DNA from: Pseudomonas nunensis
GTDB taxonomy: Bacteria; Pseudomonadota; Gammaproteobacteria; Pseudomonadales; Pseudomonadaceae
DNA: 64,000 nucleotides
Assembly: GCF_024296925.1 (NCBI RefSeq)
Contig: NZ_CP101125.1
Location: 1,366,501 to 1,430,500 of the forward strand
Direction of reading: 5' to 3'
Shown here one piece after another: positions 1 to 64,000 of this stretch (position 1 is the first letter of the stretch; each line of letters begins with the position of its first letter). A program made the position numbers and the translations under genes. The notes beneath the pieces were generated by a model that saw only the letters and a program-made list of their open reading frames with translations, had not been told where the DNA came from and did no database searches.

Positions 1-774
1 CTCCACGCCGTATTGGCGTTTCACCTCGTCGGCAATCACGCTCGGGCCAATGAAAATCCCGCTGCCGGATTGGCCGAACGCCTGCATCAATGCACTGTCA
101 TCGAACTCCCCGACGATGCGCGGCTGAATCTGCTGTTCGGCAAACCAGCGTTGCAAACGACTGCGCACCACGGTTTCCGGCCCGGGAATCAGCAACGGTG
201 CGCCATGCAGACTGCGCGGGAAGTCCTGACCGAACTGCTCCGCCAATTGTTTTGTCGCAAAAAAACTGATCCCGCACTCGCCGAGCTTTTGGCTGTAGCC
301 CTTGATGTCCAGGTGCGACGGCATCGGGCTGTCGGAAATCACCAGGTCCAGGCGCTGGATTGCCAGGTCGGCGAGCAACCGTTCGAGTTTGTCCTCGCGA
401 CAGGTGATGCGCAGCGGCTCGCTCAATTCCATGGTTGGCGCGATCAGGCGATAGACGATGGATTTGGGCACCACGTCCGCCACGCCGACCCGGAATAGAA
501 TCTGCTGCTCATTGGGCTGGGCGCGGAGCATCAACTCCAGTTCGCCACCGAGTTGGAACATCTGCTCGGCGTAGGGCAGGGTCTGGCGCCCGGCCTCAGT
601 GAGTTCCAGATTGCGCCCGACCCGGCGGAACAGCTCGATGCCGTAGGTTTGTTCCAGCAGGGAAATCTGCCCGCTGATGGTTTGCGGCGTCAGGTTCAGT
701 TGCTCGCAGGCGCGCACGATGCTGCCGGTCTTAGCCACGACCCAGAAATAATGCAGCTGTCGGTAGTTGAGCAT
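1..774 (-). CDS. nhaR: LysR-family regulator, NhaR type (3' end cut by window edge)
   Basis: The frame is open from an ATG at 772-774 to the left edge, giving 258 residues without the C-terminus. The N-terminus begins MLNYRQLHYFWVVAKTGSI and carries the LysR winged helix-turn-helix (about residues 5-65), including the phrase LNLTPQTISGQISLLEQ that is typical of NhaR. The rest is the LysR substrate-binding domain. NhaR in enterobacteria activates the Na+/H+ antiporter gene nhaA; in Pseudomonas the family name is used by similarity and the target is not visible here. A large inverted repeat lies just upstream. The family assignment is secure; the NhaR subfamily is likely from the N-terminal sequence. 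Confidence 0.85.
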   Translation of the reverse strand, partial: MLNYRQLHYFWVVAKTGSIVRACEQLNLTPQTISGQISLLEQTYGIELFRRVGRNLELTEAGRQTLPYAEQMFQLGGELELMLRAQPNEQQILFRVGVADVVPKSIVYRLIAPTMELSEPLRITCREDKLERLLADLAIQRLDLVISDSPMPSHLDIKGYSQKLGECGISFFATKQLAEQFGQDFPRSLHGAPLLIPGPETVVRSRLQRWFAEQQIQPRIVGEFDDSALMQAFGQSGSGIFIGPSVIADEVKRQYGVE

Positions 775-798
775 TGGAAGAACCCCTGTTCATATAAC

Positions 799-894
799 CC
801 CCGTAGGAGCTGTCGAGTGAAACGAGGCTGCGATCCTTTGATTTTTGAAGATCAAAAGATCGCAGCCTCGTTTCACTCGACAGCTCCTACGGGG
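799..894. repeat. REP-type inverted repeat with 37-bp perfect arms
   Basis: Arms at 799-835 and 858-894 are exact reverse complements (core GTAGGAGCTGTCGAGTGAAA). Pairing continues inward with one mismatch (TTTGAT/ATCAAA), leaving an 8-nt loop. It fills the gap between the divergent nhaR-like gene and the small lipoprotein gene. The core differs from the commonest REP type in this window. Confidence 0.9.
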
Positions 895-1049
895 AGGTGC
901 GCGGTTGATATTGGGTTTGGTCTGGATTCGTAATGGCCGAAGTATAACCGCTAAAAATACGAATTTTCCTGAAGTGTTTGCCTCTCTAGAATGCCTCGCT
1001 ATCGACGGGGTGCCTTTTCGCATCGGTCCGTTCTATCGAGGAAAGCCCA

Positions 1050-1292
1050 ATGAAAACTATCGCTACGGCGCTGTTAATCACGTCTTTACTGGTATTGGCC
1101 GGTTGCGACCAGGCCGAAAAGAGCGCCCAGCAACTGATGGGCAAGGCGGCCGAGACTGCCAAGCAGGCGATCGACGACACCCATAAAGCAGCCGAACAGG
1201 CGATCAGCGATGCCACTGGCGGCCTGATCAGCAAGAAAGAACAACCGGCCGAAGATAAAGCGAAAAGCCAATCTTCGTCCCAGGAAATCTAA
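1050..1292 (+). CDS. small predicted lipoprotein, 80 aa
   Basis: The protein has a type II signal peptide (MKTIATALLITSLLVLAGC) with lipobox LAGC, so Cys19 would be the lipidated residue. The mature part is Ala/Lys/Glu-rich with predicted amphipathic helix (KAAETAKQAIDDTHKAAEQAI), similar in style to small entericidin or helical periplasmic lipoproteins, but I do not recognise a named family. A GAGGA ribosome site precedes the ATG. It lies 28 nt upstream of the terC-like gene on the same strand and may be co-transcribed with it. Confidence 0.75.
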   Translation: MKTIATALLITSLLVLAGCDQAEKSAQQLMGKAAETAKQAIDDTHKAAEQAISDATGGLISKKEQPAEDKAKSQSSSQEI

Positions 1293-1320
1293 ACCGTCTC
1301 AAGCGAGTCAGGACTGACCC

Positions 1321-2070
1321 ATGGAATACCTTGTAGAACTAGCCGCCAGCCCCACCGCCTGGATTGCCCTGGCCACGTTGATCATCATGGAAATCGTGCT
1401 CGGCATCGATAACCTGATCTTCATTTCGATCCTGACCAATAAACTGCCGGAGCAGCATCGGCAGAAAGCGCGTCGTATCGGTATCGGCATGGCGCTGATC
1501 ATGCGTCTGGCGCTGTTGAGCACCATCGCGTTTATCGTTCAGTTGACCGAGCCGGTAATCGATATTCTCGGCCATGCCTTCTCCTGGAAGGACATGATCC
1601 TGATCGCCGGTGGCCTGTTCCTGTTGTGGAAGGCGACCACCGAAATCCATCACAGCATGGACCCGGCGCCGGGAGATCCGAAGTCGGCGACTTCGGGGGT
1701 TACCCTGGGCTTTGCCGCCGCGATCGGGCAGATCCTGATGCTCGACATGGTGTTTTCCATCGACAGCATCATTACCGCTGTCGGCATGACCGAGCATTTG
1801 CCGATCATGATCATCGCGGTGGTGGTGTCGGTACTGGTTATGTTGCTGGCCGCTGATCCACTGGCCAAGTTCATCAACGAAAACCCGACCGTGGTGATGC
1901 TGGCCCTGGGCTTCTTGATCATGATCGGCATGACGCTGATCGCCGAAGGCTTCGGCGCCCACGTACCGAAAGGCTACATCTACGCTGCCATGGCGTTCTC
2001 GGCAACGATCGAGGGGTTGAACATGATGTCCCGGCGGGCCAAGCAGAAGCGCATCGCTGCTGAAGCTTAA
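1321..2070 (+). CDS. TerC-family integral membrane protein
   Basis: The 249-aa protein is almost entirely hydrophobic with about seven membrane segments. It carries the TerC-family signatures [17 protein letters not shown] near the N-terminus and [17 protein letters not shown] in the middle, each with the acidic residues conserved in this family. The family includes Alx/TerC proteins linked to manganese export, pH response or tellurite resistance; this single gene has no other ter genes nearby, so a role in metal export or metalation of exported proteins is more likely than tellurite resistance. A factor-independent terminator follows immediately. Confidence 0.85.
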
Positions 2071-2084
2071 CCGGCGCTGAAACA

Positions 2085-2127
2085 AAACGGCCGCCTGCAC
2101 TCGAAAGAGTCCAGGCGGCCGTTTTTT
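2085..2127 (+). terminator. factor-independent terminator after the terC-like gene
   Basis: A GC-rich stem (AAACGGCCGCCTG paired with CAGGCGGCCGTTT) is followed by a run of T residues 15 nt after the stop codon. Confidence 0.9.
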
Positions 2128-2150
2128 ATTTGCGGGCCGAAAAAGGTCGG

Positions 2151-2321
2151 TCAGTGAGCGGTGGCGGGGCGGGTTACCGGTTGATCGGTTTTCGCCTCGG
2201 GCAGCGACTGCACCGGGTGGTGATGGTGCCGGCGGGTGATACGCAGGACTCCCCACAACATGGCGGCGGCCACGGCCAGCCAGCCGGAAATCAGCATTAC
2301 GATTGTCATTGTCAGGCTCAT
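2151..2321 (-). CDS. small single-span membrane protein, 56 aa
   Basis: The start chosen is the ATG at 2319-2321, preceded by a strong GAGGAGG ribosome site; an upstream in-frame ATG lacks one. The product has one transmembrane helix (about residues 4-26), then a basic/histidine stretch (RITRRHHHHPV) and a Pro/Thr-rich hydrophilic tail. No family is recognised. The His4 run after the membrane helix could bind metal, but that is speculation. Confidence 0.6.
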   Translation of the reverse strand: MSLTMTIVMLISGWLAVAAAMLWGVLRITRRHHHHPVQSLPEAKTDQPVTRPATAH

Positions 2322-2545
2322 CGGCGCCTCCTCTTTGCCCTGCATCGGGCACACGCTCTCTGCAAATGACAGTCTAGTCGCTGCTGTGTTTCAGGCTATT
2401 GACCAAAGGTCGCCTGTTACCAACCGGTTCGCTCTATCGAATGCAAACAACTGCCGGTTTAGGCTATACCGCTGTCTCGCGGCATCCTATGATCAGTGGC
2501 CAAGCCGGGGGCACGATTGCCTGGCGTCTGAACAAGAGAGTGATG

Positions 2546-3217
2546 ATGGTGCGGGTATTTTCTCGAATTCGAACGGCTGCGTTGGTGGCGAGTTGCGTTG
2601 CGACGTTGGCCGGTTGCGCCGGCAGTGTGGCGCCGGAGGTTCAGCGACTGCCGGAGCGCGTTGAACTCAGCGGTACGTTCTACCGGGGTCAGGCCAATCA
2701 AAGCGGGCCACAGGTGTTGGCCAGCATGCTGTCCCAGCAGGGCGTGGTGATTACGCCCGGCCTGCTGGAAAAACCCCTGCGCTTGCCAGGCGCCGAGGCG
2801 CAGTTGCAGCAAAACATGCAGAACCTGGCCCGTGAATACGGCATGGTGGTCTATCCGCTCGACAGCAATCTGCCGGCGTTGTTGACCCAGGTGGCGGCCG
2901 GTTATCCGGTGATGTTGCGCTTCACCGAGGGTTCGGCGTTCTGGGCCGAGCCGCGCTACGCGATCCTCGCCGGGTACAACCGGCAAAAGCAGACGGTGCT
3001 GTTGCGTTCCGGGATGAACCGTCGGTTGTTGATGAGCTTCGGTTCGTTTGAGTCGTCGTTCAAGGATGCCGGCGGTTGGGCTGTGTTGATCCAGAAGCCG
3101 AACCAGATTCCGGCCAAGGTCGACGAACAGCGCTGGTTAAAGGCAGCAAGCGATCTGGGCCAGGCCGGCCAGGAGCAGGCAGCTGCGCGGGCGACCAAGG
3201 CGTTGAAGGCTCAGTAA
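2546..3217 (+). CDS. C39-like lipoprotein without catalytic residues
   Basis: The start is one of two adjacent ATGs (2543 or 2546) after an AAGAGAG ribosome site; longer forms are not supported. A lipoprotein signal ends at lipobox LAGC. The mature part resembles peptidase C39-like (papain-fold) domains: a helix beginning QSGPQVLASMLSQQGV at the place of the usual Q.xCGP motif, and a strand RYAILAGYN at the place of the usual H-hydrophobic-GY motif. The expected Cys is Ser and the expected His is Arg, and the mature chain has no Cys beyond the lipid anchor. A C-terminal helical tail resembles a partial TPR. It is best read as a non-proteolytic periplasmic or outer-membrane lipoprotein. Confidence 0.65.
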   Translation: MVRVFSRIRTAALVASCVATLAGCAGSVAPEVQRLPERVELSGTFYRGQANQSGPQVLASMLSQQGVVITPGLLEKPLRLPGAEAQLQQNMQNLAREYGMVVYPLDSNLPALLTQVAAGYPVMLRFTEGSAFWAEPRYAILAGYNRQKQTVLLRSGMNRRLLMSFGSFESSFKDAGGWAVLIQKPNQIPAKVDEQRWLKAASDLGQAGQEQAAARATKALKAQ

Positions 3218-3327
3218 CTGTTTTCCCCGTAGACGCTCCGTTCGTCATCTCCCGGGCACCGTCGCGTGCCCCAGGCCTCTGATGAGTAGGGCCCGGATTT
3301 CTCCGGGTCAGACCCAAGGAGGCGTCC

Positions 3328-3534
3328 ATGGCACATTCCAAGACTTCAGATGGCCCGCATTCGTCCGAGCATTCGTCCGGCGATGATTTGGGCTTCGATC
3401 CTGATTCGCCCGACCTTGCCGACCCACAGGTCGATCCTGTCGGTCCTGCCAAGGCACCCCTGGATATCGAGCCGGGTGAGGATGACAAGAAACCGGCGAA
3501 GCCCTACGACCCGCTGGGCGATCTCAAACCCTGA
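3328..3534 (+). CDS. small acidic Asp/Pro-rich protein, 68 aa
   Basis: A strong AAGGAGG ribosome site precedes the ATG. The product is hydrophilic and probably disordered, rich in Asp, Pro and Ser, and ends in PYDPLGDLKP. It has no signal peptide or membrane segment. It lies 18 nt upstream of a second small protein of similar composition, with a shared terminator after the pair, so the two form a small operon. Function unknown. Confidence 0.65.
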   Translation: MAHSKTSDGPHSSEHSSGDDLGFDPDSPDLADPQVDPVGPAKAPLDIEPGEDDKKPAKPYDPLGDLKP

Positions 3535-3552
3535 TGCGCAATGAGGTGGCTT

Positions 3553-3768
3553 ATGTCTACCGATTCGAGTTTTGACGACAAACGTCCGGACAGCGTGCCG
3601 ACCACACCCGAGGACGACATCGATCCGGTGCTGGACCCGGACAGCCCGCTGCGCGATCCACTGGCGCGCCCGATGGTGGTGCCGGAGGAACATCCGCACG
3701 GCTGGAAAGATCCGAGTGCCGGTGACGGTATTCCAGATGACGACCAGATGCCGTTGCCCAACGATTAA
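3553..3768 (+). CDS. small acidic Asp/Pro-rich protein, 71 aa
   Basis: The ATG at 3553, preceded by GAGGTGG, is preferred over the ATG 12 nt upstream. The product (MSTDSSFDDKRPDS...) is acidic and proline-rich (DIDPVLDPDSPLRDPLARP) with no hydrophobic segment. The composition resembles the preceding 68-aa protein and includes the same Asp-Pro dipeptide habit, suggesting an old duplication. No family is recognised. Confidence 0.65.
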   Translation: MSTDSSFDDKRPDSVPTTPEDDIDPVLDPDSPLRDPLARPMVVPEEHPHGWKDPSAGDGIPDDDQMPLPND

Positions 3769-3786
3769 TTCATTTGGTCACAATGT

Positions 3787-3816
3787 AAAAAGCCCCGACT
3801 GATCGGGGCTTTTTGC
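3787..3816. terminator. bidirectional terminator between small acidic genes and pbpG
   Basis: The stem AAAAAGCCCCGA/TCGGGGCTTTTT carries A and T runs on both sides and lies between two convergent genes. Confidence 0.9.
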
Positions 3817-3830
3817 ATTTTGTTGACGAC

Positions 3831-4769
3831 TTATTTCGAGGCTTCAACCACGCCGCTCTGACGCTGCTTCAGGTTCTTCGCGGCTTTGTACTGCAAGGCC
3901 ACCGACGGCGCAGTGGTGCTCTTGCCGGTTTCGACCCAACTGCGAATCCGGGTGGCGTCGGCAAAGTGCGTGTACTTGCCGAATGCATCGAGAATCACCA
4001 AAGCCACCGGGCGATTGCCCATGCTGGTCACCAGCACCAGGCAGTGGCCGGCTTCGTTAGTGAAACCCGTCTTGGTGATTTTGATATCCCAATTGGGCTT
4101 GTTCACCAAATGATCGGTGTTGTGAAAGCCCAAGGTGTAGTTGGGTTTGCGGAACGCGACAGTGGTTTCCTTGGTGGTGGTCAGTTCAGTCAGCAGCGGG
4201 TATTTGTGCGCGGCGATCAGCAACTTGCTCAGGTCGCGGGCCGTGGACACGTTGCGCGGGGAAAGCCCGGTCGGTTCAACGAAATGCGTGTTGCTCATGC
4301 CCAGCGCCTTGGCCTTGGCGTTCATGGCTGCGATGAACGCGACATAACCGCCCGGGTAGTGGTGGGCGAGGGTGGCGGCAGCACGGTTTTCCGAGGACAT
4401 CAGTGCGATCAGCAGCATTTTCTTGCGCGGCAGTTCGCTGTTGAGCTTGACCCGGGAGAACACGCCTTTCATTTCCGGCGTGTGGCTGATGTCGACGTTG
4501 ATGTATTCATCCATGTTCTGGTGCGCTTCAACCACCACCAGGCCGGTCATCAATTTACTGACCGACGCGATAGGCACGACCACGTCCGGATTGTTGGCAT
4601 AAATAACTTTGTTGGTCTGCAAATCCATCAACAAAGCGCTGCCGGAAGCGATCTTCAGTTGTGACGCGTCTCGCGGTGCCGCAGTGGTTTCCGCGGCATG
4701 GGTCATTGGCGTGATAACAGTCCCTGTAAATGCAAAAAATAGACTCAGGATGGAAAGACGGATTTTCAC
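3831..4769 (-). CDS. pbpG: D-alanyl-D-alanine endopeptidase (PBP7/8)
   Basis: This periplasmic serine endopeptidase cleaves D-Ala-meso-DAP cross-links in peptidoglycan. A Sec signal peptide covers about residues 1-25. The penicillin-binding motifs are present: S69-x-x-K72 (SVSK), S126-E-N128 and K233-T-G235. The length (312 aa) fits the family. The start is a GTG. It is a single gene, with a bidirectional terminator downstream. Confidence 0.93.
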
Positions 4770-4928
4770 GCGGGCGAACTCATTAGGGTGGATATGCCGT
4801 TTTGTTACGGGCTGTTTCTTAAAAACGACGCATTCTAGGAGTATGAGCTACGAAAGCGCTAGGCGCCCGTATGACGAGCGCTTTATATGAAGAAAATTTA
4901 ATGTTTTTGGTGCTGGATTCAATCGTCT

Positions 4929-5723
4929 TTATGCGCCTTTCTTGCGGCCCGGTTTGCGTTTGATCAGAGGCACCAGCATGGCGACGTTCTGTTGATAGCG
5001 TTGGTACCGTTCCCCGAACAACGCCACCAGATCTTTCTCTTCAAGATAAGCCCCGATCAGGATGTAGATCGTGTTGAGCAGCGCAAACATAAGATGGCCG
5101 ACGGTCATGTCAGGCGTCGCCCAGAACACTATTAGAAACCCGAGATACAACGGGTGGCGGACCAGCTTGTAGAGCAAAGGCGTTTTGAACGTGGGGCTGT
5201 CGGGTCTGGCAGAGCGCCAGGCGCTGAGTGCCTGGGTGATGCCGAGCAATTCGAAATGGCTGATCAGGAAGGTTGAAAGCACCACCACAAGGCAGCCGAG
5301 CCAGAACACCGCCATAAGCAATCCGTGGCCCCATGTGGATGTCACGCTCCAGATGGGCGTTGCGATCGGTTGCCACAACCAGAAGAGCAGGATGAGCACC
5401 AGGCACGTCGACAAGACATAGGTCGCGCGCTCGATGGGCGCGGGGATGTGGGTGGTCCACCAGCGTTTGAAAGGCTGGCGTGCCATGCCGCTGTGCTGGA
5501 CGGCAAACAGCGTAATCAGCAAGGCGTCGACGATAACGGCCAACGGCCAACTCAAACCCTGTCCCGAGTTAATGTCTTTGGGCACACCGAGACCGGAAAG
5601 AAAACCGATCAGGTAAAGCGCGGTGAGCAGGAACAGCAGGTAACTGCAGAGGCTATACAGCAGGCCCGCCAATTTGCCCGCGAGGGAACTCAGGTGATTT
5701 TCGGGTGTGGAATTCGGCTTCAT
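4929..5723 (-). CDS. mddA: methanethiol S-methyltransferase-like membrane protein
   Basis: The 264-aa polytopic protein has about six membrane segments and ends with the RHPLYLGFLIVFWATPD...LEEKDLVALFGERYQRY block that is typical of the NnrU/isoprenylcysteine-methyltransferase superfamily. The length and the overall sequence fit MddA, which methylates methanethiol with S-adenosylmethionine to give dimethyl sulfide and was described in Pseudomonas. The ATG at 5721-5723 is preceded by AGGAG. It stands alone between pbpG and folD. Family membership is clear; the exact substrate is inferred from overall similarity. Confidence 0.75.
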   Translation of the reverse strand: MKPNSTPENHLSSLAGKLAGLLYSLCSYLLFLLTALYLIGFLSGLGVPKDINSGQGLSWPLAVIVDALLITLFAVQHSGMARQPFKRWWTTHIPAPIERATYVLSTCLVLILLFWLWQPIATPIWSVTSTWGHGLLMAVFWLGCLVVVLSTFLISHFELLGITQALSAWRSARPDSPTFKTPLLYKLVRHPLYLGFLIVFWATPDMTVGHLMFALLNTIYILIGAYLEEKDLVALFGERYQRYQQNVAMLVPLIKRKPGRKKGA

Positions 5724-5845
5724 GGACGACTCCTGGCGAAGGTGCCATTGGTATCCGGTTGCCCTGCTGGCGTCTGAAGGACGTTGTTCTTGTTTGTGTA
5801 TTTTATTCTGAAGGTTCGCGGGCGGTTTGTCCTGACCTCAAAAAC

Positions 5846-5877
5846 AACAAAGCCCCGCAATAGCGGGGCTCTGTTTG
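5846..5877 (-). terminator. terminator after folD
   Basis: The stem AGCCCCGC/GCGGGGCT has a four-base loop and, read leftward, is followed by a T-rich tract. It lies 25 nt past the folD stop. Confidence 0.8.
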
Positions 5878-5895
5878 TACAGCCAGCCAGTGAAC

Positions 5896-6750
5896 TCAGC
5901 CGTGCAGGGTTTCCGCTGCGTACAGGGTGTTTTCCAGCAGGCAGGCGCGGGTCATCGGACCAACGCCGCCCGGGACTGGAGTGATCCAGCCGGCGCGGGG
6001 CAGGGCGGTTTCATAGATCACATCGCCGACCAGCTTGCCATCTTCCTGACGGTTGATGCCGACGTCGATCACGATCGCGCCTTCCTTGATCCACTCGCCC
6101 TTGACCAAGCCCGGCTTGCCGGCGGCCACAACCACCAGATCGGCACGACCAACGTGGCCGGCCAGATCCTTGGTGAAGCGGTGGGTCACGGTGACGGTGC
6201 AGCCGGCCAGCAGCAATTCCATCGCCATCGGGCGGCCAACAATGTTGGAGGCGCCGACAATCACTGCGTCCATCCCGTAGAGATCAGCCCCGGTGCTTTC
6301 CAGCAGGGTCATGATGCCTTTCGGGGTGCAAGGGCGCAGCAGGGGAATGCGCTGTGCCAGGCGCCCGACGTTATAAGGGTGGAAACCGTCGACGTCTTTA
6401 TCCGGACGAATGCGCTCCAGCAATTTGGAGGCGTCCAGGTGAGCTGGCAAAGGCAGCTGAAGCAGAACGCCGTCAATAGACGGGTCGTCGTTCAGGCGAT
6501 CGATCAGATCGGTCAGCGCTTCTTGAGTGGTTTCAGAAGGCAGGTCGTAGGCTTGCGACAGGAAGCCGACCTCTTCACAGTCTTTACGCTTGTGCGAGAC
6601 ATAAACCTGAGAGGCAGGATCGCTGCCGACCAGGATCACCGCGAGACCGGGCGTGCGCAGACCTTGCTGGCGACGCTCGGCAACTCGTTTGGCGATCTGC
6701 TGGCGCAGGCTGGCGGCGATTGACTTGCCGTCGATTAGTTGTGCAGTCAT
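5896..6750 (-). CDS. folD: methylenetetrahydrofolate dehydrogenase/cyclohydrolase FolD
   Basis: This bifunctional one-carbon enzyme interconverts 5,10-methylene-, methenyl- and 10-formyl-tetrahydrofolate. Family signatures include [14 protein letters not shown] (with the catalytic Lys), [11 protein letters not shown], the NADP-binding [18 protein letters not shown] and the C-terminal [18 protein letters not shown]. The length of 284 aa matches the family. It is divergent from the tRNA cluster and followed by its own terminator. Confidence 0.97.
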
Positions 6751-6881
6751 TGCGCGTGATTAACCATCGAGAGGGGAAAAAAAGAGGGCGCATTCTCGCA
6801 TGTCAGGCGGCAGGGGCAAAGGCGCTTGGTCTGCAAATTCCTCTAAGCCCTTTAATTAAATGAATTTTTTTTAAAAAGGAT

Positions 6882-6910
6882 TTGACGGCCTCTGGGGCGC
6901 TCTATACTAT
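6882..6910 (+). promoter_or_regulatory. predicted sigma-70 promoter of the tRNA operon
   Basis: TTGACG at 6882-6887 is followed by TATACT (6903-6908, 15-nt spacer) overlapping TACTAT (6905-6910, 17-nt spacer), then a GC-rich start region, about 115 nt before the first tRNA. It sits in an AT-rich gap after folD. Confidence 0.65.
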
Positions 6911-7024
6911 TCGTCGCACTTGTCGGGCACAGCCTAGCACTGGATGAGAAGGTCAAGCGGGATTACGGTTCTGCGAGACTGGAAGCACTTAGTTTGTAGT
7001 CCTCCAAGAGTACAGATTAATAAG

Positions 7025-7101
7025 GCGCCCGTAGCTCAGCTGGATAGAGCATCCGCCTTCTAAGCGGATGGTCGCAGGTTCGAGTCCTGCCGGGTGCGCC
7101 A
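7025..7101 (+). tRNA. tRNA-Arg (anticodon TCT)
   Basis: A 77-nt cloverleaf: acceptor GCGCCCG pairs with CGGGTGC, the anticodon loop CTTCTAA gives TCT, the T-loop GTTCGAGTC is standard and CCA is encoded. First gene of a four-tRNA cluster. Confidence 0.97.
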
Positions 7102-7133
7102 TTAGGCAGCTTTGGCACAAGTAGCGCAATATG

Positions 7134-7209
7134 GTGGGCGTAGCTCAGTTGGTAGAGCACGGGATTGTGACTCCCGTTGTCGAGGGTTCGATCCCCTTCG
7201 TCCACCCCA
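7134..7209 (+). tRNA. tRNA-His (anticodon GTG), copy 1
   Basis: Acceptor GTGGGCG pairs with CGTCCAC, the anticodon loop TTGTGAC gives GTG, the discriminator is C and CCA is encoded. The G at 7133 supplies the G-1 typical of tRNA-His. It is identical to the copy at 7429-7504. Confidence 0.97.
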
Positions 7210-7216
7210 TATTTCG

Positions 7217-7250
7217 AAAGGCGCCAGATTAACAGTCTGGCGCCTTTGCT
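7217..7250 (+). terminator. hairpin after tRNA-His copy 1
   Basis: AAAGGCGCCAGA pairs with TCTGGCGCCTTT around a short loop, with a weak T tract. The same hairpin follows the second tRNA-His. Here it may act as a processing stem or partial terminator, since tRNA-Leu follows. Confidence 0.7.
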
Positions 7251-7265
7251 TTAACAGCTTCAAAC

Positions 7266-7350
7266 GCGGATGTGGTGGAATTGGTAGACACACTGGATTT
7301 AGGTTCCAGCGCCGCAAGGTGTAAGAGTTCGAGTCTCTTCATCCGCACCA
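7266..7350 (+). tRNA. tRNA-Leu (anticodon TAG)
   Basis: An 85-nt class II tRNA: acceptor GCGGATG pairs with CATCCGC, the anticodon loop TTTAGGT gives TAG, a long variable arm is present and CCA is encoded. Confidence 0.96.
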
Positions 7351-7428
7351 AATAAAGCTTCGCTCAGGCCGGTTGGCCTGATTGGGGTTTAGCAAGGGAA
7401 GTTTTTGGTTTCTTTGCACTGCAATATG

Positions 7429-7504
7429 GTGGGCGTAGCTCAGTTGGTAGAGCACGGGATTGTGACTCCCGTTGTCGAGGGTTCGATCCCCTTCGTCCAC
7501 CCCA
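7429..7504 (+). tRNA. tRNA-His (anticodon GTG), copy 2
   Basis: Identical in sequence to the tRNA-His at 7134-7209. The flanking bases (CAATATG before, ATATTTCGAAAGGCGCCAGA after) are also shared, which marks a local duplication that included the downstream hairpin. Confidence 0.97.
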
Positions 7505-7510
7505 TATTTC

Positions 7511-7548
7511 GAAAGGCGCCAGATTTAACAGTCTGGCGCCTTTTTTGT
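7511..7548 (+). terminator. terminator of the tRNA cluster
   Basis: The hairpin AAAGGCGCCAGA/TCTGGCGCCTTTTTTG has a T6 run, stronger than the hairpin after the first tRNA-His, and closes the tRNA operon. Confidence 0.85.
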
Positions 7549-7907
7549 TTTAGCGGTTCGAGTGTTCAGCGACTGCATGTCCTGGGTCGCAGCGGTGGGG
7601 TGTTTCGTCGTATTTTTGTTTCTCGATGATGCCACGCCGCCCGCCGGCCTTGCTTGCAAGACCGGTTGTCAGGGAGATGATTGGCAGCTTCTTCTATATA
7701 TAGAAGAGGTGGTGCAGAGCCCTGGCTTGATTGGCTGTATTTGCTAACAGGGCGAGGCACAACCGTTTGTCCCTCGCCTATAAATTGCCTGCTGCTTTTT
7801 TACCCGTTTTCAGTAGGGTGACTTCTTGAGTTTGACCCACTAGAATGCATGCCCTTGATTCTGGGGTCGGAAACGGCCGGCTAACGTCTGTGCAACGAGG
7901 AATATCC
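7549..7907 (+). other. gene-free leader region before tig
   Basis: No coding sequence is supported. It holds a perfect 16-bp palindrome CTTCTATATATAGAAG at 7691-7706 and an imperfect hairpin (GGCGAGG ... CCTCGCC, about 7751-7779). The tig promoter is probably here, but no clear -35/-10 pair could be fixed. Confidence 0.5.
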
Positions 7908-9218
7908 ATGCAAGTTTCTGTTGAAAATACTTCTGCTCTTGAGCGCCGCATGAGCATCACCGTGCCGGCTGAGCGCATCGAGACTCAGGTCAACAAGCGT
8001 CTGCAGCAGACCGCCCAAAAGGCCAAGATTGCTGGCTTCCGTCCAGGCAAAGTGCCGATGAGTGAAATCAAGCGCCGTTTCGGTGCTGATGCACGTCAGG
8101 AAGCTGTTGGCGACGTGATCCAGTCCTCCTTCTACGAAGCTGTCGTTGAGCAGAAGCTGAACCCGGCTGGCGCTCCTTCGATCGAGCCTAAGTCGATCGA
8201 AGCTGGCAAAGATCTGGAATACGTCGCTATTTTCGAAGTGTTCCCGGAGTTCACTGTAGCCGGTTTCGACGGTATCACCGTTGAGCGCCTGAGCGCTGAC
8301 GTGGCTGACGCTGATCTGGACAAGATGCTGGACGTGCTGCGCAAGCAGAACACCCGTTTTGAAGTGGCTGAACGCGCTGCCCAGAACGAAGACCAACTGA
8401 ACATCGATTTCGTTGGCAAGGTTGACGGTGAAGTGTTCGCTGGCGGTTCCGCCAAAGGTACTCAGCTGGTTCTGGGTTCCGGCCGCATGATCCCTGGTTT
8501 CGAAGACGGTCTGGTTGGCGCTAAAGCCGGCGAAGAACGCGTTCTGAACCTGACCTTCCCAGAGGACTACCAGAACCTCGACCTCGCGGGCAAAACCGCT
8601 GAGTTCACCGTGACTGTGAACACTGTTTCCGAGCCAAAACTGCCAGAGCTGAACGAAGAGTTCTTCGCTCAATTCGGCATCAAGGAAACCGGTCTGGAAG
8701 GCTTCCGCACCGAAGTTCGCAAGAACATGGAGCGTGAACTGCGTCAGGCGATCAAATCCAAGGTCAAGAATCAGGTAATGGACGGTCTGCTGACCACCAA
8801 CCCGATCGAAGTGCCAAAGGCACTGCTGTCCAACGAAGTTGACCGTCTGCGCGTGCAGGCTGTTCAACAGTTTGGCGGCAACATCAAGCCTGACCAACTG
8901 CCGGCCGAGCTGTTCGAAGAACAAGCCAAGCGCCGCGTTGTACTGGGTCTGATCGTGGCTGAAGTGGTCAAGCAATTCGACCTCAAGCCTGACGAAGCCC
9001 GCGTTCGCGAAATGATTCAGGAAATGGCTTCGGCCTACCAAGAGCCTGAGCAGGTTGTGTCCTGGTACTACAAGAACGACCAGCAACTGAACGAAGTTCG
9101 TTCGGTTGTGCTGGAAGAACAAGTTGTGGATACTGTTCTGCAGAAAGCTAGCGTGACCGACAAGTCGGTCTCTTACGAAGAAGCAGTCAAGCCGGTAGAA
9201 GCTCCACAAGCCGACTGA
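7908..9218 (+). CDS. tig: trigger factor
   Basis: This ribosome-bound chaperone and peptidyl-prolyl isomerase acts on nascent chains at the exit tunnel. The start is the ATG at 7908 ([15 protein letters not shown]), preceded by ACGAGGAA; a longer frame exists but lacks support. The ribosome-binding loop [17 protein letters not shown] is at about residues 44-60, the FKBP-type domain at about 150-245, and the long C-terminal chaperone arms follow. The 436-aa length is standard. It heads the tig-clpP-clpX-lon block. Confidence 0.97.
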
Positions 9219-9244
9219 TCGTTTCTGTAGTAGGAAGTAATCAC

Positions 9245-9272
9245 CATAAGCCAGCCTTCGTGCTGGCTTATG
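9245..9272 (+). terminator. hairpin between tig and clpP
   Basis: CATAAGCCAGC pairs with GCTGGCTTATG around CTTCGT. There is no long T run, so it may be an attenuator or an RNA-stability stem. Confidence 0.6.
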
Positions 9273-9311
9273 CGTATTCAAGACATAACTATTTGGGAGT
9301 GACTGCAGAGC

Positions 9312-9947
9312 ATGTTCCGTAATTCGTATATTCAGCAGAACTCTGATATCCAGGCCGCAGGCGGCCTGGTCCCGATGGTTGTCGAGCAGTCCGCTCGTGG
9401 CGAGCGCGCCTACGACATCTATTCGCGCCTTCTCAAGGAGCGAGTGATCTTTCTGGTTGGCCCGGTAGAGGACTACATGGCTAACCTGATTTGTGCGCAA
9501 CTGCTGTTCCTTGAAGCGGAAAACCCGGACAAGGACATCCATCTTTATATCAACTCCCCGGGCGGTTCGGTGACAGCAGGCATGTCGATCTACGACACCA
9601 TGCAGTTCATCAAACCCAACGTATCGACCACCTGTATCGGCCAGGCGTGCAGCATGGGCGCTTTCCTGCTGACGGCCGGTGCCCCTGGCAAGCGTTTCTG
9701 CCTGCCGAACTCGCGTGTGATGATTCACCAGCCATTGGGCGGTTTCCAGGGCCAGGCGTCGGATATCGAAATCCATGCCAAGGAAATCCTCTTCATTCGT
9801 GAGCGTCTCAACACGCTGATGGCCAAGCACAGCGGGCACACTCTTGAAGAAATCGAGCGCGACACCAACCGCGATAACTTCATGAGCGCAGAAGCCGCGC
9901 GTGAATACGGCTTGATCGATGAAGTGATCAGCCAGCGCCCCGCTTAA
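9312..9947 (+). CDS. clpP: ATP-dependent Clp protease proteolytic subunit
   Basis: ClpP forms the double-ring serine protease chamber used by ClpX and ClpA. The catalytic triad is visible: S114 in [11 protein letters not shown]139 in MIHQPLGG and D188 in ERDTNRDN. The 211-aa length and N-terminal propeptide region fit the family. A GGGAG ribosome site lies just upstream. clpX follows after about 110 nt on the same strand. Confidence 0.98.
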
Positions 9948-9991
9948 ATTAAGCAGCTCAAAATAGGCTTGGTCGGCTGCTCCGATCACTA

Positions 9992-10011
9992 GCGGGCTTG
10001 AAAAAGCCCGC
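9992..10011 (+). terminator. hairpin between clpP and clpX
   Basis: GCGGGCTT pairs with AAGCCCGC around a four-base A-rich loop. No T run follows, so partial termination or mRNA processing is more likely than full termination. Confidence 0.55.
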
Positions 10012-10059
10012 AATAGCCTTCATCTTGTGTTGCAAGCCTATCGGATTTGGATCGAACGA

Positions 10060-11343
10060 ATGACTGACACCCGCAACGGCGAGGACAACGGCAAGCTGCT
10101 CTATTGCTCCTTCTGTGGCAAAAGCCAGCATGAAGTGCGCAAATTGATTGCCGGTCCCTCGGTCTTTATTTGCGACGAGTGCGTCGACCTGTGCAATGAC
10201 ATCATCCGTGAGGAGGTGCAGGAAGCCCAGGCCGAGAGCAGCGCGCATAAATTGCCATCGCCTAAAGAAATCAGCGGCATCCTTGATCAGTACGTGATTG
10301 GTCAGGAACGTGCGAAAAAGGTTCTGGCCGTAGCGGTATACAACCACTACAAGCGTCTGAACCAGCGTGACAAAAAGAATGACGACGTCGAACTCGGCAA
10401 AAGCAACATCTTGCTGATCGGCCCCACAGGCTCGGGTAAAACCCTGCTTGCCGAAACACTGGCCCGCTTGCTGAACGTTCCGTTCACCATCGCCGACGCA
10501 ACCACCCTCACCGAGGCAGGTTACGTAGGTGAAGATGTCGAGAACATCATTCAGAAGCTGCTGCAGAAGTGCGATTACGACGTAGAAAAAGCCCAGATGG
10601 GCATTGTCTACATCGATGAGATCGACAAGATCTCGCGCAAGTCTGACAACCCGTCGATCACCCGGGACGTTTCCGGTGAAGGCGTGCAGCAGGCCCTGCT
10701 CAAATTGATCGAAGGCACGGTCGCTTCCGTTCCCCCGCAAGGTGGTCGCAAGCATCCGCAGCAGGAATTCCTTCAGGTCGACACCCGTAACATCCTGTTC
10801 ATCTGCGGTGGCGCTTTCTCCGGTCTGGAAAAAGTTATTCAAAACCGTTCCACCAAAGGTGGCATCGGTTTCAACGCAGAAGTACGCAGCAAGGAAGAAG
10901 GCAAGAAAGTTGGTGAATCCCTGCGTGAAGTCGAGCCTGACGATCTGGTCAAGTTCGGTCTGATCCCGGAATTCGTCGGTCGTCTGCCGGTCCTCGCTAC
11001 GCTGGACGAGCTTGATGAAGCTGCGTTGATGCAGATTCTCACCGAGCCGAAAAATGCTCTGACCAAGCAGTACGCCAAGCTGTTCGAGATGGAAGGCGTG
11101 GACCTGGAATTCCGGGCCGACGCACTGAAATCGGTCGCTAAACGTGCCCTGGAACGTAAAACCGGTGCCCGTGGTCTGCGCTCGATTCTCGAAGGTGTAT
11201 TGCTCGACACTATGTATGAAATCCCCTCGCAGTCCGAGGTGAGCAAAGTAGTGATCGATGAAAGCGTTATCGAAGGCAAGTCCAAGCCACTGTATATCTA
11301 CGAAAACAGTGAGCCGACAGCCAAGGCCGCGCCAGACGCTTAA
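10060..11343 (+). CDS. clpX: ATP-dependent Clp protease ATP-binding subunit ClpX
   Basis: This AAA+ unfoldase delivers tagged proteins to ClpP. The start is the ATG at 10060 ([20 protein letters not shown]). The N-terminal zinc-binding domain has C16, C19, C38 and C41. The Walker A GPTGSGKT is at about residues 121-128 and Walker B ([10 protein letters not shown]) follows; the IGF loop ([10 protein letters not shown]) for ClpP docking is also present. The 427-aa length is standard. A strong terminator follows. Confidence 0.98.
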
Positions 11344-11364
11344 GCGTCACGCTGCTGGAACAAA

Positions 11365-11394
11365 GAAGGGGCCTTCGGGCCCCTTTTCTTTTAA
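11365..11394 (+). terminator. terminator after clpX
   Basis: AAGGGGCC/GGCCCCTT around TTCG, followed by a T-rich tract. Confidence 0.9.
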
Positions 11395-11418
11395 AGCGTT
11401 TTTAACACCCTCTTTGCG

Positions 11419-11447
11419 CTTGTTTTTTTTGAAAGCAGCCCCCATCT
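11419..11447 (+). promoter_or_regulatory. predicted heat-shock (sigma-32) promoter of lon
   Basis: CTTGTTT at 11419-11425 and CCCCATCT at 11440-11447 are separated by 14 nt, matching the sigma-32 form CTTGAAA-N(11-16)-CCCCATNT with two differences in the -35 word. It is about 60 nt upstream of lon and after the clpX terminator. Confidence 0.65.
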
Positions 11448-11505
11448 TGGTTTCAAGCTTACTTCCATCTGTTTACGGCCTTATGGCCGCCGTAGAGGCG
11501 AAATC

Positions 11506-13902
11506 ATGAAGACAACCATCGAATTGCCTCTCCTGCCATTGCGTGATGTCGTGGTTTATCCGCACATGGTTATCCCGCTGTTCGTGGGGCGCGAGAAATC
11601 CATCGAAGCCCTCGAGGCAGCGATGACGGGCGACAAGCAGATCCTTCTGCTGGCTCAGAGAAACCCTGCTGACGACGATCCCGGTGAAGAAGCACTCTAT
11701 CGCGTAGGTACCATCGCAACCGTTCTGCAACTGCTCAAGCTGCCTGACGGCACCGTCAAGGTTCTGGTCGAAGGCGAGCAGCGGGGCGCCGTGGAGCGCT
11801 TCAGCGAAGTCGACGGCCACCTGCGTGCCGAAGTGTCGCTGATCGACGAAGTCGACGCGCCTGAGCGCGAGTCGGAAGTTTTCGTTCGTAGTCTGCTGGC
11901 TCAGTTCGAACAATATGTGCAGCTGGGCAAGAAAGTCCCGGCTGAAGTCCTGTCGTCGCTCAACAGCATCGACGAACCAGGTCGTCTGGTCGACACCATG
12001 GCCGCGCACATGGCCCTGAAGATCGAGCAGAAGCAGGAAATTCTCGAAATCATCGATTTGTCGGCCCGGGTCGAGCACGTCCTGGCGCTGCTGGATGCCG
12101 AGATCGATCTGCTGCAAGTCGAAAAACGCATTCGCGGTCGCGTCAAAAAACAAATGGAGCGCAGTCAGCGCGAGTACTACCTGAATGAGCAGATGAAGGC
12201 CATTCAGAAAGAGCTCGGCGACAGCGAGGAAGGCCACAACGAAATCGAAGAGCTGAAAAAGCGCATCGATGCCGCTGGCCTGCCGAAAGATGCCCTGGCC
12301 AAGGCTCAGGGCGAACTGAACAAGCTGAAACAAATGTCGCCAATGTCCGCGGAAGCGACGGTGGTGCGTTCGTACATCGACTGGCTGGTTCAGGTGCCGT
12401 GGAAGGCTCAGAGTAAAGTGCGTCTGGACCTTGCCCGTGCCGAAGATATTCTCGACGCCGACCACTATGGTCTGGACGAAGTCAAAGAACGCATCCTCGA
12501 ATACCTCGCCGTGCAAAAGCGCGTGAAGAAGATTCGTGGTCCGGTGCTGTGCCTGGTCGGTCCTCCTGGGGTGGGTAAAACTTCCCTGGCGGAGTCGATT
12601 GCTCACGCCACCAACCGCAAATTCGTACGTATGGCCCTCGGTGGCGTGCGCGATGAAGCGGAAATTCGTGGTCATCGCCGTACTTACATCGGTTCGATGC
12701 CAGGAAGATTGATTCAAAAGATGACAAAGGTGGGCGTTCGCAACCCGCTGTTCCTGCTCGATGAAATCGACAAAATGGGCAGCGACATGCGTGGTGACCC
12801 GGCGTCGGCGTTGCTGGAAGTGCTCGATCCAGAGCAGAACCACAACTTCAACGATCACTATCTGGAAGTCGACTACGACCTGTCCGATGTGATGTTCCTT
12901 TGCACCTCCAACTCCATGAACATCCCGCCGGCGCTGCTGGACCGGATGGAAGTGATTCGTCTGCCGGGCTACACCGAAGACGAGAAGATCAACATCGCCG
13001 TCAAATACCTCTCGCCGAAGCAGATTGCTGCCAACGGCTTGAAGAAAGGCGAGCTGGAATTCGACGCCGAAGCGATCCGCGACATCATCCGCTACTACAC
13101 CCGCGAAGCCGGTGTACGGGGGCTTGAGCGCCAGATTGCCAAGGTTTGCCGCAAGACGGTCAAAGAGCACGCACTGGAAAAACGCTTCTCGGTGAAGGTC
13201 ACCGCAGACATGCTGGAACACTTCCTGGGTGTGCGCAAATTCCGTTACGGCCTGGCTGAATCCCAGGATCAGATCGGTCAGGTGACCGGCCTGGCGTGGA
13301 CTCAGGTGGGCGGAGAATTGCTGACCATCGAAGCCGCTGTCGTACCGGGCAAAGGCCAGTTGATCAAGACCGGTTCGCTGGGGGATGTGATGGTCGAATC
13401 GATCACCGCCGCCCTGACCGTGGTCCGTAGCCGTGCCAAGAGCCTGGGGATCCCCCTGGACTTCCACGAGAAGCGCGACACGCACATCCATATGCCGGAA
13501 GGGGCGACCCCGAAGGACGGCCCTAGCGCTGGTGTAGGCATGTGCACGGCCCTGGTGTCAGCATTGACCGGGATTCCTGTACGCGCAGACGTAGCCATGA
13601 CTGGCGAAATCACCCTGCGTGGCCAGGTGCTGGCGATCGGTGGTTTGAAGGAAAAACTGCTGGCGGCTCACCGTGGCGGGATCAAGACTGTGATCATTCC
13701 TGAAGAGAACGTACGCGATCTGAAGGAAATTCCTGACAATATTAAGCAAGATCTGCAGATTAAACCGGTTAAATGGATTGACGAGGTCCTGCAAATTGCG
13801 CTGCAATACGCGCCGGAGCCCTTGCCGGATGTGGCTCCGGAGATAGTTGCAAAGGATGAAAAACGCGAGTCTGACTCTAAGGAAAGAATTAGCACGCATT
13901 AG
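11506..13902 (+). CDS. lon: ATP-dependent serine protease Lon
   Basis: This cytosolic AAA+ protease degrades misfolded and regulatory proteins. The 798-aa protein has the N-terminal substrate domain (LPLLPLRDVVVYPHMVIPLF), coiled-coil middle region, Walker A GPPGVGKT at residues 352-359, and the C-terminal Ser/Lys protease domain with the nucleophile S674 in PKDGPSAGVGM and the catalytic Lys near residue 717. A ribosome site (AGAGGCG) precedes the ATG. Confidence 0.98.
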   Translation: MKTTIELPLLPLRDVVVYPHMVIPLFVGREKSIEALEAAMTGDKQILLLAQRNPADDDPGEEALYRVGTIATVLQLLKLPDGTVKVLVEGEQRGAVERFSEVDGHLRAEVSLIDEVDAPERESEVFVRSLLAQFEQYVQLGKKVPAEVLSSLNSIDEPGRLVDTMAAHMALKIEQKQEILEIIDLSARVEHVLALLDAEIDLLQVEKRIRGRVKKQMERSQREYYLNEQMKAIQKELGDSEEGHNEIEELKKRIDAAGLPKDALAKAQGELNKLKQMSPMSAEATVVRSYIDWLVQVPWKAQSKVRLDLARAEDILDADHYGLDEVKERILEYLAVQKRVKKIRGPVLCLVGPPGVGKTSLAESIAHATNRKFVRMALGGVRDEAEIRGHRRTYIGSMPGRLIQKMTKVGVRNPLFLLDEIDKMGSDMRGDPASALLEVLDPEQNHNFNDHYLEVDYDLSDVMFLCTSNSMNIPPALLDRMEVIRLPGYTEDEKINIAVKYLSPKQIAANGLKKGELEFDAEAIRDIIRYYTREAGVRGLERQIAKVCRKTVKEHALEKRFSVKVTADMLEHFLGVRKFRYGLAESQDQIGQVTGLAWTQVGGELLTIEAAVVPGKGQLIKTGSLGDVMVESITAALTVVRSRAKSLGIPLDFHEKRDTHIHMPEGATPKDGPSAGVGMCTALVSALTGIPVRADVAMTGEITLRGQVLAIGGLKEKLLAAHRGGIKTVIIPEENVRDLKEIPDNIKQDLQIKPVKWIDEVLQIALQYAPEPLPDVAPEIVAKDEKRESDSKERISTH

Positions 13903-13926
13903 TACGCATTTGCCTGGGGGGCTTCC

Positions 13927-13956
13927 TTGACAGTTTTTTAGAGCCCTTGTTATAAA
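13927..13956 (+). promoter_or_regulatory. predicted sigma-70 promoter of hupB
   Basis: TTGACA (13927-13932) and TATAAA (13951-13956) are 18 nt apart, or 17 nt if TTATAA is used. This is close to consensus, as expected for an abundant nucleoid protein, and gives a leader of about 90 nt. Confidence 0.8.
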
Positions 13957-14050
13957 GCGGCTCTTAAGTGTCTGTAGGCCATTCAGCACTCGTTTTTGCT
14001 TTCACCAAAAAACTTAGAATCATACTCAAATAGATATAAGGGGACTTAGA

Positions 14051-14323
14051 GTGAACAAGTCGGAACTGATTGATGCTATCGCTGCATCCGCTGATATCCC
14101 GAAAGCTGCTGCTGGCCGTGCGCTGGACGCTGTAATCGAATCCGTCACTGGCGCTCTCAAGGCTGGCGACTCTGTTGTTCTGGTTGGTTTCGGTACGTTC
14201 TCCGTGACTGATCGTCCAGCTCGCATCGGTCGTAACCCACAGACTGGTAAGACACTGGAAATCGCAGCTGCTAAAAAACCAGGTTTCAAAGCCGGTAAAG
14301 CACTGAAAGAAGCTGTCAACTAA
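14051..14323 (+). CDS. hupB: DNA-binding protein HU-beta
   Basis: This 90-aa nucleoid protein bends and compacts DNA as a dimer. The sequence [20 protein letters not shown] begins the helical dimer domain, and the beta-arm contains the conserved [20 protein letters not shown]. The GTG start is preceded by AAGGGG. It lies after lon in the order typical of gamma-proteobacteria. Confidence 0.98.
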
Positions 14324-14376
14324 GTTTGATTCAGGTTTTTGCCTATCCGGGTCGGGGTCATGCCTGACCTGGCAGC

Positions 14377-14454
14377 GGAGCGGTAGTCCAGCCAACAAGT
14401 CGTTGATCTGAGACACCGAGGGTCGCAAGTTCGAACCCTCGGTCCGCTCCGCCA
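14377..14454 (+). pseudogene. degenerate tRNA-like sequence (tRNA-Asp related)
   Basis: The 78-nt segment has a perfect 7-bp acceptor (GGAGCGG/CCGCTCC), TA at positions 8-9, a GTTCGAA T-loop-like motif and an encoded GCCA end, all as in Pseudomonas tRNA-Asp. The D-stem has no partner and no normal anticodon stem-loop forms; instead ACCGAGGG pairs with CCCTCGGT in a single 8-bp hairpin. It lies between hupB and a terminator, so it is probably transcribed with hupB. It may be a decayed tRNA or a tRNA-mimic 3' structure. Confidence 0.6.
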
Positions 14455-14461
14455 GTTACGA

Positions 14462-14489
14462 GAAGGCGCATCCCCGGATGCGCCTTTCT
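14462..14489 (+). terminator. terminator after hupB/tRNA-like segment
   Basis: AAGGCGCATCC/GGATGCGCCTT followed by TCTTCT. Confidence 0.85.
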
Positions 14490-14556
14490 TCTATCCGGAT
14501 TCTACCCACGCTCCACGGTTGCCTAATTTTGAAGTTCAACCGTTTCTGGGGGACGC

Positions 14557-16428
14557 ATGCTGCAGAATATCAGGGACAATTCACAAGGCTGGATTGCCAA
14601 GACCATTATCGGGGTCATCGTTGCACTGATGGCTTTGACCGGTTTCGACGCCATTTTCAAGGCCACGACGCACAGCAATGATGCGGCCAAGGTCAACGGC
14701 GAAGAAATCAGCCAGAACGAGCTGAGCCAGGCCGTCGATATGCAACGCCGTCAGCTGATGCAACAGCTGGGCAAGGATTTCGATGCCTCTTTGCTTGACG
14801 AAAAAATGTTGCGCGAATCGGCCCTCAAAGGCCTGATCGATCGCAAACTGCTGCTGCAAGGCGCAGAAAAATCGAAATTCGCTTTCTCCGAAGCCGCTTT
14901 GGACCAGGTGATCCTGCAGACGCCTGAATTCCAGGTTGACGGCAAGTTCAGCCCTGAGCGTTTCGACCAGGTGATCCGTCAGCTGGGCTACAGCCGTATG
15001 CAATTCCGCCAGATGCTGGCTCAGGAAATGCTGATCGGCCAGCTGCGTGCTGGCTTGGCCGGCAGCGGTTTTGTCACCGATGCACAGGTTCTGGCCTTCG
15101 CCCGTCTGGAAAAACAGACCCGCGATTTCGCGACCCTGAACATCAAGGCTGACCCGGCGGCAGTGAAACTGACCGACGATGAGGTCAAGGCTTACTACGA
15201 CGAGCACGCCAAGGAATTCATGACGCCGGATCAGGTGGTCATCGATTACCTGGAATTGAAGAAGTCTTCCTTCTTTGATCAGGTCACCGTCAAGGACGAA
15301 GACCTGCAAGAGGCTTATCAGAAAGAAACCGCCAACCTGGCTGAACAACGCCGGGCTGCGCATATTCTGATCGAAGTGAACGACAAGGTGACCGAGGCGC
15401 AAGCCAAGGCCAAGATCGAAGAAGTGCAAGCGCGCCTGGCCAAAGGCGAGAAGTTCGAGGCGCTGGCCAAGGAATTCTCCCAGGATCCGGGTTCGGCGAA
15501 CAATGGCGGTGACCTCGGTTACGCCGGTCCTGGCGTCTACGATCCAGCGTTTGAAAAAGCCCTGTATTCGTTGACCAAGGATCAAGTGTCGGAGCCAATC
15601 CGCACTGACTTCGGTTTCCACCTGATCAAGCTGTTGGGTGTTGAAGCGCCGGAAGTTCCGACGTTTGCCAGCCTCAAGGCCAAGCTGACCCGTGAGGCGA
15701 AAACCCAGCAGGTCGAGCAGCGTTTCGTCGAGGCGACCAAGCAACTGGAAGACTCGTCGTTCGAAGCGTCCGATCTGGCTCAGCCAGCACAAGACTTGAA
15801 GCTGACCGTCCACACTTCCGCGCCGTTCGGCCGTGAGGGTGGCGAAGGTGTTGCGGCCAACCGTGCCGTGGTCACTGCCGCGTTCAGTCCTGAAGTGCTG
15901 GATGAAGGTGCCAACAGCACCGCCATCGAGCTCGATCCGGAAACCGTGATCGTGTTGCGCGCCAAGGAGCACTTGAAGCCTTCGCAGTTGCCGCTCGAAA
16001 GCGTTGCCGCCAGCATCCGTACGCAGTTGGCCAAGGAACACGCCAGTGCTGCCGCCAAGACCAAGGCTGATGAGTTGATCGCTAGCCTGCGCGATGGCAA
16101 GACACCGCTGGACAAGGCGATTGACGGCCAGAACTGGAAAGTTGCTGCTGCCGCCACTCGTGCGCAGGAAGGGGTTGACCCAACCGTGCTGCAAGCGTTG
16201 TTCCGCATGCCTAAGCCTGCCGCCAAGGACAAGCCGACATTCAGCAGCGTGACCCTGGCCGATGGTAGCCTGGTGATCGTGCGCCTGAACGGTGTGAACG
16301 AAGCCGCGGCACCGACCGATGAAGAGAAGGCTCAATACCGTCGCTTCCTCGCGTCGCGCATTGGCCAGCAAGACTTTGCGGCCTACCGCAAGCAGCTGGA
16401 AGGCGAGGCTGAGATCAAGCGTTATTAA
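14557..16428 (+). CDS. ppiD: periplasmic chaperone/peptidyl-prolyl isomerase PpiD
   Basis: PpiD is anchored in the inner membrane near the Sec translocon and helps newly exported proteins fold. The 623-aa protein has a single N-terminal membrane anchor (WIAKTIIGVIVALMALTGFD), a SurA_N-like region (about 40-200) and a parvulin domain at about 265-360 (AAHILIEV ... GGDLGYAGPGVYDPAFEKA). The start ATG is preceded by GGGGGAC. The place after hupB is conserved. A terminator follows. Confidence 0.96.
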   Translation: MLQNIRDNSQGWIAKTIIGVIVALMALTGFDAIFKATTHSNDAAKVNGEEISQNELSQAVDMQRRQLMQQLGKDFDASLLDEKMLRESALKGLIDRKLLLQGAEKSKFAFSEAALDQVILQTPEFQVDGKFSPERFDQVIRQLGYSRMQFRQMLAQEMLIGQLRAGLAGSGFVTDAQVLAFARLEKQTRDFATLNIKADPAAVKLTDDEVKAYYDEHAKEFMTPDQVVIDYLELKKSSFFDQVTVKDEDLQEAYQKETANLAEQRRAAHILIEVNDKVTEAQAKAKIEEVQARLAKGEKFEALAKEFSQDPGSANNGGDLGYAGPGVYDPAFEKALYSLTKDQVSEPIRTDFGFHLIKLLGVEAPEVPTFASLKAKLTREAKTQQVEQRFVEATKQLEDSSFEASDLAQPAQDLKLTVHTSAPFGREGGEGVAANRAVVTAAFSPEVLDEGANSTAIELDPETVIVLRAKEHLKPSQLPLESVAASIRTQLAKEHASAAAKTKADELIASLRDGKTPLDKAIDGQNWKVAAAATRAQEGVDPTVLQALFRMPKPAAKDKPTFSSVTLADGSLVIVRLNGVNEAAAPTDEEKAQYRRFLASRIGQQDFAAYRKQLEGEAEIKRY

Positions 16429-16456
16429 TCGCTGATTGAGTTTCGCGCTACACAAG

Positions 16457-16485
16457 AACCCCGGTCGAAAGGCCGGGGTTTTTTG
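16457..16485 (+). terminator. terminator after ppiD
   Basis: AACCCCGG/CCGGGGTT with a T6 run. Confidence 0.92.
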
Positions 16486-16656
16486 TGGGAGAAGCAAAAT
16501 ACTGCCCCGATTCATCGGGAATTCACGAAGATGTGCGACTTTTCCCACATATAACGGTCAACACACCTGTAACCGTTTTAAGACACTAATCGATGCGCAC
16601 CTAAGCATCGATCTGTTGCACAATACGCCCCGGACCGTTTTCTCTCAGGATGTTCA

Positions 16657-17499
16657 ATGTTTAGATCAATTCCCATGCGTGTTGTAGGGCTGGCACTGGT
16701 GCTGGCCGTCGCTGCCGGTTGTTCGTCGAAAAAAGCCGCCATCTATGAGCATGAGAACTTCGACGACTCCGGGACATTTTCTCGCAGCTACCCGGTAACC
16801 GATGCCCAGACCTGTGAAGCCGCGCGTCGTGCGTTACTCAGCCAGGGCTACATCATCACCAGCAGCGATCCGAAACTGGTCAGCGGACACAAGAGCTTCC
16901 AGCAAACCGGCGAGACCCACATGGAGATCAGCTTCAGTGTGGTCTGTGCCGATGATGGCTCCGAAGGGCACCACGCGACCATGTTTGCCAACGCCTTGCA
17001 GGATCGCTACGCGCTGAAGAAGACCAACAACTCCGCCAGCCTCGGGGTCGGCGTGTTGGGTTCGGTGTCGATGCCGATCGGCTCGTCCGATGACTCGATG
17101 GTCAAGGTCGCCAGCGAAACCGTGTCCTCGGCCAAGTTCTACGAACGTTTCTTTACCCTGGTTGAGTTGTTCCTGCCGCCGGAAGCGAAGAAAGCGGCGC
17201 ACATCGTCGAGAAGCCGAAAACCGACCTGGGGGTGCCTGAAGCCAAGGCTGCGCCGGCAGCACTGGCGCCAACGCCAGCACCTGCCGCAGAACCTGCAGC
17301 GGCTCCGACACCTGCTGAAACAGCTCCGGCACCTGCTGAAGCGGCACCTGTCAGCTCGGAGCCAGTTGCTCCTCCACCGGAAGCTGCACCGATCGCTCCT
17401 GCTCAAACGTCCGAACCAGCTCCAGCCACCGAGACCATCACGCCGCCGTCGCATCCAGATAACATGCCACCGCCAAGCGAACCGATCCCGGCCCAGTAA
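16657..17499 (+). CDS. DUF2242-type lipoprotein with Ala/Pro-rich tail
   Basis: The signal peptide ends in a lipobox (VAAGC). Residues about 30-180 match the DUF2242 pattern (FDDSGTFSRSYPVTDAQTCEAARRALLSQGYII). The last 80 residues are a low-complexity Ala/Pro/Glu tail (repeats of APAEAAP type), probably a flexible spacer at the cell envelope. It follows ppiD on the same strand but after a terminator. Molecular function is unknown. Confidence 0.7.
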   Translation: MFRSIPMRVVGLALVLAVAAGCSSKKAAIYEHENFDDSGTFSRSYPVTDAQTCEAARRALLSQGYIITSSDPKLVSGHKSFQQTGETHMEISFSVVCADDGSEGHHATMFANALQDRYALKKTNNSASLGVGVLGSVSMPIGSSDDSMVKVASETVSSAKFYERFFTLVELFLPPEAKKAAHIVEKPKTDLGVPEAKAAPAALAPTPAPAAEPAAAPTPAETAPAPAEAAPVSSEPVAPPPEAAPIAPAQTSEPAPATETITPPSHPDNMPPPSEPIPAQ

Positions 17500-17509
17500 A
17501 AGATCCAGG

Positions 17510-17547
17510 CGTTACGGGACGTGTCAGAAGGCACGCATCCCGTAACG
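17510..17547 (+). terminator. hairpin after the DUF2242 gene
   Basis: CGTTACGGGA pairs with TCCCGTAACG, extended by CGTG/CACG after a small bulge. There is no T run, so the assignment is moderate. Confidence 0.5.
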
Positions 17548-17759
17548 GCCATCAAGCCTGATACACGTTAAACCAGGTCGTTTTCCTACGGCCTGTATCG
17601 AAAAAATCCTGTGATAAATTCCTGACCACCTGCTACGTTTTATTCAGTAGCGGCAGAGTGTCGTGTGAACGTCATTTTTCTTTCATGCGGGCACTTTATG
17701 CTCAAGGCGCTGGTCATTTGATCAGGCCATTTTTAATGAGTGAAAGGGGGAACATCACA

Positions 17760-17846
17760 ATGGACGATTATCAAGAAGAGTTGCTCGAGTATTCGGCGTT
17801 TGAACTGGATCCGTTGGAACCAGCCGAAGACGCTACCGAGCTTTAA
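17760..17846 (+). CDS. acidic microprotein, 28 aa
   Basis: The ATG at 17760 follows a strong AAAGGGGG ribosome site at proper distance; it begins MDDYQEELLEYSAFELDP and ends PAEDATEL. An in-frame ATG 24 nt upstream is less well placed. The peptide is strongly acidic and probably helical in its first half. It is convergent with the AraC-family gene, whose stop lies 4 nt away. No function is known. Confidence 0.55.
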   Translation: MDDYQEELLEYSAFELDPLEPAEDATEL

Positions 17847-17850
17847 GGCT

Positions 17851-18888
17851 TCACGCGGATTGGCGATGACTGCGGCGGTATTCGCCGGGTGTCTGGCCGT
17901 TCCAACGCTTGAAGGCGCGTTGAAAGGCTTCGGCTGAGGCAAAGCCCAGCAGATAGGCGATTTCCCCGAACGCCAGTTCGGTATCGCGAATGTAGGTCAT
18001 GGCCAGGTCGCGGCGAGTGTCGTTGAGAATTGCACGAAATTGCGTGCCTTCCTCGGCGAGTTTGCGACGCAGGGTCCAGGTTGGCAGCTTCAGGCGTGCC
18101 GCCACTTCTTCCAGGTCGGGTTCCCGGCCGCCATTGAGCAACGGCCCCAGCAACTGAGTGACCCGTTCACGCAGGCTGCGGGTGCGTGTCAGCTGTTCGA
18201 GTTCCCGTTCACACAATTGCAGCAGGTGCTTCCAGGTGCTCGGGCAGTGCTGCGGATTGCGCTGGGCGAGGCTGGCCAGGCTCAGGCGCAGTTGGTTGTG
18301 TTCGGCGCCAAACTGGATCGGGCAATCGAACCCGTTGTAGGCGTCTCTGTAGTGCGGTTCGTCGAACTCGATCTCGATGCGTTCGGCGCGCAGCGGGGCG
18401 GGGCTCAGGCTGGATAATTGCTGCAACCAGCCGGCGATGATCGAGTCCACCACAAAGCGGTTGTAAGCGTTGTAAGGGCTGATGGAATAGAACCGCAGCC
18501 ACGCGCCCTTGGCGTCTTCGTGAAAACTCGACTGGCCGCGATAGTTGGAACCGTACAAGGCTTCGAAGCGGATCAGGCAACGCGCCGCTTCCCGTACCGT
18601 CGGCGCCTGAGCGGCGGTGACGCCAGCCAGACCGGCCTGACTCAAGCGACTGAGCTGACCCATGCGCAAGCCCAGCGCCGGTTCGCCGGTCAGTTGAATC
18701 GCGCCGTGGCCCAGGCGCATGTAGCGCGGGATCGACAGTCGCGCGCAGGCTTCACCGAGGCGGGCGGCGTCGAGGCCGTACTGGTCGAGCAAGGGCTGAG
18801 GATCGGCGCCATGGCTGCGCACGGCATCGGCCAGGCTGTGAACGAAGCCCACCGACAAATCCCCGAGGCGCATCGGCTGCGGCTTCAT
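17851..18888 (-). CDS. AraC-family transcriptional regulator
   Basis: The 345-aa protein has an N-terminal arabinose-binding-like (AraC_binding_2/PF12625-type) domain and a C-terminal AraC double helix-turn-helix (LEEVAARLKLPTWTLRRKLAEEG ... LAFGEIAYLLGFASAEAFQRAFKRWNGQTPGEYRR). It starts 3 nt after the stop of the nitrilase-like gene, so the two are one operon and the regulator probably controls that unit. The effector is not evident. Confidence 0.88.
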   Translation of the reverse strand: MKPQPMRLGDLSVGFVHSLADAVRSHGADPQPLLDQYGLDAARLGEACARLSIPRYMRLGHGAIQLTGEPALGLRMGQLSRLSQAGLAGVTAAQAPTVREAARCLIRFEALYGSNYRGQSSFHEDAKGAWLRFYSISPYNAYNRFVVDSIIAGWLQQLSSLSPAPLRAERIEIEFDEPHYRDAYNGFDCPIQFGAEHNQLRLSLASLAQRNPQHCPSTWKHLLQLCERELEQLTRTRSLRERVTQLLGPLLNGGREPDLEEVAARLKLPTWTLRRKLAEEGTQFRAILNDTRRDLAMTYIRDTELAFGEIAYLLGFASAEAFQRAFKRWNGQTPGEYRRSHRQSA

Positions 18889-18891
18889 GGT

Positions 18892-20022
18892 TTACAGCCA
18901 GAGATTCAGCAAGCGTGCGCCACGGGTATCGCCGTCGGCAGAGTGCTGACCATTGCTGCTGAGAAAACTCTGCCCGGCGCTGCCCTTGTCCCAGAACTGC
19001 CCGCGCAGGAACACGCTCATGCCGGCAATCGCCTGGCTGCTGGGCGGCTGGGCAATCAGCGTCAGGCGATGCCAAGCCTGGCCTTCGCTGAGTTCACCGG
19101 CCTTGAGGCTGACGGAGCCGGGCGTGGACGCGCCTTTATAACCGCGCCACGGTTTGTCCCATGTGCCGTGCCCGACCACGAATGCAGGGACTGCCACCAG
19201 TTGCGCGCCCTGTTCGTCGAGTTTGCGGTAGTTGTCCGGGTACCAGCTGTCGCTGCCGATCAGGATCCCCAGGCGCCCAGCCGGGGTGTCGATCACGTTG
19301 ACGGTGTGCTCGGTGTTGGCGGCGAGAGTGTCCTGTTCATCGAAGATCGGGTGCATCTGGCGTTGCGGCTGGCCGATCGGCAAACCGTCGCGACCGAACA
19401 CCACGCTGCTGTTATACAACGCACCGCGACCGATTTTCAGGTTGCCGTCGATGACGCTGGGCTCAGGCAACACGATTGAGCCGGCCACCAGTGTGACGTG
19501 AAATTCTTTCGCCAAACCGCCGAACAGTGCCTGGTAATCCTTGGCCATGCTCTTGGCCTTCATGCGCAGGTGGGCGTCATCCAGACGATTGGTGCCCGTG
19601 GCGCCGATAAGGGCGCGGACGAACTGCAACGGATTGCTCGCCGCCAGCCAGTTCATCGCTTCCTTGAGCGTGCTGGCCTGGTACAGCTCATCTTTCTCGC
19701 CGCTGACCATCAGCCAGGTGCCGACATGTTCAGGCAGCACGACAATGGTTTTTTCGTTCAGCAGGCCCTGGTCTTGCGCCTTTTGCAAATAGGCCGCGAG
19801 CTTGCGGTGCAGGCGCTCGGGGCTTTGGTAGTCGGTGGGGAACAGCTCGGGCTGGATGCCCAGCAGGTTGCCGCGATCGGCCGGGGTGCCTTGATCGACC
19901 GCCAGATTGATCCGCAGGTCCGACAGGTAATGACCCACCGGACGGTCTGCGGCCCACATCGCGTAGGTCGTAAGAGCGGCGACCAGCGCCATGGAAAAGG
20001 TCAGGTACAGAAGTTTGCGCAT
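18892..20022 (-). CDS. nitrilase-superfamily protein lacking any cysteine
   Basis: The 376-aa protein has an N-terminal signal anchor (LLYLTFSMALVAALTTYAMW) followed by a carbon-nitrogen hydrolase fold. The Glu of the catalytic triad is in place (VVLPEHVG), but the active-site Cys block reads GILIGSDSWYPD, where a nitrilase has an ICYD-type sequence, and the Lys block reads QRQMHP instead of YRK. The whole chain contains no Cys. It is therefore likely a non-catalytic or differently catalytic member exported to the periplasm or held at the membrane. It is translationally close to the AraC regulator. Confidence 0.75.
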   Translation of the reverse strand: MRKLLYLTFSMALVAALTTYAMWAADRPVGHYLSDLRINLAVDQGTPADRGNLLGIQPELFPTDYQSPERLHRKLAAYLQKAQDQGLLNEKTIVVLPEHVGTWLMVSGEKDELYQASTLKEAMNWLAASNPLQFVRALIGATGTNRLDDAHLRMKAKSMAKDYQALFGGLAKEFHVTLVAGSIVLPEPSVIDGNLKIGRGALYNSSVVFGRDGLPIGQPQRQMHPIFDEQDTLAANTEHTVNVIDTPAGRLGILIGSDSWYPDNYRKLDEQGAQLVAVPAFVVGHGTWDKPWRGYKGASTPGSVSLKAGELSEGQAWHRLTLIAQPPSSQAIAGMSVFLRGQFWDKGSAGQSFLSSNGQHSADGDTRGARLLNLWL

Positions 20023-20211
20023 GGGAAAGCAGTCAACAGCCGTGTGCAGGATTCGTTGACTAGGGTAGGGCGCCCGTTGGCGCTTGCCAAGGGGCGCTGC
20101 GCATTTGGATCAATAAGTTGTCAGTTTGGGTCATTGAGTGACAGCGGTGCGACTCTTAGTCTGTGGCACATGACAGATGGGGGCCAAAGAGCTCCTGCAC
20201 TTTTTCCGTGA

Positions 20212-22272
<2,061 letters not shown>

Positions 22273-22295
22273 CAGGCAGGTTAATTCTGCCAATG

Positions 22296-22377
22296 GCCAT
22301 CGCGAGCAAGCTCGCTCCCACACTGGATCTATGTTGCGCTGAAGATCAAATGTGGGAGCGAGCTTGCTCGCGATGGC
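22296..22377. repeat. REP pair (GTGGGAGCGAGCTTGCTCGCGA type)
   Basis: 27-bp arms at 22296-22322 and 22351-22377 are perfect inverted repeats, separated by 28 nt, after fadH. Confidence 0.9.
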
Positions 22378-22425
22378 TGCTAATGAGCGACTAGAATACC
22401 GGCTCTATCCCCAGAGCCGGCCTCA

Positions 22426-23343
22426 ATGCTACTCCCTCCGAACGACTGGCTCCCCCAAGCCCCGCTGCAATCCCTGCACCTGGACTGGCTCACCGCCGCC
22501 GACCTCCAGCTCGCGATTCTGCGCCTGGACCTGATCGATCCACTGATCAGCGGCAACAAGTGGTTCAAACTCATCGAACACCTCAACGCCGCCGACCGGG
22601 CCGGTGCCGATGGCATCATCAGTCTCGGCGGTGCTCACTCCAATCATCTGCACGCCTTGGCTGCTGCGGGTAAGCGGCTGGGCTTCAAAACTGTCGGCCT
22701 GCTACGCGGTCATCCACAGGACACCCCGACCGTGCAGGATTTGCACGACTTCGGCATGCAGCTGCATTGGCTCGGTTACGCCGGATATCGCGCGCGGCAT
22801 GAACTGGATTTCTGGCAACCCTGGCAGTCGCAGTACCCGACGCTGCAAGCGGTGCCGGAAGGGGGCTGCGGTTTGCGTGGCGCTCAGGGCTGCATGCAAC
22901 TGAAGGATCTGGTCCGTGCGCAATTGCAGGGATTGGGCTGGAATGACTATGACGGTTGGTGGCTGGCCTGTGGGACCGGCACCACTCTCGCGGGACTGGT
23001 GCTAGCCGAGGCGGGCGCGCATTCGGTTTACGGCGCGTTGTCCGTGCCGGACGATCATGGTGTCGCGCAGCAGGTTGAAGCGATTGTGCGCGAGGGCGGG
23101 CTGTCGGACCCGGCGTATGAACTGGTCGACGCCAGTCTCGGCGGGTTTGCCAAGGTTGATCCGCTGTTGCTTGAGTTTATCGAACAGACTGAACAGGCCA
23201 GCGGTATTCCGCTTGAACCGTTGTACACCGGCAAGGCGTTGCTGGGGCTCAAGCAGCAAGTCGAAGCGGGGAGATTCCCCAAGAGTACGCGGCTGATCTT
23301 CATCCACACCGGCGGCCTGCAAGGCCGCCGCGGCTTCAACTGA
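22426..23343 (+). CDS. PLP-dependent D-cysteine desulfhydrase / ACC deaminase-like enzyme
   Basis: The 305-aa protein belongs to fold-type II PLP enzymes. The PLP lysine is K45 in SGNKWFKL, and the substrate and phosphate motifs SLGGAHSNHLHALAAAGKRLG and ACGTGTTLAGL are present. The family includes 1-aminocyclopropane-1-carboxylate deaminase and D-cysteine desulfhydrase. The sequence alone does not show the residues that would make it a true ACC deaminase, and the shorter length (305, against about 338) favours a desulfhydrase-like role. Confidence 0.8.
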   Translation: MLLPPNDWLPQAPLQSLHLDWLTAADLQLAILRLDLIDPLISGNKWFKLIEHLNAADRAGADGIISLGGAHSNHLHALAAAGKRLGFKTVGLLRGHPQDTPTVQDLHDFGMQLHWLGYAGYRARHELDFWQPWQSQYPTLQAVPEGGCGLRGAQGCMQLKDLVRAQLQGLGWNDYDGWWLACGTGTTLAGLVLAEAGAHSVYGALSVPDDHGVAQQVEAIVREGGLSDPAYELVDASLGGFAKVDPLLLEFIEQTEQASGIPLEPLYTGKALLGLKQQVEAGRFPKSTRLIFIHTGGLQGRRGFN

Positions 23344-23353
23344 CAACAGAGAT

Positions 23354-23390
23354 CCCCTGTGGGAGCGAGCAAGCCCGCTCCCACAAGGGG
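23354..23390. repeat. compact REP palindrome
   Basis: CCCCTGTGGGAGCG and CGCTCCCACAAGGGG flank a short AGCAAGCC centre between two convergent genes; it may also act as a terminator. Confidence 0.8.
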
Positions 23391-23403
23391 TTTTGTGTTG
23401 GCT

Positions 23404-23964
23404 TCAGGTATTGCGACGGACCCGCTTCGGCATCATCCGCAACAGCGTGTTATCCCCCACCACGTAATGGTGATAAAGCCCGGCCACCGCGTGCAGGCCG
23501 ATCAGCCAATAGCCGATGGTGCCGCCGAGTTCATGCCAGCCCTGTATCCGTTTTGCCAGCACCTTGTCTTCAGAGACCAGCAACGGCAGGTCAAAACCAT
23601 AAAACATCACCTGATGCCCCTTGGCGCTGGTCACCAGCCAGCCAAGCATCGGCATGGCGATCATGAACAGGTACAACGCCCAGTGCATCAACTTGGCCAA
23701 GGTGGTTTGCCAATGCGGCGAAGCCGGGAAGATCTGCGGCGCCGGGCCCAGGCTGCGGGCGAACAGACGCAGCCACACCAGCACAAACACCGTCAGGCCC
23801 AACATGAAGTGCGATTCGGTGATCAGCGTGCGACCACCACTGCCTTTGGGAAAGATCCCGCGAAATTCGATGCAGGCGTAAACCAGGATCAGCAGCACCA
23901 GCATCAGCCAATGCAATGTGATCGACACCGTGCTGTAACGTGAGTCGGAATTCTTCCAGGGCAT
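23404..23964 (-). CDS. cytochrome b561 family protein
   Basis: The ATG at 23962-23964 follows GGAGAG; a longer frame is not supported. The 186-aa protein has four membrane helices, with heme-ligand histidines in SITLHWLMLVLL, ITESHFMLGL, KLMHWALYLFM and GLHAVAGLYHHYVV. Such proteins carry electrons from quinol to periplasmic acceptors. It stands alone between REP elements. Confidence 0.9.
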   Translation of the reverse strand: MPWKNSDSRYSTVSITLHWLMLVLLILVYACIEFRGIFPKGSGGRTLITESHFMLGLTVFVLVWLRLFARSLGPAPQIFPASPHWQTTLAKLMHWALYLFMIAMPMLGWLVTSAKGHQVMFYGFDLPLLVSEDKVLAKRIQGWHELGGTIGYWLIGLHAVAGLYHHYVVGDNTLLRMMPKRVRRNT

Positions 23965-24084
23965 ACGGGGCTCTCCACAGGTCAATGCTCGAAGTGCCGT
24001 TCTTGTGCGGCGCTGTGCTTTAACTGTAAGCCTGTTTTGCCGGATTTGCCTTCCTGACGCTCTGGATCAGGTGAAAGAAACCGC

Positions 24085-24174
24085 GTAGGAGCGTGGCTTG
24101 CCCGCGAAGGCGTCCGGACAGTCAACATGGATGTCGGCTGGTCGGACGCTTTCGCGAGCAAGCCTCGCTCCTAC
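24085..24174. repeat. REP pair (GTAGGAGCGTGGCTTGCCCGCGAA type)
   Basis: Arms GTAGGAGCGTGGCTTGC... and ...GCAAGCCTCGCTCCTAC are inverted with few differences. Located 14 nt past the phnX stop. Confidence 0.85.
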
Positions 24175-24188
24175 AGGGGGGCGGTGAA

Positions 24189-25016
24189 TCAGTGGGACTG
24201 AGGCATCTCGCCGTTGGCCAGGCGCTGGTTGATATCGGCGATCACCTCGGGCAAATCGGTGATCGTGTCGATCATGTAGTGCGGGCGCGAGCCTTCGAAC
24301 ATCGCGTGAATGCGCTTGCGCTCGCTGGCCAGTTCTTCACTGCCCAAGGCCTGATAACCCGCGTAATCCAGGCCCAGCGCATTGCCGGAGCAGATCAGCG
24401 CCACGGTCCACATGCCCGCGCGGCGACCTTCAAGAATGCCCGGCACGGTGTCGTCGATCTTCACGCAGGCCGCGACATCGTCGATGCCCAGGGCGATCAC
24501 GTTGGCCAAGGCCTGGGCCGGCCATGGGCGACCATTCGGCACCTCGTCGGTGGCGACCACGTGGTCGGCGACGTAGCCGTTGGTGGCGGCCAGTTCCACC
24601 ACCTTGTCCATCACCTGTTTCGGGTAACCGGAGCAGGAACCGATCTTGATCCCTTGCTGGCGCAAGTTGGCGATGGTTTCCAGCGCGCCGGGGATCAGCG
24701 CCGAGTGCTCCGCGATTTTCTCGATTTGCAGCGGCATGAAGCGTTTGTAGATGGCGGTGACATCATCGTCGGTCGGCGTGCGGCCGAACGCCTTGCGATA
24801 ACGCTCGGCAACCTGCGGCTGATCGCACAGGGTGCGGATGTGGTCCCACTTGCCCATGCCCATCGGCCCGCGGGCTTCTTCGATGGAAACCTGGACGTCG
24901 AATTCGGCAAAGGCTTCGACAAAAATCTGAGTGGGGGCGAACGAGCCGAAATCGACCACGGTGCCGGCCCAGTCGAGGATGGCGGCCTGGAGTTTGGTTG
25001 GGTTTGCGTAGTTCAT
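24189..25016 (-). CDS. phnX: phosphonoacetaldehyde hydrolase
   Basis: PhnX splits phosphonoacetaldehyde into acetaldehyde and phosphate, the second step of 2-aminoethylphosphonate use. The HAD nucleophile is D15 in AILDWAGT, and the Schiff-base Lys is K56 in GMGKWDH, matching the PhnX family. The 275-aa length is standard. phnW lies upstream on the same strand, separated by a large inverted repeat. Confidence 0.96.
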
Positions 25017-25049
25017 GTCTCAAATCCTGTAGTTGGGAAATGGTGATCT

Positions 25050-25195
25050 GTAGCAGCTGCCGAGCCTGCGAGGCTGCGTTCGGCTGCGAAGCAGTCGTGA
25101 ATCCTGGCGACGCGGTCCACCTGAAACACCGAGGTGGATGGTTTTACGACTGCTGCGCAGCCGAACGCAGCCTCGCAGGCTCGGCAGCTGCTACG
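25050..25195. repeat. large REP pair between phnW and phnX
   Basis: Arms begin GTAGCAGCTGCCGAGCCTGC and end with its complement; each arm is about 50 bp (including GAGGCTGCGTTCGGCTGC), with a short spacer. It lies inside the apparent phnW-phnX operon. Confidence 0.9.
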
Positions 25196-25206
25196 GGGGT
25201 TGTGGT

Positions 25207-26316
25207 TCAGATGTTGAGGACTTCCATTTCGCGCAACACCTCGGCAATCGCCGCCACTGCCGCGTGCATCTCGGCCTGGTTGACGTGGCCGATGCAGCCG
25301 ACGCGGAAGGTTTCGACCTGGGTCAATTTGCCGGGGTAGAGGATGAAACCCTTGGCCTTGACCCGTTCGTAGAATTCCTTGAACTGATAGCGCGGGTCTT
25401 TCGGTGCGTGGAAGGTGACGATGATCGGCGCCTGGATCGCGGCGGGCAGGAAGCTGCGCAAACCCAGCTCGGCCATGTCATCCAGCAGCACCCGGCAGTT
25501 GTCGGCGTAGCGCTGATGCCGCGCCGGCAAGCCACCTTCTTCGTTGTATTGCAGCAGGGCTTCGTGCAGCGCCGCGACCACGTGGGTCGGCGGAGTGAAG
25601 CGCCATTGGCCGGTCTTGGCCATGTAGGTGTGCTGGTCGAACAAGTCCATCGCCAGCGAATGCGAGTTGCCAGCGGCATTCGCCAGCGACTCTTTGCGAG
25701 CGAAGACAAAACCCATCCCCGGCACGCCTTCCAGGCATTTGCCCGAAGCGGCGATCAGCGCATCGAACGGCACCTGTTGCGCGTCGATGGGCAGGGCGCC
25801 GAAGGAACTCATGGCATCGATGATCAGGCGTTTGCCGTGTTGCGCTATGACCTGGGCGATTTCCGGCAGCGGGTTGAGGATGCCGGTGCTGGTTTCGCAG
25901 TGAATCAGCGCGATGTGGGTGATGCTCGGGTCAGCCCGCAACAGGCGATCCACATCGGCAGCGGTGGTCGGTTCGTCTTCGGCGGTTTCGAAGGTGCTGA
26001 ACGAGCGGCCGAGCACTTCGCAGATCTTCGCCAGGCGCTTGCCGTAGGCGCCGTTGATCAGCACCAGGACTTTGCCGTCGCGAGGCACCAGTGTGCCGAT
26101 CGCTGCTTCGACGGCGAAAGTGCCGCTGCCTTGCAGGGGCACGCAGTGGTGGCTGTCGGCGCCGTTGATGATTGCCAGCAGTTGTTCGCAAAGGCTGGCG
26201 GTCAGTTGGTTGAAGCGGTCATCCCATGAACCCCAGTCGACCATCATCGCCTGGCGGGTGCGGGCCGAAGTCGTCAACGGGCCGGGGGTGAGCAGGATGG
26301 GTTCGGCAGTACTCAT
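25207..26316 (-). CDS. phnW: 2-aminoethylphosphonate--pyruvate transaminase
   Basis: PhnW moves the amino group of 2-aminoethylphosphonate to pyruvate, giving phosphonoacetaldehyde and alanine. The N-terminal [18 protein letters not shown] and the PLP lysine K193 in [14 protein letters not shown] are typical. 369 aa, standard length. It is divergent from a LysR gene that probably regulates it, and upstream of phnX. Confidence 0.96.
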
Positions 26317-26357
26317 TCACGTGTCCTCGCAATCGATGGGATGAAGCTACGGGGCTT

Positions 26358-26369
26358 AAATTGCAATTT
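26358..26369. promoter_or_regulatory. candidate LysR operator between phnW and lysR
   Basis: AAATTGCAATTT is a perfect 12-bp palindrome in the 109-nt divergent intergenic region; it lies 42-57 nt from both start codons. Confidence 0.4.
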
Positions 26370-26425
26370 GCCGTCGTATCAATCAAATTGTTTGTTGTTA
26401 TGCCAGCCATCAGTGAGGGTTATTC

Positions 26426-27289
26426 ATGAACCTGTTCCAGCTCCGTGCCTTCGACGCGGTGGCCCGTGAGGGCAGCTTCACCCGGGCCGCCGCTCGGTTG
26501 TTCATCAGCCAACCGGCGGTCACCGGGCACATCAAGGCGCTGGAGGAGCACTATCAGATCACCCTGTTGCGCCGCACCGCGCGGCGGGTGGAACTGACGG
26601 AAGAGGGCACCAAACTGGCCGCGATCACTCGGGCGATGTTTGGCCTGGCCGAAGAGGCGCAGGTGATGCTGGAGGCCAATCGACAACTGCTGACCGGGCG
26701 CCTGGAAGTGGCGGCGGACGGGCCGCACATGGTCATGCCGATGCTCGCCAGTTTGCGCGCGCGTTATCCGGGGATCACCGTGAACCTGCGTTTGGGCAAT
26801 GCTCAGGAAACCTTGGCAGCGTTGCTTTCCGAGCACGCGGACGTCGCGGTGCTGACCGAGGTCGAGCCACGCAAAGGCCTGCATCTGCAAGCGCTGAGCG
26901 AATCACGGATTTGCGCACTGGTGCCGGCCGGGCATCCGTGGGCGCAGCGGTCGAAGGATGTGCGGATCAAGGAACTGGATCAGGTGATCATGGTGTTGCG
27001 TGAGCCGAGTTCGATTACCCGACGCACGTTTGATGAGGCGTGCAGCCAGGCGAAAGTCAGTCCACGGGTGTTGCTGGAACTGGACAGTCGTGAGGCGGTG
27101 ACTGAAGCCGTAGCCGCAGAACTGGGGGTTGGCGTGGTGTCGTCGGTGGAAGTCAGCCATGACCCGCGGGTGGTGGCGGTGCCGATTATTGGCGATGGGT
27201 TGGTAAATCGGCACATGATCGGGTGCATGGAACGGCGGCGGGAATTGCGCTTGATACAGGCGTTTTTCGATTTGGCGCCGGACAGGTAG
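26426..27289 (+). CDS. LysR-family regulator divergent from phnW
   Basis: The 287-aa protein has the LysR helix-turn-helix (FTRAAARLFISQPAVTGHIKALEEHY) and effector domain. A GAGGG ribosome site precedes the ATG. Its C-terminal half shares phrases with the LysR at 27409-28281 (LREPSSITRRTFDEA against LREIGSVTRQTLEEE; GVGVVSSVEVSHDPRVVAVPI against GVGVVSAAEFGADSRVCALPI), so the two are paralogues. It is the likely AEP-responsive activator of phnWX. Confidence 0.85.
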   Translation: MNLFQLRAFDAVAREGSFTRAAARLFISQPAVTGHIKALEEHYQITLLRRTARRVELTEEGTKLAAITRAMFGLAEEAQVMLEANRQLLTGRLEVAADGPHMVMPMLASLRARYPGITVNLRLGNAQETLAALLSEHADVAVLTEVEPRKGLHLQALSESRICALVPAGHPWAQRSKDVRIKELDQVIMVLREPSSITRRTFDEACSQAKVSPRVLLELDSREAVTEAVAAELGVGVVSSVEVSHDPRVVAVPIIGDGLVNRHMIGCMERRRELRLIQAFFDLAPDR

Positions 27290-27301
27290 ACCGAGGTGCG
27301 G

Positions 27302-27397
27302 CCTTCGCGAGCAAGCCCGCTCCCACAGGGATTTATGCCAGACACACATTTGGTGTACGACACAAAACCTGTGGGAGCGAGGCTTGCCCGCGAAGGG
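27302..27397. repeat. REP pair
   Basis: CCTTCGCGAGCAAGCCCGCTCCCACAGG and its inverted partner CCTGTGGGAGCGAGGCTTGCCCGCGAAGG lie between the two convergent LysR genes. Confidence 0.9.
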
Positions 27398-27408
27398 GCC
27401 AGACCTGC

Positions 27409-28281
27409 CTACACCAGACTCTCACGCACCATCTCCAGAAACGTCGCCACCACTCGCCGCGAACTCTGCTCGCGCAAGCACACCAGCGTCTCCGTCAGGC
27501 GCCGCTTGCAGTCGGTAATCGGCAGCGCGCAAACCCTGGAATCCGCACCAAACTCCGCCGCCGAAACCACGCCAACCCCAATCCCCACCACCACGGCTTC
27601 ACGCGCCGCTTCCCGACCCTCAACCTGAATCGCCGGCCGAATCCGAAACCCGGCGCCGGCCATTTCTTCTTCCAGGGTCTGACGCGTCACCGAACCAATC
27701 TCCCGCAGCACCAACGGCGTGTCATCCAGGTCCGCCAGGCAGATGGATTCGCGATCCGCCCACGGATGACTCCGCGAAACGAACGCCACCATCGGGTCAT
27801 TGCGCAGCGGCAACGAGATCAAGCGCTCGTCGCTGACCTCCCGCCCGAGCAACGCCAGATCAGCCTGATAGTTGAACAGCCGAAACAGCGATTCATCGGT
27901 GTTGCCGGTTTCGATCTTCACGCTGATCCCGGGGTAGCGCTCACAAAACCGCGCGATCTGCGGCAGCACGTGCACCGGCGCATCGACGGCGAGGATCAGG
28001 CTGCCGGTTTGCAGCGCCCGGGAGTCCTGCAACAACTCCTGAGCTTCGGCCTCGATAACGAACAAACGCTGGGTAATGCTTAACAAGCGTTCGCCCAAAT
28101 CCGTCAGGCGCACCGAGCGTTTGTTGCGGTGAAACAGCAACACACCGAAGCGTTCTTCGAGTTTGCGCACCTGGTCGGAAATCGCCGGTTGCGTGAGGAA
28201 TAACCGCTCGGCGGCTTTGGTAAAGCTTCCGTGAACGGCCACGGCGTGGAAGGCTTTGAGCTGGGCGTGGGACACCGACAT
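27409..28281 (-). CDS. second LysR-family regulator, divergent from the MFS gene
   Basis: The ATG at 28279-28281 follows GGAGG; a longer frame is not supported. The 290-aa protein has the LysR DNA-binding domain (FTKAAERLFLTQPAISDQVRKLEERF) and an effector domain paralogous to the LysR at 26426-27289. It is divergent from the MFS permease and FAD enzyme and is the likely regulator of that unit. Confidence 0.85.
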   Translation of the reverse strand: MSVSHAQLKAFHAVAVHGSFTKAAERLFLTQPAISDQVRKLEERFGVLLFHRNKRSVRLTDLGERLLSITQRLFVIEAEAQELLQDSRALQTGSLILAVDAPVHVLPQIARFCERYPGISVKIETGNTDESLFRLFNYQADLALLGREVSDERLISLPLRNDPMVAFVSRSHPWADRESICLADLDDTPLVLREIGSVTRQTLEEEMAGAGFRIRPAIQVEGREAAREAVVVGIGVGVVSAAEFGADSRVCALPITDCKRRLTETLVCLREQSSRRVVATFLEMVRESLV

Positions 28282-28549
28282 CGAAACCTCCAGTAACAAG
28301 CTGAACTTATATTGGAAATACGATAAATCGATTTCACTTATTAATCAGTAATTGTTTTTATCGGCCTCAGCCCCGGTGACTGGTCAGTCGAACGGCATCG
28401 GGTGCCATGAGCCTGCGCGTGCAACGGCAGGACTCATCTGACCGGTATCGCCTCAGGGAAGCAGCGGTATCGCAGTGCTCAACAATAAAAAAACAGGCGT
28501 TATTTCTCAATTTCTGCCGGCACACTCACACCCTGAGGTCAGAACCACC

Positions 28550-29875
28550 ATGAACAAGCACATCGGCACCATCAAGCGTTGGCGCGTGCAGATCTTCGCC
28601 ATCACCTGGCTCGCTTACGCCGCTTTCTACTTCACCCGCAAAGCTTTTTCAGTGGCCAAACTGGGGATCGCCGAAGACCCCACCTTCATGCTCGACAAAA
28701 TGGCCATGGCCAACCTCGACGCGATCTACCTGGCGGCCTACGCCATCGGCCAATTCACCTGGGGCATCCTCGCCGACCGCTTTGGCCCAAGGGTTGTGGT
28801 GCTTGGCGGTTTGCTGATTTCTGCAGCGGCAGCCTTGGTGATGGGCAGTTTCGCCACGTTGCCGATCTTCGCCACTTGCATGCTGATTCAAGGTTTGGCG
28901 CAGTCCACCGGATGGTCGGGGCTGTGCAAAAACATCGGCAGTTTCTTTCCCGCCGAACAGCGCGGGCGGGTACTTGGATTGTGGAGTTCCTGCTATGCGT
29001 TTGGCGGGCTGGTCGCGTCGCCGTTCGCCGGTTGGTGGGCGTATACGCTGATCGGTACATGGCACGCAGCATTCATTTCCAGTGCGGCGGTGGTTGGGCT
29101 GGTCGCCGTGCTGTTTTTTATTTTCCAGCGCAACAAACCGGAAGACGTCGGCTTGCCCGCCGTGGAGCCGGAACCGGAGTTGAGCGCCGAAGAAACCTAC
29201 GCGCAAAGCAAGATCAGCGTGTTGGAACCGCTGAAGGAAATCCTGCGCAACCGCACGGTGCTGGTTCTCGGGCTCTCGTACTTCCTGTTGAAACCGGCGC
29301 GCTACGCCATTCTGCTGTGGGGGCCGGTGATCGTCTTCGAGCAAATGCCCTCCGTGGGCAAGGTCGGCGCGGCGATTATTCCGACTTCGTTTGAACTGGC
29401 CGGGCTGCTCGGGCCGATCCTGCTCGGGCTGGCCTCGGACAAACTGTTCGGCGCCCGGCGCATGCCGGCCTGCGTGATCAGCCTGTTGGCGCTGACGGTT
29501 TCCCTGGCGCTGTTCATGGGCGCCTTGCACACCGGCAGCGTGATGCTGGTGGTGGCGTTGTTGTTCGTGATGGGCCTGACCTTGTACGGCCCGGACTCGA
29601 TGATCAGCGGCGCGGCGGCGATTGATTTCGGCACCGCCAAGGCCGGCGCCACGGCGGCGGGTTTTGTGAACGGTTGCGGCTCGGTCGGGGCGATTCTCGG
29701 CGGCTTGCTGCCGGGCTACTTCGACTCGGTCACCGTGTTCATCATCTTCGCCGGTTGCGCGATGTTCTCGGCCTTCGTGCTGATCCCGCACTGGAACAGC
29801 CGCCCGGCTGGCCTGAGTCTCGATTGCGCCTTCGTGCCCAACCAACCGATGACCATCAAACCCCTGCGTACCTGA
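28550..29875 (+). CDS. MFS transporter of the organophosphate:phosphate antiporter type
   Basis: The start is the ATG at 28550 (MNKHIGTIKRWRVQIFAITWLAYAAFYFTRKAFSVAK), after GAGG. About 12 membrane segments in 441 aa; the YFTRKAFSVAK and GLCKNIGSFFPAEQRGRVLG segments are typical of the GlpT/UhpT family. Next to phnWX and a FAD enzyme, it is a candidate permease for 2-aminoethylphosphonate or a related phosphonate. The substrate is inferred from context only. Confidence 0.8.
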   Translation: MNKHIGTIKRWRVQIFAITWLAYAAFYFTRKAFSVAKLGIAEDPTFMLDKMAMANLDAIYLAAYAIGQFTWGILADRFGPRVVVLGGLLISAAAALVMGSFATLPIFATCMLIQGLAQSTGWSGLCKNIGSFFPAEQRGRVLGLWSSCYAFGGLVASPFAGWWAYTLIGTWHAAFISSAAVVGLVAVLFFIFQRNKPEDVGLPAVEPEPELSAEETYAQSKISVLEPLKEILRNRTVLVLGLSYFLLKPARYAILLWGPVIVFEQMPSVGKVGAAIIPTSFELAGLLGPILLGLASDKLFGARRMPACVISLLALTVSLALFMGALHTGSVMLVVALLFVMGLTLYGPDSMISGAAAIDFGTAKAGATAAGFVNGCGSVGAILGGLLPGYFDSVTVFIIFAGCAMFSAFVLIPHWNSRPAGLSLDCAFVPNQPMTIKPLRT

Positions 29876-29885
29876 GGAAACCCCC

Positions 29886-31277
29886 ATGAGACCTTTCTGG
29901 CTGGACCAAGCGCTGGCGGCCGAGTCCTGCGCGCCGTGCGAGCCACTGGCGGGCGACACCCGCGCCGACGTGTGCATTGTCGGCGGCGGCTACACCGGAC
30001 TGTGGACCGCGATCATGCTCAAGGAGCAAAACCCCGAACTCGATGTGTTGCTGATCGAGGCCGACATCTGCGGTGCCGGCGCCAGTGGGCGCAACGGTGG
30101 ATGTGCGCTGTCGTGGTCGGCCAAGTATTTCACGCTGGAGCGTTTGTTCGGCGTCGAGGAAGCAGTGCGGCTAGTCAAGGAGTCGGAACGCAGCATCTAC
30201 GCGATCGGCACCTTCTGCGAACAGTATGGAGTGGATGCCGATTACCGCCTCGACGGCACGCTCTACACCGCGACCAACCGCGCGCAATGCGGCTCAACCG
30301 ACGCGGTGATCGCGGCGCTGGAGCGCAACGGCATCAACTCGTTCACGCAACGGCCGGTGGCGGATGTGCAGCGCATGGCCGGTTCCAGCAAACACCTGGA
30401 AGGCTGGTTCTCTCCGGCGGCGGCCAGTGTACAACCGGGCAAACTGGTGCGTGGCTTGCGCCGGGTGGCGTTGCAACTCGGTGTGCGGATTCATGAGAAC
30501 ACCGCCATGACAGGACTGGAGGAGGGCAAACCAGCCGGGATTCAAACCCCGAACGGCACGGTCCGCGCGGATCGGGTGGTGCTGGCGATGAACGCCTGGA
30601 TGGCCCGGGCGTTTCCGCAGTTCGAGCGCAGCGTGGCGATTGTTTCCAGTGACATGCTGATCACCGAGCCGCGCCCGGAACTGCTGAATCAAATCGGTTT
30701 GACCAGCGGCGTCACGGTGCTCGATTCGCGGATTTTCGTGCACTACTACCACAACACCCCGGACGGCCGGATCATGCTCGGCAAGGGCGGCAACACCTTT
30801 GCCTACGGCGGGCGGATGCTGCCGGTGTTCGATCAACCGTCACCGTATGCCGGGTTGTTGCGCAACAGCCTGACGGACTTCTTTCCGGCGTTTGCCGAGG
30901 TCAAGGTCGAGGCCACCTGGAACGGACCTTCGGATCGCTCGGTCACCGGGTTGCCGTTCTTCGGCCAGATGAGCACCAGCGGTAATGTGTTTTATGGCTT
31001 CGGCTACTCCGGCAGCGGGGTCGGGCCGTGTCATATGGGCGGGCAGATTCTCGCCTCGATGGTGCAAGGCCTCGACAACCCGTGGACCCGTTCGCCGCTG
31101 GTCAACGGGCCGCTGGGTTACTTCCCGCCGGAGCCGATTCGTTATCTCGGTTCGTTGATGGTGCGCAACGCGATTCGCCGCAAGGAACGCGCCGAGGACC
31201 ATGGGCGCCGGCCACGGCATCTGGACGTGCGCCTGGCGAAATTCGCGGCGGCGGCGGGGAAGGCTGATAAAGGATGA
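29886..31277 (+). CDS. FAD-dependent oxidoreductase (DAO family), phosphonate locus
   Basis: The 463-aa protein has an N-terminal dinucleotide motif (VCIVGGGYTGLWTAIMLKEQ) and the DAO fold, with a GRNGGCALSWSAKYFTLERLFG flavin loop and a C-terminal GFGYSGSGVGPCHMGGQILASM. It starts 10 nt after the MFS stop, so the two are co-transcribed. FAD oxidases that act on N-methyl-AEP or AEP are known in phnWX loci (Pbf type); this one is a candidate, feeding phosphonoacetaldehyde to PhnX. The substrate is unproven. Confidence 0.8.
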   Translation: MRPFWLDQALAAESCAPCEPLAGDTRADVCIVGGGYTGLWTAIMLKEQNPELDVLLIEADICGAGASGRNGGCALSWSAKYFTLERLFGVEEAVRLVKESERSIYAIGTFCEQYGVDADYRLDGTLYTATNRAQCGSTDAVIAALERNGINSFTQRPVADVQRMAGSSKHLEGWFSPAAASVQPGKLVRGLRRVALQLGVRIHENTAMTGLEEGKPAGIQTPNGTVRADRVVLAMNAWMARAFPQFERSVAIVSSDMLITEPRPELLNQIGLTSGVTVLDSRIFVHYYHNTPDGRIMLGKGGNTFAYGGRMLPVFDQPSPYAGLLRNSLTDFFPAFAEVKVEATWNGPSDRSVTGLPFFGQMSTSGNVFYGFGYSGSGVGPCHMGGQILASMVQGLDNPWTRSPLVNGPLGYFPPEPIRYLGSLMVRNAIRRKERAEDHGRRPRHLDVRLAKFAAAAGKADKG

Positions 31278-31292
31278 GTCGACACAAAACCT

Positions 31293-31404
31293 GTGGCGAG
31301 GGAGCTTGCTCCCGCTTGAGTGCGCAGCACTCACAAAATCTGCATTGGATGCGAAGGTTTTGGGGCCGCTTCGCAGCCCAGCGGGAGCAAGCTCCCTCGC
31401 CACA
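31293..31404. repeat. REP pair (GTGGCGAGGGAGCTTGCTCCCGC type)
   Basis: TGTGGCGAGGGAGCTTGCTCCCGCT at the left and its inverted partner at the right (AGCGGGAGCAAGCTCCCTCGCCACA), about 60 nt apart. Confidence 0.9.
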
Positions 31405-31429
31405 GTGGTTTGGTGTTTGATCAATCGGG

Positions 31430-32824
31430 TCAGGGCGTATCAGGGCGATTGACCAGCCAATCAAACAACAGGCGTGTATCGCCGCGTGGTGTTGGCGAAT
31501 GCGCCGGTGGTGAGTTTTGAATGTTTGAAACAGCACAAATAACCGGACGATCCGGGTCGCTGTCGAGAAAACTGATGAACACCTCACTGCCGGCCGTGGG
31601 CAACCCGGACGCGGCCACGGCCACGGGCAGCCAGATACCGTCAGCGTCGTGCGCATCTGAGCCCGGCCACAGGCTGACCTGGATCCGGCCCAGTTTATCG
31701 AGCATCGCCGCCTGCCCCGGCTCGCCCAGCACCCGCGCGAGTTGATAGCCGGGGATGCTCGGCCTGGGTTGCTTGAGCGCGGGTCGGAATACGGTTGACC
31801 AGGGAATCGCGCTGAACCGGTTGCCATAGCTAAACGATTCAAACGGCTCATCCGCAAGGATCGAGGGTTGCTGTCCCTGATGCTGTATTTCGGTAAGCAG
31901 CCATTGATCGTTGAAACTCGACACCGGGTGGTGCTCCACCTGCACGATCCGTCCGCTGAGCAAACCGGGTTGGTCGCTTTGGCCGTGGACCTGCCGATGC
32001 TGGCAACGCAGCCGCTCCAGGGATCGACGACTGCGTTGATCGCGGTGCAATGGCCCGGTCGCGAGTCGGGTGTTGCTTGCCGGTTTGTCGGTCAGCGGAT
32101 GATTCGCTGCGCCAAAACTGGCAGCGGCTGAGCTTCTGTCCTGGGCCTGAGTTTGCGGGAGGATCTGCGGAGAATCATGGCGCTGGAACAGTTCGTGGAT
32201 CGCCGCAAACGCCGGTTCGTCGAGGGGATTGTCATGGAAGGGCGTCAGCACCGGCTCCTGCGGGAAGCTCAAACTGTCATCGGCCAGCACCAGCACATGC
32301 CCGTCGCGGCGATGTTCGAAGTGATAGTGGATGCCTTCTTCTTCGCAGAGCCGATGCAACAGGGCCAGGTCGCTTTCTTCGTACTGAATGCAAAAGGGCC
32401 GGACCGGATAGTGCCCGGTGGCCAGTTCAAAACGGTAGCTGTGTTCGGGCAGGGCGTGTTCCTCAAATAATTGCCGCAGGATCGCCGGCACGCTGAGGCG
32501 ATGAAACACCCGGCGGGCAGATTGTTGTTCGAGGTTTTGCAGATGCGGCACCAGTTCCAGTCGGTAGCCGATCCGGTGCAGACCGCGATGCTCGCGACTG
32601 GCGCTGTGGAGAATGCCGTGAAAGCCCTGGTCGTCGCCCAGGCTCAGAAAGGCGGGTTGTTGCAGCAGCCGCTCGAGGTTCATGGCCGGCGCCAGGCCGA
32701 TGACTTTGATCTCGAATCGATAGGGCTGGTTAAGGCCCTCACGGCCACTGAACTGCAGCACCTGCAAACTCAAATCAGCTTCGACCAGGGTCAGGGTAAA
32801 GGGACTTTCCTTGTCGTTGTGCAT
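31430..32824 (-). CDS. short orphan VgrG (type VI secretion tip protein)
   Basis: The 464-aa protein starts FTLTLVEADLSLQVLQFSGREGLNQPYRFEIKV, the gp27-like head of VgrG, and continues into an OB/gp5 region (KLGRIQVSLWPGSDAHDADGIWLPVAVAASGLPTAGSEVFISFLDSDPDRPVI). The usual VgrG is about 600-700 aa; here the gp5 beta-helix needle and any effector domain are missing. No T6SS core, Hcp, PAAR, adaptor or effector genes are nearby. It may be a trimmed or decaying tip protein, or a minimal spike. Confidence 0.8.
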   Translation of the reverse strand: MHNDKESPFTLTLVEADLSLQVLQFSGREGLNQPYRFEIKVIGLAPAMNLERLLQQPAFLSLGDDQGFHGILHSASREHRGLHRIGYRLELVPHLQNLEQQSARRVFHRLSVPAILRQLFEEHALPEHSYRFELATGHYPVRPFCIQYEESDLALLHRLCEEEGIHYHFEHRRDGHVLVLADDSLSFPQEPVLTPFHDNPLDEPAFAAIHELFQRHDSPQILPQTQAQDRSSAAASFGAANHPLTDKPASNTRLATGPLHRDQRSRRSLERLRCQHRQVHGQSDQPGLLSGRIVQVEHHPVSSFNDQWLLTEIQHQGQQPSILADEPFESFSYGNRFSAIPWSTVFRPALKQPRPSIPGYQLARVLGEPGQAAMLDKLGRIQVSLWPGSDAHDADGIWLPVAVAASGLPTAGSEVFISFLDSDPDRPVICAVSNIQNSPPAHSPTPRGDTRLLFDWLVNRPDTP

Positions 32825-33056
32825 CGAGTGCGCTTCTGCCGTTAAATACGAGGCGCTGAGGGTACGGAACCACAGCCCTGAATAGTCAGCGCAAACACAC
32901 TTTTCAGAATCGCCCTACGAGCTCTGTTGAAGAAGTCGACGTCACGTCGGTAAACAGGATGGATTTTTTGGTCGATTGCCAACTTTAGGCCGTATAAACT
33001 TGGCGCCATGCGTCGGCCAATAGATGTCTCGGCGCCACAGATCAAGAGAGTGAGTA

Positions 33057-33764
33057 ATGGGCGCACAGTGGAAGGTTAAACACAAAGAAGCGGCATCCAA
33101 CGCCAAGGGCAAGATCTTCGGCAAACTGGTGAAAGAAATCACCATTGCTGCGCGTAACGGCGCCGATACCGCCACTAACGCACACCTGCGTCTGGTGGTC
33201 GAGCAAGCCAAGAAAGCCTCGATGCCCAAGGAAACCCTGGATCGCGCGATCAAGAAAGGCGCGGGCCTGTTGGGCGAAACCGTGCAATACCATCGCGTGA
33301 CCTACGAAGGCTTCGCCCCGCACCAGGTGCCGCTGATCGTTGAATGCGTGACCGACAACATCAACCGCACCGTGGCGGAAATTCGCGTGGCCTTCCGCAA
33401 GGGCCAATTGGGCGCTTCCGGTTCGGTGGCCTGGGACTTCAACCACGTCGGCATGATCGAGGCGTCCGCGGACAGCCCTGACGCCGACCCGGAAATGGCC
33501 GCCATCGAAGCCGGCGCCCAGGATTTCGAGCCAGGGGAAGAAGAGGGCACGACCCTGTTCCTGACCGAACCAACGGACCTCGACGCGGTACAGAAAGCTT
33601 TGCCAGAGCAAGGTTTTACCGTGTTGTCGGCTAAATTGGGCTACCAGCCGAAGAACCCGGTCAGCGGGTTGAGCGATGAGCAAATGGCTGAAGTCGAAGC
33701 GTTCCTGGAAGGCCTCGATAACCATGATGACGTGCAGGACATGTTTGTCGGGTTGGCGGGTTAA
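33057..33764 (+). CDS. YebC/PmpR-family DNA-binding protein (YeeN-like paralogue)
   Basis: The 235-aa protein has the family layout ([63 protein letters not shown]; then [14 protein letters not shown] and [16 protein letters not shown]). It is less like canonical YebC and closer to the YeeN-type second paralogue. Members act as transcription regulators or in relieving ribosome stalling. The ATG is preceded by GAGTG. It is a single gene divergent from vgrG. Confidence 0.85.
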
Positions 33765-33804
33765 GCATTTGCAACTTTGACGGCTTTGTTGTTTGACAGG
33801 CCGT

Positions 33805-33898
33805 CTTCGCGAGCAAGCCCGCTCCCACAGGGGATTTGTGTCGTACACAATATGTGTGACCAATACAAATCCCCTGTGGGAGCGGGCTTGCTCGCGAA
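33805..33898. repeat. REP pair
   Basis: TTCGCGAGCAAGCCCGCTCCCACAGGGG and its inverted partner, separated by about 35 nt, between convergent genes. Confidence 0.9.
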
Positions 33899-33912
33899 TG
33901 ACCGCGCAGCGG

Positions 33913-35226
33913 TCACCGGTTATTCAGTTCCCGCACAATTTCGCTGAAACCGGGCCGCGCCAGCACATCAGCCTGACAGCAACGCCGCTGCAGATCCTCC
34001 AGCGCCACCCGATCCGCATCGCTCAACCCCGATTCAATCCGCTCCAGCAATTCCCCCAACAACACCCCGAACGCCCTGACTTCAATGCGTTGCAACGCAC
34101 GGGTTTCAACCGTATCCGTCGTGGCATGAAACGACGCCCCGCCAAAGTCGCCCAGCAAACAATCCCCGTGCTCGTTCCACAAAATATTGTGGGCGTAGAG
34201 GTCGCCATGGGTGATGCCTTGCTGGTGCAAATGCTCGGCCGCTGACGCAATGCCACGGGCCATGCGCAGAGCCACGGCGGCGGTGAAACGGGTGTCCTCG
34301 GCGTAGACGTCACGGCTGCAGGAATCCAGGCTCGGCAGCCCGGCGAGGTTGCGATAGCTCGGGTCGATCAGTTGCATCACGAGTCCGGCCTGGGCTTGCG
34401 GATGTTCGACGATGCGCCCTTCGACGCGGATCAGATTGGGATGCAGCCCGGCAGTGATGCACGCGTTCATTTCATGCAGTGGTGAACCATCGCTGGTCAT
34501 CTCGCCTTTATAGAGCTTCACCGCGACTTGGGTGGCCGGCTGCTGCGTACGTTCCCAAGTGGCGCGATGGATCACGCCGGAAGCGCCTTCGCCAAGTTTT
34601 TGTTCCAGATGCAGCGCTGACCACGGGATGCTCGGTGTGGCATCGAGGGCGGTGGCATCGGCTTCGGTTTCCAGCGGGTTACCGGCGTAGGCCAGCCAGG
34701 TCAGCGCCGGCAGAGCCAGCAGCCACTCGGGCAGTTCGGTAAAACGGTTGGCCGAGAGACGCAGCAGCTCCAGCCGATGGAGCTGCTTCAGGCTCTCGGG
34801 CAAGTGCTGCAACTGATTGCCGGACAGCATCAATTTTTGCATCAGCGGTCGCTCACCCAACTCGGTCGGCAGTTCGCTGATGCAGTTGTCGGTCAGGATC
34901 AGCCAGCGCAATAGCGGCGGCAGGGCGGCGCCTGGCACCCGTTCGATGCGGTTGGCGCGAAAGCCGATCATGCTCAACGCCGCGCATTGGCCCAGGCAGG
35001 CGGGTAGCTCGGTGAACTGATTGTCCGAGCAGAACACAATGCGCAAACGGGTCAGGCGGTGCAGATCGTCCGGCAGGCTGCTCAGGGCATTGCCGCTGAG
35101 GTTGAGAATCTCCAGCGAATCCGCCAGGTCGAAGATTTCACGGGGAAACTCCGTGAGGCCGCAGGCCAGGTCCAGCCGAGTGATGCCTGCCAGCTCGCCG
35201 GCCCGCAGTTGTGCAAGGGTATTCAT
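33913..35226 (-). CDS. leucine-rich-repeat Ser/Thr protein kinase
   Basis: The ATG at 35224-35226 gives MNTLAQLRAGELAGITRLDLA, and 437 aa. Residues about 15-185 are leucine-rich repeats of the LxxLxLxxNxLxxLP type (SLEILNLSGNALSSLPDDL and others). A eukaryotic-type kinase follows: GEGASGVIHRA glycine loop, VAVKLY lysine, HGDLYAHNIL catalytic loop and DFGGASF. No signal peptide is seen, so it is cytoplasmic. No cognate phosphatase is nearby. The domain order (LRR then kinase) is unusual in bacteria outside Pseudomonas. Confidence 0.88.
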   Translation of the reverse strand: MNTLAQLRAGELAGITRLDLACGLTEFPREIFDLADSLEILNLSGNALSSLPDDLHRLTRLRIVFCSDNQFTELPACLGQCAALSMIGFRANRIERVPGAALPPLLRWLILTDNCISELPTELGERPLMQKLMLSGNQLQHLPESLKQLHRLELLRLSANRFTELPEWLLALPALTWLAYAGNPLETEADATALDATPSIPWSALHLEQKLGEGASGVIHRATWERTQQPATQVAVKLYKGEMTSDGSPLHEMNACITAGLHPNLIRVEGRIVEHPQAQAGLVMQLIDPSYRNLAGLPSLDSCSRDVYAEDTRFTAAVALRMARGIASAAEHLHQQGITHGDLYAHNILWNEHGDCLLGDFGGASFHATTDTVETRALQRIEVRAFGVLLGELLERIESGLSDADRVALEDLQRRCCQADVLARPGFSEIVRELNNR

Positions 35227-35316
35227 GAACGGGTTCGCTATTGATCGGGGAGAAGGACGCGGGGTCCTGAGAATGGGCTGCATGATAGCGGGAAGTTGTG
35301 GTGTCGGTCAGGCCGC

Positions 35317-35384
35317 CTTCGCGAGCAAGCCCGCTCCCACAGGGGGAACGCAATCCAAATGTGGGAGCGGGCTTGCTCGCGAAG
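35317..35384. repeat. REP pair
   Basis: CTTCGCGAGCAAGCCCGCTCCCAC and GTGGGAGCGGGCTTGCTCGCGAAG face each other about 20 nt apart, between the kinase gene and zapE. Confidence 0.9.
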
Positions 35385-35414
35385 AGGCCGGCAGCCGCCC
35401 CGAAAGACTATCGG

Positions 35415-36566
35415 TCAAACCGATTCCCGAACTTCCACCAACTGCCCCAGCCGACTCCGCGTCCGCGCCAGATCAATGGCATCCCCGCCCAGGGTTTCGC
35501 GCAACGAATTCTGCCCCAGCAACACCAGATGCTTGTCCTGATCGTACAAAACGTCGATCAGGTTGATAAATCGCTGCTGCGCCGCAATCGAACAACCGGC
35601 CAGGCTCGGCAATTCATCAATAATCCAGTGATCGAAGCGCCGGCACAGTTCCAGGTAATCCATCACCGCCGTGGGGTGATCGCACAAGTCGCTGAAGGTA
35701 AAACCGACGGTGCGTCCTTCGCAGAAGCGCGCTGGCAGATGCCGGGTGCCGACGGGCAATGCGATGGGGGCAGCGCGTTCAGGCAGGTTCAACGCCTGAC
35801 GTTGAAGGCTGGTCGCTGGCCAGACGTATTGGCCTTGGGTAAACATCTGATGGTTATGGCTTCGCGCCTGGCTTCTATAGTCATGCGGGCCGCCGACTTC
35901 CATGACTTGCATGCGCGTGTTGATCAGGTCGATCACCGGTTTGAAACGCGCGTGGTAGAGCGGGTTGGGCAGCAAGCCTTCCGGTGGGTAATTGGAGGTG
36001 ACCAGCAGCAGGATGCCCCGGCGGAACAGGGCTTTGAACAGACGTGTGATCAACATCGCATCGCCGATGTCGTGGACGTGAAACTCGTCGAAGCACAACA
36101 CCCGGCAATCCTGCAGCAGCTCATCCAGCGTCGTCGCCAGCGCATCAGGCTGCTCGCGATACTTGAACATGCCCTGATGCAACAGCAAAAAAAATTCATG
36201 AAAGTGCAGGCGCTGTTTTTGCGCGAGGGGGATGGCCTGGAAAAAACCGTCCAGCAGCCAACTCTTGCCGCGCCCGACAGCCCCGTGCAGGTACAGGCCG
36301 GGCAGGGTTTTCGCCGACGTTCCCAACAGCGTCGTCGCATGCTGGGCCATGCAGTCGATCACCCGCTGCTGGCTGTGGCTTAGGGTGTAGCCCTGAGCGA
36401 GCGCCTTGTGCTGGAAGTAATCGTGGATGACGCGATGGCTGGCCGGGAGCGCAACAGCCTTGCCGAACAACCGGCGCAATGCGGGCCAGCGCGGTGTGAG
36501 TCGCGAACGGATTGGCGGTCGAATGGCCACGATATTGTCACCCCCGGGTTCTTCAGGTCGGCTCAC
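35415..36566 (-). CDS. zapE: ZapE/AFG1-family ATPase
   Basis: The 383-aa protein has a Walker A (YLHGAVGRGKSWLLDGFF) and the family segments CFDEFHVHDIGDAM, TSNYPPEGLLPNPLYHARFKPVI and FTFSDLCDHP. ZapE is a divisome-associated ATPase related to mitochondrial AFG1. The Walker A ends in GKS where GKT is commoner. Family membership is clear; Pseudomonas often has two such genes, so this may be the paralogue and not the canonical ZapE. Confidence 0.85.
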   Translation of the reverse strand: MSRPEEPGGDNIVAIRPPIRSRLTPRWPALRRLFGKAVALPASHRVIHDYFQHKALAQGYTLSHSQQRVIDCMAQHATTLLGTSAKTLPGLYLHGAVGRGKSWLLDGFFQAIPLAQKQRLHFHEFFLLLHQGMFKYREQPDALATTLDELLQDCRVLCFDEFHVHDIGDAMLITRLFKALFRRGILLLVTSNYPPEGLLPNPLYHARFKPVIDLINTRMQVMEVGGPHDYRSQARSHNHQMFTQGQYVWPATSLQRQALNLPERAAPIALPVGTRHLPARFCEGRTVGFTFSDLCDHPTAVMDYLELCRRFDHWIIDELPSLAGCSIAAQQRFINLIDVLYDQDKHLVLLGQNSLRETLGGDAIDLARTRSRLGQLVEVRESV

Positions 36567-36815
36567 CGAGCTGCGGCGGCGTAGTGTAACCAGATGGGGA
36601 ATCGCCCTACCACTTGTGTTGGCATGCAGGTGGCGCAGTGAGACAGGATTCTGCGGTGTGTACAGCTTATTTGCCGGTGGTGTTTCGGCGTTTTTCTAAC
36701 AAATCGATACAAATACCCTGTTTTTTGATGGATCCAATCCGCCCGGCAAACTGGCGAAATCCCGTTGCGTTGCTACCCTGATTTTCAGGAGTCACTCCTC
36801 ACAAGGAACGGGGCC

Positions 36816-37343
36816 GTGAACGGACGTTGGTTTTTGGCAATCCTGGGCATGATGCTCGTCACGCAGGCATGGGCCGCAGAACTTCAGGTGCAAGTGCGCG
36901 TCGATGTGCAGCGTGGCTGCCAATTGGTCGGGCAACAACGCAGTGCCGGCGTCGAGCAACTGGGCGTGCTGGATTTTGGCAGCACCGCGCGGCTGGATGA
37001 TCCCGGCGGCCCGTTGAGTGCAGCGCTGATGAGCGAACGCCTGCCGCGCCTGGAATGCAATCCCGACACCCCTTATCAATTACGCGTCGATGGCGGCCAG
37101 CACGGTGGCGTCGGCGATGTGCGCTACATGGCGGGTTCCGCCGAACACAGCAAACCCATTCCTTATCGGCTCTATCAGGACCCCGCGCGGTTGATCCCGC
37201 TGGCGGTGAACGTCCCGATCAGCGGCCGCGTGCCGGACAGCGGTTCCGTGGATTTACCCTTGTATGCCCGTATCGAACGACTGGCGGAGATTCCCCGTGT
37301 CAGCCGTTATTCAGACCTGGTGAAAGTAACGGTCACCTGGTAG
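36816..37343 (+). CDS. spore-coat-U pilin-like subunit 1 of a Csu-type pilus
   Basis: The GTG start at 36816 follows AAGGA; the upstream extension has no signal peptide logic. The 175-aa product has a Sec signal peptide cleaved after AWA, two Cys (RGCQLVG and LECNPD) and a C-terminal donor-strand pattern ending VKVTVTW. It is the first gene of the chaperone-usher operon. Compared with the others, it is the most divergent and may be a minor subunit. Confidence 0.75.
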   Translation: MNGRWFLAILGMMLVTQAWAAELQVQVRVDVQRGCQLVGQQRSAGVEQLGVLDFGSTARLDDPGGPLSAALMSERLPRLECNPDTPYQLRVDGGQHGGVGDVRYMAGSAEHSKPIPYRLYQDPARLIPLAVNVPISGRVPDSGSVDLPLYARIERLAEIPRVSRYSDLVKVTVTW

Positions 37344-37391
37344 CAGCAACTGTGTAACTGCCCCCGACGGATTCGGGTGGCGCAGGGAAGG

Positions 37392-37413
37392 GGACGCTCC
37401 TCGTTGAGCGTCC
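37392..37413 (+). terminator. hairpin between first and second pilin genes
   Basis: GGACGCT pairs with AGCGTCC around an eight-base loop and is followed by GGGTTTC. It could attenuate transcription or stabilise the 5' end of the next pilin message. Confidence 0.45.
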
Positions 37414-37449
37414 GGGTTTCGGAGTCCTGAGGGAATTGGGATTGGCACG

Positions 37450-37974
37450 ATGACAAGCAGACACTGGATGGTTATCACCGTGGGCGCACTGCTATTGCTC
37501 GCCGAAGACGCCCAAGCGGCGGTCAGCGGGCAGATCAATGCGCGGCTGACCCTCATCGCCGGGTGTGAAGTGACCAATGGCGTCAGCCCGGTCAGTGATG
37601 TCGGCAGCCTGGATTTCGGCCAGCAGGGCCCGACCTGGACCAACCCGATCAAAGCCAGCCTCAACGACAACACGGCGGGCAAACTCAACGTCGCCTGCAA
37701 CCCCTCGGTCACCGGGTTCACCGTCACCATTGACGGCGGCGCCCATGGCGACGGCACCACTCGGCGCCTGAGCAACGGCAGCCAGACCCTCTCCTATCAC
37801 TTGTTCCTCGATGCCTCCGGCAGCCAGAGCTACAGCATCGGCCAACAACACAATTTCGCTGTCACCAGCACCGGCCAGATACCGATCCCGGTGTTTGGCG
37901 CGGTGGTGGCGAATACCCGCGCGGTACCGGCCGGTGTCTATACCGACACCCTCACGGTGACGCTCGATTGGTAA
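37450..37974 (+). CDS. spore-coat-U pilin-like subunit 2 (candidate major pilin, CsuA/B-like)
   Basis: The 174-aa product has a signal peptide ending QAA and a pilin domain with the CsuA/B pattern (VSGQINARLTLIAGCEVTNG ... SLDFGQQG ... VPAGVYTDTLTVTLDW). Two Cys (AGCEV and VACNPS) fit the subunit disulfide. It lies after a hairpin and a 106-nt gap, which suggests separate expression control, as expected for the major pilin. Confidence 0.8.
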   Translation: MTSRHWMVITVGALLLLAEDAQAAVSGQINARLTLIAGCEVTNGVSPVSDVGSLDFGQQGPTWTNPIKASLNDNTAGKLNVACNPSVTGFTVTIDGGAHGDGTTRRLSNGSQTLSYHLFLDASGSQSYSIGQQHNFAVTSTGQIPIPVFGAVVANTRAVPAGVYTDTLTVTLDW

Positions 37975-37994
37975 ACCCGTAGAGGACGGACACC

Positions 37995-38531
37995 ATGCAC
38001 ATGCTCGTATCAAGGATAGGTTTGTCATTGCTCGGCCTGACGCTGGCATCCAGCGCCGTTGCGGCCACCACGGTCACCGGCCAGATCACCTCCAGCCTGA
38101 CCCTGATCAGCAGCTGTCAGGTCAACGGAGCCGGCGGGTCCAGCGGCCTGAACTTCGGTGCCTTGAACTTCGGCACGGCCAACAGCCTGTTCACCGAGGC
38201 CGACGCCCAAGTGTTGGGTGGCGGAGGCGGGGCGCTGTCGATTCTGTGTTCCAGCGGCACCACGCCAGCGGTGAAAGTCCGGGCCGGCAGCCATGACGGA
38301 CAGTCTCCCGGAGGTGCCCGTGCCCTGGCCGATGGCAGCGGCAACTTCGTGCCTTACGACTTGTACACCGACGCCGGTCATTCGCAGATCCTGGCCATCG
38401 ACGGGGTGATCAACCTCGCTGCCAGTACCGGTGTGGCGCAGACCGTGAATATCTACGGCAAGGCCGTGGGCAAAGCCGGATTGCCGGCCGGGACCTACAC
38501 CGACACCGTCGCCGTCGAACTGACGTTCTAA
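37995..38531 (+). CDS. spore-coat-U pilin-like subunit 3
   Basis: 178 aa. Signal peptide to ASSAVA, then TGQITSSLTLISSCQVNG, close in form to subunit 2, with LNFGALNFGTANSL and a final AGTYTDTVAVELTF donor-strand segment. AGAGGACGG precedes the ATG. It starts 20 nt after the subunit 2 stop in the same operon. Confidence 0.8.
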   Translation: MHMLVSRIGLSLLGLTLASSAVAATTVTGQITSSLTLISSCQVNGAGGSSGLNFGALNFGTANSLFTEADAQVLGGGGGALSILCSSGTTPAVKVRAGSHDGQSPGGARALADGSGNFVPYDLYTDAGHSQILAIDGVINLAASTGVAQTVNIYGKAVGKAGLPAGTYTDTVAVELTF

Positions 38532-38535
38532 GGTC

Positions 38536-39036
38536 ATGCCCCGCCATGGATGGGCGGCGCTGGTCCTGCTCTGTGCGAGCAGCGTGCCGTTGCCGCTGGC
38601 AGCGGTGACCAGCCAGAGCTTCCAGGTCAGCGCCACGGTGACGGCCGGCTGCCTGGTGGTGGGCGGGGTGTCGAACTACGGCGGCCTGAATTTCGGCAGT
38701 CGCTCGGCCCTGTCCACCAATACGGTGCAGGTGGCGTTGACCGGTGGCGTGCAGTTGCAATGCACGCCGGGGGTGACGCTGAACATGAGCGTCGATGGCG
38801 GCCAGTACAACAGCAGCGGCCGGCACATGCAGCGCAGCACCGGCGGTAACCGGGTGGCGTATGCGCTGTTTCGCGATGCTGCGTTCAGCCAGAGCCTCGG
38901 TATCGGCCAGAGCGTGGCGGTGGCCTACACCGATGCGAACAACATCAGCCTGCCGATTTACGGTCAGGTGCAGTTACCAGGCAATCAGCCTGGGGGGACG
39001 TACAGCGATGTGCTGCAGGTGCAGTTGTCGTGGTAA
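38536..39036 (+). CDS. spore-coat-U pilin-like subunit 4
   Basis: 166 aa. Signal peptide ending PLAAV, then TSQSFQVSATVTAGCLVVGGVSNYGGLNFGS, with a C-terminal GGTYSDVLQVQLSW. It begins 4 nt after subunit 3, so translation is probably coupled. Csu loci in Acinetobacter have three such small subunits before the chaperone; here there are four. Confidence 0.8.
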   Translation: MPRHGWAALVLLCASSVPLPLAAVTSQSFQVSATVTAGCLVVGGVSNYGGLNFGSRSALSTNTVQVALTGGVQLQCTPGVTLNMSVDGGQYNSSGRHMQRSTGGNRVAYALFRDAAFSQSLGIGQSVAVAYTDANNISLPIYGQVQLPGNQPGGTYSDVLQVQLSW

Positions 39037-39063
39037 TGCGCGGTTTTGAAAAGGAGCGGGCAA

Positions 39064-39837
39064 ATGGGGTCGCAGGTCTTGCGCAGCATGGGGTTGGCGC
39101 TTGTGTTTCTCGGGGTGGCCAAAGTACAGGCCGCCAGTTCGGTGCTGATCTGGCCGATCGATCCGGTGCTGGAGGCCGATCAACAGGCCAGTGCCTTGTG
39201 GCTGGAAAACCGTGGCAGCGAGACGGCCAATTTGCAGGTGCGGGTGTTCGCGTGGAGCCAGAGTGGTTTCGGCGACCAGTACCAGAACCAGCGCGACGTG
39301 ATCGGCAGTCCGCCGGTGGCGAAGATCGAACCGGGCCAGAAACAACTGGTGCGCCTGACCCGCACCCGGGAGATCCCGCCGGGGCAGGAACTGGCCTACC
39401 GCATCATCATCGATGAAATTCCCTCTGCAACACCGCCCGCGGCTGAAGACGGCAAGACCGCGGCGGCGATCCGTTTTCAGATGCGTTATTCAGTGCCGCT
39501 ATTTGCCTACGGGGCCGGGCTGTGGAGCAAGGAAGACGCGACCCGCAAACGCGATCCCAAAGGCGTGGGCGTACCGGACCTGAGTTGGCGCAGCGTGGCG
39601 GTGGACGGTCGCTCGTACGTGGAAGTGCGCAACCAGGGCGCGGTGCATGCGCGGTTGACCGATGTTGCATTGAAGCAGGGCGGGCAGAGCAAACCGTTGG
39701 TGGAAGGGTTGCTCGGTTATGTGCTGCCGGGGGCGGTCATGCGCTGGCCAGCGCCGGGGGCGATTGCCGGGGAATCGGCGTTGCAGGTGCGGGTCAACGG
39801 CGCGGCGCAACTGCAAAGCGTTTCTCCAGCACGCTGA
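39064..39837 (+). CDS. periplasmic pilus chaperone (CsuC/CupE4-like)
   Basis: The ATG at 39064 follows AAGGAG; an upstream in-frame ATG at 39046 lacks one. Signal peptide to VQA, then SSVLIWPIDPVLEADQQASALWLENRG, the N-terminal immunoglobulin-like domain, with KQLVRLTRTREIPPGQELAYRIIIDEIP as the chaperone F1-G1 region. It would hold pilin subunits in the periplasm for the usher. 257 aa. Confidence 0.88.
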   Translation: MGSQVLRSMGLALVFLGVAKVQAASSVLIWPIDPVLEADQQASALWLENRGSETANLQVRVFAWSQSGFGDQYQNQRDVIGSPPVAKIEPGQKQLVRLTRTREIPPGQELAYRIIIDEIPSATPPAAEDGKTAAAIRFQMRYSVPLFAYGAGLWSKEDATRKRDPKGVGVPDLSWRSVAVDGRSYVEVRNQGAVHARLTDVALKQGGQSKPLVEGLLGYVLPGAVMRWPAPGAIAGESALQVRVNGAAQLQSVSPAR

Positions 39838-39840
39838 CCC

Positions 39841-39987
39841 GTAGCAGCTGTCGAGCAACGCGAGGCAGCGTTCGGCGGCGAAGCCGTCGTGAAATCAGTC
39901 TGTGCGGTGTCTCAGGTAGACCGTGTTTGCAGGGTTTACGACGGCTTCGCCGCCGAACGCTGCCTCGCGTTGCTCGACAGCTGCTAC
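39841..39987. repeat. large REP pair inside the pilus operon
   Basis: Arms of about 55 bp (GTAGCAGCTGTCGAGCAACG... and ...CGTTGCTCGACAGCTGCTAC), with the GGCAGCGTTCGGCGGCGAAGC core of the second REP type, separate the chaperone and usher genes. Confidence 0.92.
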
Positions 39988-40043
39988 CAGGCACTGCAAA
40001 TGGATTTAGGAGGGCACGGTCCATTGACGGACAAAAAGCGCGA

Positions 40044-42401
40044 ATGAGCCAGGGTTGGGCTCGCAGTTTCCAGTGTCCGTTGTGGGCTGCGACCTGCGCA
40101 TGCTGGCTGATGATCGTCCCGCGCACCGAGGCCGGCGATTTACCGCCGCCGCCCAGCGGCATGGAGGCCGTGGCCGATGCACAGTTGTTTCTGGAGTTGG
40201 TGGTCAATCAGATGAATACCGGACGAGTCGTCGCGGTGGAGCAGCGGGGCGGGAGGTTCTTCCTGCCGGCCACGGCGCTGCGCGACAGCGGCATGCAACT
40301 GCCGGATAACATCAGCGCCGAAGTCGACCTCGACAGCCTGTCGGGCCTGCACAGCGAGTACGACAGTGCCGGTCAACGCCTGCTGCTCAACGTGCCGCCA
40401 GATTGGCTGCCGGAACAGTTCGTCGGCAACCGCGAGGTCTATCCTCGCACCCCGGCACTCAGCAGTTTCGGGGCCTTGCTCAACTATGACCTGTACCTCA
40501 ACGACACCGACGATGCTGGCACTTACCTTGCGGCGTGGAACGAAGTGCGGCTGTTCGACAGTTGGGGCACGCTGTCCAACACCGGGCAATACCGCCGCAC
40601 CTTGTCGGGTGATGCGGTCAGCACGTTGAACAACGGTTACCTGCGCTACGACACCACCTGGCGTTTTTCCGATGACGAGCGACTGCTGACCTATGAGGCC
40701 GGCGACCTGGTCAGTGGCGCGTTGCCGTGGAGCAGTTCGGTACGACTCGGCGGGGTGCAGCTATCGCGGGACTTCGGTGTACGCCCGGATCTGGTGACCT
40801 ATCCGCTGCCGCAATTCGCCGGGGAAGCGGCGGTGCCATCCTCGGTGGACCTGTTTATCAACGGCTACAAATCCAGCAGCGCCGACCTGCAACCCGGGCC
40901 CTACACGCTGACCAATATTCCGTTCATTAACGGCGCTGGCGAAGCAGTCGTCGTCACCACGGATGCCCTGGGTCGGCAGGTCTCGACCACGGTGCCGTTC
41001 TACGTCACCAGCAGTTTGCTGCAAAAAGGCTTGAGCGATTTTTCCGTGGCCGCCGGTACGCTGCGTCGCGACTACGGCCTCCAGGATTTCAGCTACGGGC
41101 CGGGCGTCACCTCTGGCAGTCTGCGTTACGGCGTGAGCGACAACTTCACCCTGGAAAGCCACGCCGAAGCTTCGGACTCGCTCACCCTCGGCGGTGTGGG
41201 CGGCAATCTGCGCCTGGGCAATTTCGGCGTGCTCAACACCGCCCTCAGCCAAAGTCAGTTCGATAGCGAAAGCGGCCAGCAATTGAGCCTCGGCTATCAG
41301 TACAGCAGCCAGCGCTACAGCTTTTCTTATCAACGTTTGCAACGGCGTGACCAATACGCCGACCTGACAGTAATCGACAGCCCCTACACGACCCTGAGCA
41401 AACGCAGCGAACAGGCGACCCTGAGCCTCAACCTCGATACTTGGGGCAGCCTCGGTGTCGGCTATTTCGATGTGCGCGCGGCGGACGATTCGCGCACGCG
41501 TTTGCTCAACCTGACCTGGAGCAAACCACTGTGGCGCAACACCAGTTTCTACCTGTCGGGCAACCGCGAGATCGGTGACAGCAACTGGGCGGTGCAGGCG
41601 CAATTGGTGATTCCGTTCGACCTGCGGGGCAGCCTGGCCATCAGCAGCGAGCGCAGCAAAACCGGGCAAAGTCAGCAGCGGGTCAATTACAGTCGCGCCG
41701 TGCCCACCGAAGGCGGGCTCGGTTTCAACCTTGGATACGCCCAAGGCGATGGGCCGGCTTATCGTCAGGCTGACCTGACCTGGCGTCTGCAATCGGTGCA
41801 ATTGCAGGCCGGCGTCTACGGCACCAGCGAGGCCGAAACCCGTTGGGCCGATGCCAGCGGTTCGCTGGTGTGGATGGACCGTCAGGTGTTCGCCGCCAAC
41901 CGTATCGACGATGCCTTCGTAGTGGTCAGCACCGATGGTTATGCGGACATTCCGGTGCGCTACGAAAACCAGCAGGTCGGACAGACCGATCGCAACGGCC
42001 ATCTACTCGTACCGTGGAGCAGCGCGTATTACCGCGGAAAATACGAAATCGATCCGCTGAACCTGCCAGCCAACGTGCGTAGCCCCAATGTCGAACAGCG
42101 CATCGCGGTGCGTCGTGGCAGCGGTTATCTGCTGGAGTTTCCGTTGAGTCGGGTGATCGCCGCGAGCATCGTGTTGGTGGATGCGCAGCAGAAGGAATTG
42201 CCCTTGGGCAGTGGCGTCGTGCATGAGCAGAGCGGCACGCAAACCGTGGTCGGTTGGGACGGGTTGGTGTACCTGGAAAACCTTCAGGCGCAAAACAATT
42301 TGCGGGTGACCCTGGCCGACGGGGGCACCTGTCAGGTGCAGTTCGCCGTGGATATGCAGCAGCAACAGATTCCGCTGATCGGCCCGTTGGTGTGCCAATG
42401 A
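40044..42401 (+). CDS. outer-membrane usher (CsuD/CupE5-like)
   Basis: The ATG at 40044 gives 785 aa with a signal peptide (LWAATCACWLMIVPRTEA). The usher features are an N-terminal chaperone-binding segment (DAQLFLELVVNQMNTGRVVAVEQRGGRFFLPATALRDSG), a beta-barrel rich in alternating hydrophobic residues, and the C-terminal LVWMDRQVFAANRIDDAFVVVSTDGYADIPVRYEN plug/CTD region. The frame is open far upstream but through the REP pair, so the later start is right. Its stop overlaps the next gene. Confidence 0.9.
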   Translation: MSQGWARSFQCPLWAATCACWLMIVPRTEAGDLPPPPSGMEAVADAQLFLELVVNQMNTGRVVAVEQRGGRFFLPATALRDSGMQLPDNISAEVDLDSLSGLHSEYDSAGQRLLLNVPPDWLPEQFVGNREVYPRTPALSSFGALLNYDLYLNDTDDAGTYLAAWNEVRLFDSWGTLSNTGQYRRTLSGDAVSTLNNGYLRYDTTWRFSDDERLLTYEAGDLVSGALPWSSSVRLGGVQLSRDFGVRPDLVTYPLPQFAGEAAVPSSVDLFINGYKSSSADLQPGPYTLTNIPFINGAGEAVVVTTDALGRQVSTTVPFYVTSSLLQKGLSDFSVAAGTLRRDYGLQDFSYGPGVTSGSLRYGVSDNFTLESHAEASDSLTLGGVGGNLRLGNFGVLNTALSQSQFDSESGQQLSLGYQYSSQRYSFSYQRLQRRDQYADLTVIDSPYTTLSKRSEQATLSLNLDTWGSLGVGYFDVRAADDSRTRLLNLTWSKPLWRNTSFYLSGNREIGDSNWAVQAQLVIPFDLRGSLAISSERSKTGQSQQRVNYSRAVPTEGGLGFNLGYAQGDGPAYRQADLTWRLQSVQLQAGVYGTSEAETRWADASGSLVWMDRQVFAANRIDDAFVVVSTDGYADIPVRYENQQVGQTDRNGHLLVPWSSAYYRGKYEIDPLNLPANVRSPNVEQRIAVRRGSGYLLEFPLSRVIAASIVLVDAQQKELPLGSGVVHEQSGTQTVVGWDGLVYLENLQAQNNLRVTLADGGTCQVQFAVDMQQQQIPLIGPLVCQ

Positions 42402-43360
42402 AGTGGATGTTGTGGCTGGCGCTCTGGCTGCCGGGCTCGGTGTGGGCCTTGTGCTCGGTGGTCAGCACCTCGCCGGTGGCGTTTGGTTCTTTGAGTTCGA
42501 TTGCGGTGCGCACCACGTCGCAGTCCAGTTCCACCACCAACGCCGGGTTGAGTTGCACAGGTTCCTTGCTGTCGTTGCTGACCACCAACGATCACTTCTA
42601 CGCCACCGTCACTTCCACGCAGGCCGGGTTACTCGGCCCGACCGGCGATGTCATCGGCTACACGCTGTACGCCAACAACTCCACCAGTTACCCGCTGACC
42701 CGAGGCGTAGCGTTCGACTTTGCGCGCAACGGCATTATCGATGCGCTGGGATTGCTCGGCAGCGTGGTGCCGAAGACCGCGCCGATTTATCTGGGGACGA
42801 CGATTGGTAGCAACGTCGCGGCGGGGATCTACACGGAAACCCTGAGCATCGCCTGGAGCTGGAATTATTGCTCGGGCATCGGCATTGGCAACGTGTGCCT
42901 GGGTCGCGATATCAACAGCGGCAACACTACGTTGACGGTCAACCTGACGGTGGCCAACGACTGCACGATTACCGCGCCGAACATCAGCTTTGGTAGCGCT
43001 CCGGTAATCAGCGCGTTTACGCCGGTTACGGGGCAGACGATCAATCTGGCGTGCACCAAGGGCAGCGCCTACACCGTGGGCTTGAGCGATGGTCAGCAGG
43101 CGGTGAGTGTGGGTGGGCGGCGGCGGATGATTTCCGGGGGAAATTATCTGGCGTATGACATTTTCAAAAGCGCGGGTACCACGCGGTGGGGCAGTGTGGG
43201 CAGTGCGCGGCGGGCGAGTTCGGATGCGGAGGTGAATCCGGGGAATGGGTTGGGGACTGGCAGTCAGGTCTTCAACTACAACGCAAAAATCTATACCGAC
43301 CAGACCACACCGCCCGCCGGAACCTATCTGGACAGTGTGGTGCTCGACGTTGGCTTCTAA
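42398..43360 (+). CDS. two-domain spore-coat-U tip adhesin (CsuE/CupE6-like)
   Basis: The ATG at 42398 overlaps the usher stop by 3 nt (ATGA). The 320-aa protein has a signal peptide to VWA and two pilin-type domains: an N-terminal one (LCSVVSTSPVAFGSLSSI) that would be the receptor or hydrophobic adhesion tip, and a C-terminal one (NDCTITAPNISFGSAPVISAF ... GTYLDSVVLDVGF) that joins the fibre. Order and size fit CsuE. Confidence 0.88.
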   Translation: MKWMLWLALWLPGSVWALCSVVSTSPVAFGSLSSIAVRTTSQSSSTTNAGLSCTGSLLSLLTTNDHFYATVTSTQAGLLGPTGDVIGYTLYANNSTSYPLTRGVAFDFARNGIIDALGLLGSVVPKTAPIYLGTTIGSNVAAGIYTETLSIAWSWNYCSGIGIGNVCLGRDINSGNTTLTVNLTVANDCTITAPNISFGSAPVISAFTPVTGQTINLACTKGSAYTVGLSDGQQAVSVGGRRRMISGGNYLAYDIFKSAGTTRWGSVGSARRASSDAEVNPGNGLGTGSQVFNYNAKIYTDQTTPPAGTYLDSVVLDVGF

Positions 43361-43375
43361 TAATCCGCAATCCCT

Positions 43376-43448
43376 TGTGGGAGCGGGCTTGCTCGCGAAA
43401 GCGGTGTGTCATTCAGCATCAATGTTGACTGACACGACGCCTTCGCGA
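43376..43448. repeat. left part of a REP pair split by the IS element
   Basis: TGTGGGAGCGGGCTTGCTCGCGAA at 43376-43399 is the first REP; the facing REP begins GCCTTCGCGA at 43439-43448 and is cut there by the insertion. The rest of it (GAGCAAGCCCGCTCCCAC) resumes at 44731. Confidence 0.9.
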
Positions 43449-44729
43449 TGTAGAAACGGACACATCCTTTACGATTGAAACCGGGGACGTCCTTTACGTT
43501 TCTGCTGGCTTGAAAGGCGGGTTTCGCCGCTTTTCAGCCTGCCTAAAAGGTAGTTACAAAGGTAAATATCCCACACATCATCGTCCACTTCCTTGAGCCC
43601 TAACGCCTCACCTGCCAGGGATTCACTGACGAAAATCATCTTACCTTTCCATTTCATCGACCCATTCTGCCTGACCATGCGGATCGTCATGTCCGAAGCG
43701 TAAACGGCCTCGGGCACGTGTCCGTCGTACTGCCGTTGAGATGGCTCGTAGAGGGCCGCAGGAACTTTCATCTCTAAAGCCTTGTGTGGTCTTACGAAAT
43801 TGAACTCCTGTCGAAACTGTTCGAATGCCAACTGTTGCTCCACCAGATTACGTTCCGGTGCGTGAAGCAATGCAGCCTTGAGCGTTCGGTGCATGCGTTC
43901 ATGACGGCCATTCTGGTCAGGGCGCCCCGGCTGGATTCTCTCCGGATAGATCCCTAGTCGTATCCACCACGCCGCCAGACTGGATATGCGTGAAATACCG
44001 GTGGAGGCAAAGGGGGAGCCATTATCTGTGCGGATTACGTCAGGCAAACCGAACTCTCGAAATGCCCAGTCAAATCCTTCGCGGGCACCGGCAACGCTAC
44101 TCTGAGCCCTGCACAGCAATAAAAATCGGCTGACATGATCGGTAATGGTCAGTGGGTAACAACGTTGGCCGTTCTGAAGTGCGAAGTCTCCTTTGAAGTC
44201 CGCAGCCCATGTCTGATTAGGCGCAGTGGCATCGCGCAGCGGATTTTTCCCTGCTGGCGGACGATTGAGAAAGCGGCGTTTCTGCACCAGGCCTGCTCGT
44301 TTAAGCCACTCGCCTGCCGTGCTGACAGCTGGCCAAGACAACTCTGGGTGATCGATCCTGAGGTTATGCACCAGCTTCTCAGGCCCCCAACTGTGGTGCT
44401 CGCGCTTGTACGCGATTAGCAACTCAAGCACCTCGTCGCTGATTTTGAAGGGGCTCGTATGCGGGCGCCGTGACAACTCCTTTAACCCATCAACGCCATG
44501 TGCCTCGTAGCGTGCAAGCCATTTGTCCAACGTAGGCCGGCTGAGCCCGTAGTGACGGGCCAGCTCGATTTTTGAGTAGCTGCCTTGCAGCCAGTCGCCT
44601 ATGAGTTTGATTCGTTGATCCATCGGGGACTCTCGATTCCAGGGCATGGTCAGGCACCTCCTGACCGTATTTCACACCTGTAAAGGATGTCTCCGGTTTA
44701 AAACGTAAAGGATGTCTCCGGTTTCTACC
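43449..44729 (-). mobile_element. IS481-family insertion sequence, about 1.28 kb
   Basis: The left end begins TGTAGAAACGGACACATCC and the right end, read inward, TAGAAACCGGAGACATCC, giving imperfect terminal inverted repeats. Each end has two tandem copies of a motif (AAACCGGAGACATCCTTTACG-like). It encodes one transposase. The flanks are the two halves of one REP sequence, with CGA present on both sides as a possible 3-bp target duplication. Confidence 0.9.
43469..44647 (-). CDS. IS481-family transposase
   Basis: The ATG at 44645-44647 follows AGGAGGTG. The 392-aa protein has an N-terminal helix-turn-helix (YSKIELARHYGLSRPTLDKWLARYE) and a DDE integrase core: D in WAADFKGDFAL, D in DVIRTDNGSPFA and E in GRHERMHRTLKAAL. 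The reading frame is intact and the stop lies inside the left terminal repeat, so it may still be active. This family acts by cut-and-paste or copy mechanisms. Confidence 0.92.
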   Translation of the reverse strand: MPWNRESPMDQRIKLIGDWLQGSYSKIELARHYGLSRPTLDKWLARYEAHGVDGLKELSRRPHTSPFKISDEVLELLIAYKREHHSWGPEKLVHNLRIDHPELSWPAVSTAGEWLKRAGLVQKRRFLNRPPAGKNPLRDATAPNQTWAADFKGDFALQNGQRCYPLTITDHVSRFLLLCRAQSSVAGAREGFDWAFREFGLPDVIRTDNGSPFASTGISRISSLAAWWIRLGIYPERIQPGRPDQNGRHERMHRTLKAALLHAPERNLVEQQLAFEQFRQEFNFVRPHKALEMKVPAALYEPSQRQYDGHVPEAVYASDMTIRMVRQNGSMKWKGKMIFVSESLAGEALGLKEVDDDVWDIYLCNYLLGRLKSGETRLSSQQKRKGRPRFQS

Positions 44730-44752
44730 CGAGCAAGCCCGCTCCCACAGGG
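44730..44752. repeat. right part of the IS-split REP
   Basis: CGAGCAAGCCCGCTCCCACAGG resumes the REP interrupted at 43448. Confidence 0.9.
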
Positions 44753-44777
44753 TTTTGTGGTGTTTTGCCTAATGAAA

Positions 44778-45824
44778 CTAGCGCTCGATACTCCGATTCC
44801 ACCGCGCATTCCACGCCGGGCGCTGTTCGTTAACCTGGTCCCAATCAATCGCAATCGCCGTCTCCAGGTACTTCTTCATAGCCTCAACCTGGCCACGGGT
44901 TTTATCGGTGGTCGGGGTGTTGGGATTCGACGGAATCTGGTCGCCATCTTCAAGCGCAGCCGCTTGCGCATCCGGGGTCAGCAGGAACGCTGCGAGTTTT
45001 TGCGCCAGTTCCGGTTGGGTGTTGTTGGCGATCGCGCATTCGGCGACGTTGAGCACCACGGCGCCTTCTTTCGGCTGCGCATATTCCACCGGCATGCCCT
45101 TGAGTTTCAGCGCGGTGACCTGGGTCGGGGTCAGCGGGAACAGCGCCGCTTCGTCGGTTTGCAGCATTTCGGAGATTTTCGCCGAGCTCGGGATGTACTC
45201 CAAAACGTTGCGCCCCACGGTGTTCGGCCAAGCCTTGAAGCCCGGTTCGACGTCGGTTTCGCTGCCGCCCTGGATCCGGTTGAACATCAGGAAACCGTGC
45301 AAACCGAAGGTCGAGGAAGCCATCGACTGGAACACCACTTTTTCCTTGAAACGCGGGTCGGCGAGGTCCATCCACGAGGTCGGCGCGGCCCAACCTTTTT
45401 CCTTGAACAGACGCGTGTTGTACGCCAGCCCGGTGACGCCGAGGCTGACCGCCACGGCCTCATCCTTGATCCGGCCCTTGGCCGGGATTTGCGCCAGGGT
45501 CGGGCTGTCGGCGAGTTTGTCGCACAGGCCCATGGAGATGGCGCGGTACATGATGCCGTCGTCGAGGAACATCACGTGCAATTGCGGGTTGCCCTTGCTG
45601 GCCTGGACCTTGGCCAGGATGTCGGCGGAAGTCCCCGGCACGATCACGACTTTGACGTTGTTGGCTTTCTCGAACACCGGCAGCACCTTGTCGGCGTAGA
45701 GCCGCTCCATGGTCCCGCCGTTCATGCCCAGGTAAAGCGTCGGTTCGGCCTGGGCCTGGGTGACCGTGAGCAGGGCGCCCATGCAGGACAATCCGAGCAG
45801 TGCAGTACGTTTGAGGTTATTCAT
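44778..45824 (-). CDS. ABC transporter substrate-binding protein, polyamine/iron type
   Basis: The 348-aa protein has a Sec signal peptide (ALLGLSCMGALLTVTQAQA) and a periplasmic type II binding fold (LGMNGGTMERLYADKVLPVFEKANNVKVVIVPGTSADILAKVQ ... LGVTGLAYNTRLFKEKGW). It is the last gene of the operon, 18 nt after the FAD oxidoreductase. With the two permeases and ATPase it completes an importer of the spermidine/putrescine (PotD-like) class. The ligand is unknown. Confidence 0.85.
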   Translation of the reverse strand: MNNLKRTALLGLSCMGALLTVTQAQAEPTLYLGMNGGTMERLYADKVLPVFEKANNVKVVIVPGTSADILAKVQASKGNPQLHVMFLDDGIMYRAISMGLCDKLADSPTLAQIPAKGRIKDEAVAVSLGVTGLAYNTRLFKEKGWAAPTSWMDLADPRFKEKVVFQSMASSTFGLHGFLMFNRIQGGSETDVEPGFKAWPNTVGRNVLEYIPSSAKISEMLQTDEAALFPLTPTQVTALKLKGMPVEYAQPKEGAVVLNVAECAIANNTQPELAQKLAAFLLTPDAQAAALEDGDQIPSNPNTPTTDKTRGQVEAMKKYLETAIAIDWDQVNEQRPAWNARWNRSIER

Positions 45825-45842
45825 TGGCGCGACCTTCCTCTA

Positions 45843-46958
45843 TCAAGCAACGGAGATGGAGTGAAACCGGGTGATGGAAAACGCATCCAGCGACGTTTTT
45901 GACGCGCCGCTGCAGATGATTTCGGTGAGCGCCAGGCCCACCGCCGGGCCGATCTGGAAACCGGCGCCGGCAAAGCCAAACCCGTGCAACAAACCGGGTT
46001 GGGTGCCGCTGTGCCCGATCACCGGTTGGCGGTCGGGCAGATAACCTTCGGTGCCACTCCAGGTGCGAATCGCCTGGGCACCTTCAAGAAACGGATAGAG
46101 CTCGACGGCTTGGCGGAGGATTTCCAGCACCGCGTTCTGGCCGGGCCGCGCGCGAGCGTCGTCGAGGGCGAAACCCTGGCCACCACCGAGCACGCAGTTG
46201 CCGCGAGCGACCTGGCGGGCATAGATGCCACCGCCCTCGACCCCGGTGCTGGCGTTCATCACCAGCGGCAACGGTTCGGTGACCAGCATCGCCGGGTGCC
46301 CGGCATGCATTGGCACCGCTTCGCCAAATTGTTCAGCCAGTTTGCCGGCCCAGGCCCCGGCGCAATTCAGCAGCCACGGCGCGCGGAGTTTGAGGCCGTT
46401 CGCGGTACTGACGTGAAAGCGCTGGCCGTCGTGTTCGACTTGGGTGACCGCGCATTGCTCATGAATTTGCGCGCCGTGTCGCCGCGCCGTCTGGGCAAAC
46501 GCTGGCGATACCAGTCGCGGATTGGAGTGACCGTCATCGGGGCAGAACGACGCGCCGGCTGCCACATCACCGACCCATGGGAACCGTGCGCGCAACTCGT
46601 CACGTTCGAGGATCTGCAAGTCGAGGCCGAAACCCTGGCTGCTGGCGGCGTAATCCTGCAAGGCGCGCAGGTCGTTGAGGCTGCGGGCCAGTTTTAGGTG
46701 TCCGCTGCGCTGGTATTCGCCATCGATGCCGATCAATTGCGGCAGTTGGGCCCACAGTTCATGGGCCTGTTGCGACAGCGGCAGTTGCGACAACGGCCGG
46801 CCTTGGCGTCGTACGCCGCCGTAGTTCACGCCGCTGGAGTGGGAACCGCAAAAGTCCCGTTCCAGCAACGCCACGCGGCGGCCAGCCTTACTGAGAAACA
46901 GTGCCGCCGAGGCGCCGACAATCCCGCCGCCAATGATGATTGCATCGACTTCGATCAT
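45843..46958 (-). CDS. FAD-dependent oxidoreductase, catalytic subunit (DAO family)
   Basis: The ATG at 46956-46958 overlaps the stop of the preceding gene by 4 nt (ATGA). The 371-aa protein has the FAD motif IIIGGGIVGASAALFLSKAG and the DAO C-terminal GFAGAGFQIGPAVGLALTE. In the OoxB/HcnC/D-hydroxyproline dehydrogenase type of enzyme this subunit oxidises the substrate amine, with the two adjacent subunits carrying electrons. It is probably the catalytic part here. Confidence 0.85.
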   Translation of the reverse strand: MIEVDAIIIGGGIVGASAALFLSKAGRRVALLERDFCGSHSSGVNYGGVRRQGRPLSQLPLSQQAHELWAQLPQLIGIDGEYQRSGHLKLARSLNDLRALQDYAASSQGFGLDLQILERDELRARFPWVGDVAAGASFCPDDGHSNPRLVSPAFAQTARRHGAQIHEQCAVTQVEHDGQRFHVSTANGLKLRAPWLLNCAGAWAGKLAEQFGEAVPMHAGHPAMLVTEPLPLVMNASTGVEGGGIYARQVARGNCVLGGGQGFALDDARARPGQNAVLEILRQAVELYPFLEGAQAIRTWSGTEGYLPDRQPVIGHSGTQPGLLHGFGFAGAGFQIGPAVGLALTEIICSGASKTSLDAFSITRFHSISVA

Positions 46959-48310
46959 GGCTCGACCTCCAGGCCAAACGGCAGGGGTTTGATCGGCGAC
47001 TGGGCGCGCAGTCGACCGATCTCCGACACCGGTCGCTGGCTTTCGCAGGCGATGATTTCTGCTGCTGCGGCGCCACACATCCGGCCTTGGCAGCGACCCA
47101 TGCCGACCCGGCAGTGGGCCTTGACCCGGTTGATCTCCCAGTGACCTTCGCGCACGACCTGGCGGATCTCGCCGGCCTGCACTTCCTCGCAGCGGCAGAC
47201 GATGAGGTTGTCGGCGCTGTTGGCGGCCCAGTTTTCGGGGAAGACGAAGGCTTGCTCCAGGGCTGTGCGGAAGGTGCCGATCCGTGCGAGTGAGTGTTCA
47301 AGGGCGGCGGGGCGCTCTGGCGGGATCAGGTAACCGCTGTCTTCGAGCAGGGCCAACGCGGCGCGCTCGCCGGCCATTTCGGCGGCGTCGGCACCCATGA
47401 TCCCGGCACCGTCGCCGGCCAGGTAGACCTCGGCGACACTGCTGCGACCAGCGCTGTCACGTTGCGGCAGCCAGGCACGGTTGAGCGGGTTCCAGGTAAA
47501 TTCACAGCCGAGCAGGTCAGCGAGTTGGGTTTCGCTGCGCAAACCGTGGGCGAAGGCGACGGCGTCGCAGTCGATTTGCTGTTGGCCTTTGGTGTTGCGC
47601 CAGTTCAGCGATTGCACGCGCTGTTCGCCGTTGACCTGAAGCAGGCTGGCGACCTGATGCACCGGGATGCCGTGGGCGGTCAGCCAGCTTCGGTAATAGA
47701 GACCTTTGGCGAGGGTTGCCGGTTGCGAGAGCAGGCCGGGCAGGGCGCGGGCCTGAGCACTGAAGGGCGAGCTGTCGAGCACCGCCACGACCTTCGCGCC
47801 GGCCTTGGCGTATTGATAGGCGACGAGGTACAGCAACGGTCCGCTGCCGGCGAACACCACCCGTTCACCGATCGCGCAGCCTTGGAACTTCAGCGCAATC
47901 TGCGCGGCGCCGAGGCTGTAGACCCCCGGCAATGTCCAGCCCGGCACCGGCAGAACCCGGTCGGTGGCACCGGTGGCGACGATCACCCGAGAGAACTCCA
48001 GCCGCGTGGCGCGGCCGTCATGCAAGGTGTCGAGGGCAGCGGTTTCGGCGTTCCACACCAAGGTGTCGGGACGATAGTCGATCTGCTCGCGCAGCTCGTC
48101 GATGGCTTGATGAATCGCCCCGGCCTTGTGCGCTTCAAAGCCATACAACTTGACCGCCGAACGCTTGAAATTCGCCGGCTGCCGCCGATAAATCTGCCCA
48201 CCGCCGCGCGCAGCTTCGTCCAGCAGAATCGGACGCACGCCATGCGCCACCAGCGTCTGCGCAGCACGAATCCCGGCAGGTCCAGCCCCCACAACAATCA
48301 CCGGATTCAT
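46955..48310 (-). CDS. FAD/NAD-type oxidoreductase subunit with C-terminal [2Fe-2S] domain
   Basis: The ATG at 48308-48310 ([20 protein letters not shown]) is the only sensible start; the upstream extension runs into the REP array. The 451-aa protein has FAD and second nucleotide-binding regions ([39 protein letters not shown]) and a BFD-like Cys cluster at the C-terminus (CRCEEVQAGEI ... HCRVGMGRCQGRMCG). It resembles OoxA/HcnB, the middle subunit of heterotrimeric flavoprotein dehydrogenases. Confidence 0.85.
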   Translation of the reverse strand: MNPVIVVGAGPAGIRAAQTLVAHGVRPILLDEAARGGGQIYRRQPANFKRSAVKLYGFEAHKAGAIHQAIDELREQIDYRPDTLVWNAETAALDTLHDGRATRLEFSRVIVATGATDRVLPVPGWTLPGVYSLGAAQIALKFQGCAIGERVVFAGSGPLLYLVAYQYAKAGAKVVAVLDSSPFSAQARALPGLLSQPATLAKGLYYRSWLTAHGIPVHQVASLLQVNGEQRVQSLNWRNTKGQQQIDCDAVAFAHGLRSETQLADLLGCEFTWNPLNRAWLPQRDSAGRSSVAEVYLAGDGAGIMGADAAEMAGERAALALLEDSGYLIPPERPAALEHSLARIGTFRTALEQAFVFPENWAANSADNLIVCRCEEVQAGEIRQVVREGHWEINRVKAHCRVGMGRCQGRMCGAAAAEIIACESQRPVSEIGRLRAQSPIKPLPFGLEVEP

Positions 48311-48316
48311 ACAAAA

Positions 48317-48955
48317 CCCCCTGTGGGAGCGGGCTTGCTCGCGAAAGCGGCGGCACATTCGATAGAGGTGGCGACTGACACGATGCCTTCGCGAGCAAGC
48401 CCGCTCCCACAGTGGATCTCGGTGAGCTGCAAAATTTGTGAACGACGCAAAACCCCTGTGGGAGAGAGCTTGCTCGCGATGGCGGCGATACATTCAACAT
48501 TGATGGAGGCTGACAGTTCGCTATCGCGAGCAAGCTCGCTCCCACAGTTGATTTTGGTAGTCTGCAAAATTTGTGAACGACGCAAACCCCCTGTGGGAGC
48601 GGGCTTGCTCGCGAAGGGGGCGGTACATTCAAAAGGGATGGTGGCTGACAGATTGCTATCGCGAGCAAGCTCGCTCCCACAGTTGATTTTGGTTGGCTGC
48701 AATGTTTGTGACCGACGCAAAACCCCTGTGGGAGCGGGCTTGCTCGCGAAGGGGGCGGTACATTCAAAAGGTGTGGCGACTGACATGACGCCTTCGCGAG
48801 CAAGCCCGCTCCCACAGTTGATCTTGGTGAGCTGCAATGTTTGTGAACGACGCAAAACCCTTGTGGGAGCGAGCTTGCTCGCGATGGCGGCGATACATTC
48901 AACATGGGTGGCGACTAACAGTCCGCTTTCGCGAGCAAGCTCGCTCCCACAGGTG
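48317..48955. repeat. tandem REP array, five units of 135 bp
   Basis: Ten REPs form five head-to-head pairs. The motif CGCAA(A)ACC just before each left REP occurs at 48446, 48581, 48716 and 48851, exactly 135 nt apart, and a fifth unit begins at about 48311. The spacers (GGCGGTACATTCAAAAG; GAGCTGCAATGTTTGTGAAC-like) are also repeated. The array lies between two subunit genes of one operon. Apparent proteins on both strands across it are translations of the repeat. Confidence 0.95.
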
Positions 48956-48965
48956 GATTGGGTGT

Positions 48966-49256
48966 TCATATCGAGCGCCCCGGTTCGCGGTTGATCTGTT
49001 GGCCGGGTTCGAGCAGGGTCGAGCAGGCGCGTACCCGGCGGCCGTCGCCCAGGCGTACCCAGCAGTCCTGGCACGCGCCCATCAGGCAGAAACCGGCCCG
49101 TGGCTGTGCGCTGAAGTCGCTGCCGCGCAGGTGGTCGCTGCAGGTCAACACGGCGGTCAGCACGGTGTCGCCGAGCAGGGCGGTGGCCGGTTGGCCGTCG
49201 AGGACGAAGTCCAGGGCCGGGCGGTCGCCTTCGGCCAGTCGTTTCAGCAGAGCCAT
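48966..49256 (-). CDS. small (2Fe-2S)-binding subunit (HcnA/OoxC-like)
   Basis: The ATG at 49254-49256 gives 96 aa; a slightly longer frame would overlap the permease gene. The conserved Cys pattern is visible (LTCSDHLRGSDFSAQPRAGFCLMGACQDCWVRLGDGRRVRACSTLL), as in small ferredoxin-like subunits of opine oxidase, HCN synthase and D-hydroxyproline dehydrogenase. It follows the permease gene by 7 nt and precedes the REP array. Confidence 0.85.
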   Translation of the reverse strand: MALLKRLAEGDRPALDFVLDGQPATALLGDTVLTAVLTCSDHLRGSDFSAQPRAGFCLMGACQDCWVRLGDGRRVRACSTLLEPGQQINREPGRSI

Positions 49257-49263
49257 GGCGCCC

Positions 49264-50058
49264 TCATTGTTTGCCCACCAGAACCCGATCCAGGCCATAG
49301 ACCCGGTCGAGCAGAATCATCGTCAATGCCGTCAGGCCGATCACCAGTGCCGACACCGCCGCCATCATTGGGTCGATGGATTCGGTGGCGTACACGTACA
49401 TCCGCACCGGCAATGTCTGCGTGGCTGGCGAGGTGACGAAAATCGACAACGTCACCTCATCAAAACTGTTGATAAACGCCAGCAACCAACCCCCCGCCAC
49501 CCCCGGCAAAATCATCGGCAACGTGATTTGCTTGAACAGCGTGAAACGCCCGGCGCCCAACGATTGCGCGGCATGTTCAGCGCTGCGATCCAGGCCAATC
49601 GCCGAGGCCAGCACCAGCCGCAACACATACGGCGTGATCACCAGCACGTGAGCGAAGATCAGCCAGCCGAAGCTGCCATTCACGCCCATCAGCGCAAACA
49701 ATCGCAGCAACGCCACCCCCAACACCAAGTGCGGAATGATGATCGGCGACAGGAACAAGCCATTGAAAAAACCGCGTCCGGGAAACTCATAACGGGTGAT
49801 GGCCAGCGCCGCCGGCACCGCAATCAGCGTCGCCAAAGTCGCGGCGCAGAACGCCAGGATCAGGCTGTTGTAAAACGCATCGACGAAATCGGCGCGTTCA
49901 AAAACCGCACGGAACCAACGCAACGAAAAGTTCGTAGTCGGCAGGCTCAAGGTGTTTTCCGGGGTGAACGCCACCAGGCACACGACCACCAGCGGCGCGA
50001 GCATGAACAGCACCACCAGGGCATGAAACAGCAGGGCGAAAGGACCGTTCTTGGACAT
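49264..50058 (-). CDS. ABC transporter permease (PotC-like)
   Basis: The 264-aa inner-membrane protein has six membrane segments and the permease EAA-type loop (HAAQSLGAGRFTLFKQITLPMILPGVAGG). It is the second permease of the importer, 6 nt after the first. Confidence 0.88.
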   Translation of the reverse strand: MSKNGPFALLFHALVVLFMLAPLVVVCLVAFTPENTLSLPTTNFSLRWFRAVFERADFVDAFYNSLILAFCAATLATLIAVPAALAITRYEFPGRGFFNGLFLSPIIIPHLVLGVALLRLFALMGVNGSFGWLIFAHVLVITPYVLRLVLASAIGLDRSAEHAAQSLGAGRFTLFKQITLPMILPGVAGGWLLAFINSFDEVTLSIFVTSPATQTLPVRMYVYATESIDPMMAAVSALVIGLTALTMILLDRVYGLDRVLVGKQ

Positions 50059-50064
50059 GACGAG

Positions 50065-50934
50065 TTATCCCAATGACTTCTTGTAGCGGCCTTCGATCAT
50101 CCGGTTCCACGACAGCATGATCAGCAGGTTGAGCAGCAGCAGGGCCACGGCGATCGCCGCACCCATCGGCCAGTTCAGCTCCGACAGGTATTGGTCGTAG
50201 ATCAGCGTCGCGACCATTTTCAGGCGACGTCCGCCGAGCAAACCGGGGATCGCAAAGGAGCTGGCGGCGAGGCCGAACACGATCAACGTGCCGGACAACA
50301 CGCCGGGCATGATTTGCGGCAGCACCACTTTGCGCATCACCGTGAGATGACTGGCACCGAGGGACAGCGCGGCTTGCTCGGCGGCCGGGTCGAGTTTTTG
50401 CAGCGAGGTCCAGACCGGAATGATCATGAACGGCAGCATCACGTGGACCAGCGCAATCACCACCGCGAACGGCGTGTAGAGCAGCTTCATCGGCGAGCCA
50501 CCGAAAGCTTGCAGGGTCTGGTTGACCAGGCCGTCGGCGCCGAGCAACAGGCTCCAGCCGAAGGCGCGCACCACCACCGAAATCAGCAGCGGGGTGAGGA
50601 TCAAAATCAAGAAAATCGAACGCCACGGCGCGCCCATACGACTGAGGATGTAGGCCTCGGGCACACCGATCACCACGCACAACAGGGTGGTCAGGCCGCT
50701 GATCCAGAAGGTGCGCAGAAAGATCTCGTAGAAGTACGGGTCGCCCAATAGGCTGCTGTAGTGGTCGAGGGTGTAGGCGCCGCCGTTGATCCCCGAGCTG
50801 TAGTCGAACACGTTGAATGACAGCACCAGCGTCAGCAGCAACGGAATCACCAGCAGGCACACATACAACGCCAGCGCCGGTGCCGACAGTAAATAGCCCT
50901 GGCGCCCCTGACGGATCGAAGCGAGAAGACTCAT
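50065..50934 (-). CDS. ABC transporter permease (PotB-like)
   Basis: 289 aa, six membrane segments and the EAA-type loop (QAALSLGASHLTVMRKVVLPQIMPGVLSG). The start overlaps the ATPase stop by 4 nt (50931-50934), which indicates translational coupling. Confidence 0.88.
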   Translation of the reverse strand: MSLLASIRQGRQGYLLSAPALALYVCLLVIPLLLTLVLSFNVFDYSSGINGGAYTLDHYSSLLGDPYFYEIFLRTFWISGLTTLLCVVIGVPEAYILSRMGAPWRSIFLILILTPLLISVVVRAFGWSLLLGADGLVNQTLQAFGGSPMKLLYTPFAVVIALVHVMLPFMIIPVWTSLQKLDPAAEQAALSLGASHLTVMRKVVLPQIMPGVLSGTLIVFGLAASSFAIPGLLGGRRLKMVATLIYDQYLSELNWPMGAAIAVALLLLNLLIMLSWNRMIEGRYKKSLG

Positions 50935-51950
50935 GCCGACACCTCATCGACACTCAGCACCCGCAGCAGCGCCGCGTCCCAGTCCAGGCCCACCGCCGTG
51001 CCTTCGGCCAGCGGTGCCGAGCCGTCGTTGCGGCGCACTACGCTGAGTTCGCCCAGGGTCGTCGAGACGCCATACAGCCATTGGCTGCCGAGGAAGAAGC
51101 GGCTGACGATGTTCCCCGCCAAGCGACCCTGGCCGACTTCCCGCAGATCGATTTTTTCCGGGCGCAGGCTCAGGGTCAGCTCGCCGCCGCTGCGCACCTG
51201 AACCACGCCGGCACTGTCACGCTCGCCGGGCAGCAGATTGGCCTTGCCGACGAACCCGGAAATAAACTCGGTGCGCGGGTGCTCATAAAGGGTGTAGGGC
51301 GCGTCGATCTGAGTGATGCGCCCGGCCTGCATCACCACCACGCGGTCACTGATGGACAGCGCTTCGGACTGGTCGTGGGTGACCATCAGCGTGGTGATCC
51401 CGACTTCACGCTGGATGCGGCGAATTTCGAATTGCATCTCTTCGCGCAGGTTGGCGTCGAGGTTGGACAGTGGCTCGTCGAGCAGCAGCACCGGCGGCTC
51501 GATCACTAGCGCCCGGGCCAACGCAACGCGCTGACGCTGGCCGCCGGACAGTTCCCTTGGATAGCGTTCGGCGTGCTGGTCGAGGCGCACCAGTTTCAAT
51601 ACCCGCGCGACTCGTTGCTGCAATTCGGCGTTGGGCACTTTGCGCATCCGCAGGCCGAAGGCGACGTTGTCCTGCACGCTCATGTGCGGGAACAGCGCGT
51701 AACTCTGGAACACCACGCCCAGGCCACGGCTGGCGGGTTTGGCGTGGGTGATGTCGCGACCGTCGAGCACGATGCGTCCGCTGCTGACTTCAACGAAGCC
51801 GGCGATCATTTGCAGGGTGGTGGTTTTGCCGCAACCGGAAGGGCCGAGCAGGGAGACGAACTCGCCTTTCTCCACCGAGAGGTTGGTGGCGACGACGGCG
51901 TCGATTGCGCCGTAGCGTTTACCGAGGTTTTCAAGTTGCACGAATGCCAT
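50931..51950 (-). CDS. ABC transporter ATP-binding protein (PotA-like)
   Basis: 339 aa. Walker A GPSGCGKTTTLQM, the ABC signature LSGGQRQRVALARAL and Walker B VLLLDEPLSNLD are present, followed by a C-terminal TOBE domain. It is the first gene of the importer/oxidoreductase operon and is divergent from the IclR gene. Confidence 0.92.
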   Translation of the reverse strand: MAFVQLENLGKRYGAIDAVVATNLSVEKGEFVSLLGPSGCGKTTTLQMIAGFVEVSSGRIVLDGRDITHAKPASRGLGVVFQSYALFPHMSVQDNVAFGLRMRKVPNAELQQRVARVLKLVRLDQHAERYPRELSGGQRQRVALARALVIEPPVLLLDEPLSNLDANLREEMQFEIRRIQREVGITTLMVTHDQSEALSISDRVVVMQAGRITQIDAPYTLYEHPRTEFISGFVGKANLLPGERDSAGVVQVRSGGELTLSLRPEKIDLREVGQGRLAGNIVSRFFLGSQWLYGVSTTLGELSVVRRNDGSAPLAEGTAVGLDWDAALLRVLSVDEVSA

Positions 51951-52133
51951 AGCTGCGCTCCACCTGAGATTGTTATGCGCGGCCAGAAGGCGCGCTTTTT
52001 TGTATGGGCAGATACGAAAGGATGATGCGGGGTGCGTTGGCGCTCGACGTGGGTCGGCTGCCGCTGTTGTTCGAATCGCCCCTGTATGGACGCAGAGTAG
52101 GGCGAAGAGTAGGATGGGCTCAATGGCCTATTT

Positions 52134-52169
52134 CACTGAAGCGATAACTATTTTCAGTTTCATTCAGTG
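52134..52169. promoter_or_regulatory. candidate IclR operator
   Basis: The inverted repeat CACTGAA (52134-52140) and TTCAGTG (52163-52169) lies between the divergent IclR and ABC ATPase genes; the IclR start is 26 nt away. An internal TTTTCAGTTTC is also present. Confidence 0.4.
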
Positions 52170-52194
52170 AGTAAATTTTTAGTTGAGAAAACCC

Positions 52195-53031
52195 ATGCCT
52201 GATTCCACTGAGCGGAATGAAAACAAAAATGAAGTCGGTGTCGGCGCCGTCTCCCGGTTGTTTGCGGTGCTGCGCAGCCTCGGTGATACGGTCGAGGGCG
52301 GCGAGCGCGTGACGCAACTGGCCCAGCGCATCGGTCTATCGCAACCGACGACCCATCGTTTGCTGCGCAGCCTGATGGACGAGGGCATGGTCGAGCAGGA
52401 CGCGCGCAGCAAACGCTATCGCCTGAGTCTGGATTTCTTCGCCCTGGCGGCGCGTGCCGGCAACACCGGCAATCTTCGCGAACTGGCGCGCCCGGCGTTG
52501 TTGCGGTTGTCGGCTTCGTTGGGGGATTCGTTGTTTCTGCTGGCGCGCAGCGGGTTTGATGCGATCTGTCTGGATCGCAGTGAAGGACCGTTTCCGATCC
52601 GTACTTTTACCGGCGACATTGGCGGGCGCGTGGCGTTGGGTGTGGGGCAGGGCAGTCTGGCGATTTTGGCGTTCCTGCCGCAAGAGGAGCGGGACACGGT
52701 GATTCACTACAACTTGCCGCGGCTCAAGGATTTCCATTTGTATGACGAAGTGTTCCTGCGCTCGGAAGTCGAGAACGTGCGGGCGCTCGGGTATGCCGGG
52801 CGCAATACCGGCGTGTTGCAAGGCATGGCCGGGGTGGCGGTGCCGATTCTGGATCGTGACGGGCGCGCGGTTGCGGCGTTGAGCGTGGCCACTGTGAGTG
52901 ATCGGTTGGGGCCGGATCGCTTGCCGACGGTGGTGGAAATGCTCAAGCGTGAAGCGGCGTTGATCGGGCCGCGGATTAATCCGTTTGATCCTTTACTGCG
53001 GCGGCCTTCGCAGGTATTCGGCCAGAACTGA
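52195..53031 (+). CDS. IclR-family transcriptional regulator
   Basis: The ATG at 52195 is preferred over a TTG 12 nt upstream. The 278-aa protein has the IclR winged helix (VGAVSRLFAVLRSLGDTVEGGERVTQLAQRIGLSQPTTHRLLRSLMDEGMVEQ) and a GAF-like effector domain. It is divergent from the importer/dehydrogenase operon and probably controls it. IclR proteins act as repressors or activators; the effector is unknown. Confidence 0.9.
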   Translation: MPDSTERNENKNEVGVGAVSRLFAVLRSLGDTVEGGERVTQLAQRIGLSQPTTHRLLRSLMDEGMVEQDARSKRYRLSLDFFALAARAGNTGNLRELARPALLRLSASLGDSLFLLARSGFDAICLDRSEGPFPIRTFTGDIGGRVALGVGQGSLAILAFLPQEERDTVIHYNLPRLKDFHLYDEVFLRSEVENVRALGYAGRNTGVLQGMAGVAVPILDRDGRAVAALSVATVSDRLGPDRLPTVVEMLKREAALIGPRINPFDPLLRRPSQVFGQN

Positions 53032-53046
53032 CACCACCCAATCCCC

Positions 53047-53135
53047 TGTGGGAGCGGGCTTGCTCGCGAATGCGGTATGTTAGACACATAGTTGCCGACT
53101 GACACACCGCATTCGCGAGCAAGCCCGCTCCCACA
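53047..53135. repeat. REP pair
   Basis: TGTGGGAGCGGGCTTGCTCGCGAATGCGGT and its inverted partner, about 30 nt apart, between the convergent IclR and anti-sigma genes. Confidence 0.9.
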
Positions 53136-53153
53136 TGGGGATTTGTGTTGTGG

Positions 53154-53906
53154 TCAGAACTGCACGGTTTGCTTGAGCATCCGCGCCGCCGGCGTATCGC
53201 TCGGGCTGACCATCGCGTAGTTGTACCCGGCCCCCGACCAATACTCAGCCTGCAACTCCCCATCACTGCGACTGCCCCGTGGCAACAGGTAGTTCTTTGG
53301 CCCCGGCGGCCGCACATAGAAACTGATCTTGTGCCCGCCCTGATCCTCGTAAACCACCATCGCCGCCGGCCCTTGCTCGGTGCTGAGCAAGCGCCCGCTG
53401 ACCGGTTTGAACCCGGCACTCGCCAGATCCGGCAAGCGATGGGCTTGGGTGAAGTAACGGTCGAGCCAGCCCTGAATGTTGCCGTTGTCGCTGACCTTGT
53501 AGTCCGCCGGCAACATGCCTTGCTGGGCAAACAGCCGGTAGGCCTGCATCGCATCGGCCATCGGCGCCTGGGTGCTGACCAGGGTCATCTCCCGCGCCTG
53601 CCAGCCACTGATCCCGCCAATACCAATCGCGATCAACAACACCGCCGCGCTGGCCAGGTGTCGCCGGGACTGGCGCTTGAGACGCTGGCGAATCAACGCC
53701 GGATCGAGTTCCGGGTTGACCGGTTGCTGCAGCGCACCGCCGAGGGCCGCGCGCAGTTGCTGGGCGTCGTGTTGCCAGGCGCGCACTTGCTCGGAAATCT
53801 CGGCGTTAGTCGCGAGAAAAGTCTCCACCAGACGTCGGTCAGCATCGCTGAGCTGGTGATCGACGTAGGCGTGCAGGTCACGCTCGCTTGGGGGCATGCT
53901 GATCAT
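53154..53906 (-). CDS. anti-sigma factor, transmembrane
   Basis: The 250-aa protein has a cytoplasmic N-terminal domain (SERDLHAYVDHQLSDADRRLVETFLA, the zinc-less anti-sigma domain type), one membrane helix (LASAAVLLIAIGIGGISGW) and a periplasmic C-terminal sensor part. Its start overlaps the sigma factor stop by 4 nt (53903-53906), a typical sigma/anti-sigma arrangement. The periplasmic part would receive the signal. Confidence 0.88.
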   Translation of the reverse strand: MISMPPSERDLHAYVDHQLSDADRRLVETFLATNAEISEQVRAWQHDAQQLRAALGGALQQPVNPELDPALIRQRLKRQSRRHLASAAVLLIAIGIGGISGWQAREMTLVSTQAPMADAMQAYRLFAQQGMLPADYKVSDNGNIQGWLDRYFTQAHRLPDLASAGFKPVSGRLLSTEQGPAAMVVYEDQGGHKISFYVRPPGPKNYLLPRGSRSDGELQAEYWSGAGYNYAMVSPSDTPAARMLKQTVQF

Positions 53907-54409
53907 TTGAGTCTCCGCAGGGAAGGGCGGCTGATTTCGCCGTCGCTGAGTTCGCGCAAGGCCTGGCGGGCGCGGGAAAGGCGGGACATCACGGTGCCAG
54001 TCGGGACGCCGAGAATCTCGGCGACCTCTTTATAGGTCAGGCCTTCCACCGACACCCACAGCAGCAAGGCGCGCTGTTCGGTGTTGAGTTGGTCGAAGGC
54101 TTGCAGGGTGGTTTGGGCAATCACGCTGCGCTCGGCCGAGGGGTGCGCATCGTCGCGGCCGGTGAAAAATTCGAGCATCCGCGCATAGCGCCGGGAGCGC
54201 CGGTGAGCGTCGAGGAACTGCCGATACAGAATCGAAAACAGCCACGCGCGCAGGTCGCCGTCGGGACGTTTGTCGCTCCAACTCGACAGCGCCCGCTCCA
54301 GGCTGGCCTGGACCAGATCGTCGGCGCTGCTGGGGTTGCGCGTCAACGACACCGCGAACCTGCGCAATCTGGGAATGATTTCTCTCAGTTGTTCGTCGAT
54401 ATCGTTCAT
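53903..54409 (-). CDS. ECF-type RNA polymerase sigma factor
   Basis: The start at 54407-54409 (MNDIDEQLREII) leaves a leader after the predicted promoter; the first ATG (54427) would leave only about 10 nt. The 168-aa protein has sigma-70 regions 2 (AVSLTRNPSSADDLVQASLERALSS ... LRAWLFSILYRQFLDAHRR) and 4 (LWVSVEGLTYKEVAEILGVPTGTVMSRLSRARQAL). It is coupled to a downstream anti-sigma gene and divergent from a catalase-like gene, which suggests an oxidative-stress regulon. Confidence 0.9.
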   Translation of the reverse strand: MNDIDEQLREIIPRLRRFAVSLTRNPSSADDLVQASLERALSSWSDKRPDGDLRAWLFSILYRQFLDAHRRSRRYARMLEFFTGRDDAHPSAERSVIAQTTLQAFDQLNTEQRALLLWVSVEGLTYKEVAEILGVPTGTVMSRLSRARQALRELSDGEISRPSLRRLK

Positions 54410-54444
54410 GAAGTTCTGACTAGTCACTACGCTGTGGACTAGGA

Positions 54445-54470
54445 AGACGCCCGGGATTGGAGGTTATTCC
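54445..54470 (-). promoter_or_regulatory. predicted ECF-sigma promoter of the sigma operon
   Basis: On the minus strand GGAATAA (54464-54470) is followed after 14 nt by CGTCT (54445-54449). The same two words at the same spacing occur on the plus strand at 54499-54524, so it is a strong autoregulatory promoter candidate. Confidence 0.75.
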
Positions 54471-54498
54471 ACGTCGATAAAAATAAATACGGCGTGAT

Positions 54499-54524
54499 GG
54501 AATAAACCGGCGCGGGGTGCGTCT
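54499..54524 (+). promoter_or_regulatory. predicted ECF-sigma promoter of the catalase operon
   Basis: GGAATAA (54499-54505), 14-nt spacer, CGTCT (54520-54524), identical in motif and spacing to the divergent promoter. It lies 44 nt before the chosen catalase start. Confidence 0.75.
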
Positions 54525-54567
54525 GCTTGGTTCTTCTCACTTGTGGCCGATGGCCCTGGAGTCTTTC

Positions 54568-55653
54568 ATGGTAGATCGCTCATCACCGCCCACCCGGCCA
54601 CCCTTGAGTGCCGCGAGCCTGACGTTGCGTCTGGCCGGCATCGCCGTGATCGTTGCGGCAGTGGCCGGGGCTTTTGCCTACGTCAACGGCACCTTTGACC
54701 CACAACGCCTGACGCCGAAAAAACTGATCAATGTGCTGGAAACCAACAACGGCGTGCACCCGGGGTTCCGACGCAACCACTCCAAAGGCGTGTGCGTGAT
54801 CGGGCATTTCGAGAGCAGCGGCGAGGCGCGCAGTTATTCCACCGCCCAGGTGTTCAATGAGCCAAAGACTCCGGTAGTCGGACGTTTCGCGCTACCTGCC
54901 GGGAACCCTTACGCGCCGGACAGTGCCGTGCCGATCCGCAGCCTGGCGTTGCGTTTCACCCAGGCCAACGGCCAACAGTGGCGCACCGGGATGAACAGCA
55001 TGCCGGTGTTCCCGGTGGGCACGCCCGAGGCGTTCTATCAGCTGCAACAAGCGCAGTCGCCAGATCCGGCCACGGGCAAACCGAACCCGGCGCTGGTCCC
55101 TGCGTTCTTCGGTTCGCATCCGGAAGCCGGGCCGTTCCTGGCGTGGATCAAAACCGCCAAGCCGTCGGCCAGTTATGTGACGGAAACCTACAACAGCGTC
55201 AACGCGTTTTACCTGGTGAATGCATCCGGGCAGAAGCAAGCGGTGCGTTGGAGCATGGTGCCGGTGGTCAAGGACGCGGCGGGTGCTACGGCGCCTGAAG
55301 GCGCGGATTTCCTCGAAAAAGATTTGGTGCAGCGGATTTCCACAGGACCGTTGCGTTGGCAGTTGAACATCATCCTGGCTAATCCGGGTGATCCGGTGAA
55401 CGACGCGAGCAAGGCCTGGCCCGAGGACCGCAAAGTCTTGAATGCCGGGACCTTGGTGCTCGAAGCGACCCAGCCACAACTGAACGGCGAGTGCCGTGAC
55501 ATCAACTACGATCCGCTGGTGTTGCCGGCCGGGATCGAAGGCTCCGATGACCCGCTGCTCGCCGCGCGTTCCGCCGGGTACGCCAGTTCGTACCTGCGTC
55601 GCACCAGCGAAGTCAATCAGTTGCCCGCCGCCAAACAGGAGGCTCAACAATGA
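54568..55653 (+). CDS. catalase-family peroxidase (SrpA-like)
   Basis: The ATG at 54568 follows GGAG and lies after the predicted start of transcription; longer starts are not possible if that promoter is used. The 361-aa protein has an N-terminal membrane helix (LAGIAVIVAAVAGAFAYVNG) and a short catalase fold (GFRRNHSKGVCVIGHFESSG with the distal His; RSLALRFTQANGQQWRTGMN). Such short forms act as heme peroxidases in the periplasm or at the membrane. It is coupled to a cytochrome b561. Confidence 0.88.
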   Translation: MVDRSSPPTRPPLSAASLTLRLAGIAVIVAAVAGAFAYVNGTFDPQRLTPKKLINVLETNNGVHPGFRRNHSKGVCVIGHFESSGEARSYSTAQVFNEPKTPVVGRFALPAGNPYAPDSAVPIRSLALRFTQANGQQWRTGMNSMPVFPVGTPEAFYQLQQAQSPDPATGKPNPALVPAFFGSHPEAGPFLAWIKTAKPSASYVTETYNSVNAFYLVNASGQKQAVRWSMVPVVKDAAGATAPEGADFLEKDLVQRISTGPLRWQLNIILANPGDPVNDASKAWPEDRKVLNAGTLVLEATQPQLNGECRDINYDPLVLPAGIEGSDDPLLAARSAGYASSYLRRTSEVNQLPAAKQEAQQ

Positions 55654-56195
55654 GCGCCCAACCCAAGCATTTCGTCCCGCTGGCGCGCCTGCTGCACTGG
55701 CTGATGGCACTGATGGTCATCGCGATGCTGTTTATCGGCGCGGGCATGGTGGCCTCGGTGTCCGAGCGGCATGAGTGGCTGATTCATCTGCACAAACCCT
55801 TGGGCATCGCGATTTTGCTGTTGGTGATCGTGCGCCTGGCCGTGCGTTTCTCCACACAGCAACCACCGCTGCCGGCGGACCTGCCGGGTTGGCAGGTGTT
55901 GGCGGCCAAGGCGTCGCATGTCTTGCTGTATGCGCTGATGCTGATTTTGCCGCTGCTCGGTTGGGCAATGATTTCGGCGGCGGGCGACCCGGTAATGCTC
56001 AGCAGTTCGTTGCAGTTGCCGTCGATTGTGCCGGCCAATGCGCAGGTGTTTGCGGTACTGCGCAAGGCGCATGGATACCTGGCGTATCTGTTGTTCCTGA
56101 CGGTGCTGCTGCACCTGGCGGCGGCGTTGTTTCATGGCTGGGTGCGTCGCGATGATGTACTGGACAGCATGTTGCGAGGCAAGGATCGCGATTAA
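55650..56195 (+). CDS. cytochrome b561 family protein
   Basis: The 181-aa protein starts with an ATGA overlap with the catalase stop. Four membrane helices carry heme-ligand His residues (RLLHWLMALMVIAM; LIHLHKPLGIAILL; KASHVLLYALMLI; LLHLAAALFHGW). It probably passes quinol electrons to the periplasmic peroxidase. Confidence 0.88.
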   Translation: MSAQPKHFVPLARLLHWLMALMVIAMLFIGAGMVASVSERHEWLIHLHKPLGIAILLLVIVRLAVRFSTQQPPLPADLPGWQVLAAKASHVLLYALMLILPLLGWAMISAAGDPVMLSSSLQLPSIVPANAQVFAVLRKAHGYLAYLLFLTVLLHLAAALFHGWVRRDDVLDSMLRGKDRD

Positions 56196-56213
56196 TCATC
56201 CCCCGATGATCCC

Positions 56214-56365
56214 CTGTAGCAGCTGACGAGCACCGCGAGGCAGCGTTCGGCGGCGAAGCCGTCGTAAAGTCAGCCACCGCGGTGTTTCAGGTTATACCGC
56301 GGCGGCAGGATTCACGACGGCTGCGCCGCCGAACGCTGCCTCGCGGTGCTCGTCAGCTGCTACAG
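56214..56365. repeat. large REP pair; right arm supplies the end of the MFS gene
   Basis: CTGTAGCAGCTGACGAGCACC at the left and its complement at the right, with the CGTTCGGCGGCGAAGCCGTCGT core; each arm is over 50 bp. The stop codon and last codons of the MFS gene (56353-56365) lie in the right arm. Confidence 0.92.
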
Positions 56366-57552
56366 GTTTCCAGCGGTTGGATTTTGGCGGGCAGGGTTTG
56401 CCACCAATAGATCAGCGCCACGGCGTTGATCCCTGCCCCCAACAAGCACACGCCCATCCACCCACCCCACGCATACATCGCCGTCGAACCAATCGACCCC
56501 AGCGCACTGCCAATTGAATAAAACAGCATGTACCCCGCAGTCAGTCTGCTTTGCGCTTCCGGCCGCACGCTGTAGATCATGCTCTGGCTGGTGACGTGCA
56601 CGGCTTGCAGGCCCAAATCCAGCGTGATCACCCCAAGCAACAACGCCCACAGCGAAGATTGAGTGAGGGCGATCGGCAGCCACGAAGCCAGCATCAGCAA
56701 CAGCGACAGGCCGCTGGTCCATTGGCCAAGACCACGATCGGCCAGATGCCCGGCGCGGGCGGCGGCCAGTGCACCAGCCGCGCCGGCCAGTCCGAATAAT
56801 CCGATTTGCGTGTGGGACAACGACAGCGGCGGGGCGCTCAGGGGCAACACCATCGGTGTCCACAACACCATGGCGCTGGCGAAGGTCAGCAGGGCCAGGA
56901 TCGCCCGTTGGCGCAGCACCGGTTCTTCCTTGAACAGGCTGAATACCGAGCCGATCAGCGCGGCGTAAGTGTGGGTTGGTTGCGGGGCTTCGTGTTTGGG
57001 CAGCACACGAAACAACAGCAACGCCATCAACAGGGTCAAGCCTGCGGACAACAGATAAATCGAACGCCAACCGGCCAGGTCCGCCATGCCGCCGGCCACG
57101 GTGCGCGCCAGCAAAATGCCGACAACGATGCCGCTGGTGACCACGCCCACCACGCGTCCGCGCTGGGCTGAAATCGCCAGGGTCGCCGCGTACGCCACCA
57201 ACACCTGGGTCACCACCGCCAACAATCCGGTCAACGCCATGCCGATCAGCAGCCAGGCGCTGTTTTGCGCGAAGGCGATCATCAGCAACGCCACTGCCGA
57301 CAACAGCGTTTGCGTGACGATCAGGCGCCGCCGGTTGATCAGATCCCCCAGCGGCACCAGCAATAACAGGCCCACGCCGTAACCGACCTGAGTCAGGGTG
57401 ACGACGATGCCGATGGTCGCCGGGTTCATGGCAAACGCGTCGGCCATGGCATCGAGCAGCGGTTGGGCGTAATACACGTTACCGACGGCCAGTCCGCAGG
57501 CAACAGCGAACAGCAGCACCACGCCGCTGTTCAACGAATGATTGGGCTTCAT
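56353..57552 (-). CDS. MFS transporter, drug/solute exporter type
   Basis: The ATG at 57550-57552 follows AGGAG; a longer frame adds 8 residues without support. The 399-aa protein has about 12 membrane segments, with VPLGDLINRRRLIVTQTLLSAV in the first cytoplasmic loop. It is divergent from an HxlR regulator with a perfect operator between them, so it is likely a regulated efflux pump. The last few residues (TCSS) come from a REP arm. Confidence 0.85.
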   Translation of the reverse strand: MKPNHSLNSGVVLLFAVACGLAVGNVYYAQPLLDAMADAFAMNPATIGIVVTLTQVGYGVGLLLLVPLGDLINRRRLIVTQTLLSAVALLMIAFAQNSAWLLIGMALTGLLAVVTQVLVAYAATLAISAQRGRVVGVVTSGIVVGILLARTVAGGMADLAGWRSIYLLSAGLTLLMALLLFRVLPKHEAPQPTHTYAALIGSVFSLFKEEPVLRQRAILALLTFASAMVLWTPMVLPLSAPPLSLSHTQIGLFGLAGAAGALAAARAGHLADRGLGQWTSGLSLLLMLASWLPIALTQSSLWALLLGVITLDLGLQAVHVTSQSMIYSVRPEAQSRLTAGYMLFYSIGSALGSIGSTAMYAWGGWMGVCLLGAGINAVALIYWWQTLPAKIQPLETCSS

Positions 57553-57577
57553 GCCAGGCTCCTGATGTGGTTTCAAA

Positions 57578-57613
57578 ATAAAACCAGTTGTACGGTAAGC
57601 AGGCTGGTTTTAT
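57578..57613. promoter_or_regulatory. candidate HxlR operator
   Basis: ATAAAACCAG (57578-57587) and CTGGTTTTAT (57604-57613) are perfect 10-bp inverted arms with a 16-nt spacer, in the 95-nt region between the divergent MFS and hxlR genes. Confidence 0.65.
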
Positions 57614-57647
57614 ATTGCAACCACATTTGCAGTCTGCGAGCACGAGC

Positions 57648-58094
57648 ATGGTCAAACGAACAAGCATGCAAGGCGCCGAATGCCCGGTCGCCCGGTCACT
57701 GGATGCCATTGGTGATTGGTGGTCATTGCTGATCGTGCGCGATGCCTTCGATGGCATCCGCCGATTCGGTGAGTTTCAGCGCAATTTGGGCATGGCCAAG
57801 AACATCCTCTCGGCGCGCCTACGCACGTTGGTGGCCCATGGGATTTTTGATCTGGTGCCGGCGTCGGATGGCAGCGCGTATCAGGAGTACGTGCTGACGG
57901 AAAAGGGCAAAGGCCTGTTCCCGTTGATCATCGGCTTGCGGCAGTGGGGCGAGGCGTTTTTCTTTGAGGCCGGGGAGGCGCATTCGCGGGTGGTGGATCG
58001 TGAACAGGGGCGACCGGTGCGCACGTTGGAATTGCGCGCCGAGGATGGGCGATTGCTGGGGCCGGAGGATTGTGTGCGGGTGGCGGCGGAATGA
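57648..58094 (+). CDS. HxlR-family transcriptional regulator
   Basis: The ATG at 57648 (MVKRTSMQGAECPVARSLDAIGDWWSLLIVRDAF) gives 148 aa; an ATG 18 nt later is also possible. The winged helix segment (GIRRFGEFQRNLGMAKNILSARLRTLVAHGIF) and the conserved CPV cysteine are present. It is divergent from the MFS gene and probably represses it. Confidence 0.9.
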   Translation: MVKRTSMQGAECPVARSLDAIGDWWSLLIVRDAFDGIRRFGEFQRNLGMAKNILSARLRTLVAHGIFDLVPASDGSAYQEYVLTEKGKGLFPLIIGLRQWGEAFFFEAGEAHSRVVDREQGRPVRTLELRAEDGRLLGPEDCVRVAAE

Positions 58095-58095
58095 A

Positions 58096-58124
58096 CGTGG
58101 CTGCATGCCGGGCATGCAGCCACG
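58096..58124. terminator. hairpin between hxlR and the carboxypeptidase gene
   Basis: CGTGGCTGCATGCC and GGCATGCAGCCACG form a 14-bp perfect palindrome with one central base, between convergent genes. No T run is seen. Confidence 0.65.
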
Positions 58125-58131
58125 AAGTCAA

Positions 58132-59283
58132 TTAACGCAACGTATCAATCATCTCCGCAACAGTCGTCAGCACATCTTTCCCCAACTGCTTGGAGCGTTT
58201 GCCCGACCAACCCGTCAACGCATTCGGTGCGTCGTCGTTATCTTTGAACGGCATCTCCAGGGTCAGCGACAGGCAGTCGAACTTCTGACCGACGCTGTTA
58301 CAGGCCAGGGTCATGTTGGCTTTGCCCGGTAAGTCACGGGTGTAGCCGTGTTTGGTCTGGAAGTCTTTGGTCAGATGCTTGAGGTGATCGCGGAAGTGGG
58401 TTTCGAGCTTCTCGATCCGCGGCGTATAACCGGGGTTGCCTTCACAACCGGCAGTGAACACGTAAGGGATTTCTTCGTCACCGTGTACGTCGAGGAACAG
58501 GTCGACGCCGTACTTTTCCATCTGCTGCTGAGCAAACAGGACTTCCGGGCTGATCTCCTGGCTGGCGCTCTGCCAGGCGCGGTTCAGGTCCTGGCCCATG
58601 GCGTTGGTACGCAGATGGCCGTGGAAGGCGCCGTCCGGGTTCATGTTCGGTATCAGGTACAGGTCGGCGCTGGCCAGGAGTTTTTTCAGTACGGGATCGT
58701 CATGCTTTTCCAGGCGTTCGATCACGCCTTCCATGAACCACTCGGCCATGTGCTCGCCCGGATGCTGTTGCGCGATGATCCAGACCTTGCGCTGACCTTC
58801 GGCGCCGCTGCCTTTGCGCAGCAACTGGATATCCCGGCCTTCGGCGCTTTTGCCAGTGGCCAGCAGTTCAGTGCCGGCCTTGCTCAGCGCCTGTTCGATC
58901 AGCCAGTCATGGCGACCGCGGCTGTAGGGTTCGAAGTAGGCAAACCAGGCGTGCGTGGCCGTAGCTTCGAGGCTGAAGCGCAGGCAGTCGCCTTCGAAAA
59001 TGGTCGGTACGCGGAACCAGTTGACGTGGTCGTAGGACGCCACCGCCTGATAACCATCCCAGGCTTTGTTGTACGAGGATTTACTGGCGTTGTTCAGGCG
59101 AAACCAATGCTCTTGACCGACATGCAGACCGCTGGCCTTGAAGTGGAACCACTGGAAATGCTGGCTGCGCGTGTCTGGCTTGATTGCTAAAAGCGCTTGC
59201 AGAGGGTTGCTGATGTCCAGTACTTCAATGTTGCCGCTGTCGAAGTTGGCAGTGATGTCGAAAGAGGATTTAGCCACGGTCAT
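58132..59283 (-). CDS. M14-family cytosolic carboxypeptidase
   Basis: The 383-aa protein has an N-terminal beta-sandwich typical of CCP/Nna1-like enzymes and a zinc carboxypeptidase domain: H174-x-x-E177 (QHPGEHMAEW), H267 (FLDVHGDEE) and the catalytic Glu about residue 343 (TLEMPFKDND). No signal peptide is seen. Bacterial members resemble the deglutamylating carboxypeptidases of eukaryotes; the natural substrate is not known from sequence. Confidence 0.9.
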   Translation of the reverse strand: MTVAKSSFDITANFDSGNIEVLDISNPLQALLAIKPDTRSQHFQWFHFKASGLHVGQEHWFRLNNASKSSYNKAWDGYQAVASYDHVNWFRVPTIFEGDCLRFSLEATATHAWFAYFEPYSRGRHDWLIEQALSKAGTELLATGKSAEGRDIQLLRKGSGAEGQRKVWIIAQQHPGEHMAEWFMEGVIERLEKHDDPVLKKLLASADLYLIPNMNPDGAFHGHLRTNAMGQDLNRAWQSASQEISPEVLFAQQQMEKYGVDLFLDVHGDEEIPYVFTAGCEGNPGYTPRIEKLETHFRDHLKHLTKDFQTKHGYTRDLPGKANMTLACNSVGQKFDCLSLTLEMPFKDNDDAPNALTGWSGKRSKQLGKDVLTTVAEMIDTLR

Positions 59284-59557
59284 AGTCGATTCCTGATTAT
59301 GATTTTATGGCTGCTACTTTACACGCAAGGTGGGGATGAATCGGGGGAAAATTGCAGATGTAGCGGGGGGCGTCCTCCTTGACGCCGAAGCAGCTTAGAG
59401 ACTGTGTGATTGATTCTCAAGTGCTATTTTGGATTAGTTTGGCCCAATGCTGCCGGGCTTCTCTTGCCAACGGATATTCTTTTGATATCATGCCGGCCAT
59501 CGAATTAGCAGCACCTACAGTCTTCATTAGCCTGAAGCCAAAGCCAGAATAACTGGC
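59284..59557. other. gene-free stretch
   Basis: No supported coding sequence, tRNA or REP is seen here. It separates the carboxypeptidase start from the PrrF 3' end. Confidence 0.5.
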
Positions 59558-59672
59558 AAAAAAAAGACCCGGCAAAAAGCCGGGTCAAAAACCGTGATTA
59601 GCCTGATGAGGAGATAGTCCAGGAGACCGACCTAAGGTCCTCTGGTCCATCGACTGATCTCGCGACCAGCTG
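59558..59672 (-). ncRNA. prrF: PrrF-type iron-responsive small RNA
   Basis: Read leftward, the transcript would begin near 59672 (GCTGGTCGCGAGATCAG...), contain the RyhB/PrrF-like core TCTCCTCATCAGGCTAATCACGG and end in a terminator GACCCGGC/GCCGGGTC plus T8. About 115 nt, the size of PrrF RNAs, which pair with mRNAs for iron-containing proteins when iron is scarce. Only one copy is here; the second would be elsewhere in this group of species. Confidence 0.85.
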
Positions 59673-59674
59673 CG

Positions 59675-59706
59675 TGCAATAATAATCATTCTCGTTTGCA
59701 AGTCAA
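59675..59706 (-). promoter_or_regulatory. prrF promoter with overlapping Fur box
   Basis: On the minus strand TTGACT (59701-59706) and TATTAT (59679-59684) are 16 nt apart. The 19-bp block at 59675-59693 (GAGAATGATTATTATTGCA) matches the Fur consensus GATAATGATAATCATTATC at 13 of 19 positions and covers the -10, as expected for iron repression. Confidence 0.8.
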
Positions 59707-59765
59707 ATGATTTTATCTGCGCGATTGGAAAATTCTTTCCTGTCCTCCTGCAATACTCATCCGCC

Positions 59766-60107
59766 TCAGTCGTGCTGATCGCCATCCAGGGATCGGTCGA
59801 CCATCGCCTGCGCCATATCGATCATGTGCACCACCGAAAACGCCAGCGCCCGGTTTGCGCCTTGCAGGTTGTCAGCCGATTCCTGTGCGGTGGCGGCGGC
59901 ACAACGCAACAGATCGGACGCATGAACCAACGCTTCTTCACTGCTGATGTTGCGGTTGACGTCGAAAAAGCGTGCCTGGACTTCCACCTCTGAAACAGCT
60001 GGTTTCAAGTAATAATCCAGCGCCCGTTGCGCCGCAGCGGTGCCTTTTGGCGAAGTGAAGGTGGTGTCGAACTGGGTGTCGGCCGTGTCGTGGCTGGGGA
60101 TGGTCAT
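59766..60107 (-). CDS. small protein, DUF6124-like, 113 aa
   Basis: The hydrophilic 113-aa protein has an N-terminal tail (DTQFDTTFTSPKGTAAAQRALDYYL) and a helical C-terminal half (EEALVHASDLLRCAAATAQESADNLQGANRALAFSVVHMIDMAQAMVDRSL) typical of a small Pseudomonas-specific family (DUF6124). It is divergent from the S24-like repressor. Function unknown. Confidence 0.65.
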   Translation of the reverse strand: MTIPSHDTADTQFDTTFTSPKGTAAAQRALDYYLKPAVSEVEVQARFFDVNRNISSEEALVHASDLLRCAAATAQESADNLQGANRALAFSVVHMIDMAQAMVDRSLDGDQHD

Positions 60108-60237
60108 GATGATTGCAAACTCCGTGATAGATTCAGATCCGTGATTCCCATCCTAGTACGTACTGTATTTGTGACCAGAGTTTTAATACTACAATTTGTG
60201 TTTTGTTGGCCGGAGGCGCCCACGTATCGTGCCGCAC

Positions 60238-60888
60238 ATGGATAAATGGATTGAATTGGTCAAGGCCAAAATGAGTGAACTCAAAATCACTCAAATAGAA
60301 CTCGGAGAGCGCCTCGGGATGTCCCAGGGCGGCGTCGGCCACTGGCTGAACAAACGCCGCGATCCTGGCGTCGTCAACATGAACCGTGTGTTGAAGGCGC
60401 TGGGCATGGACTTCCTCGAAGTGGCGCTGGTGATCCGCGAACGGCTCGCCCTTGAAGAGGAAGAGATACCCCTGGCGCTCAAGTACAACCCGTACTTCCG
60501 CTACCCGGTCAGTGACTGGAAGGAGCCGGCGCAACTGCGCGATGGCGAGTTGACGGTGTATCGCAAGGAGGAGCGCTTCGAGCTGACCGACTACCACTCT
60601 CAGGGCCCGGCCTTCTGGCTGAGTGTGGTGGGCGACGCGATGACCGCGCCAACCGGCATCAGCATCCCCGAGGGCATGATGATCCTGGTGGACCCGGCCA
60701 TTGTGCCGGAGCCGGGAAAACTGGTGATCGCCCAGTGGCCGGACAGTTCCGAGGCGACGTTTCGCAGGCTGATCGAAGAGGGCGGGCAGCGTTACCTGGT
60801 CCCGCTCAATCCGACGTATCCGAAAGCCCTTTTCACCGAGGAGTGCCGAATTATCGGCGTGGTGGTTCAGGCAACAGCCAAATTCTAA
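60238..60888 (+). CDS. S24/LexA-like repressor with lost catalytic residues
   Basis: The ATG at 60238 gives 216 aa (MDKWIELVKAKMSELKITQIELGERLGMSQ). The Xre-type helix-turn-helix covers residues 5-60 and an S24-like domain residues 120-216, as in PrtR. The site that holds the nucleophilic Ser in LexA-type proteins reads GDAM (A134), and the Lys position reads TFRRL (Arg) instead of TFKxL. It should bind DNA but not cleave itself. No phage or pyocin genes are adjacent. Confidence 0.8.
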   Translation: MDKWIELVKAKMSELKITQIELGERLGMSQGGVGHWLNKRRDPGVVNMNRVLKALGMDFLEVALVIRERLALEEEEIPLALKYNPYFRYPVSDWKEPAQLRDGELTVYRKEERFELTDYHSQGPAFWLSVVGDAMTAPTGISIPEGMMILVDPAIVPEPGKLVIAQWPDSSEATFRRLIEEGGQRYLVPLNPTYPKALFTEECRIIGVVVQATAKF

Positions 60889-60890
60889 TC

Positions 60891-60927
60891 AGATCGGTCC
60901 TAGCATTGCGTAGGACCGATCTTCATT
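60891..60927. terminator. terminator between the repressor gene and liuD
   Basis: AGATCGGTCCTA pairs with TAGGACCGATCT around GCATTGCG, followed by TCATTTC, between convergent genes. Confidence 0.8.
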
Positions 60928-62877
60928 TCACGCTTCTTCCAACTCGACCAACGCACTGCCTTCGCTGACCATCTCGCCTTCCTGGCAATACAACGCCTTG
61001 ATCACACCGGCATGGGGCGCACGAATGCTGTGCTCCATTTTCATCGCTTCCAGCACCACCAGTTGCGCGCCGGCCTCGACCGTTTGCCCGGCCTCCACCA
61101 ACACGCGAACAATGCTGCCGTTCATAGGCGCGGTCAGGCCGCCCTGATGGCTGTGGCTGGATTCGACCGCAGCGATCGGATCGTAGGTTTCGACCCGGTG
61201 CAGTTCACCTTCCCATTGCAAGTAAAGAGAGTCACCACGGCGAATGGCCCGATGCTGACGACGCACCCCGTCGTGTTCGGTCAGCAGTTGCTCACCTTTG
61301 AGCTGCGCGGTAGTTACATCGCCCAGGGTCAACGCGCGATCCTGGCCCTCGCAACTCAAATGCAGGGTGATCTCTCTAGGCAGCCCGGCGCGGAAACCAC
61401 TGTTGATAGCCCACGGCGAACTGGTGTCATCGGCACGCAACGCTGACGGCTGGCTTTGGGCAAACCCCTGGGCCGCCGCTTGCCAGAACTCATCGCTGAG
61501 GTCGGCAGGCGCTGGCAGCAGTTGCTCCTGATAGCGGGGAATAAACCCGGTATCCAGTTCCGCCGCCGCGAAGGCAGGATGGCCGACGATCCGGCGCAGG
61601 AAGTTGATGTTGGTCTTGAGCCCGCCGATGGCGAACTCATCCAGCATGCTCAACAACCGCAGGCGCGCCTGTTCACGGTCCTCGCCCCAGGCAATCAGCT
61701 TGCCGAGCATCGGGTCGTAGAACGGCGAGATCTCATCGCCTTCTTCGACGCCACTGTCCACGCGACGACCCGGACCCGGGGCGGATTCGCGATACAACTC
61801 CAGGCGCCCGGTGGCCGGCAGGAAATCATTGCCCGGATCTTCGGCGTACAAACGCACTTCAATCGCATGGCCAATCAGCGGCACTTCCGCCTGGGTCATC
61901 GGCAACGCTTCACCCCGCGCCACGCGAATCTGCCAGGCCACCAGATCGAGACCAGTGATGGCTTCGGTGACCGGATGCTCGACTTGCAGGCGGGTGTTCA
62001 TCTCCATAAAGAAGAACTCGCCGCGCGAATCCAGCAGAAACTCCACCGTACCCGCGCCGACGTAACCGATGGCCTGGGCCGACCGCACGGCCGCTTCGCC
62101 CATGGCCCGGCGAAGTTCCGCGCTCAGGCCCGGGGCCGGCGCTTCCTCGACGACTTTCTGGTGCCGGCGCTGAATCGAGCAATCCCGTTCATTCAGATAC
62201 AGGCAGTTGCCGTGTTGATCGGCAAACACCTGGATTTCCACGTGACGCGGCTTGAGCAGGTACTTCTCCACCAGCATCCGCGAGTCGCCGAACGACGATT
62301 TTGCTTCACGCTGGGCCGAGGCCAGGGCTTCGGCCAACTGGCTGACGTCCTCGACCACTTTCATGCCTTTACCGCCGCCACCGGCCGTGGCCTTGAGCAG
62401 CACCGGATAACCGATGCGTTCGCAGGCATCGCGGAAGGTGTCGAAGTCCTGAGCCTCGCCGTGATAGCCCGGCACCAACGGCACGCCGGCGGTTTCCATC
62501 AAGGCTTTGGCGGCGGATTTGCTGCCCATCGCATCGATGGCCGAGGCGGGTGGGCCGAGGAAAATCAAACCGGCGTCTTCAATCGCGCGGGCGAACCCGG
62601 CGTTCTCGGACAAAAAGCCATAACCCGGATGAATCGCCTGGGCGCCGCTGGCCTTGGCCGCCGCGATCAGTTTGTCGATTTGCAGGTAGCTGTCGGCAGC
62701 TTTACTGCCACCGAGGTCCACGCGAATATCCGCTTCGCGGCTGTGCCGGGCATCACGGTCGGTGGCGCTGTGCACGGCGACAGTGGTGAGGCCCAGGGCT
62801 TTGGCGGTGCGCATCACGCGGCAAGCAATCTCGCCACGGTTGGCCACCAGCAGGGTGGTGAGGACAGGTGCGCTCAT
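60928..62877 (-). CDS. liuD: methylcrotonyl-CoA carboxylase biotin-containing (alpha) subunit
   Basis: The ATG at 62875-62877 overlaps the liuC stop (TGATG). The 649-aa protein has the biotin carboxylase domain (LLVANRGEIACRVMRTAKALG; GGGGKGMKVV; ERDCSIQRRHQKVVEEAPAPGLS) and a C-terminal biotinyl domain with the biotin lysine in EAMKMEHS. With LiuB it carboxylates 3-methylcrotonyl-CoA in leucine degradation. In many Pseudomonas liu operons liuE (HMG-CoA lyase) follows, but here a terminator and another gene follow. Confidence 0.95.
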   Translation of the reverse strand: MSAPVLTTLLVANRGEIACRVMRTAKALGLTTVAVHSATDRDARHSREADIRVDLGGSKAADSYLQIDKLIAAAKASGAQAIHPGYGFLSENAGFARAIEDAGLIFLGPPASAIDAMGSKSAAKALMETAGVPLVPGYHGEAQDFDTFRDACERIGYPVLLKATAGGGGKGMKVVEDVSQLAEALASAQREAKSSFGDSRMLVEKYLLKPRHVEIQVFADQHGNCLYLNERDCSIQRRHQKVVEEAPAPGLSAELRRAMGEAAVRSAQAIGYVGAGTVEFLLDSRGEFFFMEMNTRLQVEHPVTEAITGLDLVAWQIRVARGEALPMTQAEVPLIGHAIEVRLYAEDPGNDFLPATGRLELYRESAPGPGRRVDSGVEEGDEISPFYDPMLGKLIAWGEDREQARLRLLSMLDEFAIGGLKTNINFLRRIVGHPAFAAAELDTGFIPRYQEQLLPAPADLSDEFWQAAAQGFAQSQPSALRADDTSSPWAINSGFRAGLPREITLHLSCEGQDRALTLGDVTTAQLKGEQLLTEHDGVRRQHRAIRRGDSLYLQWEGELHRVETYDPIAAVESSHSHQGGLTAPMNGSIVRVLVEAGQTVEAGAQLVVLEAMKMEHSIRAPHAGVIKALYCQEGEMVSEGSALVELEEA

Positions 62878-63689
62878 CAACGCGGCTCCTTGGTGGTTTC
62901 GGCTTGCCAGTTCGGCGGACGTTTTTGCAGAAAAGCGCGCAGGCCTTCCTGGCCTTCAGGGCTGACACGAATGCGCGCGATGGCGTTTTCGGTGTAGCGG
63001 CGCAGGGCCGGGGTCAGTCCGCCGTGGCCGACTTCGCGCAGCAAGTCCTTGCTGACGCGCATGGCCGCCGGGCTGTTGAGCAGCAGATTGTCGATCCATT
63101 GCTCGACTTTCTGCTCCAGCTCCGCTACCGGGTAACTCTCCGACAGCAAACCGATTTCCCGCGCCCGTTGCCCGCCGAAACGTTCGGCGGTCAACGCATA
63201 ACGTCGTGCTGCGCGTTCGCCGATGGCTTGCACCACGAACGGGCTGATTACCGCAGGCGCCAGGCCGATACGCACTTCCGACAGGCAGAACTGCGCGTCA
63301 TCCGCGCCAATCGCCATGTCGCAGCAGCTGATCAGGCCCAGCGCGCCGCCAAACGCCGCGCCTTGCACCACGGCCAGGGTCGGGATTTTCAGCTTGGCGA
63401 GGTTGTACATCAACTCCGCCAGTTCCCGGGCATCGTCGAGATTGGTGTGGTAATCGAGTTCGGCTGATTGCTGCATCCAGGCCAGGTCGGCGCCGGCGCT
63501 GAAATGCTTACCGCGTCCGCGTACCAGCAAAAACCGCAGGCTGGCGTCGCCCGAGACTTTGTCCAGGGCGAGGATCAGTTCGCGGATCATCTCGGCGTTG
63601 AACGCGTTGTTCTTTTCTTCACGGCTGAGCCACAGGGTCGCGAAACCTCGCGGGTCGGTCAGCAGTTCGAGGGTGTTGAAGTCGCTCAT
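62877..63689 (-). CDS. liuC: methylglutaconyl-CoA hydratase
   Basis: The ATG at 63687-63689 (MSDFNTLELLTDPRGFATLWLSREEKNNAFNAEMI) gives 270 aa. The crotonase fold is shown by KNNAFNAEMI, GRGKHFSAGADLAWM and VQGAAFGGALGLISCCDMAIG. It hydrates 3-methylglutaconyl-CoA to HMG-CoA. It is between liuB and liuD in the standard order. Confidence 0.93.
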   Translation of the reverse strand: MSDFNTLELLTDPRGFATLWLSREEKNNAFNAEMIRELILALDKVSGDASLRFLLVRGRGKHFSAGADLAWMQQSAELDYHTNLDDARELAELMYNLAKLKIPTLAVVQGAAFGGALGLISCCDMAIGADDAQFCLSEVRIGLAPAVISPFVVQAIGERAARRYALTAERFGGQRAREIGLLSESYPVAELEQKVEQWIDNLLLNSPAAMRVSKDLLREVGHGGLTPALRRYTENAIARIRVSPEGQEGLRAFLQKRPPNWQAETTKEPR

Positions 63690-63710
63690 AATGGTTCGTC
63701 TCCACAACTC

Positions 63711-63776
63711 TTGTGGGGGGATTGCCGGGGATGACGATTGCTTCGCAATCGAACGGGGGCAAGCCCCCTCGCCACA
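63711..63776. repeat. imperfect REP between liuC and liuB
   Basis: TGTGGGGGGATTGCCGGG and GGGGGCAAGCCCCCTCGCCACA face each other with several mismatches, around ACGATTGC/TCGCAATCG. Same type as the GTGGCGAGGGGGCTTGCCCCC repeats. Confidence 0.7.
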
Positions 63777-63794
63777 CAAGCCCGCTCCAACAAA

Positions 63795-64000
63795 TCACAT
63801 CCGGAACACGCCGAAGCGGCTCGGTTCGATTGGCGCGTTCAGCGACGCGGACAAGGCCAAGGCCAGTACATCGCGGGTCTGCGCCGGGTCGATGACGCCG
63901 TCGTCCCACAGTCGTGCGCTGGAGTAGTAGGGGTGACCCTGCTCTTCGTACTGATCGAGAATCGGCTGCTTGATCTCGGCTTCCTGCTCGGCGCTGAAAG
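63795..64000 (-). CDS. liuB: methylcrotonyl-CoA carboxylase beta subunit (C-terminal end only)
   Basis: The frame runs from the right edge to a TGA at 63795-63797. The visible end ([21 protein letters not shown] ... SRFGVFRM) is the conserved C-terminus of the carboxyltransferase subunit that works with LiuD. The rest lies outside the window. Confidence 0.93.

What the first reader, a model, noticed from the sequence alone, without database searches (positions are those of the whole stretch)
54445..54524. Divergent ECF-sigma promoters with identical words and spacing
The sigma/anti-sigma operon (minus) and the catalase/cytochrome b561 operon (plus) each have GGAATAA, 14 nt, CGTCT in front. 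Two independent occurrences in opposite orientation within 80 bp, each properly placed, strongly suggest the recognition sequence of this ECF sigma factor and a regulon that includes the peroxidase and its electron donor. It also fixes the start codons of both operons.
Basis: partly seen in the sequence, partly recalled or inferred. Interest (0 to 1): 0.72.

Follow-up and report, generated by a model that had tools for sequence, protein, structure and literature searches.

The report
Twin promoters of one sigma factor
Two matching start signals probably let one bacterial stress regulator switch on both its own gene and a neighbouring peroxide-handling enzyme; the same wiring recurs in related bacteria and belongs to a known type of switch.

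Summary
In 50 Pseudomonas loci examined, a site with at most 1 mismatch lies upstream of the sigma gene in 49 of 50 and of the catalase in 41 of 44; shuffles give 2-6 mismatches. The pair recurs in Burkholderia, Achromobacter, Bordetella and Luteimonas. The sites act like separate promoters: both persist when 3-4 kb lies between them or the catalase is on another contig, and one site suffices where the genes form one operon. Exact hits occur in 89 of 108 genomes with the sigma gene and 7 of 41 without. The kind is known: published ECF26 consensus GGAATA/GT, and S. meliloti rpoE4 has GGAATAA-N15-CGTCT; in B. cenocepacia the homologous divergent sigma and catalase genes rise together after H2O2. 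Added here: the promoter, range and minimal regulon of this PrtI-like Pseudomonas system, and further targets in other lineages. No expression data exist for this organism in what I saw.

The parts
54464..54470 (-). -35 element GGAATAA of the sigma/anti-sigma operon
   Evidence: exact; site with at most 1 mismatch upstream of the sigma gene in 49 of 50 Pseudomonas loci
54445..54449 (-). -10 element CGTCT of the sigma/anti-sigma operon, 14 nt from the -35
54499..54505 (+). -35 element GGAATAA of the catalase/cytochrome b561 operon
   Evidence: exact; site with at most 1 mismatch upstream of the catalase in 41 of 44 Pseudomonas loci
54520..54524 (+). -10 element CGTCT of the catalase/cytochrome b561 operon, 14 nt from the -35
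54479..54490 (.). A-rich block AAAAATAAATAC between the two -35 elements, possibly a shared upstream element
   Evidence: commonest base in 20-26 of 26 rows per column, 25-26 in nearly all (rows chosen for having both sites)
53903..54409 (-). ECF sigma factor gene (sigma-70 regions 2 and 4), 168 aa, ATG start
   Evidence: Pfam and NCBIfam; ATG in 30 of 30 loci at this position
53154..53906 (-). anti-sigma factor gene, 250 aa, overlaps the sigma stop codon; one hydrophobic segment, no cysteine
   Evidence: weak NCBIfam anti-sigma match, 30.2 bits against a cut-off of 100, no Pfam match; cysteine count read from the sequence
54556..54561 (+). CTGGAG ribosome-binding site of the catalase gene
   Evidence: TGGAG present in 29 of 29 loci shown
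54568..55653 (+). catalase-family peroxidase gene, 361 aa, N-terminal hydrophobic stretch
   Evidence: PF00199; closest solved chain by sequence 3e4w, 320 aa; ATG in 29 of 29 loci
55650..56195 (+). cytochrome b561 gene, 181 aa, overlaps the catalase stop codon
   Evidence: PF01292

Best explanation
The two sites are the -35 and -10 elements of two back-to-back promoters read by RNA polymerase carrying the ECF sigma factor encoded beside them (53903-54409; PrtI-like, ECF26-like). At rest the co-transcribed membrane anti-sigma factor (53154-53906) holds the sigma factor. An oxidative signal sensed outside the cytoplasm releases it, and the holoenzyme then starts leftwards near 54437 (autoactivation of sigma and anti-sigma) and rightwards near 54532 (catalase-family peroxidase and cytochrome b561). 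The b561 probably passes quinol electrons to the exported peroxidase. Shown here by sequence: the sites, their conservation, the association of the motif with presence of the sigma gene, the independence of the two sites, and the gene content. Inferred: recognition by this sigma factor, the start points, the signal, release of the sigma factor, export of the peroxidase, and the electron route.
For: Exact sites, unique in the genome. At most 1 mismatch in 49 of 50 (sigma side) and 41 of 44 (catalase side) Pseudomonas loci, against 2-6 in shuffles. 44 of 46 and 45 of 46 named loci, mostly Burkholderia. Exact hits in 89 of 108 sigma-bearing and 7 of 41 sigma-lacking genomes, the latter with 9 hits against 10 control hits. 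Close catalase in 104 of 108 against 0 of 41. 0 of 31 catalase loci (30 distinct places) without a sigma match in range have a strict site. Sites persist when the genes are separated. Published ECF26 consensus and the rpoE4 promoter agree. B. cenocepacia BCAL3477/BCAL3478 are divergent and co-induced by H2O2. No sigma-70-type promoter-like site in 54300-54700.
Against: No transcription data for this organism. L150 has a 45% identical sigma gene beside a catalase but no strict site; seven sigma loci at 39-47% identity without a catalase (L102-L108) have none; L146 has a site before a catalase with only a sigma fragment match in range. Motif identity alone could arise in 1243 of 20000 shuffles. 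In B. cenocepacia the authors read the catalase response as indirect, and hypochlorite had no significant effect on either gene. ECF26 membership was not tested with a classifier.
Confidence: 0.9

Rival explanations
1. The pair is one symmetric operator for a DNA-binding repressor or activator, centred on the A-rich block, and not two promoters.
For: The two sites are inverted and 54 bp apart (start to start) in 26 of 36 loci that have both strict sites, and the A-rich centre is conserved in those rows.
Against: The offset is 34, 55, 60, 63, 69 or 72 bp in the other 10; each site survives alone when 3-4 kb intervenes (7 loci) or the catalase is on another contig; one-operon arrangements have one site in front.
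Confidence: 0.04
2. The sites are ECF promoters but are read mainly by another ECF sigma factor of the cell, with cross-talk.
For: Cross-activation within ECF26 is published for S. meliloti; other sigma-like candidates were seen in the first look at this genome.
Against: Exact hits fall to background in genomes lacking this sigma gene, and the site lies at this sigma gene in nearly all loci examined.
Confidence: 0.04
3. The identical words are a coincidence of a short intergenic region.
For: Some inverted 7+5 pair of free choice appears in 1243 of 20000 shuffles.
Against: Conservation across Pseudomonas and beyond while spacers diverge.
Confidence: 0.01

Closest known systems
Sinorhizobium meliloti ECF26 sigma factors RpoE1, RpoE4 and RpoE6 with EcfR anti-sigma factors (PMC6180224, PMC3511301; passages and one section seen)
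   Same: Sigma gene followed by a membrane anti-sigma gene; autoregulation (RpoE1, RpoE4); small regulon; consensus GGAATA/GT; rpoE4 promoter GGAATAA-N15-CGTCT
   Different: Targets are sulfite oxidation and other genes, not a catalase/b561 operon; spacer 15 rather than 14 at rpoE4; signal is sulfite for RpoE1/RpoE4
Burkholderia cenocepacia BCAL3478 (EcfB, PrtI-like) with divergent catalase gene BCAL3477 (PMC2194791, PMC2830190; passages seen)
   Same: Divergent sigma and catalase genes, co-induced by H2O2; in B. cenocepacia NCTC13227 the homologous locus L173 carries both sites
   Different: Sigma 62% and catalase 61% identical to the window's; -10 word CGTCC; the locus I read is another strain, so its identity with BCAL3477/3478 is inferred; a further site lies before a small lipoprotein gene
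PrtI/PrtR of Pseudomonas fluorescens (PMC2997014, PMC8067088, PMC11358695; passages seen)
   Same: ECF sigma gene followed by a transmembrane anti-sigma gene; part of the ECF set common to four P. fluorescens genomes; the Burkholderia homologue is called PrtI-like
   Different: Known for protease and germination-arrest-factor phenotypes; identity with the window's pair is likely but untested, as no PrtI sequence was at hand

Membership tests
ECF sigma factor | Sigma-70 regions 2 and 4 only, short protein | tested here: met
   168 aa; PF04542 and PF08281/PF04545 matches above cut-off
ECF group ECF26 | Target promoters with -35 GGAATA and -10 GT | tested here: met
   GGAATAA-N14-CGTCT, conserved, against the consensus quoted in PMC6180224
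ECF group ECF26 | Co-transcribed anti-sigma with N-terminal anti-sigma domain, one membrane segment and extracytoplasmic C-terminal domain | tested here: inconclusive
   Gene overlaps the sigma stop and shows one hydrophobic segment by eye; NCBIfam anti-sigma match is below cut-off and Pfam has none
ECF group ECF26 | Placement by a group profile or sigma phylogeny | not tested
   No ECF classifier was at hand and no tree was built
ECF11 (RpoE/ChrR) | Zinc-binding (ZAS) anti-sigma factor, as described | tested here: not met
   The window's anti-sigma has no cysteine; of 122 homologous loci 70 have none and 52 have one (not deduplicated)
PrtI/PrtR | Sequence identity with PrtI/PrtR of P. fluorescens LS107d2 | not tested
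   No PrtI or PrtR sequence was available; link rests on names
Catalase-family peroxidase | Catalase core, shorter than classical catalases | tested here: met
   361 aa, PF00199 at 102.2 bits against cut-off 25; best solved match 3e4w, 320 aa

The most novel reading that the evidence does not exclude
The PrtI/PrtR-type pair, known for effects on proteases and a herbicidal toxin, is at heart an old peroxide-defence switch of the cell envelope with a dedicated core regulon: itself plus an exported peroxidase/b561 operon. Lineages re-wire it by placing the same promoter before other exported proteins (an alpha/beta hydrolase, a DUF305-like protein, a lipoprotein). Its cysteine-poor anti-sigma senses oxidation by a route other than the zinc/cysteine switch, perhaps through Met116, kept in 110 of 111 aligned rows.
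Probability: 0.3. Interest if true: 0.6.

Novelty: new member of a known kind. Interest (0 to 1): 0.4.

Why it matters
It gives a testable promoter and core regulon to a Pseudomonas sigma/anti-sigma pair for which I found no published direct target, links an exported catalase-family peroxidase and a cytochrome b561 to a dedicated stress switch, and offers natural variants (separated, merged, re-targeted) that show how a small ECF regulon gains and loses genes.

Tried and rejected
Larger regulon in this genome: 80 sites with up to 2 mismatches against 61 for the reversed control pattern. Four other sites have 1 mismatch: three overlap long ORFs; one (GGAAAAA, L056) lies between ORFs ahead of a gene that I recall as KaiC-like; none was taken as convincing. 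GGAATA-N15/16-CGTC gives 19 hits against 12 control hits; besides the two known sites, 16 of 17 lie inside frames of 250 aa or more, including the only other one with GGAATAA (L283); L284 (GGAATAC) does not.

ECF11 or ECF18 identity, my first guess from PMC3597554 (abstract, one section and passages seen): set aside, since the P. syringae ecf11 and ecf18 genes have other neighbours and the anti-sigma here lacks cysteines. A second, 36-37% identical ECF gene with its own anti-sigma and catalase gene in three genomes (L094-L096) shows no such motif. Rfam at gathering thresholds: nothing in 52000-58500. No structure prediction or fold search was run, and no tree was built.

Literature searches that listed no report of this promoter in Pseudomonas or of PrtI acting on the catalase operon: (open-licence PMC papers only; listings and passages, no whole paper read; Okrent 2014, recalled, is not held). 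Published ECF26 papers found that way were used above.

Its odds were 0.01 for chance; the others had not been filed.

Full report
Observation. GGAATAA-N14-CGTCT occurs exactly at 54445-54470 (-) and 54499-54524 (+) and nowhere else with that spacing in the 7,328,926-base genome. The first faces an ECF sigma gene (53903-54409) and an overlapping anti-sigma gene (53154-53906). The second faces a catalase-family gene (54568-55653) and an overlapping cytochrome b561 gene (55650-56195). Identity of the words alone is weak evidence: 1243 of 20000 shuffles of the 158-bp region hold some inverted 7+5 pair when words and spacer are free. An ECF-like GGAA-N17..19-CGT on both strands is rarer, 11 of 20000.

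Conservation in Pseudomonas. Of 149 genomes drawn from the genus, 108 have the sigma gene at E of 1e-20 or less (112 matches). I examined 50 loci: the 30 best matches plus 20 that I chose for diversity. Without requiring the motif, the best N14 site within 260 nt upstream has 0 or 1 mismatch to the 12 specified bases in 49 of 50 on the sigma side (the exception, L051, is a 42% identical sigma factor) and in 41 of 44 on the catalase side; shuffles give 2 to 6. The three others on the catalase side are L029 (2 mismatches), L035 (a spacer of 15) and L053 (its site, seen, runs into the aligned catalase start). Spacers and surroundings vary. The 26 rows of the column profile were chosen for having both sites, so their invariant word columns prove nothing.

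Beyond the genus. Many of these loci are close relatives of one another. Of the 32 remaining loci of that search (L218-L249, sigma 32-41% identical to the window's, no catalase), one has a site with 1 mismatch and the rest have 3 or more. In the unnamed loci outside the genus, 13 of 14 distinct places where a full-length sigma match of 44% or more lies near the catalase have a strict site; the exception is L150. Of 8 places with a weaker or partial sigma match, none has one (L115, which L166 re-reads, L133, L145, L148, L152, L154, L156, L157); L146, with a sigma fragment match, has one. Sigma loci without catalase (L102-L108, 39-47%): 0 of 7.

Association with the sigma gene. Exact hits are found in 89 of 108 sigma-bearing genomes (155 hits, 16 control hits) and in 7 of 41 others (9 hits, 10 control hits). 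A close catalase (E of 1e-100 or less) is in 104 of 108 and 0 of 41. Outside the genus, 31 catalase loci (30 distinct places) with no sigma match within the fetched flanks of about 1.5 kb have no strict site; a sigma gene further away is not excluded.

Two independent promoters. Among loci with both strict sites near each other, the start-to-start offset is 54 bp in 26 of 36 and 34, 55, 60, 63, 69 or 72 bp in the other 10 (which prints offsets one base smaller because it uses the 25-nt form). In seven loci (L083-L089) 3-4 kb of other sequence separates the two sites, and in G145 the catalase lies on another contig than the sigma gene; each gene keeps its own site. In three Pantoea/Duffyella plasmids catalase, cytochrome b, sigma and anti-sigma genes run as one operon with one site about 60 nt ahead. 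In L169 and L170 the sigma gene comes first, again with a site ahead, plus another strict site pointing the other way. A Gluconobacter plasmid has the divergent pair with spacers of 15. A single symmetric operator does not explain these.

Start codons. ATG at 54409 (30 of 30) and at 54568 (29 of 29, each with TGGAG ahead) is conserved. The ORF start at 54517 lies ahead of the expected transcription start. The expected starts, 54437 (-) and 54532 (+), are inferred from the printed S. meliloti rpoE4 promoter, taking its last base as the start.

What it is. The words match the published ECF26 consensus and the rpoE4 promoter, which has one more spacer base (PMC6180224, passages and one section). 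In B. cenocepacia the sigma gene BCAL3478, called PrtI-like (PMC2194791, passage), and the divergent catalase gene BCAL3477 have highly similar expression patterns; by qPCR they reach 16.6- and 23.1-fold after 60 min of H2O2, with no significant change in the hypochlorite microarray (PMC2830190, passages). Its authors suggest that the catalase is triggered indirectly. So the kind of switch is known. What is added is the promoter, its range and its minimal regulon for this Pseudomonas system; I found no such report in the searches named under Tried and rejected.

Regulon. In this genome I found no third convincing site. Elsewhere there are further candidate targets: an exported alpha/beta hydrolase with a site about 90-120 nt upstream in 5 of the 7 genomes, of 149, that encode it, the own genome not being one of them; a small lipoprotein gene in the 3 Burkholderia genomes among 9 genomes searched; and a DUF305-like gene in two genomes (L090, L091) that keep the sigma gene but lack the close catalase (hydrolase, lipoprotein and DUF305 labels are my reading of the sequence, not from a family search).

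Mechanism. Release of the sigma factor by an oxidative signal is inferred. The anti-sigma has no cysteine; of 122 homologous loci, not deduplicated, 70 have none and 52 have one, while Met116 is kept in 110 of 111 aligned rows, the window's included. That suggests, but does not show, a thiol-independent sensor. Electron delivery by cytochrome b561 is inferred from operon membership.

Noticed in passing
54479-54490: A-rich block AAAAATAAATAC midway between the two -35 elements, conserved in Pseudomonas loci with the 54-bp arrangement; perhaps a shared upstream element or another regulator's site.
   Followed up: partly
L273-L277 (also L092, L093): Exported alpha/beta hydrolase gene with the same motif about 90-120 nt upstream in 5 of 7 Pseudomonas genomes that encode it; a probable unlinked target.
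   Followed up: partly
L250, L269, L270: The motif lies before a small glycine-rich lipoprotein gene away from the sigma locus in three Burkholderia genomes.
   Followed up: partly
L090, L091: Two Pseudomonas genomes without the close catalase keep the sigma promoter and have a second site 3.6-4 kb away before a DUF305-like gene.
   Followed up: partly
L037: Beside an intact sigma promoter, the catalase operon seems reduced to remnants of catalase and cytochrome b561 sequence (read by eye).
   Followed up: no
L094, L095, L096: A second, distant ECF sigma gene divergent from an anti-sigma and catalase-family gene pair, without this motif.
   Followed up: partly
53046-53130 and 56216-56365: Inverted repeats flank the two operons, read by eye; they look like REP-type elements or terminators.
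   Followed up: no
L012: The sigma start and its promoter lie about 158 bp further apart than in close relatives, as if a short element had been inserted in the leader.
   Followed up: no
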